NCBI GenBank assembly: GCA_028696515.1
Contig: JAQVGX010000006.1
Coordinates: forward strand, 1-32,188
DNA: 32,188 nucleotides
Direction of reading: 5' to 3'
Source of the DNA: Candidatus Dojkabacteria bacterium
GTDB lineage: Bacteria > Patescibacteriota > Dojkabacteria > JAHIVN01
Shown: positions 1 to 32,188 of the stretch, piece after piece
Layout of the letters: each line of letters begins with the position of its first letter
Numbering within the stretch: the first letter of the stretch is position 1
Translations under genes and position numbers: made by a program
The notes under the pieces: model-generated
What the model was told of the DNA's origin: nothing
What the model saw: the letters and a program-made list of their open reading frames with translations, nothing else
Databases searched by the model: none

Positions 1-356
1 ACCGAAGACCAAAAAGTTACTGTATCTCCTCTTACAGCGTAAAATCCGGGTGACGAGACCTTTTCCACTCTTTGAAACGATTTTTCTTCTAAGATTTGCT
101 TCAATGAGGTGAATGATATGTTACCTTTTGTTATAAAGTTTTCAAAGTATCTTCTTATGTTTGTGTTCACATGAGTTGAATATACTATGGCCTTTTTGAT
201 ATCTTTGGATAAGGACTTTAGGATAATGCTTTTGGTGTCTATAGTTGTACCCATAACCGTAAAATGTTCTCCCTGGATTTTTTTTGTGGGGGTATCGAAT
301 TCACGAACAAGTTTTTTATACTCAGAACTCTGAGTGATATACTTTGTGAGAAGCAC
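1..356 (-). CDS. Partial conserved-hypothetical-like protein, runs off the window edge
   Basis: Read by hand on the minus strand: GTG at 356, open to position 1, translation VLLTKYITQSSEYKKLVREFDTPTKKIQGEHFTVMGTTIDTKSIILKSLSKDIKKAIVYSTHVNTNIRRYFENFITKGNISF... Missing from the ORF track because it is truncated. Confidence 0.55.
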   Translation of the reverse strand, partial: MLLTKYITQSSEYKKLVREFDTPTKKIQGEHFTVMGTTIDTKSIILKSLSKDIKKAIVYSTHVNTNIRRYFENFITKGNISFTSLKQILEEKSFQRVEKVSSPGFYAVRGDTVTFWSS

Positions 357-415
357 CCTGGGATTATATCGGATTCAGAAGTATTTGGCTAGTATTTTCC
401 TCTTTCTGTTTGTAA

Positions 416-676
416 CTATATATCTATTCGAAGATACATCACCATAGAACTTTGGGGAATCTCGGGTAAGCTGAAAAGCTGGTTGAGTGCTCTAGAAATA
501 TCTTCGCCAGATAGTTCTGTTGTATCTACCGCGAGTATGTTTCTCTCTGTAAGCGCATAAGATAATCTCTGGTGTCCTGATACCGTTTCTATAGTCAGCT
601 CTCCGCGTACAGTTGTTACAGTATCTCTTGCATATGTTAAGAATTCGTTCAAGGAGGGAAGTGACTCTTTAGACAT
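416..676 (-). CDS. Small hypothetical protein (86 aa)
   Basis: ATG to TAG ORF, same strand as its neighbours; no family recognised. Confidence 0.5.
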   Translation of the reverse strand: MSKESLPSLNEFLTYARDTVTTVRGELTIETVSGHQRLSYALTERNILAVDTTELSGEDISRALNQLFSLPEIPQSSMVMYLRIDI

Positions 677-880
677 AATATAAAACTATTAAATATTATA
701 TATCCAGTATAGCTATTTCAGAAAAAAATGCAAGCAGATGGCTTTTCTCTCTTCCGAAATACCCAAAGGGCATTTGACAGTGAAGTCTGGTAAACCTTTC
801 ATTTAGATCGGGGCTGACAAGGATGTGGGTAGCACGATGAGGCCATTGAATAGGCCACTGTGCACAAGTATGGGAATAGG

Positions 881-1305
881 TTATATGACAAACCCCTTAG
901 GTCTCTTGAGGTTTTCTCTTTTTCTCAGTGAGGGACGTGGAAATCCTGTACGGGGGGTGAATAAGTCTGATTCAGTAAAGTTTCTTATCAATATAGCCAG
1001 TTTCGATCTACCTATGATATGTGCAATGTCAACAGTGATTAGTTCTTTGATTTCTTTCAAATCATTCTGCTCAATATTATCAGGGGAGATCAATAGATAG
1101 TATCTACTATTATCTCGTTTGTAAAATAATATCCAGGGTATACGATTTGAAGTTTTTTCCGTCTCTGTTCCTGACTGTTTTTCGTAAGTAGTAACACCAT
1201 GTTCTACGCGACTTCATGCCTTTCCTGTTTTTGAACTAAGCCACCTAGACAAAGGACCAAAGTCGCTTCTATCTATTATTATTTTCGGCTCAAATACAAA
1301 TTCCA
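881..1305 (-). pseudogene. Hypothetical gene interrupted by one in-frame TGA (1214-1216)
   Basis: GTG at 1305, just past the PlsY stop; translation VEFVFEPKIIIDRSDFGPLSRWLSSKTGKA*SRVEHGVTTYEKQSGTETEKTSNRIPWILFYKRDNSRYYLLISPDNIEQNDLKEIKELITVDIAHIIGRSKLAILIRNFTESDLF...GFVI, ending in TAA at 881-883. Frame is kept across the stop. Confidence 0.5.
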
Positions 1306-1308
1306 CAA

Positions 1309-1965
1309 TCAAAAAGAATAATCGTTATCAAAGAGTAACCTTGACATAAAAAGTCTAAAGGATTTTTGTTTTTTGTATTCATAAATCCTAGCGGTCACTC
1401 TTCTGAAAAGTACAAGAATCATTATCATAATTGAAAAAACCCTGAATGTATTGTTTTCACAGATAAAGGTCATCAAAACGTACGCGGAAAGAGCAGCCAG
1501 CGTAAGAACAGGTGAGCTTATGATTTTTATTTTCTTTAGACTGTCAACCAATGCTGTAATAAGAGAAAATGCGAATATAGCTAGGGGTAACAGTGCTGCG
1601 ATTGGAGTTAGAAAGAGCATAGTTCCAAAGATGGTAGCTATGCCTCGCCCACCTGCAAAATTGAAGTATATGGGCCAATTATGTCCTATAACAGCAGAAA
1701 TAGCTATGAAAGGCAGCCACATAGCATCGATTCCCATAAATTGAGCGATAATCAATATAGGAATGCCTTTTATAACGTCAAAAGCTCCAACGATAATTCC
1801 CCAGAGTAAGCCAACATTTTTCAGTACATTTGATCCTCCAGCTTTGCGATCTCCTATTTCCCTTATATCTTCATTTATAACAAGCCTTGTGATGATGACG
1901 GCTGAAGAAATCGAACCGACGAGATAGTTAAATATTGCAAGTAGAATGCCAATTGACAAATTCAT
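1309..1965 (-). CDS. plsY: Glycerol-3-phosphate acyltransferase PlsY (acyl-phosphate dependent)
   Basis: N-terminal GSISSA, GGSNVLKNVG and GHNWPIYFNFAGGRGIAT motifs; polytopic membrane pattern. Confidence 0.88.
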   Translation of the reverse strand: MNLSIGILLAIFNYLVGSISSAVIITRLVINEDIREIGDRKAGGSNVLKNVGLLWGIIVGAFDVIKGIPILIIAQFMGIDAMWLPFIAISAVIGHNWPIYFNFAGGRGIATIFGTMLFLTPIAALLPLAIFAFSLITALVDSLKKIKIISSPVLTLAALSAYVLMTFICENNTFRVFSIMIMILVLFRRVTARIYEYKKQKSFRLFMSRLLFDNDYSF

Positions 1966-1968
1966 AAC

Positions 1969-2838
1969 TTACTTTTCCATATAAAAAGCGACCCCTATGA
2001 CTTCTGGACCAAAATGGCTGGCAACAGTCATAGACATCTGATTGTACGAAATAACCTCAGGGTTAAACTCTTTTTCAATAACTGGGGCAAATTCACTTTC
2101 GATTATTTCCCTTGTGCTTCCATAGTCATACATAACTTTAATTTTTGATGGTTTTACCCTGTCTATCTGTTCACTGATTTTCCTAACAATCACATTGAGG
2201 CCTTGAGAATATGTTCTTACTTTGGTGATTGGTTCTAAGGTACCGCCCATGTGCGTAATAACTGGTTTAAAAGACAAAAGACTTCCCAGCCAGGCCTTCG
2301 CCTTTCCGATTCTGCCTCCCTTTTCAAGATATTTCAAGGTGCCTATGACGCCATATTCATCAACCAGCCTGTTTTCTCTAACATTTCTCAAGAAGTCTAA
2401 GATATCATCGATGCTCTTTCCCTCTTGAGCTAGCTGATTGCTCTCGTATGCTAAGAGTCCTTCTAAAGAAACAAGGACTTGAGAATCAAAAGCCCTGATA
2501 TCCTTCCCCTCATCTTTAAGCTTTTCTGCTGTTTGTTTTCCGAGACTGTAAAAACTTGACAATTTCGATGATGCGCCTATGTAAATGGCTTTATCAGTAT
2601 CCTTTGTTGCTTCTAAGAAATGCTGACGCATTTCGGCAGGAGATATAACTGCAGTTTTCGGCATTTCATCTAGGGAAGCCAATTGATGTATGAATTCATC
2701 ACATTTTTCATCAGTATCTTCTTTTTCGGTTTTTCCTTTGTAAACTACATTAGCGGGGATAAGGTGGATACCATGATTCTTTGCAAAATCAAATGATAAC
2801 GAAGAAATTCTTTCAGTGATAATCTTTACTTTGGACAT
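1969..2838 (-). CDS. DegV family fatty-acid-binding protein (FakB-like)
   Basis: DegV-type sequence (ITERISSLSFDFAKNHGIHLIPANVVYKGK..., GTLKYLEKGGRIGKAKAWLGSLLSFKPVI). Confidence 0.88.
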   Translation of the reverse strand: MSKVKIITERISSLSFDFAKNHGIHLIPANVVYKGKTEKEDTDEKCDEFIHQLASLDEMPKTAVISPAEMRQHFLEATKDTDKAIYIGASSKLSSFYSLGKQTAEKLKDEGKDIRAFDSQVLVSLEGLLAYESNQLAQEGKSIDDILDFLRNVRENRLVDEYGVIGTLKYLEKGGRIGKAKAWLGSLLSFKPVITHMGGTLEPITKVRTYSQGLNVIVRKISEQIDRVKPSKIKVMYDYGSTREIIESEFAPVIEKEFNPEVISYNQMSMTVASHFGPEVIGVAFYMEK

Positions 2839-2904
2839 AACTTTTTAGAAAACTAATATGGGAAGTCTAACTGATTAATTTCGAAATATCAAATTTGAGT
2901 TAGA

Positions 2905-4746
2905 TCATTCGAGAGAAACTATAAATTGATAGTTAGGTTGCCCTCCCTTTTGTGCCTGAACTTCGATTTCATGTTCTTTTTCTATAGATTCGAAAAGTGC
3001 TTTATAATGAGAAATGTTTACCTTTTTTCCAGCATAGATAGTCATGAGTTCTTCATTATTATACAGAAGCTGGATACTATTAGTTAACACCTCATGTACA
3101 TTTTCTGCACTCGAGATAACTTTGTTTTTATCTACGGAGAAGTAGTTTCCTTTTTTGATAGTGACTCCGTCTATAGTAGAGTCCTTTATCGCCTTTGAAA
3201 TAGAGAAAGTCTTAACTAAAGTTAAACCGTTTTCTATCATATCAAGATTCTTTTCTAACGATTCGTTTTTATCAAAATTTAAAATTGCCGACAGTCCCTG
3301 TACTTGATCAAATGTTTCGACGACACTGACCTGCTTTATCGACTTCTCAGCAGCTTTCTTCGCACCGATAAAGATGTTTTTGTTGTTTGGAAGTAAAATG
3401 ATGTTTTGTGACTGGGTAAAATCTATCTTTTGTGATATATCTGAAATGCTGGGATTCATGGTGTTTCCGCCAGGTATAGTATATACCCCTTCAAAACTTT
3501 CGTACATTTCTTTAAACTCGTGACTATTTACTACAGCTATCACGGCAGAATTTGAGGTTTGTGGCTCTGCCTGTATTTTTCGATTGATAAATTCTCTTTG
3601 TTGCTTGTGGATATCATCAACTTTAATTTTTTCTATCCTGCCAATTGTCGCCAATACTTTCTCAATGTTTTGCTTTTCCTTTAAGTGGAAGTGTATTTTT
3701 GTGTACTGATCCTTCTGGGCAACTATCAATGAACTGCCAAAGGCTGAAAGTTTAGTTTTTATGTTATCAGCTGACATAACAACATCTGAAAGAATTGCCT
3801 CATAGCAGTATCTTTCCTTAGGCGGTTTTTGCCACACTTGCAACAAGCTGAAGATCGATAGATTTGCCTTTTTAATATTCTGCCATTTTAGCTGAGTTCC
3901 TAGAGTCCTCATCAGATGGAATGCCTTCCTTACAGAAAGAAAGTTTTTCCCTCTTTTTAAAATGTGAAAAGCCTGTTTAAACAGCCATTTTACTTTGGAA
4001 AACGTGTATTTCAGCACTTTAAAATTAAATTCAATTATTGATCTTGCTCCTCCTGAGCCAAAGGTGCCAACTGTATCATCCCAGACACGTGCGAGTTTTG
4101 GTGATGTAAAATCATCCGAAGAAGTAGATGTTATCAGCTTTCTTCCTTCTAGGGCTTGATAAAAAGCTTCTAAGAAATAAACAAAACCTGCACCTCCTGC
4201 GTCAACTACTCCTGCCTCTTTCAGCTTATGAAGCATTTCAGGAGTTTGACGTAGAGTATTTTGTGCTTTCACAAGTGCAGCTTTCATAATTTTTTCAAGC
4301 GAATTGTACGATTGCTTTCTACCTATTTCATCCGTGGCGGATTTTATGATTGTGAGAATTGTTCCCTCGACTGGTTCTGAAACACTGTTGTATGCTTCTT
4401 TCTGTCCATTCTGAAATGCTTCGTATAATTGATTTTTATCAAGATTTGTCTCAATTTTCTCACAGAATCCTCCAATGAACTGAGAAAGAATAACTCCGCT
4501 GTTCCCACGGGCACCCATAAGACTTGCCTTTGATATTTTCATAGCAAGATTTGATATTGTTACATTCTTATCTTCTCCTATCTCCTTCATAACCTCATTC
4601 AGTGTCATCGACATGTTTGTTCCTGTATCTCCATCGGGAACCGGGTAGACGTTTAGATTGTTAAGAAGTTCTTCTTTTGATAAAAGCAATTTTTCAGCGT
4701 ATTGGAAAATTTGCTTAAGTTTTTCTGCATCAATTTCGGTGATCAT
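2905..4746 (-). CDS. fakA: DAK2/DhaL-domain fatty acid kinase, FakA/YloV-like
   Basis: DhaL motif NLNVYPVPDGDTGTNMSMT, GARGNSGVILSQ, VVDAGGAGF; FakA-type middle (KERYCYEAIL, KIHFHLKE) and C-terminal region (IPGGNTMNPS). Start placed at ATG 4746 (MITEIDAEKL), not the track start at 4788. Confidence 0.88.
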   Translation of the reverse strand: MITEIDAEKLKQIFQYAEKLLLSKEELLNNLNVYPVPDGDTGTNMSMTLNEVMKEIGEDKNVTISNLAMKISKASLMGARGNSGVILSQFIGGFCEKIETNLDKNQLYEAFQNGQKEAYNSVSEPVEGTILTIIKSATDEIGRKQSYNSLEKIMKAALVKAQNTLRQTPEMLHKLKEAGVVDAGGAGFVYFLEAFYQALEGRKLITSTSSDDFTSPKLARVWDDTVGTFGSGGARSIIEFNFKVLKYTFSKVKWLFKQAFHILKRGKNFLSVRKAFHLMRTLGTQLKWQNIKKANLSIFSLLQVWQKPPKERYCYEAILSDVVMSADNIKTKLSAFGSSLIVAQKDQYTKIHFHLKEKQNIEKVLATIGRIEKIKVDDIHKQQREFINRKIQAEPQTSNSAVIAVVNSHEFKEMYESFEGVYTIPGGNTMNPSISDISQKIDFTQSQNIILLPNNKNIFIGAKKAAEKSIKQVSVVETFDQVQGLSAILNFDKNESLEKNLDMIENGLTLVKTFSISKAIKDSTIDGVTIKKGNYFSVDKNKVISSAENVHEVLTNSIQLLYNNEELMTIYAGKKVNISHYKALFESIEKEHEIEVQAQKGGQPNYQFIVSLE

Positions 4747-4752
4747 TTTGCC

Positions 4753-4758
4753 ATTATA
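4753..4758 (-). promoter_or_regulatory. Putative -10 element of fakA
   Basis: TATAAT ggcaaa ATG on the minus strand (6-nt spacer to start). Confidence 0.5.
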
Positions 4759-4766
4759 GCAGAGGA

Positions 4767-4808
4767 GGATAAACAATTGTATAACCACGGTTATACAATT
4801 GTTTATCC
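4767..4808. repeat. Perfect 20-bp inverted repeat with 2-nt centre, upstream of fakA
   Basis: GGATAAACAATTGTATAACC-AC-GGTTATACAATTGTTTATCC read directly; overlaps the preceding gene's stop codon and sits 8 bp upstream of a TATAAT on the minus strand. Confidence 0.9.
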
Positions 4809-5702
4809 CCTTGCTGCATTTAGCATTCTGTACTTTTCAATTCTTCTAAGATGTTTCATCACGTTTGTGCTGTATTGTAAAGCCTTTTTGGGAGCTTGTG
4901 TTATTTCTTCAGGCAATCCGGCGTCATCAGCTACTTTTCGAAGAAGATGCTTTCTAATGCCATTTCGTATCAGGAAATTGCCAGGTAGTGAAAGTACGTA
5001 TTCAGCTAGTTTCTCGTTAGCAAATGGCAGTATAAGTTTCTTATTCAAATACTTTGCTAGCTTGAACTCTCTCTTTTCTAAATTCTCAGTAAATTCTTTA
5101 TAACAATCCTTCATTTTGAGTTTCAAGTTTTGAGTTTTAAGATACTTATGAAAGCCACCAAACAGAGTGTCTGCTCCATGTCCTGTCAAAACATATTTTT
5201 CTTTGATATTTTTGAGAAGAATGAAGAAGGGCAGGGTATAGGAAATAGAAACTTTGTCAGTATCTTTCGTGATGGCTAGGTATTCACTGAGATTGGTTCT
5301 TAAATCGATGTCAGTTAATTTGATTCTCTTGTATTTGAATGGCTTTCCGGCTAATAGGGTTCTCAGCTTCTGTGCGGATTTGTTTACAAGCCGATATGCT
5401 AAAAGGCTTTGGCCAAAATCATAACATCCCTCAAAGCCAATAGTGTAAAGAGTTATCTTGGCATTTGTGTAAGCATTAGCAAGAAAAGCAACTAGTGAAC
5501 TGTCTAAACTCCCAGAGAAAGGAATAGCAAGCTTGGTTACATCCTTCAGCGACTCAGAAAAGATTAGTATCAAAAGTTCCTTAGTTTTTTGAACTGCTTG
5601 GTCCACGGAAGAAGTATATAGCAAATAGCAGTTAGCGTACAGAGAGAAACGAGTAGCTGATAGTAGACAGCGAAGCAGTGAAACAGATGAGCAGTGTAAC
5701 AA
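4803..5702 (-). CDS. Asparagine-synthase C-terminal-type PP-loop ATP pyrophosphatase (no glutaminase domain)
   Basis: PP-loop AIPFSGSLDSSLVAFLA; TGHGADTLFGGFHKYL; PLLP-like FANEKLAEYVLSLPG...RKHLLRKVADDAGLPEEITQAPKKALQYSTN. Start uncertain (the N-terminal ~30 codons look non-coding; GTG at 5606 is an alternative). Confidence 0.8.
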   Translation of the reverse strand: MLHCSSVSLLRCLLSATRFSLYANCYLLYTSSVDQAVQKTKELLILIFSESLKDVTKLAIPFSGSLDSSLVAFLANAYTNAKITLYTIGFEGCYDFGQSLLAYRLVNKSAQKLRTLLAGKPFKYKRIKLTDIDLRTNLSEYLAITKDTDKVSISYTLPFFILLKNIKEKYVLTGHGADTLFGGFHKYLKTQNLKLKMKDCYKEFTENLEKREFKLAKYLNKKLILPFANEKLAEYVLSLPGNFLIRNGIRKHLLRKVADDAGLPEEITQAPKKALQYSTNVMKHLRRIEKYRMLNAARG

Positions 5703-5835
5703 GTAAATGGACGATAATGTAGCTAATAGACCATATTTCTACCAACCATTCTTTGTGGCTTTAGGACATGAGTAACATTTGGTGCATTATGCATTTTAAG
5801 GTTGTATAATGTTTTATTATTAGCTTAGACTCGAA

Positions 5836-6684
5836 ATGTGGCCCATATATATAGCGTTAAGTAAAACCTTTGACTCTTTTGCTACTATAGTTCAGAAGAA
5901 GATACTTCGAAGTGATGATACTCATCCAATCACATTTGCAATTGTTTTTCAGTTTATAACGGGTTTACTTATTGGAGCATTTGGCATACTGATTGGAGAT
6001 TTCGGTATGAAAGCGAATGGAGAGTTTAGACCTTGGAATATACTCATTATGCTTATTCTTTATGGCTTCGGAAATATCTTTTATTTCAGGTCTTTGAAGG
6101 TAATAGATGCGTCCAAGTTTGTCGTGATTTCAGGCAGCACCTCGATATTTACAATTATTACCTCAGTATTATTTTTGAAAGAGAAATTGGAAGTTCCTCA
6201 AATAATTGGTGCTTCTTTCATTTTTTTAGGTGTTTTAGTCGTGAATTTGAAAAAAATGAAACTGTCATTTGGGAAGGGAGAGTTTCTGGCTCTACTTGGT
6301 GCAGCTTTTTTTGGGTTTGAAGTAACAAACGATAAGTACTTATTGTCAGATATGAAATTATATCTATTCTTGACTTTAGGATTCTCTGCCTGTGCTGCAT
6401 TTGTGGCATTATTTTACATAAGGGAACTTAAGTACGCTAAAGCTATACTTGGCAAAGATGGAATTTTTAAATTCTTGCTTTTCTGCATATTATATGCTCT
6501 GCAGGCAATATTTTTCTTTCAAGCTCTAGATATGAGCGATTCTTCTTCTCTTGTAGTTATCATAAATACGGCAGGAAGAATTATTACAGTTGTTTTGTCA
6601 ATAATATTTCTTAAAGAACTAGATAATATTTTACAAAAATTTCTGGGTGTAATATTTGTTGTAGCAGGCCTGTTTTTTTTATAG
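5836..6684 (+). CDS. EamA/DMT-family transporter
   Basis: About 10 hydrophobic helices, two-repeat EamA layout, e.g. DASKFVVISGSTSIFTIITSVLFLKEKL and the C-terminal repeat DSSSLVVIINTAGRIITVVLSIIFLKE. Confidence 0.85.
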   Translation: MWPIYIALSKTFDSFATIVQKKILRSDDTHPITFAIVFQFITGLLIGAFGILIGDFGMKANGEFRPWNILIMLILYGFGNIFYFRSLKVIDASKFVVISGSTSIFTIITSVLFLKEKLEVPQIIGASFIFLGVLVVNLKKMKLSFGKGEFLALLGAAFFGFEVTNDKYLLSDMKLYLFLTLGFSACAAFVALFYIRELKYAKAILGKDGIFKFLLFCILYALQAIFFFQALDMSDSSSLVVIINTAGRIITVVLSIIFLKELDNILQKFLGVIFVVAGLFFL

Positions 6685-6704
6685 TTTAAATAAGCAATCT
6701 TCAT

Positions 6705-7310
6705 ATGGATCATAAACAAATAATACTGTTTCTCTTTGAACTTGGACAAGCTAGGTTGATCAAGAATAGTGGCTGGAATCTTATCAATGCGGATCCGGCC
6801 AGCGTTCCGTCCATTGCTGAGCACTCTTTTAGAAATGCTGTTATTGCTTTGATTCTGGCTCGGATGGAAAAGGCAGAAAATCCTGAGCGGATAGCTCTTA
6901 GAGCTCTTTTTCATAAACTGCATAAAACCAGACTTTGTGATAGACATAAGGTAGCAGCAAATTATTATGATTATCCTCCGGAAGTTAAATCTTTGATCAA
7001 CAATGATCAATTTTCAATGCTGGGAGATGATTTGAAAGGTGAAGTCCAGAAAATGATTGAATTAACTGACGAAGAGAAATTGATCGCTAAAGATGCCGAC
7101 CAGCTGGAGCTGGCTCTTGAAGCAAAAGAATTTATAGATAGAGGGTATTCCAGGGCTCAAATGTGGATTGATAGAATCGGTGAAGTTTTACAGACAAAAT
7201 CAGCAAAGAAGTTGCTTGATGAAATCAAGTCGACACATTCATGCGACTGGTGGAAGGATCTGAAAAAGAAGCCGCAAACGAATGAGAAAGATTATGTTTC
7301 GAGGGTTTAG
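6705..7310 (+). CDS. HD-domain (YfbR-like) protein with altered HD motif
   Basis: VPSIAEHSFRNAVIALILARM, ALFHKLHKTRLCDRHKVAANYY (where ...FHDLHE/TR.GD.HK is expected), KDADQLELALEAKEF. Confidence 0.75.
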   Translation: MDHKQIILFLFELGQARLIKNSGWNLINADPASVPSIAEHSFRNAVIALILARMEKAENPERIALRALFHKLHKTRLCDRHKVAANYYDYPPEVKSLINNDQFSMLGDDLKGEVQKMIELTDEEKLIAKDADQLELALEAKEFIDRGYSRAQMWIDRIGEVLQTKSAKKLLDEIKSTHSCDWWKDLKKKPQTNEKDYVSRV

Positions 7311-7633
7311 AGAGCCAGCAAAACTGCTAACCAGAAAGGAGCTAGCGGACTTAGGGAATTTGACTTGTCTAGTCTGCGTGATTTGTAAAATTCTATCGTA
7401 CTCACCAACTCAAAAACACACTCTTCTCTAAAGTTATCCATAGTAACAATTTACAAAGTTTTTGAGTCTTTGCAGCTAACCAACAACATCAAACTTCTGA
7501 CATCCAACGTCTAACATCCGATATCTTAGAATAGTGCATGAAGTTTATTTACTAAGGTTTGTGTAGATCGTGACGGTCAAATCACTAGTCCCATAGTAAA
7601 TCTCGCGGAAAAGTAAAAACATTTTAGTCTTAT

Positions 7634-7664
7634 AGTATTAACTCCTAAATTATAAGTTAATACT
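7634..7664. repeat. 10-bp inverted repeat with 11-bp spacer upstream of elp3
   Basis: AGTATTAACT cctaaattata AGTTAATACT, ending 1 bp before TATAAT at 7666-7671. Confidence 0.7.
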
Positions 7665-7665
7665 G

Positions 7666-7671
7666 TATAAT
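7666..7671 (+). promoter_or_regulatory. Putative -10 element of elp3
   Basis: TATAAT tgtactttct ATG (10-nt spacer to start). Confidence 0.5.
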
Positions 7672-7681
7672 TGTACTTTCT

Positions 7682-9394
7682 ATGACTAACTTAGAAAAGA
7701 TAGTTCACGAGCTATCAAGATTAAATAAAATCAATAATAAAAAGCTTCGTAGTTTGCAGTCAAGATATCCAAAACACGGAAATGAACTTTATTCTAAGAG
7801 CGAAATTCTAGGGGAATTTAAACGAATAGCACGCCTCGACTTGTACAAGTCAAAGCGGGAAGATGTCAAAAAGCAAATAGAGAAACCTGATTTGTTGAGT
7901 TTTCTCAAAACCAAGCCCACAAGAACTATCTCTGGCGTAACGCCTGTTACAGCTCTTACTAAGCCTTACAAGTGTCCGGGAAATTGTGTATTTTGCCCAA
8001 CAGAATCGGGGCAGCCAAAAAGTTACTTATCTACTGAACCTGGGGCTATGAGAGCCCAAATGCTAAAATTTGATCCGTTTAATCAAGTGAGGGTACGAAT
8101 GCAGGCTCTTGAGAATATTGGTCACAATACAGAAAAAATAGAATTGATAATATTGGGAGGAACTTGGTCGGCATATCCCAAGAAGTATCAAGTCTGGTTT
8201 ATAAAAGAGTGTTTTAGAGCTATGAATAGTATTAAGTCAGAAAGGTTCAAGGCAGGAGCTATTGACCCGGTTGCCAGTAGTGATCAAGATTGTATTTCTA
8301 AAAATCAGTTGAGTAGATTTGGTCAATTTAAACTAAAGGATTTGCAGCAAATGCTTTTGGCTGAACATAAGAAAAACGAGGTTTCTAAGCATCGGTGTGT
8401 TGGTTTAGTGATCGAAACCCGTCCTGACTGTATCGATGAAGAACATGTCAAATGGCTTAGATTCTTGGGTGCTACAAAAATTCAGATTGGTGTTCAGAGT
8501 CTAGATGATAAATTGTTAAAACTGAATCAGAGAGGACATACTGTCGCTGATACAAAAAGAGCTATTAAAATTCTTCGTCTTGGGGGATTTAAACTCCATC
8601 TTCACTGGATGCTGAATCTGTATGGCTCTGATCCAAAAAATGATTTGGTGGACTTTGGCAGGTTGTTTAAGGATGAAGCAATCCGTCCGGATGAGTTGAA
8701 GATTTATCCTTGTATGCTTTTGAAAAATACTCAATTGTATAAGTTATATCTTGAAGGTAAATATAAACCGTATACGAGTAAGCAGCTTCTGGAATTGCTC
8801 ATTAAATGCAAAATTCAGGTCCCTGTTTATTGCAGAATCAGCAGGTTGTTCAGGGATATTCCTTCGTTTGAGGTCGTGAAGGGAGTAAAGGAAACGAATT
8901 TCAGGCAGATTGTTCAGGAAGAAATGAAAAAAAGAAACTTAGAGTGTAACTGTATCAGATGCAGGGAGATTAGAAACTCAAAGTTTAAGTATCAAAATTT
9001 ACAGTTAACTATTTGTAGATACGATACATCTGTTGGAAAGGAGTTTTTCATAATACGAAAAGATGAAAATGGAAAACTGCTTGGTTTCGTACGATTATCG
9101 CTTCCAGATGATAGTAATAGAAATTTCATTTTTGAAATTCAAAACTCTGCAATGATAAGAGAAGTACATGTGTATGGAATAGTGAAGCAGCTCACAGATA
9201 AGCAGCTAAACAGTGATGCAAAAAATGTTCAGCATAAGGGTGTGGGTAAGGAGCTTATCAAGAATGCAGAAATGATCGCCCGTACAAATGGTTATAGAAA
9301 GATTTCGGTTATTTCTGCTATTGGCACAAGAGGATACTATATGAAGCTTGGCTATAGACTAGGGGAGCTCTATATGAGTAAGAACTTAAAATGA
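7682..9394 (+). CDS. elp3: Elp3-like radical SAM/GNAT tRNA U34 carboxymethyl-modifying enzyme
   Basis: Radical SAM cluster YKCPGNCVFCPTE; STEPGAMRAQMLKFDPFNQVRVRMQALENIGH; IILGGTWSAYP; IETRPDCIDEEH; C-terminal GNAT region (REVHVYGIVKQL...HKGVGKELIKNAEMIARTNGYRKISVISAIGTRGYYMKLGY). Confidence 0.93.
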   Translation: MTNLEKIVHELSRLNKINNKKLRSLQSRYPKHGNELYSKSEILGEFKRIARLDLYKSKREDVKKQIEKPDLLSFLKTKPTRTISGVTPVTALTKPYKCPGNCVFCPTESGQPKSYLSTEPGAMRAQMLKFDPFNQVRVRMQALENIGHNTEKIELIILGGTWSAYPKKYQVWFIKECFRAMNSIKSERFKAGAIDPVASSDQDCISKNQLSRFGQFKLKDLQQMLLAEHKKNEVSKHRCVGLVIETRPDCIDEEHVKWLRFLGATKIQIGVQSLDDKLLKLNQRGHTVADTKRAIKILRLGGFKLHLHWMLNLYGSDPKNDLVDFGRLFKDEAIRPDELKIYPCMLLKNTQLYKLYLEGKYKPYTSKQLLELLIKCKIQVPVYCRISRLFRDIPSFEVVKGVKETNFRQIVQEEMKKRNLECNCIRCREIRNSKFKYQNLQLTICRYDTSVGKEFFIIRKDENGKLLGFVRLSLPDDSNRNFIFEIQNSAMIREVHVYGIVKQLTDKQLNSDAKNVQHKGVGKELIKNAEMIARTNGYRKISVISAIGTRGYYMKLGYRLGELYMSKNLK

Positions 9395-10423
9395 TTCTTT
9401 ATGTTTTGCCCTTCGCATTACTAGTAGTAGTATGGGAACGCTGAGCAGTAAAACCCCCCCTCCAATACCAATGATTAATAGCCAATTTGTGGATTTATCA
9501 TCTTCCCCAGTTTCGGGAAGTATTGGGCTTGATGTTATATCAGAAACACGTGGATTGGTGCCATTCAGATATTCCTCAAGGTTTGAAAAGCCGTCATTAT
9601 CCGGATCGCTTTCAGAGTCATCAATATTTGGATTCAACGAGTTCTCGACTTCCCATCCGTCCGGCATACTATCTCTATCAGTGTCAGCATTGCAGGGGTC
9701 ACATTCATTTGAAAATTCGGAATAGTTGATAAGTCCGTCGTTGTCAAAATCGTCTGAGGAATCAATCTTGAGATAATTCATACAGCTATATATTTGTTCC
9801 CAGTAGTCTGGGATACCATCCTTGTCTGTATCGGTGGTTGGAGCGCTACTAGTCGTGGTAGAGGAGGAAGAAGTAGTTGAACTTGAAGAAACTGTTGTTG
9901 TCGTTGTAGTGGTTGCCAGATAACAGGAAGATTTATTGAATGAGCAATTATTATAACACGCAAGGCTGCCGCTGTCATAACCAAAGGACAGACAGCTTTT
10001 GCTGTCGAGGTCGCTTCCGTCGCAATCTTCACCGCTTTGCTGTATGCCATCGCCGCAGTACTCTGATGTTGTCGTGCATAGTGAAGTATTGAAGGTGCAG
10101 TTGGGATTACAGCTGAGAGTTCCGCCATCAAAACCAAGTCCTGTACAGTTCTCGCTGTTAAGATCGCTTCCATCGCAGTCCTCGCTTCCTTCCTGGGTTC
10201 CATTTCCGCAAACATAGTCAATAACTATAACCTCAGTCAACGAATCACCGAGAACAAGACCTTTTGCGTTTTGCTGACTTTGGAGATTCGAACTTAGTGA
10301 CGGGGTATCTTGTCTGCCTAGATCTTTTACTATCATGACAACCGAAATGCAGCCAGCGATTATACCGATTGCCAATGCAGTAATATATATAATCTCGTCA
10401 AGCCTTTTGAGTTTTTTTAGCAT
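9386..10423 (-). CDS. Cell-surface protein: N-terminal TM, two Cys-rich repeats, Thr/Ser linker, thrombospondin-type-3-like Ca-binding repeats, LPETG sorting signal
   Basis: Repeats CGNGTQEGSEDCDGSDLNSENC.../CGDGIQQSGEDCDGSDLDSKSC...; DTDKDGIPDYWE, DFDNDGLINYSE, DTDRDSMPDGWE, DPDNDGFSNLEEYLNGTNP; C-term LPETGEDDKSTNWLLIIGIGGGVLLLSVPILLLVMRRAKHKESF (LPETG at 9506-9520). Confidence 0.88.
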   Translation of the reverse strand: MLKKLKRLDEIIYITALAIGIIAGCISVVMIVKDLGRQDTPSLSSNLQSQQNAKGLVLGDSLTEVIVIDYVCGNGTQEGSEDCDGSDLNSENCTGLGFDGGTLSCNPNCTFNTSLCTTTSEYCGDGIQQSGEDCDGSDLDSKSCLSFGYDSGSLACYNNCSFNKSSCYLATTTTTTTVSSSSTTSSSSTTTSSAPTTDTDKDGIPDYWEQIYSCMNYLKIDSSDDFDNDGLINYSEFSNECDPCNADTDRDSMPDGWEVENSLNPNIDDSESDPDNDGFSNLEEYLNGTNPRVSDITSSPILPETGEDDKSTNWLLIIGIGGGVLLLSVPILLLVMRRAKHKESF

Positions 10424-10562
10424 AATTCATACTTAATTTTATACACTTTACAACAAAATAAGATTTGATGCAATGGTGAAACTTCTTTTTTGTCAGACAG
10501 CTGAGTTCTTCCGTAAAAAGCTATGGGGTGTTATAATCTAAGTATTGTTTATAGAACCAGCA

Positions 10563-11390
10563 ATGTCACAATGTAGACAGCAAGAAGGAGAAACTCTATA
10601 TTTCGACACAGGAGAATGGACTACATACGTTGGTCAAGTTTATAAAATCCCTGTACGGGTGAACTATGCCGGAAATATGATCAAGCACTGGACAATGATA
10701 AGCCTGGCCTCAAGACTTTAACCTTTTATTAATATTCCAACTGGGTTTAGGACAGCGGATAATGGTAAATCCGTAGAAGTTGTTTATAAAAGATTAAATG
10801 GTGTGTCGGCCGATGTTTTGTTTGGTATTCCAGAGCATACTAGGGATCTTGATCCAAGCTTAAAATTAATTGCTGATCGGTTCCCCCTAAAATTCAATTT
10901 GCTTGATCGGTCTGAGCAAATCTCGTTTATCACAAGTCTTGGAGAAAGCATAGAGGCCTGTCATGCAGCTGGTTTTTGCCATCTGGATTTAAAACCTTCG
11001 AATCTAATTGTTCCTTTTGGGAAGTCTTTCTTTATACTAAACGATTTAAAGATCGTGCGTCCCGTAGGTTCTAAAAATATTATTGATGGTGAGAAGACTT
11101 CAGCAGGTAGTGAGGGTTATAGTCCACCAGAGCAATATGGAACGAATACTACAGTAGCAGTTACTATGGATATATACGCACTTTCTGTTACACTAGGTGA
11201 GATAATGATGGGAATAGAGACGAAAATTCCATTTTCCTTTAGTGAACATTTAGAAAAACTTAAAGAATTATACGGAACTCAAGTAGCTGAAGTTTTCGAA
11301 AAGGGCTGGGAAATTGAACCAATAGATAGATATCAAACTGTTGGGGAGTTCATCCAGGATCTTATTGATGCGTTGCGAAACCAAGGTTAG
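10563..11390 (+). pseudogene. Ser/Thr protein-kinase-like gene interrupted by in-frame TAA (10719-10721)
   Basis: Same-frame reading from ATG 10563 to TAG 11390 broken only by TAA. Kinase motifs CHLDLKPSNLIV, ILNDLKIVRPVG, AGSEGYSPPEQYG, DIYALSVTLGEIMMG, RYQTVGEFIQDL. The track lists only 10803-11390. Confidence 0.7.
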
Positions 11391-11403
11391 AACCAGGTCT
11401 TGG

Positions 11404-14400
11404 CTATCCGCACTTACTGTACCCGCAGCTTCGGCATAATATGCATCCTTCTGCGTATTCTAAATCGCTGCTGCACTCAGGACACTCTGGCAGATCATCA
11501 TATTTATTGTCATTGGAGTATTTGGATTCGTGCTTTTCTTTTTTTGGATTCTCTGATTTTGTTGCAATGGTTTTGTCATCTTGAACAGGTTCTTTTTTTG
11601 GTCTTTCCTTTTTCTCTTCCTCTGCTATATCCTTTTCAGTTTTTACTGTGAGAGTATTATTTTCAACAAACATAGAAATTCTTCCTTCTCTTTCCTTTTT
11701 CCAGTTTTCAAGAACCTTGGCAACAGCGTCGGGAACGGAGTAAACAAACATGCCTTTGTTCAGCGTTGGAGCGGATGTTCTGATCCCTTTCAGCTGATCG
11801 ATGATTGAATCAACGCTTAACCCTGCTCTTGCGCTTATTGAGATCAATCGACCGATTGCTTCGCAATATCCGGATGAATAGCCTCCACTCTTTCCTATAT
11901 TCAAGAAAACTTCTGTAAGACCTTTTTCATCCTCGTTGATAGTCAGATAGAGTCTTCCCTGATCAGTTTGTACTTGTGTTGTTGTTCCATGTGTTATAGC
12001 TGGTCTTGGTCTTGGCTCACTTGAGACCTTGGTTTTGGATTCTTTCTGATCTTCTTGCTCTTTGATGTTGGAAGATTGAGCTTCAGCCTTACAGCCTTCC
12101 CTAAATATGGTTATACCTTTGCAGCCTAGTCGATAGGCTAAAAGGAATATGTTCCTGACATCTTTGACGGTAGCTGAGTTCGGAAGGTTTATAGTTTTCG
12201 ATACTGCCGAATCGCAATACTTTTGAAAAGCGGACTGAATTTTGACATGCTGTTCAGGCTCTATATCGTGACTAGTTTTAAATATCATCTTCACATCATT
12301 TGGGATATTTCCGAATTCTGAAATTTTCTTTCCTTCAGAAAGACTTTCCATAAGTTCCTTCGTATAAAAGCCCCTGGCCTTAGCTATTTCTTCAAAGAGA
12401 GGTTCGACCACGATTTGGTCTTCTCCGCCAAGAGACTGCATTCTTTTGAACACAAGAGAAAATATTGGTTCTATCCCGGGATTGCAATTACCGACAATTG
12501 AAACAGTCCCAGTAGGAGCTATGGTCGTACATCTAGAATTTCTCATCTTTTTTACTGCTTTTTTGTCCCAGACACTTCCTTTGAAACCGGGGAAATTTCC
12601 CCGCCTTTCAGCCAGTTTCCCGGAGGCCTGATGAGATTTTTCTTTTAAGAATTTCATTATTTTCTCAGCAACCTTTTGTGCATCGTTGCTGTCATACGGA
12701 ATTCCAAGTTTGATGAGTAAATCAGCAAAGCCCATGATCCCGAGTCCTATACTTCTTGTCTGTTTTGTCATTTTTTCGATTTGTGGTATTGGATAGTTAT
12801 TTATATCTATTATGTTATCCAAAAACTCAACTCCTGAATCAATGATACTTTCGAACTTTGCCCAGTCAATAAGGTTCAATTTATGCGCTAGGCTATGTTT
12901 TGTAATATCACTATCATCAAGAAAAGGAAATCCTTTGACTATCTTTGTTAAATTGATGTTCCCAAGATTGCAGGACTCATAAGGTAGCAGGGGTTGTTCT
13001 CCGCATACGTTAGTTGCGTCGATTTTCCCCAGATCTGGAGTAGGATTATCCTTTTCCAGCCTGTCTATGAATACTACTCCTGGATCTCCAGATGCCCAAG
13101 CGTTGGATGCGATTTTTTTAAACAAATCCTGGGCATGAAGTTTCCTATATACATTTCCATCATGCGGATCGATAAGTTCCCAGCGTTTGTCTTCCTGGAC
13201 AGCTTTCATAAACTCATCTGTAATACCTACAGAGATGTTGTAGTGAACAATATCATTATTGCCATTTTTTGCGCTGATAAATTCTGGAATGTTAGGATGA
13301 TCTATATTTAGAATCGCCATGGAACCCATCTGTCTTCCCCCGCGGCCAATAATGGTTTCCTGGGCTCTGTTGAAAACCTTCAGATATGAAACAGGTCCGG
13401 CTGCCTTTTCTCCTGTGCTGGAAACAGTCGCGTAAGTGGATCTTATTCTAGAGAAGTTAAAACCGGTTCCTCCGCCATGTCTTAAAACTTCTATATTGTC
13501 ATTTAAAGTATTGAATATGTTGCGAATAGAATCCTCGATCGGTAGTACAAAGCACTTTGACCAAATGGCTCTTTTCCCACTATCGTCACTCATTCCTGCC
13601 CAGATCAAAGCTCCTCCACATAAGAATTCAAGATTTTTCAAAATTTTCATAAATCGTTGTTTTGAATCTTCTATTTCTTTTGTCGAATATCCATACCTTT
13701 TGGATGCTCTTGATATATATTCTGCTATTCGTTCAAAGAGTTCATTGGGTGTTTCTGTAACTTTTCCATCTTTGTCTTTCCTCAATGCACGTCTTTCAAG
13801 GACGTGATAGGCATTCTTTGATAATGTGACTTCAATTTTTTCCTTTCTGTAAACATTGAACTTTTCAAGAAGTTTCTGTAGGGCTTTGTATCTGTGATGA
13901 AAACTTCTGAAATCTTCTTTGCTAGGTACTTTGGAGAAAGAATCCAATCCTTGGTGAATGAATGCTAATTCAAACTTTTTATCGTTTATCCTAACAATTC
14001 TTCCGGGTATTTTCGCAACTGTGCTTATGGTTTTGTTGCGGATAGGATCATAAATCGCTACAGCCGAAGCTATATATGCCTTAGTTGAGCTTTTTAGCTG
14101 TAGATTGATGAGCTTCTTGAATAGTGAGGCAGAATATATATTTGCTCTGCCAAGATATAAAGTTTTATCGAGAGATTTGCTTGAAAGTTTCTTTCCTACA
14201 AGAAAGCCCGTTTCGTCTGCTAGGCTTATCTTCTCGCATTTTTTTGCTACCTGAGTAGCTCTTCTGATGGCGTTTGAGATAAGCTTTTTTTCGGTAGTCT
14301 TTATCCTTACGGGGTCGTCTATGTCTATTTTGCCTTTGTATTCTTCTACCTTGAATGAACCGTTAAATTCGGATAGGAACTCCTTTATATCATTGATTTT

Positions 14401-16221
14401 CTTTTTATTCCTGCTTGCGATGACAAATTCTAAATGTTCTTTAAATTTCTTTGTCACGTTTAGCTGGCCTTCTTTTGTCGAAACATAAGTTTGAGAATCT
14501 TTGCTTCCGTCCCTAAATATAGTTACTCCTTTGAGACCTAGTTTATAAGCTTCAATAAACACTTTTCTTATGTCATCAGCAGTAGCATCGTTTGGGAAAT
14601 TGATTGTTTTGGAAATAGCGCTGTCTACACTTTCCTGGAACGCAGCCTGCATTTGAAGGTGCCATTGGGGTTCGATATCAAGTGCTGTTACCAGAACAGG
14701 TTTTAATCTATCGGGGATTTCATGAATTTCAGAAACGGAAGTTCCTGATGCTAATTGCTCTATTAGTTTTTCAGAGTAGAATTTATACTTTTTTGCCAGA
14801 TGAACAAAAGCTTGATTTACGTTAAAGAGTATTTCAGTCGCTCGATAATTCTTATCTTCTACTCCACCGATTTTGTACGCTAACGCGTAGGCAGGTTCGA
14901 TTCCTCCTGTTGCTCCGCCAATGATACTTGTATTTCCAGTTGGAGCAATTGTAGTAATAGTTGCATTTCTTAGAGGAAGATTTCTTTTCTCCCAGAGACT
15001 TCCCTTATAGGCAGGGAATGTGCCTCTTTTCTTTGCCAGCTCTAAAGAAGCTTTGATACCCTCTTGATGAATAAATTTCATGATTTTCTTAGCTAACCTG
15101 ATACCTTCAATACTGTTATAGGGGACCTCTTTGAGAATCAGAACATCTGCAAGCCCCATCAAGCCAAGTCCGATTTTCCTGTTTTTGAAGCGCGTAATTT
15201 CCTCTATTTTTTTCAGTGGAAAATAATTGATATCTACAATATTGTCTAAAAAATGAACGGCCTTATGAACTGTGTCTTTAACTTTACTCCAGTCCAGGTC
15301 GCTCTTCTTGTAATCAAAATGAGTAAGCAGGTTTATGTGACCCAAGTTACACGATTCATAAGGCAACAATGGCTGCTCACCGCAAGGATTTGTGGCGTCC
15401 ATGTGGCCGAGATTGGGAGTAGGATTTGCCTTGGCAATGTTGTCTATAAACGCAATCCCAGGATCTCCTGTTTTATAAGCCATTTGAACTATTTCGTTGA
15501 ATACATAGCTAGCGGGTAGTTCTTTTACAGCTTTGTTTGTTCTAGGGTTTATAAGCTTGAATTTTTCATCGTTTCGAAGAGCCTCCATAAAGCGATCAGT
15601 AAGTCCAACAGAAATATTGAAATTCATGATTGAGCGATCACGCTCCTTGAGGTGAATGAAGTCAAGGATATCCGGGTGATCGACATTGAGAATAGCCATA
15701 TTGCCTCCACCTCGTTTTCCGCCTTGCCTTATGCCCATCAGGGCTTCCGAAAAAGTTTTTATGATATGGACTGGCCCTGCAGCAACATCCGGTATACCTC
15801 CTGCTTCGTCTCCTTTGGGACGGATTTTTGAAAAATTGAAGCCAGTCCCGCCACCTTTCCATTGGACCTGCACTGCGTCAGAAAGCGTTTGATAGATAGA
15901 ATCCAATGAGTCTTCAAGTGGTAAAACAAAACAGGCAGAAAGAGTTTTTCTGGCACGTCCAGCGCTGATGATAGTTGGAGAGTTCGGGATAAATCTTAAG
16001 TCAAACAGAATTTCAAAAAAATCTGATTCAGCTTTAGCCCTATTCTTGTTGTCTTTTGAATAGTTGTCTTCAGCTTTTGCAACTGCAAAAGATACCCTAT
16101 GCCATAGTTCCCTTGGTGTTTCTATCGGAGTTCCGTTCCTGGTAGTCTTTAGGAATCTACTGGCTAATAATCTTTTTGAACTTTCTGTGTAACAACTTGG
16201 TAACGATTTACTGTTCTTCAT
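11404..16221 (-). CDS. Fusion: class II (adenosylcobalamin-dependent) ribonucleotide reductase - HAM1/RdgB-like NTP pyrophosphatase - class II RNR - TSCPD - C-terminal Cys tail
   Basis: Two complete NrdJ-like modules (ACFVLPLEDSLDSIY...GGGTGFNFSKIR...DATNPCGEQPLLPYESCNLGHINL...APTGNTSIIGGATGGIEP; and KCFVLPIEDSIRNIF...GGGTGFNFSRIR...DATNVCGEQPLLPYESCNLGNINL...APTGTVSIVGNCNPGIEP) in one uninterrupted frame. HAM1-like segment EFVIASRNKKKINDIKEFL...LADETGFLV...HHRYKALQKLLEKF at about 13858-14430. TSCPD RPRPAITHGTTTQVQTDQGRLYLTINEDEKGLTEVFLNIGKSGG...; tail CPECSSDLEYAEGCILCRSCGYSKCG. Start moved to ATG 16221 (MKNSKSLPS). Confidence 0.92.
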   Translation of the reverse strand: MKNSKSLPSCYTESSKRLLASRFLKTTRNGTPIETPRELWHRVSFAVAKAEDNYSKDNKNRAKAESDFFEILFDLRFIPNSPTIISAGRARKTLSACFVLPLEDSLDSIYQTLSDAVQVQWKGGGTGFNFSKIRPKGDEAGGIPDVAAGPVHIIKTFSEALMGIRQGGKRGGGNMAILNVDHPDILDFIHLKERDRSIMNFNISVGLTDRFMEALRNDEKFKLINPRTNKAVKELPASYVFNEIVQMAYKTGDPGIAFIDNIAKANPTPNLGHMDATNPCGEQPLLPYESCNLGHINLLTHFDYKKSDLDWSKVKDTVHKAVHFLDNIVDINYFPLKKIEEITRFKNRKIGLGLMGLADVLILKEVPYNSIEGIRLAKKIMKFIHQEGIKASLELAKKRGTFPAYKGSLWEKRNLPLRNATITTIAPTGNTSIIGGATGGIEPAYALAYKIGGVEDKNYRATEILFNVNQAFVHLAKKYKFYSEKLIEQLASGTSVSEIHEIPDRLKPVLVTALDIEPQWHLQMQAAFQESVDSAISKTINFPNDATADDIRKVFIEAYKLGLKGVTIFRDGSKDSQTYVSTKEGQLNVTKKFKEHLEFVIASRNKKKINDIKEFLSEFNGSFKVEEYKGKIDIDDPVRIKTTEKKLISNAIRRATQVAKKCEKISLADETGFLVGKKLSSKSLDKTLYLGRANIYSASLFKKLINLQLKSSTKAYIASAVAIYDPIRNKTISTVAKIPGRIVRINDKKFELAFIHQGLDSFSKVPSKEDFRSFHHRYKALQKLLEKFNVYRKEKIEVTLSKNAYHVLERRALRKDKDGKVTETPNELFERIAEYISRASKRYGYSTKEIEDSKQRFMKILKNLEFLCGGALIWAGMSDDSGKRAIWSKCFVLPIEDSIRNIFNTLNDNIEVLRHGGGTGFNFSRIRSTYATVSSTGEKAAGPVSYLKVFNRAQETIIGRGGRQMGSMAILNIDHPNIPEFISAKNGNNDIVHYNISVGITDEFMKAVQEDKRWELIDPHDGNVYRKLHAQDLFKKIASNAWASGDPGVVFIDRLEKDNPTPDLGKIDATNVCGEQPLLPYESCNLGNINLTKIVKGFPFLDDSDITKHSLAHKLNLIDWAKFESIIDSGVEFLDNIIDINNYPIPQIEKMTKQTRSIGLGIMGFADLLIKLGIPYDSNDAQKVAEKIMKFLKEKSHQASGKLAERRGNFPGFKGSVWDKKAVKKMRNSRCTTIAPTGTVSIVGNCNPGIEPIFSLVFKRMQSLGGEDQIVVEPLFEEIAKARGFYTKELMESLSEGKKISEFGNIPNDVKMIFKTSHDIEPEQHVKIQSAFQKYCDSAVSKTINLPNSATVKDVRNIFLLAYRLGCKGITIFREGCKAEAQSSNIKEQEDQKESKTKVSSEPRPRPAITHGTTTQVQTDQGRLYLTINEDEKGLTEVFLNIGKSGGYSSGYCEAIGRLISISARAGLSVDSIIDQLKGIRTSAPTLNKGMFVYSVPDAVAKVLENWKKEREGRISMFVENNTLTVKTEKDIAEEEKKERPKKEPVQDDKTIATKSENPKKEKHESKYSNDNKYDDLPECPECSSDLEYAEGCILCRSCGYSKCG

Positions 16222-16231
16222 GTGAATATAG

Positions 16232-16237
16232 ATTATA
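16232..16237 (-). promoter_or_regulatory. Putative -10 element of the RNR fusion gene
   Basis: TATAAT ctatattcac ATG on the minus strand (10-nt spacer). Confidence 0.5.
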
Positions 16238-16328
16238 AAAAAGCGCAAAAAATTAAGCCTGAGTTTTGTTTGAGACTTGTTTGACTATGTGATTTGTGTT
16301 AGATTTGCCCCAAGCAAATTTCTATTGA

Positions 16329-16955
16329 TTAAATCTCAAAGTCATCAAAAGTACCTGTATCAACAATATCCGTAATCTGTCTTTTTTCTAAGAATTTAGT
16401 CAGTTTTAGATTCAAGTCGTTTAGAGAACCGTCGTTGTCAATAACTATATCAGCAAGTTTTTTGCATGCAGACAGGTTTGGAAGATACTCACGGTCAGGC
16501 CCTTTTGGGTTATTCTCCTGATCATCCTTCGCCTTAAATTCTTCCTTAGTCATGCCGCCTCCTAGCTCCTTCAAAAATGTACGCTTATATCTTGTATCAA
16601 AATCTGCTTCTACAAAGATTACAAGAGCGTCATATTTCTTTTTCAGATATTCGATTTCTGCAGGGTGGCGAATCGGACAAATAACATACCTTTCACCTTC
16701 GGTTATGAGTTTGGAAGCTTTCTTGGATAAGATATCCATACCTTCTTTTTTCCTCATATCCACCAAAACGTCAATCCAATTTTGTCTGTCTTTCATGTCA
16801 AGTTTTCTTTTTAATCCTTCTTGTAATATAGGATCTGTATGACGAATATACTGAAAACCTTTATCAACAAGGAAGTATTTTACAGCCGCTTTCCCTGACG
16901 TCATTGTTCCTGTGACAGCAATCACTAGAGTGCCTGCTGTTCCTGATTGAGTCAT
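16329..16955 (-). CDS. P-loop kinase, dephospho-CoA-kinase/dNMP-kinase-like
   Basis: N-terminal VIAVTGTMTSGKAAVKYFLVDKGFQYIRHTD; YVICPIRHPAEIEYLKKKYDALVIFVEADFDTRYKR; C-terminal DIVIDNDGSLNDL, typical of this fold. Confidence 0.72.
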   Translation of the reverse strand: MTQSGTAGTLVIAVTGTMTSGKAAVKYFLVDKGFQYIRHTDPILQEGLKRKLDMKDRQNWIDVLVDMRKKEGMDILSKKASKLITEGERYVICPIRHPAEIEYLKKKYDALVIFVEADFDTRYKRTFLKELGGGMTKEEFKAKDDQENNPKGPDREYLPNLSACKKLADIVIDNDGSLNDLNLKLTKFLEKRQITDIVDTGTFDDFEI

Positions 16956-16964
16956 GATATATCT

Positions 16965-16970
16965 ATTATA
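16965..16970 (-). promoter_or_regulatory. Putative -10 element of the P-loop kinase gene
   Basis: TATAAT agatatatc ATG on the minus strand (9-nt spacer). Confidence 0.45.
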
Positions 16971-16991
16971 AATTAATATAACACTACTATC

Positions 16992-18764
16992 CTATGTTAT
17001 CTTATTTTGCTTTTTTTGGCTACTAGTCACATTAAGAACCTGTTTATCCCTGCTTTTATCCCTGTAAATGGTCACTCCCTTAAGTTTCAGGCTGTGTGCT
17101 TCAAGATATACACTTTCTATTTCCTTCTCTGTAGTTGACTCCTTCACATTCAGAGTTTTTGAAACAGCGTTGTCAGTGTATTTTTGAAAAGCCGCTTGCA
17201 TCTTCAAGTGCCATTCTGGTGCAATCTCATAAGTAGTTCTAAAAATTCTTTTAATTTTGTCGGGGATATCCTCTATATTACTGATACTTCCAGAAGCAGA
17301 GACCTCCCTCATCAATTTTTTACTGAATAACCACTCTTCTTTTAGAGCTTTTTCGAGTGATTCATTTACAAAGTAAATCTTTTGATTATCTAAAGTCTCC
17401 ATGTTTTCTCGCGAGTACGCCAAAGCAAAGAAGGGTTCTACTCCGCTGTTGCAATCAGCAAAGAGTGATCTCGTTCCTGTCGGCGCTATTGTGGTAACAG
17501 TTGCGTTACGCATGTTCTTGAATCCGCGTTTATAGAATAAACTTTTTTTAAAGTTAGCAAAGTTTCCACGGATTCTCCCGAGTTTAGAGCTTTCATCTCT
17601 AGCGTTATTTTGTATGAAGCGCATAATTTTTTCTGCAAGTTTTACACCTTTGTCGCTATCATAAGGTATACGAAGTTCTGCAAGTAGGTCAGCCCATCCC
17701 AGTACACCTATTCCGATTTTTCTGTTCCCTTCTACATTTATCTTTTGTATTTCGGGAAGCACGTTATACCCAAGTTCTATCATATTATCAAGATATCGAA
17801 CTGCAAGTCTTGTTACTTCAGCTAATCTTTTCCACTTTATACCTTCTTTGGAGTTTTTTTCGTAGAATTTGTTTAAAGTAATTCCTCCTAGATAACATGC
17901 CTCAAAAGGCAGAAGTGGCTGTTCTCCGCACAAGTTGGTCGCACTAATCCTGCCAACTCCTGGAACGGTATTTTTTCTGTTTATCTCATCTATAAATATG
18001 ATACCTGGTTCGGCACTTTGGTGAACGCTCTTGGCGATAAGCTCCATCAAATACTTTGCATCAACTTTTGAAGCAACTTGGCCGCTGGATGGATCCCTGA
18101 GGCTTACGTGCGAACCGGTTTTATATGCGCGCATGAAACTATCCGTTATTGCTACTGAGAGATTAAAATTTGTCAACTGAGAGTAATCTTCCTTTGCTTT
18201 TATGAATTTTTCAATATCAGGGTGGTCTATCCTCAGGATTCCCATATGTCCTGCATGACGAGCACTTCCTCTATTTAGTATTATTTCAGACGAGAAGTCG
18301 AAAAGACGCATAAAGGAGATAGGGCCCGAAGCTTCTTTGCCGGTCGAATGAACTGTTGATCCTTCAGGTCGTAGTTTTGAGAAATCATAACCAATACCTG
18401 CTCCTAGTCTATGTAGCTGGACGGAGTAATACAGAGTATGATATATTGATTCCAGGCTATCTTCAAGTGGAAGCACATAACACTCCGCCATCAGTCGTTT
18501 CAATCCTCTATCATGCATAGGTGTTCCTGAAAGAAATTCCAAGGAAGCCTGCATTTGATAAAAGTCATCTTCAAGCATTTTCACTTCCTTTGGAGTAGTA
18601 TGGAATCTTTTCTCAGCTGAAGCTATGAGTTTTGATATCCGTATGAACATGTCGCGTGCAGTTTCTTTGACTTTTCCGTGACTATCTTTCAACAAATATC
18701 TGCTGTTTGCTATCAACTGTTGTTTTTCATTGAGTTTTGGTTCGATATAGAATCTTCTTGGCAT
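16992..18764 (-). CDS. Third class II ribonucleotide reductase module, without TSCPD/Cys tail
   Basis: AECYVLPLEDSLESIYHTL, GAGIGYDFSKLRPEG, SATNLCGEQPLLPFEACYLGGITL, APTGTRSLFADCNSGVEPFFALAY; ends KGVTIYRDKSRDKQVLNVTSSQKKQNKIT. Confidence 0.9.
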   Translation of the reverse strand: MPRRFYIEPKLNEKQQLIANSRYLLKDSHGKVKETARDMFIRISKLIASAEKRFHTTPKEVKMLEDDFYQMQASLEFLSGTPMHDRGLKRLMAECYVLPLEDSLESIYHTLYYSVQLHRLGAGIGYDFSKLRPEGSTVHSTGKEASGPISFMRLFDFSSEIILNRGSARHAGHMGILRIDHPDIEKFIKAKEDYSQLTNFNLSVAITDSFMRAYKTGSHVSLRDPSSGQVASKVDAKYLMELIAKSVHQSAEPGIIFIDEINRKNTVPGVGRISATNLCGEQPLLPFEACYLGGITLNKFYEKNSKEGIKWKRLAEVTRLAVRYLDNMIELGYNVLPEIQKINVEGNRKIGIGVLGWADLLAELRIPYDSDKGVKLAEKIMRFIQNNARDESSKLGRIRGNFANFKKSLFYKRGFKNMRNATVTTIAPTGTRSLFADCNSGVEPFFALAYSRENMETLDNQKIYFVNESLEKALKEEWLFSKKLMREVSASGSISNIEDIPDKIKRIFRTTYEIAPEWHLKMQAAFQKYTDNAVSKTLNVKESTTEKEIESVYLEAHSLKLKGVTIYRDKSRDKQVLNVTSSQKKQNKIT

Positions 18765-19002
18765 ACCCTATTTGCCCGATAAACGGAAGTAATAAAAATA
18801 GAAGCAAAAGCTCGCAAAGTTGTGGAAAAACTTAGAGCCGCCCCAAGCTTCTCTATATTAAAGTTACCAATTAATGATAGAACAAGTCAAGAATTTTCAA
18901 TCCTTGAGTTTGGGACTGTGTCTCTTGCCTATAAACAGTTTTGTTATGATACTTTGAACAGATCGTTTCATTCAGTAGTATTGTAGGCTCTAAATCTATT
19001 TG

Positions 19003-19017
19003 GTATCATAATGATAC
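19003..19017. repeat. 15-nt palindrome GTATCATAATGATAC in the RNR/mpl divergent intergenic region
   Basis: Direct reading: GTATCAT-A-ATGATAC. Confidence 0.6.
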
Positions 19018-19075
19018 AATACTGGGGAATGTTAGCTCTATATCAACTATATATTCTATTTCTTTATTATGAATT

Positions 19076-20536
19076 ATGTCTGTCAATAAAAGGTGGGTGC
19101 ATTTTATAGGTATTTGTGGGGTGACGATGGCGCCTCTTGCAAATATGTTTAAAGAGCTGGGTTGGTTTGTAACCGGTTCTGACAAGGGGATATTTCCGCC
19201 TATGAGTGATTATCTGAAAGATCGAAATATCAACATTGAGCTGGGCTTCAAGAAGGAACATTTGCAGGCTTCCCATTATAAAGATCTCAAACTCGACAGA
19301 GATTTTCCTGACCTTGTTGTAGTCGGAAATTATATTGGGCTCAGCAATATAGAATATAAGTTTGCTGTTAAGAATAACCTGAAGGTGAAATCTTACCCAG
19401 AAATTCTTGAAGAATATCTCGTTAAAAGCAACTCGGTTGTTGTTTGCGGTACTTACGGGAAGACAACAAGTAGTGCCTTGCTGGCTCTAATCTTTGAAAA
19501 AGCAGGGAAGAATCCTAGTTATATGATTGGAGGTTTGGCAGGTAATTTTGAGAATGGAATCAACAATACTAAAAGTGACTGGAGCATCATCGAGGGGGAT
19601 GAGTATATCAGCTCGAGGTTTGACCCCGTAAGCAAATTCTTTCATTATAAAGCTGAATTTGTGCTTTTGACAGCAGCCGCCTGGGAGCATACAGACTTCT
19701 TTGTCAGCGAGAATGATTATGTTCAAAACATTGTAAGCTTTATACATACTCTCCCTAAAAACGGACTTGTAGTCGCCTGCCGAACAGGTACAAACGTTTC
19801 TGAAGTTATCAAAGGTTCAAGATGTAAGGTCATAACTTATGAGCTCAACAAAATTGATGAGAATGTTGCAAAGGCTGACTGGTTCAACCTGGCACATAAG
19901 GAGAATAAAGAAGAGGGAGAAATTGTTTTATTCAACAGGAATTCTAAAGATGAGTTTTCCGTATTCACAAAACTCATTGGTGACCACAATAGAGAGAATA
20001 TTATCGGATGCTGTGCGCTTGCTCGGGAGCTTGGCATTGAAATTGAAGCTATTCAAGAAGCAGTAGAAAATTTCAAAGGGATAAGGCGCAGACTTGAAAT
20101 AAGATTTGAAGAGCAAAATGTAAAAGTGATTGATGATCATGCGTGTAGCCCGCCAAAGGTAAAAGGGTCATTAGAAGCATTGCAGAGTACTTACACAGAC
20201 TGGCACATTACTGTAGTTTTTGAGCCGAATGTAGGCAATCGAACGGAAGAATCTATGAAGTTGTTTAAGGGAGCATTTGATGAAGCTGATGAAGTTATTA
20301 TTCCAAGATTGAAGACGGTGAGAACAAAAGAGGGGTTACATCGTACATTGGGAAGCGAGTTGGCCACTCAGCTTATCAGCTTATCGGCTGAAGCCAAGTA
20401 TATAGGCGATGATGATAAACTAGTGAAGTATGTTACGGGCAAGGATGTCGGAAAACACATTATATGTTTTATGGGGGCCTATGGCTGGCGCGGAATGATT
20501 GAAGATGTGATGAAGGCCTATCGGCTTGTAAGCTAA
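19076..20536 (+). CDS. mpl: Mur ligase family protein, Mpl-like (UDP-MurNAc:L-Ala-gamma-D-Glu-mDAP ligase type)
   Basis: VHFIGICGVTMAPLANMFKELGWFVTGSD, CGTYGKTTSSALLALIFEKAGKNPSYMIGG, DEYISSRFD, DDHACSPPKVKGSLEAL. Confidence 0.82.
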   Translation: MSVNKRWVHFIGICGVTMAPLANMFKELGWFVTGSDKGIFPPMSDYLKDRNINIELGFKKEHLQASHYKDLKLDRDFPDLVVVGNYIGLSNIEYKFAVKNNLKVKSYPEILEEYLVKSNSVVVCGTYGKTTSSALLALIFEKAGKNPSYMIGGLAGNFENGINNTKSDWSIIEGDEYISSRFDPVSKFFHYKAEFVLLTAAAWEHTDFFVSENDYVQNIVSFIHTLPKNGLVVACRTGTNVSEVIKGSRCKVITYELNKIDENVAKADWFNLAHKENKEEGEIVLFNRNSKDEFSVFTKLIGDHNRENIIGCCALARELGIEIEAIQEAVENFKGIRRRLEIRFEEQNVKVIDDHACSPPKVKGSLEALQSTYTDWHITVVFEPNVGNRTEESMKLFKGAFDEADEVIIPRLKTVRTKEGLHRTLGSELATQLISLSAEAKYIGDDDKLVKYVTGKDVGKHIICFMGAYGWRGMIEDVMKAYRLVS

Positions 20537-20613
20537 TCAGCTTTTTGGCTTATTAGTTAGTATGCATGTCAGCTCATTAGCTCACAACTCTCTAACTTAA
20601 ATGTTCATTTTCT

Positions 20614-20964
20614 ATGCAAAGTTTCAAAGAATTGGCAGCAAAACACAAAAAAGACCCCAAGGGAATGAGAGAATTGCTCCAGGAGTGGCAGTTTAGTCCT
20701 GATCGTGAGAAAAGTCAGAAATACGTAAAACACGAGTATCAGGATTATGGGGTACGATTATCATATAAACTCAATGATAGAAAGCATACCTCTTTGTACA
20801 TCGGTCTCGCTAAAAAAGAAAAGCGCGAACTTCTGGAAAAAGCATACAGCTTCGCTGTCGACTATCCCAATATGGAGGGCAAGAATAGGGGCAGGCTTTT
20901 TATGTGGGCGCTGGGGAAGTTACGCAAAGGGGGGAAATTATATGAAAAGAATAATCAAAAATGA
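20614..20964 (+). CDS. Hypothetical protein (116 aa)
   Basis: ATG to TGA ORF, basic, charged; no family recognised. Confidence 0.55.
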   Translation: MQSFKELAAKHKKDPKGMRELLQEWQFSPDREKSQKYVKHEYQDYGVRLSYKLNDRKHTSLYIGLAKKEKRELLEKAYSFAVDYPNMEGKNRGRLFMWALGKLRKGGKLYEKNNQK

Positions 20965-21065
20965 CCAATTCCCAGTTAATTATCAATACTCACTTTCCCA
21001 ATGAACAATTACTACACCTCCAATAACTACCAAATAACTATTGGATTACTATGAATAACAATTTC

Positions 21066-21926
21066 TCATCCTTCATTCTTGAATATAATAATCGAAATCG
21101 AAACCAGTATACTCGCAATTATCTTTCTGATTAATATTTCATTGTCTTTAAGAAGAAGAGCACTCAAGATCACTATGAAAACAGTCGCAGTTCCCTTTAT
21201 AATATTAACTGAAGATAAATCTCCTCCCACCTCATAAGCAAAATATTGAAATACATAAATCCCAACCAGAAAAGCTCCAGTAATTATTGATGCCGGAATA
21301 TATTCCTTTTTGAGTGCAGATCTTGGCAGAAGAGAGAGATTTCTTGGGGTTAGGGCAAACTTTGTGATTTGAGAAATGATAAATGCCAGAAAAAGGAAAC
21401 TAAAGTTATTAAAATATTCAACGAGCGATTTATCCGCTGTGTATACTAGTGCAAATATCGAAGTAGATGCAAAAGCTAACAGATGATATTTGTTTAGCTT
21501 TGCTTTTTGTTTTCTGATTGTTACTAACAATATTGCGCTAAAGACTAGCAGGCAGGCTATGATCTTGATCAGAGACAAGTTTTCTGAAAAAAATACAATC
21601 CCTGTAACGAGAGTGATAAACAGGTTTGAAGAATTTATAATCTGATATTCAGAGGCGGTGATTTGTTTAAGTCCAATGTTAAGTAGTAGGGCTGCCCCTC
21701 CAGAAGCTGCAGACTTGATGATTAGCAATACTATTTCCTTTGTTCCGCCAGTAAATTCGAAACCAAAGTGTAGAACGAATGGAAGAAGCAAGAGCATGGC
21801 CCAAAAGGATTCCATGATAGAAAACGCTGTTGGACTTACATTTTTATGTGTTAGAAATTTCTTTTGGGTAATTCTATATCCTACAATACTGAATAATGAT
21901 AGAATCGAATAAATGAACCAGTTCAT
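21066..21926 (-). CDS. EamA/DMT-family transporter
   Basis: About 10 TM two-repeat layout; SEYQIINSSNLFITLVTGIVFFSENLSL and SSVNIIKGTATVFIVILSALLLKDNE. Confidence 0.82.
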   Translation of the reverse strand: MNWFIYSILSLFSIVGYRITQKKFLTHKNVSPTAFSIMESFWAMLLLLPFVLHFGFEFTGGTKEIVLLIIKSAASGGAALLLNIGLKQITASEYQIINSSNLFITLVTGIVFFSENLSLIKIIACLLVFSAILLVTIRKQKAKLNKYHLLAFASTSIFALVYTADKSLVEYFNNFSFLFLAFIISQITKFALTPRNLSLLPRSALKKEYIPASIITGAFLVGIYVFQYFAYEVGGDLSSVNIIKGTATVFIVILSALLLKDNEILIRKIIASILVSISIIIFKNEG

Positions 21927-22032
21927 GATAATTCAAAGCTCAAAGCTAAAATGTCAAAACTTAAAACAATAGTTTAAATTATATCGAAACTAGGGTAGAA
22001 TTACTAATATAATAAATTAATTTAATGATAAA

Positions 22033-23238
22033 ATGTCATATACTCCTTCCGAGAAAACTCTGCAAAAATATGCGGATGTTCTTATAAAATTTGCGCTCTG
22101 GAGCGGAAAAGGGATAAAGAAAGGAGAAAAAGTGTTTTTGCAGGTTCCTGAATGTGCCAAGCCGATACTTAAACCTTTGATGCTCTCTGTTCTTAAGCGA
22201 GGGGGTCATCCACTTATGCATTACATCCCTGACGATATCAATAGAACTTTTTTCGAAAATGCTTCGATGAAGCAGATCGAGTATATGCCAAAGAAATACT
22301 TGATAGAGCGTGTGAATGAGTGTGACCACTTTGTTGGTATCATAGCAGAAAAAGATAAGCACGAGTTGGAGGGAGTGGATACGAAGAAAATCATGGCCCA
22401 GAACATAGCAGCAAAATTCTACAAGGATGCCAGAAGTGATAAGGAATATGCGGGTAAGTTAACCTGGACTTTAGCATTGTACGGCACTCCGGCGATGGCA
22501 AAAGAAGCCGGGATGAGCCTCAAGGATTACTGGAAACAGATAGAAAAGGCTTGTTTTCTGGATTATAAAGACCCAATTGCCAAGTGGAGAAGGGTAGTGG
22601 AGAAGCAAAAAGAAATTATTAACAAGTTAAACAGGTTGCAGATAAACAACTTGCGCATAAAGGGAAAGTCGGTTGATCTGAAGATCACTCTGGGTATGAA
22701 AAGACAATGGGTTGGAGGAAGCGGAAGAAATATCCCCTCTTTTGAAATATTCACATCCCCGGACTGGCGAGGAACGGAAGGATGGGTAAGGTTTGATCAG
22801 CCTCTTTATAGATACGGAAGTCTTATCACCGACATAGAGCTAGAATTTAAGAATGGAGTCGTTGTAAGAAGTAATGCTTCGAAGAATAAGAAACTGTTAG
22901 CTGACATGATCAAGGTAAAAAATGCTGACAAACTTGGAGAATTTAGTTTGACTGACAAAAGGTTCTCCCGTATTACCAAATTTATGGCAGAAACACTTTT
23001 TGATGAGAATGTCGGAAGCAGATACGGTAATTTTCACATAGCTCTGGGGATGTCATACAAGGATGCATATGACGGAGATCCAAAAACAGTAAAAAGAAAT
23101 GAGTGAAGCAGGATGGGTTTTAACCTTGATACAGCGATTCATACGGATATTATGTCAACTACAGATAGAACAGTGACAGCAATGTTGTCAAAAGGAAAAA
23201 AGAAGATAATATATGAGAATGGAATGTTTGTTATATGA
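22033..23238 (+). pseudogene. M29-type (thermophilic) aminopeptidase interrupted by in-frame TGA (23104-23106)
   Basis: M29-like GTEGWVRFDQPLYRYGSLITDIELEFKNG, LGEFSLTDKRFSRI, FHIALGMSYKDAYDGDP. After TGA the same frame continues SRMGFNLDTAIHTDIMSTTDRTVTAMLSKGKKKIIYENGMFVI*, which resembles the family's C-terminal HxD-containing end. Confidence 0.75.
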
Positions 23239-23385
23239 ATTTCGAAATATTAATTTCTAAACTCTAAACAAATTCAAGATTTGAAATTCCAAAGAGATGA
23301 AAGTTTATGGATTTGGATTAATCGATTTATTTGGGATTTATAGATTTAGATTTGTTTCGAATTTCGTACTTCTAGTTTCTGATTT

Positions 23386-25029
23386 ATGAATAAAAATCTG
23401 CCGTTCATTGTAATAATCCTTGTTGGAATATCACTGTTTTTTCTATCACTCTTCAATAGTTTTGTCTGGGACGATGAAGAGCAGGTTGTAAACAACACTC
23501 TTGTACATTCTCTCGAAAACATACCGAGCTTTTTTACCGGAAGTACTTTCAATACTGGCGGGGCGGGTGAACTAGGGGGTATTTATTACAAGCCAGTGAT
23601 GAGTGTTTGTTTCAGTATAATTTATTCCATCTTTGGCAGCGGTCCTTTTTGGTTTCATTTTTTTCAGGTAACGCTGCATATTGTGAACTCAATATTTGTT
23701 TTTCTGTTGATTCGCAATTTACTTCAGAGACTAGTTAAACCGAGTCCTTACGAAATGCACATATCTCTTGGTGTTTCCTTTCTGTTTTTGGTACATCCTA
23801 TTAACGTTGAAACTGTTGTGTATATTTCTGCTATGCAAGATGTGTTATTTTTCTTTTTCGGCATGCTTTCCCTTCTTACCATCTTATACAAAGATTACAA
23901 GATTTATCATAAGTTTAAAAACAGGCTGCAGATAGGTGAATACTGGCTGTCGTCTTTATTTTTATTTATTTCGATTCTCTCAAAGGAGACTGGTTTTGTT
24001 TTTGTAGGAATATTATTAGTCTATAATTTGATTTACGAAAAGAAGTTTTTCGGAAAATTTCTAAAATCAGTAGCTGTCTTGCTGGCTGTGTATTCTGTTT
24101 TGAGGCTGCTGATAGCGAAGATCCCTTTTCATCATGATGGTGGTATTTCGCCGATTATGCGAGTAAGCGTGATGGAAAGATTGCAGACTATTCCTCAAAT
24201 AGTATACTTTTATCTTAGAACATTTCTTTGGCCTGACAAACTAGCAATTGCCCAGCATTGGACTGTAAATACAGTCGACTGGAATAGCTTTTATTACCCG
24301 CTATTATTTGTATTTGCTATCTTGATTTTAATGATTCTATCTGGACTGATACTAAGGAAGAGAAATAACTCTGCATTCAAGGCATATGTTTTTTTCTCAC
24401 TTTGGTTTCTGGGGGGCTTGCTTCTGCATCTTCAAATCATCCCTCTTGATATGACAGTTGCAGATAGATGGTTTTATCTGCCATTTGTTGGATTGATTGG
24501 AGTAATCGGAGTAGTTATCATGGAATTCGTGAATCTCAAGAGTGAGTGGACACGCAGTTTACTTGGCCTAGGATTTGGTTTGTTCCTAATAATACTTTCA
24601 TTCAAAAGCTTGAATAGAACTCTTGACTGGTCAACCGGGTTGAAGCTGTTTTCAAAAGATGTTGCTATTTCTGGTGATTCATTTGATCTCCAAAACAATC
24701 TGGGCGTTGAGCTTTTCAGGACTGGAGAATATGATGAAGCTAAGAAGCACTTCACAAGATCCGTTGAAATTGCCCCTTACTGGTGGACCAACTGGAACAA
24801 TCTTGGAGCCATAGTAGAAAGAGAAGGGAAATTGAAAAAAGCTGAAGAGTATTATCTAACTGCCATAAACAATGGAGAATATTTCTTGGCATACGAAAAC
24901 TATGCTATGATACTTATAAAGCAAGAAAAGTATGATGAAGCAAAAATGTTTCTAGAAGAAAATGCATTATTGAGATTTCCTTACAATGAAAGGCTGAATC
25001 AGGCTTATCTTTATATTAAGTCACTGTAG
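23386..25029 (+). CDS. Polytopic membrane glycosyltransferase (PMT/TMTC-like) with C-terminal TPR repeats
   Basis: FNSFVWDDEEQVVNN acidic loop, many TMs, HPINVETVVYISAMQDVLFFFFGMLSLL, SKETGF, ADRWFYLPFVGL; TPRs NNLGVELFRTGEYDEAKKHFTRSVEIAPYWWTNWNNLGAIVEREGKLKKAEEYY. Confidence 0.82.
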   Translation: MNKNLPFIVIILVGISLFFLSLFNSFVWDDEEQVVNNTLVHSLENIPSFFTGSTFNTGGAGELGGIYYKPVMSVCFSIIYSIFGSGPFWFHFFQVTLHIVNSIFVFLLIRNLLQRLVKPSPYEMHISLGVSFLFLVHPINVETVVYISAMQDVLFFFFGMLSLLTILYKDYKIYHKFKNRLQIGEYWLSSLFLFISILSKETGFVFVGILLVYNLIYEKKFFGKFLKSVAVLLAVYSVLRLLIAKIPFHHDGGISPIMRVSVMERLQTIPQIVYFYLRTFLWPDKLAIAQHWTVNTVDWNSFYYPLLFVFAILILMILSGLILRKRNNSAFKAYVFFSLWFLGGLLLHLQIIPLDMTVADRWFYLPFVGLIGVIGVVIMEFVNLKSEWTRSLLGLGFGLFLIILSFKSLNRTLDWSTGLKLFSKDVAISGDSFDLQNNLGVELFRTGEYDEAKKHFTRSVEIAPYWWTNWNNLGAIVEREGKLKKAEEYYLTAINNGEYFLAYENYAMILIKQEKYDEAKMFLEENALLRFPYNERLNQAYLYIKSL

Positions 25030-25053
25030 CAGTCGCCTTGTAGTCGGATTAAT
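25026..25053 (+). repeat. Left imperfect inverted repeat flanking the RAYT gene
   Basis: GTAGCAGTCGCCTTGTAGTCGGATTAAT; 23/28 identical to the reverse complement of 25716-25743. Confidence 0.75.
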
Positions 25054-25077
25054 GTATTTCGAAGAAGAAACGGTAAA

Positions 25078-25096
25078 ATGCGACCACTGGTCGCAT
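25078..25096. repeat. REP-like palindrome 1
   Basis: ATGCGACCA-C-TGGTCGCAT, perfect 9-bp arms. Confidence 0.8.
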
Positions 25097-25111
25097 AATA
25101 TTTTGGATTTG

Positions 25112-25131
25112 ATGCGACGAGGTCGTCGCAT
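25112..25131. repeat. REP-like palindrome 2
   Basis: ATGCGACGA-GG-TCGTCGCAT, perfect 9-bp arms; core shared with palindrome 1. Confidence 0.8.
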
Positions 25132-25141
25132 TCTACGTAAG

Positions 25142-25684
25142 ATGATAAAGAATGTAGATTTCAAAAAGCAACCGCCAAGACTATATGAAAATAATTCAAG
25201 TTATTTTCTTACTTTTAATACATATATGAGAAATAATATTCTTATCGCTAAAGGCGTCCCAGAAATTCTAATTGATTCACTGAACTTCCAATCTCGTTCG
25301 CCAGATCTTAGGCTAATGGCACATGTTATTCTGAATGATCACCTTCACCTTATGATTGACTGTAATGATGCCAGGAGGATTTCAATGTTTCTAAAAAGGT
25401 TTAAATCTTATACAGCTAAGCAGATCAAAAATTTACTTGGAATAGATAGAAAAATTATCTGGCAGCGCGGTTCGTATGATCATGTCATTCGAGATGATGA
25501 AGATTTTGATAATCATCTAGATTATATTCATTATAATCCTGTTAAACATGGTTTCGTGAAGAAGCCTGAAGAATGGAAATGGTCAAGTTATTCAAATTAT
25601 GTTAAGAAGAAGATATACGAGATTGGTTGGGGATGGGATGAATTAGATTTTAAAGACGATAAAGGTTATACTTGGGGAGAATAA
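25142..25684 (+). mobile_element. REP-associated tyrosine transposase (RAYT, Y1/HUH type)
   Basis: YFLTFNTYMRNNI, HVILNDHLHLMIDC (HxH), FKSYTAKQIK (catalytic Tyr candidate), HYNPVKHGFVKKPEEWKWSSYSNYV. Track start is 25052, but the first 30 codons contain the palindromes, so ATG 25142 is preferred. Confidence 0.88.
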
Positions 25685-25715
25685 TCTTTAGAATTATTTT
25701 GTAACCTTATAATAA

Positions 25716-25743
25716 AATAATCCGCCTACAAGGCAGATGCTAC
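25716..25743 (-). repeat. Right imperfect inverted repeat flanking the RAYT gene
   Basis: AATAATCCGCCTACAAGGCAGATGCTAC; contains the small palindrome GCCTacaAGGC. Confidence 0.75.
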
Positions 25744-25871
25744 GAATAACATGAAATTACGAATTAGAAACAAGAAAAATATATGCAACAAAGCAATTTC
25801 TTGAGGAAGGTATGTAGCTGAAGTCTGCTTATATTTATGCGAAATCACAAAAAGACAGCGAGCAATAAGTA

Positions 25872-26225
25872 ATGCCAGAAATAGATGCCTTACAAAACTT
25901 GAGCAATGCAGAAATAGTATTAACTAGAGTAAACAGATACCCTGCACCCGATAGTTGGCGCGGAAGGTTGTGGCAAGAAATAGTATTGGGAACTAGAGAG
26001 AATGTTAATGTATTTCCAACGAGAAAAGGAATTACCAATTTAAACTATGATAAGGTATTGGCCTCTCCCGAAACAGTAAGAATTATAGAAATAGTTACTC
26101 GTAAGTTAACGGTGACTTTTAAGGATGAAAATGGGGCGATCAAGGTTGGATCTGTTCATAGGGGGGGGGTAAGAATTGCTCTCGGGAATGGAAAACAATA
26201 TATGGTTTTTTTCGAAAATGAATAA
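25872..26225 (+). CDS. Hypothetical protein (117 aa) with a G9 tract near the 3' end
   Basis: ATG to TAA ORF; the stop overlaps the downstream hydrolase start. Confidence 0.55.
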   Translation: MPEIDALQNLSNAEIVLTRVNRYPAPDSWRGRLWQEIVLGTRENVNVFPTRKGITNLNYDKVLASPETVRIIEIVTRKLTVTFKDENGAIKVGSVHRGGVRIALGNGKQYMVFFENE

Positions 26226-27000
26226 ATTAGTGTTTATCAAAATCAGAAATAACAAAGGTTTAGGTCTTTCTACAATAATCCACAAACCAGATGGAGTGGG
26301 AAAGTATCCTACGGTAATACTTCTACATGGTTTTACGGGCTATAAAGATGAAAAGCATATTAAAGAATTAGCAGAGGATCTTGCTGATAACGGCTTTGTA
26401 GCTGTTCGTTTTGATGCCTCCGGTTTTGCAGAAAGTGAAGGTACGATTGAAAAAGACTTTAGATTTTCAAATTATGTCAGTGATCTTGAGTGTGTCCACG
26501 AGTATTTGAAGAAGCAGGATTATGTTGACAAGAAAAGAATCGGTTTGTGGGGTCATAGCATGGGTCCTATGGTCGGGATTACTTATGCTTCATGTAGAAG
26601 CGATATTAAGGCCTTTTGTGCAGTAGCACCAGCTGTTAAACTCGGGACGAATGATCAGCTGGGACAATTTAGAAAAGAGTGGAAGAAAAAAGGATTTTTT
26701 GAGAAGATAAGCTCTAATAAGAATGTGGGAAAAATCAGAATTCCGTATGTTTTCTTGAAGGATGCTGAAAAGTATGATATTCGTGATTTCGTCAAGAAGG
26801 TAGGATGTTTTATACTTTTTATTGTGGGTTCAAAAGACAAAACTACTTTGCCTGAAAACTCAAAATTATTATACAAGCTTGCCCCTCAGACTAAAGATTT
26901 TGTTGAGATAGAAGGAATGGGGCATGATTATAAGGATGATGAGAAATGGATAGAAAAGGTTAATGATATTTCGATTATGTTTTTCAAAAGATATTTGTGA
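26218..27000 (+). CDS. Alpha/beta hydrolase (S33/dienelactone-hydrolase-like)
   Basis: VILLHGFTGYKDEKH, nucleophile elbow GLWGHSMGPMVG, GSKDKTTLPENS, GMGHDYKDDE. ATG 26218 (MNKLVFIKIRNNKG) preferred over the track start 26176. Confidence 0.85.
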   Translation: MNKLVFIKIRNNKGLGLSTIIHKPDGVGKYPTVILLHGFTGYKDEKHIKELAEDLADNGFVAVRFDASGFAESEGTIEKDFRFSNYVSDLECVHEYLKKQDYVDKKRIGLWGHSMGPMVGITYASCRSDIKAFCAVAPAVKLGTNDQLGQFRKEWKKKGFFEKISSNKNVGKIRIPYVFLKDAEKYDIRDFVKKVGCFILFIVGSKDKTTLPENSKLLYKLAPQTKDFVEIEGMGHDYKDDEKWIEKVNDISIMFFKRYL

Positions 27001-27590
27001 AACTAGAAAACTATCTGTTAAAAAACAAAAAGAAACATATAATATTTGATTTTGATGAGACAATAGTAAAACTCTACCTCGATTGGGATGTCTTCCGGAG
27101 CGGAATCAAAAGAATCACGAGTAACTACGATCGAGAACTGGTTGAGAAATATGAAAAAGAAAAGCTTAGAGGAATAGATCTCATGAATTTAGGAATTCAG
27201 AAATATGGGAAAAAGTACTGGGAGAAGTTGATTGATTTTACTCTGGAATTTGAGAAGAAAAATTTATCAGGAGAATCAGTCAATCGGGAAATTGTAAAGT
27301 TCATCTTGGAGAATTCTGAACGTTATAAAATGTATATTTGGTCATCAAATACTTTGCCTACTATTGAGAACTCACTTAGAAGAATGGAATTGTTTGAAAG
27401 GTTTGAAAGAATTGTAACTCGTGAAATGTACAGTCTTGCTAAACCTTACACTGATGGGTTTGAAGTCATTTTCCATGATGAAGTTCCCGATAAATCAAAG
27501 ATACTTATGATTGGCGATTCAGGCAGCGATGAAAAAGCAGCTCAAAACTGCAGGATTGATTTTTATAAGGTGGGATACGACTTCGAGTAA
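26997..27590 (+). CDS. HAD-superfamily hydrolase
   Basis: IIFDFDETIVKL motif I, MYIWSSNTLPT motif II, ILMIGDSGSDEKAAQN motif IV. GTG start overlaps the previous stop (GTGA). Confidence 0.85.
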   Translation: MKLENYLLKNKKKHIIFDFDETIVKLYLDWDVFRSGIKRITSNYDRELVEKYEKEKLRGIDLMNLGIQKYGKKYWEKLIDFTLEFEKKNLSGESVNREIVKFILENSERYKMYIWSSNTLPTIENSLRRMELFERFERIVTREMYSLAKPYTDGFEVIFHDEVPDKSKILMIGDSGSDEKAAQNCRIDFYKVGYDFE

Positions 27591-27680
27591 ATAAATACGT
27601 TAATGTAAATGTAACTAGGTAATTAATTAGATAAATAACTAGGCAACATAGTAACTAAATGCCCCAGAAATTTTGATCAT

Positions 27681-28046
27681 ATGAATCCTGAAACGTGTAT
27701 TGGTGACAGCATAAATATTGGCGATGTAGAGCCTGGGACAAGGGTGGTGGTCAAGGGTGGGCTTTTCATAGAAAGAGAAGCGTATCCACAGTCTGAAGAT
27801 GTACTAATGCGAAGTCAATTTCCAGTTTCGATTAGTCCAGCAGAACTAAAAGAAAAATTACATGATAAATATGTTACCTTGGAAGGGCAATCAGGGGAGA
27901 TAATAGTTTTTCGAGATGGAAGCAGGCACATTAAGTGTTTTGTGATAAAAACTCATACAACTACTGGTTTGGCAAAGACCCTTATCTTCCAGCCTCTACC
28001 CGGGTCGTTTTTTAGGATTATTAAATTCCCAGCGATCAAAGAATGA
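27681..28046 (+). CDS. Orphan small protein A (121 aa)
   Basis: ATG to TGA ORF, same orientation as neighbours; predicted beta-rich by eye. Confidence 0.5.
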   Translation: MNPETCIGDSINIGDVEPGTRVVVKGGLFIEREAYPQSEDVLMRSQFPVSISPAELKEKLHDKYVTLEGQSGEIIVFRDGSRHIKCFVIKTHTTTGLAKTLIFQPLPGSFFRIIKFPAIKE

Positions 28047-28108
28047 CCAAACTAAGTCAAGATATTCTACTATGATTAGTATATAATTATCTTATATGTC
28101 TAAATCGT

Positions 28109-28465
28109 ATGAGTGAGTATGTGTACGAGCCGACTTTTGAGGTTGGAGAAGAGGTTCCTTTAGCTGATATCTTCCCCGGAGATAGTAGAGTATGGGCTGT
28201 TCCGTTTGTGGATCCTCTTGCAGGTGATCTTACAGTTGCTCAAATAGTCCCGTGCAAGATTTGTTACCTTCGGTTAGATGGAGATGAGTCCATTAGAGCA
28301 GGTGTCACTCCATTAGTTCAACTAGAAGCAAGAGTTGTAGAAAAAGGGAAAGTTCTGTTAGGAGCTCTCAGTATGCTTTTATATTTTCCGGCTGACCAAA
28401 GAATTCATGAGGTAGTAAGATATGATACAAATATGACAGTTTCCTTAAGAACATTTCCTTTGTAA
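28109..28465 (+). CDS. Orphan small protein B (118 aa)
   Basis: ATG to TAA ORF preceded by TATAAT at 28082-28087. Confidence 0.5.
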   Translation: MSEYVYEPTFEVGEEVPLADIFPGDSRVWAVPFVDPLAGDLTVAQIVPCKICYLRLDGDESIRAGVTPLVQLEARVVEKGKVLLGALSMLLYFPADQRIHEVVRYDTNMTVSLRTFPL

Positions 28466-28571
28466 ATCCGGTTTTTCGATTAGAGATTTCAAACAAAACA
28501 GTTTAGAATTCATATCTTTGCACTATTATAGGACTGATGGTAGAATCCAATATTAATTTTGATCTTGCTCC

Positions 28572-28892
28572 ATGGAAAACGATTATGAAGTTCCTCAAAG
28601 GGAGACCGCTTTAGTATTGTCAAGTAGATTAGTAGGTGGCAATTTTTCTCACGGTGATAAGGTTACTTACTTTGGGAATGTGAATCCCCTACCTGATGTT
28701 AGCGATACTGGTTCAGATACAATAAAATTTCATGGAGTCTCCGGGGTATTAGTGTATATGGATCACCAGACGTTTTTGCAGGTTAAATTATCCCTGCCTT
28801 TATCAGATAGTACCTTTTTTGAAGTGGAATATAAATATAAGCTTATTGACGGGAGACTTGTCAAACAACACAATTCTGGCAAAGTTTATTGA
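28572..28892 (+). CDS. Orphan small protein C (106 aa)
   Basis: ATG to TGA ORF. Confidence 0.5.
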   Translation: MENDYEVPQRETALVLSSRLVGGNFSHGDKVTYFGNVNPLPDVSDTGSDTIKFHGVSGVLVYMDHQTFLQVKLSLPLSDSTFFEVEYKYKLIDGRLVKQHNSGKVY

Positions 28893-29083
28893 TGTTCCTT
28901 TATACTCTGAATTCTAGGCAATAGTATTATCAAGTCGCTAATGATGAGGTATAAACCTACTACATTTGTATAACGGGATTTTGTGTTTTTTCATTCTCCT
29001 TTCATGAAATAGTTGAACCTGCTCAAGGAGACTCTGATTATTTCCAATTAATATAAAATCTATATCATAACTCAAGTTCAAAA

Positions 29084-30358
29084 CTACTTAACCGGTGTCA
29101 ACCTCCATCCGCAAATTTGACCTGTTGATCTATGAACTCCCCAACCGACTACTGTGCCGCTGTTATTTACATCTGAAGCATACCAAAGTTTGTATTCGTT
29201 TGGTTTGACCTCTTTTTCAAGATATATGACATCTTTTATAACTTCTTCGCTTATCCTTATCAGTACTGGAGAAGATTCATACGTTGTCATGTCAAAGAGA
29301 GCCGCTGTCACATCATCGTTATTGTTAATGCCTGTGGCAAGCATGAATCCTGGGACGGGAGCTACACCTTTAGAAATGTCTTTAAATTTCCCATTACTCC
29401 ATATGAATTGAATAGAATCATCAGTATCTGAATCCCAGCCAACTCCTATGATATGACTGGCATCATTGATACGAAATGTGTCTATGTAGTCATATCTTCC
29501 CAAGGAACCCAGATCCATTGCTTTATACCCGCCGGCTTTGGAAGGTTTGAGAATAAATCCCCGATGAGAGCCAGCTGAGTCATTCTTGACATAGCTGCCG
29601 GTAATAATTGACAGGTTATTGATATCGCTGGCCGAGCTAGCAACAGCACCAAGATTTCTTAAGTAATAGTTCAGGTCAACTGGCTGTTTAGAACTTGAAG
29701 ACCAAAGGAAAGCTTTACCATTTGACTCACCGACAATTTGCTGTTTGTCATTCATTCCATATGCCATAGTGTGGGAGACACCTTCAGAAGTTGTATGTAT
29801 GCCCATCTCGTCTAGAAATTCTTGAGGAATATCATTTTCTTCTAAAAGTTCCTTGAAAGAAATACTCTGACTGTCTGTAACTGAGGTTTTTTGAACCGGA
29901 AGGCTTGGTATAGTGATACTCCTATTCCCATCCCAGTAAAAACTGATATAAGTATCTTCTTTTGCATAAAAGCCTGTTGCTGTTCCTAGAGATAGATTTG
30001 TTGTATTCTCAAGAACCGAAGACGCTTCAGTAACATAAAGGAATACTGGACTAGTCACTGCAGTAATCCTGGTTGGTATGAGAGAACTATTCCACAGATA
30101 AGGCAATACGTTGAAAGCATCGTTTCCATGCATCCCAGCAATAAATCCATTTTCAGAAATATCCATTAATTTGTATGAACACTCATCTTTTACTTTTACA
30201 GGTTCAAAGTCATAATTGTATTCTTCGGCAGATAGATCTGCTGCATCGCTGCGGGTATCAGTATCATCATATTTGCTCATTATCCATATAGTAGCAACAA
30301 CTCCGATTGTAACTATGAAGAAAGTAGTAATACCTATAAAATATTTAGCCTTGTTCAT
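29084..30358 (-). CDS. Exported/membrane-anchored HAF-repeat-type protein
   Basis: N-terminal single TM (YFIGITTFFIVTIGVVATIWIM), then repeated 'hxMNDxxQIVGxxxxxAFLW' units: AYGMNDKQQIVGESNGKAFLWSS, DINNLSIITGSYVKND...RGFIL, RINDASHIIGVGWDSDTDDSIQFIWSNGKFKDI. Confidence 0.72.
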   Translation of the reverse strand: MNKAKYFIGITTFFIVTIGVVATIWIMSKYDDTDTRSDAADLSAEEYNYDFEPVKVKDECSYKLMDISENGFIAGMHGNDAFNVLPYLWNSSLIPTRITAVTSPVFLYVTEASSVLENTTNLSLGTATGFYAKEDTYISFYWDGNRSITIPSLPVQKTSVTDSQSISFKELLEENDIPQEFLDEMGIHTTSEGVSHTMAYGMNDKQQIVGESNGKAFLWSSSSKQPVDLNYYLRNLGAVASSASDINNLSIITGSYVKNDSAGSHRGFILKPSKAGGYKAMDLGSLGRYDYIDTFRINDASHIIGVGWDSDTDDSIQFIWSNGKFKDISKGVAPVPGFMLATGINNNDDVTAALFDMTTYESSPVLIRISEEVIKDVIYLEKEVKPNEYKLWYASDVNNSGTVVGWGVHRSTGQICGWRLTPVK

Positions 30359-30368
30359 ACTCTAATAG

Positions 30369-30374
30369 ATAATA
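30369..30374 (-). promoter_or_regulatory. Putative -10 element of the HAF-repeat gene
   Basis: TATTAT ctattagagt ATG on the minus strand (10-nt spacer). Confidence 0.4.
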
Positions 30375-30433
30375 GATTAACTATCATAATCTATGCATTA
30401 TTCTGAGGAAAGTCAATAGCGAAGATGGAGGCA

Positions 30434-31300
30434 TCAAGTAAAGAGGATGATCAAACTTCCCATGATTCCAAGCACCCCTATCACCTTTCTGATATTCAAC
30501 TCATCTTTGAAAAGAAGTGCTGAAAAAATAGTTACAAATGCTATCGAAGTGGTGTTTACTGCGTTTATGTATCCGGGGTTTGGTGCTAACTTATATCCTT
30601 CCATCATGAAGTAATTAAATCCGCTCCAGGCAATTCCAATAATCCCTATTGTTGTCAAGGAGAATTTATCGATCACCAACTTAGACTTGTTGATGATGAT
30701 TTGAGATAGAATGAGGATCGAACCGATTGAGTTCAGGTAAATCAATATTACAAGCTTATTTAAACCAGTATCGGACAGGTATTTTAGAATCAGTGCCTGA
30801 AATCCCCAGGCAAAAAATGCGTAGAATGTATACAGAAGCCAACGCTTGCTACCAGTTTGTTCACTTTTTTTATCAATAATTATCAAAGCAGAGAAGATGA
30901 TAATCATAAAAATTGCCAAAATACTTTTCGGAGTAAGCTCCGAAGAAAAAAGCCATACTGACAAGACAGAGGTCATAACTACATAACTTTTGGAAATGAT
31001 CAAACTATACCCAGGATTTGGAGCTTCCTTTAAAGCTTTCAAGGATATAAAGTTTCCCAGCCAGCTGAAAAGAATACCATTTCCGAGCAGTATGAGAAGT
31101 TCCTTAAGGCTTATTTTCAAGCTGATGTTATTTAAACCAATAAGAAGTATGTACACAAATCCAGGGAGCATAAACATGGCAAGGTTTTGAAAGTCAACTT
31201 CAATTTTCTGTTTTTTTGCTGATCGGATAGCCAGATAGGCAATGACAGAAGAGAGGAGCATAATGAGACTAGAAAGTATCCAGTTCATAGTGATGTACAA
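30434..31300 (-). CDS. EamA/DMT-family transporter
   Basis: About 10 TMs, two repeats; GYSLIISKSYVVMTSVLSVWLFSSELT and GYINAVNTTSIAFVTIFSALLFKDEL. Confidence 0.82.
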   Translation of the reverse strand: MYITMNWILSSLIMLLSSVIAYLAIRSAKKQKIEVDFQNLAMFMLPGFVYILLIGLNNISLKISLKELLILLGNGILFSWLGNFISLKALKEAPNPGYSLIISKSYVVMTSVLSVWLFSSELTPKSILAIFMIIIFSALIIIDKKSEQTGSKRWLLYTFYAFFAWGFQALILKYLSDTGLNKLVILIYLNSIGSILILSQIIINKSKLVIDKFSLTTIGIIGIAWSGFNYFMMEGYKLAPNPGYINAVNTTSIAFVTIFSALLFKDELNIRKVIGVLGIMGSLIILFT

Positions 31301-31304
31301 ATAT

Positions 31305-32147
31305 TTAAGACCAATTTTCTTTAAAATCAGAAAGCATTATTTGATTCAGTATATCAAGATTTACGTCAATATCCAGAACTTTTTCTAGGCACATCTTTCC
31401 TTGATAAAGAAACATCCTATGACCAGGGGAGTTTGGGATGTTCAACTTATTTGCTATCTCAATTAACTGAGGTTCCAGTGGGACAAATGTAACATCTGCA
31501 ACATAATTAAACTTTCTAATAAACTTCTCTTTGAATTCATAATTTTGACCTTGAAGCCAAGGAGAACCAATGTATGTTGCGTTGACAAATATATTTCCTT
31601 CAGCACTTTCCATTTCTTTCATGTCTCCGGTTTTATTTACAACACTAATGTCTTTGGCAATTTTTTCAGCATTTTTGATCGTTCTGTTGTAAATTTCAAT
31701 TGATTTTGGTTTTATTCCATCTAATTTTAACTGAGTCAAAAAGGCCCTAACAACGTTTCCTGCTCCAAGAATTATGATTTTCTGACCATTCATATCAAAT
31801 TTTGTTTGAATTGACTGTACAAGTCCATAACCAGCTTGATAATAACCTGTAACCTTTCCTTCCCTTTGGCGTACAACACCAATTCGATCTGTTGCTTTTG
31901 ATATAGGGCCAAGTTCATCCACTAGATCAAGAAGAATGGGGTCTTTTTCAAAACCAGCCGGGATGGCGCCCGCAATATTTAATGATCTGAGCCCTTCAAA
32001 TAAAGGTTTTGGATCTTTATTATGGAACAAAACATAAAGTGCATTAGTACTTGATTCTTCAAAGTAAGGATTGTAGATATTTAGACCTCTGTTATTTGGA
32101 TCTGTGTGAAAACGAGCCATAATTTTTGTATTTTCGTCTATCTTCAT
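31305..32147 (-). CDS. Shikimate-dehydrogenase-like (AroE-fold) NAD(P)-binding protein
   Basis: KIIILGAGNVVRAFLTQLKLDGIKPKSIEIYNRTIKNAEKIAKDI, FVNATYIGSP; N-terminal domain aligns only loosely to AroE. Confidence 0.68.
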   Translation of the reverse strand: MKIDENTKIMARFHTDPNNRGLNIYNPYFEESSTNALYVLFHNKDPKPLFEGLRSLNIAGAIPAGFEKDPILLDLVDELGPISKATDRIGVVRQREGKVTGYYQAGYGLVQSIQTKFDMNGQKIIILGAGNVVRAFLTQLKLDGIKPKSIEIYNRTIKNAEKIAKDISVVNKTGDMKEMESAEGNIFVNATYIGSPWLQGQNYEFKEKFIRKFNYVADVTFVPLEPQLIEIANKLNIPNSPGHRMFLYQGKMCLEKVLDIDVNLDILNQIMLSDFKENWS

Positions 32148-32188
32148 TTTGTTTTTAATTAATTTTAGTAATAATTTTCGCTTGGTTT

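Follow-up and report, generated by a model that had tools for sequence, protein, structure and literature searches.

Our analysis of a 32,188-nucleotide stretch of DNA (the window), part of a 1.64-Mb Patescibacterial bin, uncovered a single gene in which two class II ribonucleotide reductase (RNR) modules of the NrdJ type are fused in one chain, with a HAM1-fold domain at their junction. It is reasonably likely that the product consists of two specialised NrdJ modules held together covalently, with a shared reducing tail and a pseudo-HAM1 domain between them. The gene occupies positions 11404-16221 of the minus strand, with its first ATG at 16221 and its stop codon at 11404-11406. Translation of the open frame (11407-16221) gave 1605 aa with no stop inside, in agreement with a preliminary description that had reported an uninterrupted minus-strand frame of about 1605 codons. 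From the N terminus, the gene encodes a tail-less class II RNR module (M1, aa 1-575; 14497-16221), a linker (aa 576-595; 14437-14496), a HAM1-fold domain with a degenerate catalytic site (aa 596-790; 13852-14436), a second class II RNR module (M2, aa 800-1376; 12094-13824), a TSCPD domain (aa 1416-1506; 11704-11976; Pfam PF12637, 70 bits) and a Cys-rich tail made up of the last 26 residues (CPECSSDLEYAEGCILCRSCGYSKCG; 11407-11484), all on the minus strand. When the same architecture was sought in other genomes, a ~1605-aa fusion with HAM1 at the same place was present in 3/3 genomes of the window's family (G000, which contains the window, G001 and G002; JAHIVN010000128.1 is among them), which represent two genera.

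Pfam searches found Ribonuc_red_lgN and Ribonuc_red_lgC twice each in the fusion and TSCPD once. The NCBIfam model NrdJ_Z scored 1218 bits against the fusion (cut-off 400), and the RTPR model scored 87.8 bits (cut-off 340). M1 aligned with T. maritima NrdJ (1xjk, E 4.5e-104), and alignment to 1xjk/1xje revealed that the radical Cys, its Asn and Glu neighbours and the redox Cys pair (judged at the T. maritima C134/C333 positions) are present in both M1 (C97, N278-x-C280-G-E282 and C291) and M2 (C890, N1071-x-C1073-G-E1075 and C1084). From its family membership, the fusion is predicted to carry out adenosylcobalamin-dependent ribonucleotide reduction. The preliminary description of two full class II modules was borne out for the catalytic residues, but the TSCPD domain and Cys tail are found only on the second module, and the first is a tail-less NrdJ. 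A C-terminal Cys-rich domain (CRD) is typical of NrdJ, though not universal. The M2 tail is the sole tail at the locus, and its function is assigned by homology to the NrdJ CRD (PMC5704485). Alignment to dimeric NrdJ showed that the ~130-aa dimer-mimicking insertion of the monomeric class II enzyme, NrdJm, is absent from M1 and M2.

The locus encodes a third class II RNR, absent from the preliminary finding. This nrdJ gene (16995-18764, minus strand; 590 aa; Pfam, 398 bits), hereafter third, lies upstream of the fusion, is complete, is also tail-less and forms its own clade in trees. The N-x-C-G-E motif and redox Cys are intact in all three modules (M1, M2 and third) of each of the 10 genomes compared. 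No ATP-cone was detected by Pfam in the fusion or in third. Between third and the fusion sits a P-loop kinase-like gene (16332-16955, minus strand), whose Pfam matches (AAA_18, DNMK and CoaE), all below cut-off, point weakly to a possible deoxynucleotide monophosphate kinase. DNA building blocks are made de novo by RNR alone, and in these reduced genomes no RNR was found outside this locus: a class-wide RNR barrel search recovered no further NrdJ/NrdA-type RNR in the family genomes (86-94% complete), and NrdD was likewise not found at this completeness. The window also contains a nucleotide-metabolism gene near the RNR locus, encoding an HD-domain protein like the 5'-deoxynucleotidase YfbR (6705-7307, plus strand; Pfam 27.6 bits, cut-off 25.9), and a gene for a surface protein (9386-10423, minus strand) whose terminal LPETG and membrane anchor suggest a sortase substrate.

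The fusion is not a simple RNR-HAM1-RNR invention, since RNR-RNR fusion occurs without HAM1 in related families. In three other families, the class-wide search identified seven genomes with a frame of 1423-1459 aa that holds two RNR modules and, near it, a third nrdJ of ~600 aa. Linker alignment showed that the M1-M2 junction in these families is a short, variable linker without HAM1. Among 86 genomes of the class, HAM1 lies within an RNR frame only in the window's family. Outside the class, the spread of RNR-RNR fusions recorded in our phylum-wide table is a lower bound. Maximum-likelihood analysis placed M1, M2 and third in one group each (support 98/95, 100/100 and 100/100, respectively). 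Two genomes of other classes (G151 and G123) carry separate tandem nrdJ genes whose order and tree affinities are third-M1-M2, and no HAM1 frame was recognised between them. In G123, the Cys tail is found only on the M2-type gene, and the M1-type gene is interrupted by an assembly run of N. Across the 10 genomes there is one tail per locus; that of G010 is present but displaced, with an apparent frameshift, perhaps a sequencing error, just before it (L031:9650-9990).

The most economical history would have the tandem nrdJ genes (third, M1 and M2) diverge into three orthologous lineages, after which M1 and M2 would have been joined in one chain in the window's family and related families, with a HAM1-fold domain then inserted at the M1-M2 junction in the window's family alone. 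A loss of HAM1 elsewhere would take just one step more than an insertion. Single fusion followed by simple descent is not established, however, because the two modules of G003 have different affinities, M1 with the window's family and M2 with the other families. This conflict, together with the placement of M1-type genes of other classes within the M1 group, means that there may have been repeated fusion or module exchange. Apart from two weak matches, both to ordinary HAM1 genes, a profile search of 287 phylum genomes for the HAM1 insert recovered nothing but the window, and one scan of IMG/VR with a three-member HAM1 profile gave no sign of a viral origin, as no relative was found. Several related loci show further variation: G118 has four tandem nrdJ genes (L043:135-8353, minus strand), of which two (703 and 720 aa) exceed the others in length and only the last has a Cys tail; a NUDIX-type gene lies directly upstream of the RNR-RNR fusion at L027:7068-7946 (minus), L028:6635-7513 (minus) and L031:4686-5531 (plus), assigned by Pfam in G006 and by eye in G007 and G010; and NrdR-like genes precede third in several families.

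The presence of a HAM1-like domain between the RNR modules, as first described, was confirmed by Pfam (Ham1p_like, aa 600-786; 51.1 bits, cut-off 22.5, E 1.9e-13) and by structure prediction. The AlphaFold2 model of the G000 domain (pLDDT 67, moderate) retrieved HAM1/ITPase structures first in Foldseek (best E 4.3e-9, 1vp2), and the model of the most diverged copy, that of G001 (pLDDT 66, moderate), also recovered the HAM1 fold (E 1.6e-8). KomBC structures were among the Foldseek matches of these models. Between genera, the RNR cores each share 69% of their amino acids and the HAM1 domains 38%, yet the 193 aligned HAM1 codons contain no indel and no stop. Between G000 and G002, HAM1 dN is 0.19 versus 0.10 for the RNR modules (~1.9-fold); dS is saturated, so we compare dN only and give no dN/dS ratios. 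Invariant HAM1 columns cluster most densely at segment positions 121-201, in the C-terminal half, and not in the cleft motifs.

The catalytic site has fared differently from the fold. We aligned the three family domains to E. coli RdgB (from NC_000913); residues are given in the order G000/G001/G002. The K13 equivalent is invariant (K/K/K), and D68, G71 and the Arg of the SHR motif are retained in all three copies. The N10 equivalent reads N/D/N, so that (S/T)xNxxK is matched in G000 and G002 and altered by Asn to Asp in G001. The K53 equivalent reads R/A/R, and the general base D69, which all seven other Patescibacterial HAM1s in the alignment keep as Asp, reads E/A/E. For FGYD and SHR, around which the automatic residue table is offset, we take the states as motif readings: FGYD, unmentioned in the preliminary description, is gone from the window copy and from both others, and SHR reads HHR/NPR/HHR, with His replaced by Pro in G001. 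Two of the HAM1 signatures first reported for the window copy need correction: HHR departs from SHR, and ADETGF (aa 668-673; 14203-14220, minus strand) fails [DE]D[ST]G because Glu occupies the general-base position. In RdgB, mutation of K13 abolishes activity and N10A lowers it (PMC8893687), and in the HAM1-related Maf family, Asp to Ala or Asn at the equivalent base yields an inactive enzyme (PMC3899018). NCBIfam models for XTP/dITP pyrophosphatases scored only 21-39 bits against the fusion (cut-offs 145-272), including the equivalogs TIGR00042 (29.9 bits, cut-off 145.35) and NF011397 (38.7 bits, cut-off 234). Selection has thus preserved a fold around a catalytic site whose decay is complete in G001 and probable in the window copy. 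The G000 and G002 domains may retain residual hydrolysis, because N10, K13 and the His-Arg pair are kept and the D69 position holds Glu and not a neutral residue. Because the defining catalytic features of HAM1 enzymes were tested and not found, we class the fusion as a variant of class II RNR and not as a HAM1 enzyme.

What, then, would the domain do? We rank a retained fold with a structural, dimerising or regulatory role first, an inert passenger second and active sanitation last. The domain has most likely ceased to be a pyrophosphatase and could serve as a spacer, a dimerisation module or a nucleotide-binding module. That it specifically regulates the RNR pair allosterically by binding nucleotides, with a role like that of an ATP-cone and an unlike fold, is possible but doubtful. 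The idea draws on the failure to detect an ATP-cone in the fusion and third, on the invariance of K13, a triphosphate-contact Lys, and on the precedent of KomB from Kongming defence, a HAM1-fold nucleotide-binding switch that binds and responds to dITP. However, K53, the FGYD Asp and, in G001, the SHR His have been lost, which makes the nucleotide pocket in G001 doubtful, and conservation is strongest away from the cleft motifs. Nucleotide sensing is the most interesting sub-case of the retained-fold reading: the domain might be a repurposed, non-hydrolysing (deoxy)nucleoside triphosphate sensor that controls a covalent heterodimer of specialised RNR modules. We consider this rather unlikely; if true, it would represent a new kind of RNR activity switch, with a fold unrelated to the ATP-cone.

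A neutral, decaying insertion in a tolerant linker would fit the faster evolution of HAM1 relative to the RNR modules, and related families tolerate variable sequence at this junction, where the linker is only a few tens of residues long. Such a passenger would not be expected to cross two genera with its reading frame and length unbroken, a dN well below saturated dS and a recognisable fold even in the most diverged copy, and we therefore hold this explanation to be unlikely. The preliminary description had proposed that dNTP synthesis is coupled to dITP/dXTP sanitation. On this reading HAM1 would still be a nucleotide pyrophosphatase, of the usual or an altered specificity, and would clean or shape the dNTP pool beside the RNR sites. 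The fusion HAM1 is the sole HAM1 detected in each of the three family genomes, Asp to Glu is a conservative change, and the residues that persist (K13, D68, G71 and the SHR Arg in 3/3 copies, N10 and the SHR His in G000 and G002) could be read in its favour. The losses at K53, D69 and FGYD, the further changes at N10 and His in G001, the inactivity of Maf base mutants and the wide shortfall from the enzyme cut-offs leave this proposal unsupported and, in our judgement, improbable. Furthermore, only 31/86 genomes of the class have any HAM1, and the activity is therefore dispensable in the more than half that lack it. Finally, although the sources are metagenome bins of 128-140 contigs, there is a negligible chance that mis-assembly or faulty annotation produced the fusion, an explanation that we rejected because three assemblies from two genera agree on the frame and junctions at matching locus positions. 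An intein is also not indicated: the insert has a HAM1 fold and lies at the junction of the two RNR modules, inside neither, and Pfam found no intein model in the fusion at E up to 10.

Returning to the covalent pair of NrdJ modules, we propose that the locus encodes a class II (B12-dependent) RNR system with three active sites, built from three NrdJ paralogues of which two are fused. The specificity-loop region, placed by reference to loop 2 of the T. maritima enzyme, is paralogue-specific, reading in most members QGxKRGGGN in M1, GRGGRxxGSM in M2 and NRGSxRHAGHM in third. These sequences suggest that M1 and M2 differ in substrate or effector preference, and the differing loops would divide substrate choice among the paralogues. 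The chain would form a tethered M1/M2 heterodimer, which third possibly joins, or belong to a higher oligomer. The dimer interface is where RNR effectors bind (PMC4390871). The single M2 Cys tail would re-reduce the active sites of M1, M2 and perhaps third. In another NrdJ, the CRD passes electrons to the active sites of other subunits and is needed for higher oligomers, and NrdJd copies without a CRD occur only in genomes that also encode a CRD-bearing NrdJd (PMC5704485).

Known systems share parts of this arrangement. The fusion resembles NrdJd (T. maritima 1xje/1xjk; Stackebrandtia nassauensis, PMC5704485) in its barrel, NxCGE motif and redox Cys pair, and M2 also shares the TSCPD domain and Cys-rich tail; unlike NrdJd, it has two modules per chain, one tail for two active sites, an adjacent tail-less third paralogue and a HAM1 fold at the junction. 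Like NrdJm (L. leichmannii 1l1l), the fusion may meet the dimer requirement within one chain, but NrdJm does so with its insertion in the barrel protein (PMC4390871), whereas the fusion gains an entire second RNR module and has HAM1 between modules, not within a barrel. In the split NrdJa+NrdJb enzyme, as proposed for M1, a catalytic module relies on a Cys-rich domain from elsewhere; there it is a separate small protein, and here it is on the second catalytic module of the same chain. The insert shares its fold, length and Pfam family with RdgB/ITPA/HAM1 pyrophosphatases, together with K13 and some of the remaining motifs, but it lacks the general-base Asp, K53 and FGYD and sits between RNR modules. 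The likeness to KomB, in which a HAM1 fold works with a partner enzyme, is at the fold level only; the KomB partner is a NADase in defence.

The individual parts (NrdJ, Cys-rich tail and HAM1) are already known. In the part of the literature that we searched, mostly outside subscription journals, we came across neither RNR-HAM1 fusions nor fused or tandem NrdJ from Patescibacteria, and likewise did not find the HAM1 insert, the three-paralogue layout or the RNR-RNR fusion. The retention of three tandem paralogues in several Patescibacteria classes suggests a layout for ribonucleotide reduction undescribed in that literature. With two divergent class II sites and one tail in one chain, cross-subunit reduction and division of labour between RNR sites would become directly testable in a single protein, and the insert offers a clear case of a house-cleaning fold without its catalytic residues whose shape is kept inside another enzyme.

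HAM1 is often fused to other proteins in the phylum. It is joined to IMPDH/GMP-reductase-like segments at L009, L010, L011, L015:5028-7391, L035:3815-6091 and L036:3523-5805, with a catalytic-looking HAM1 site; IMPDH was confirmed by Pfam only for L009. By eye, HAM1 is followed by a NUDIX-like segment at L038:2452-3501 (minus) and L039:2306-3343 (plus), and by a methyltransferase-like segment at L037:1552-2745 (minus). HAM1-like domains also occur inside tRNA synthetases. A 1342-aa leucyl-tRNA synthetase (L017:6271-10296, plus) carries one between its catalytic and editing parts (aa 253-408) and, in addition, a Ser_hydrolase-like insert (aa 790-972). Two class I tRNA synthetases, valyl-type by eye (L018:2742-5933, plus; L016:2182-3732, plus), have a HAM1-like insert in the catalytic core with the motif DGG, not DDSG, preceded in L016 by an ASCH domain.
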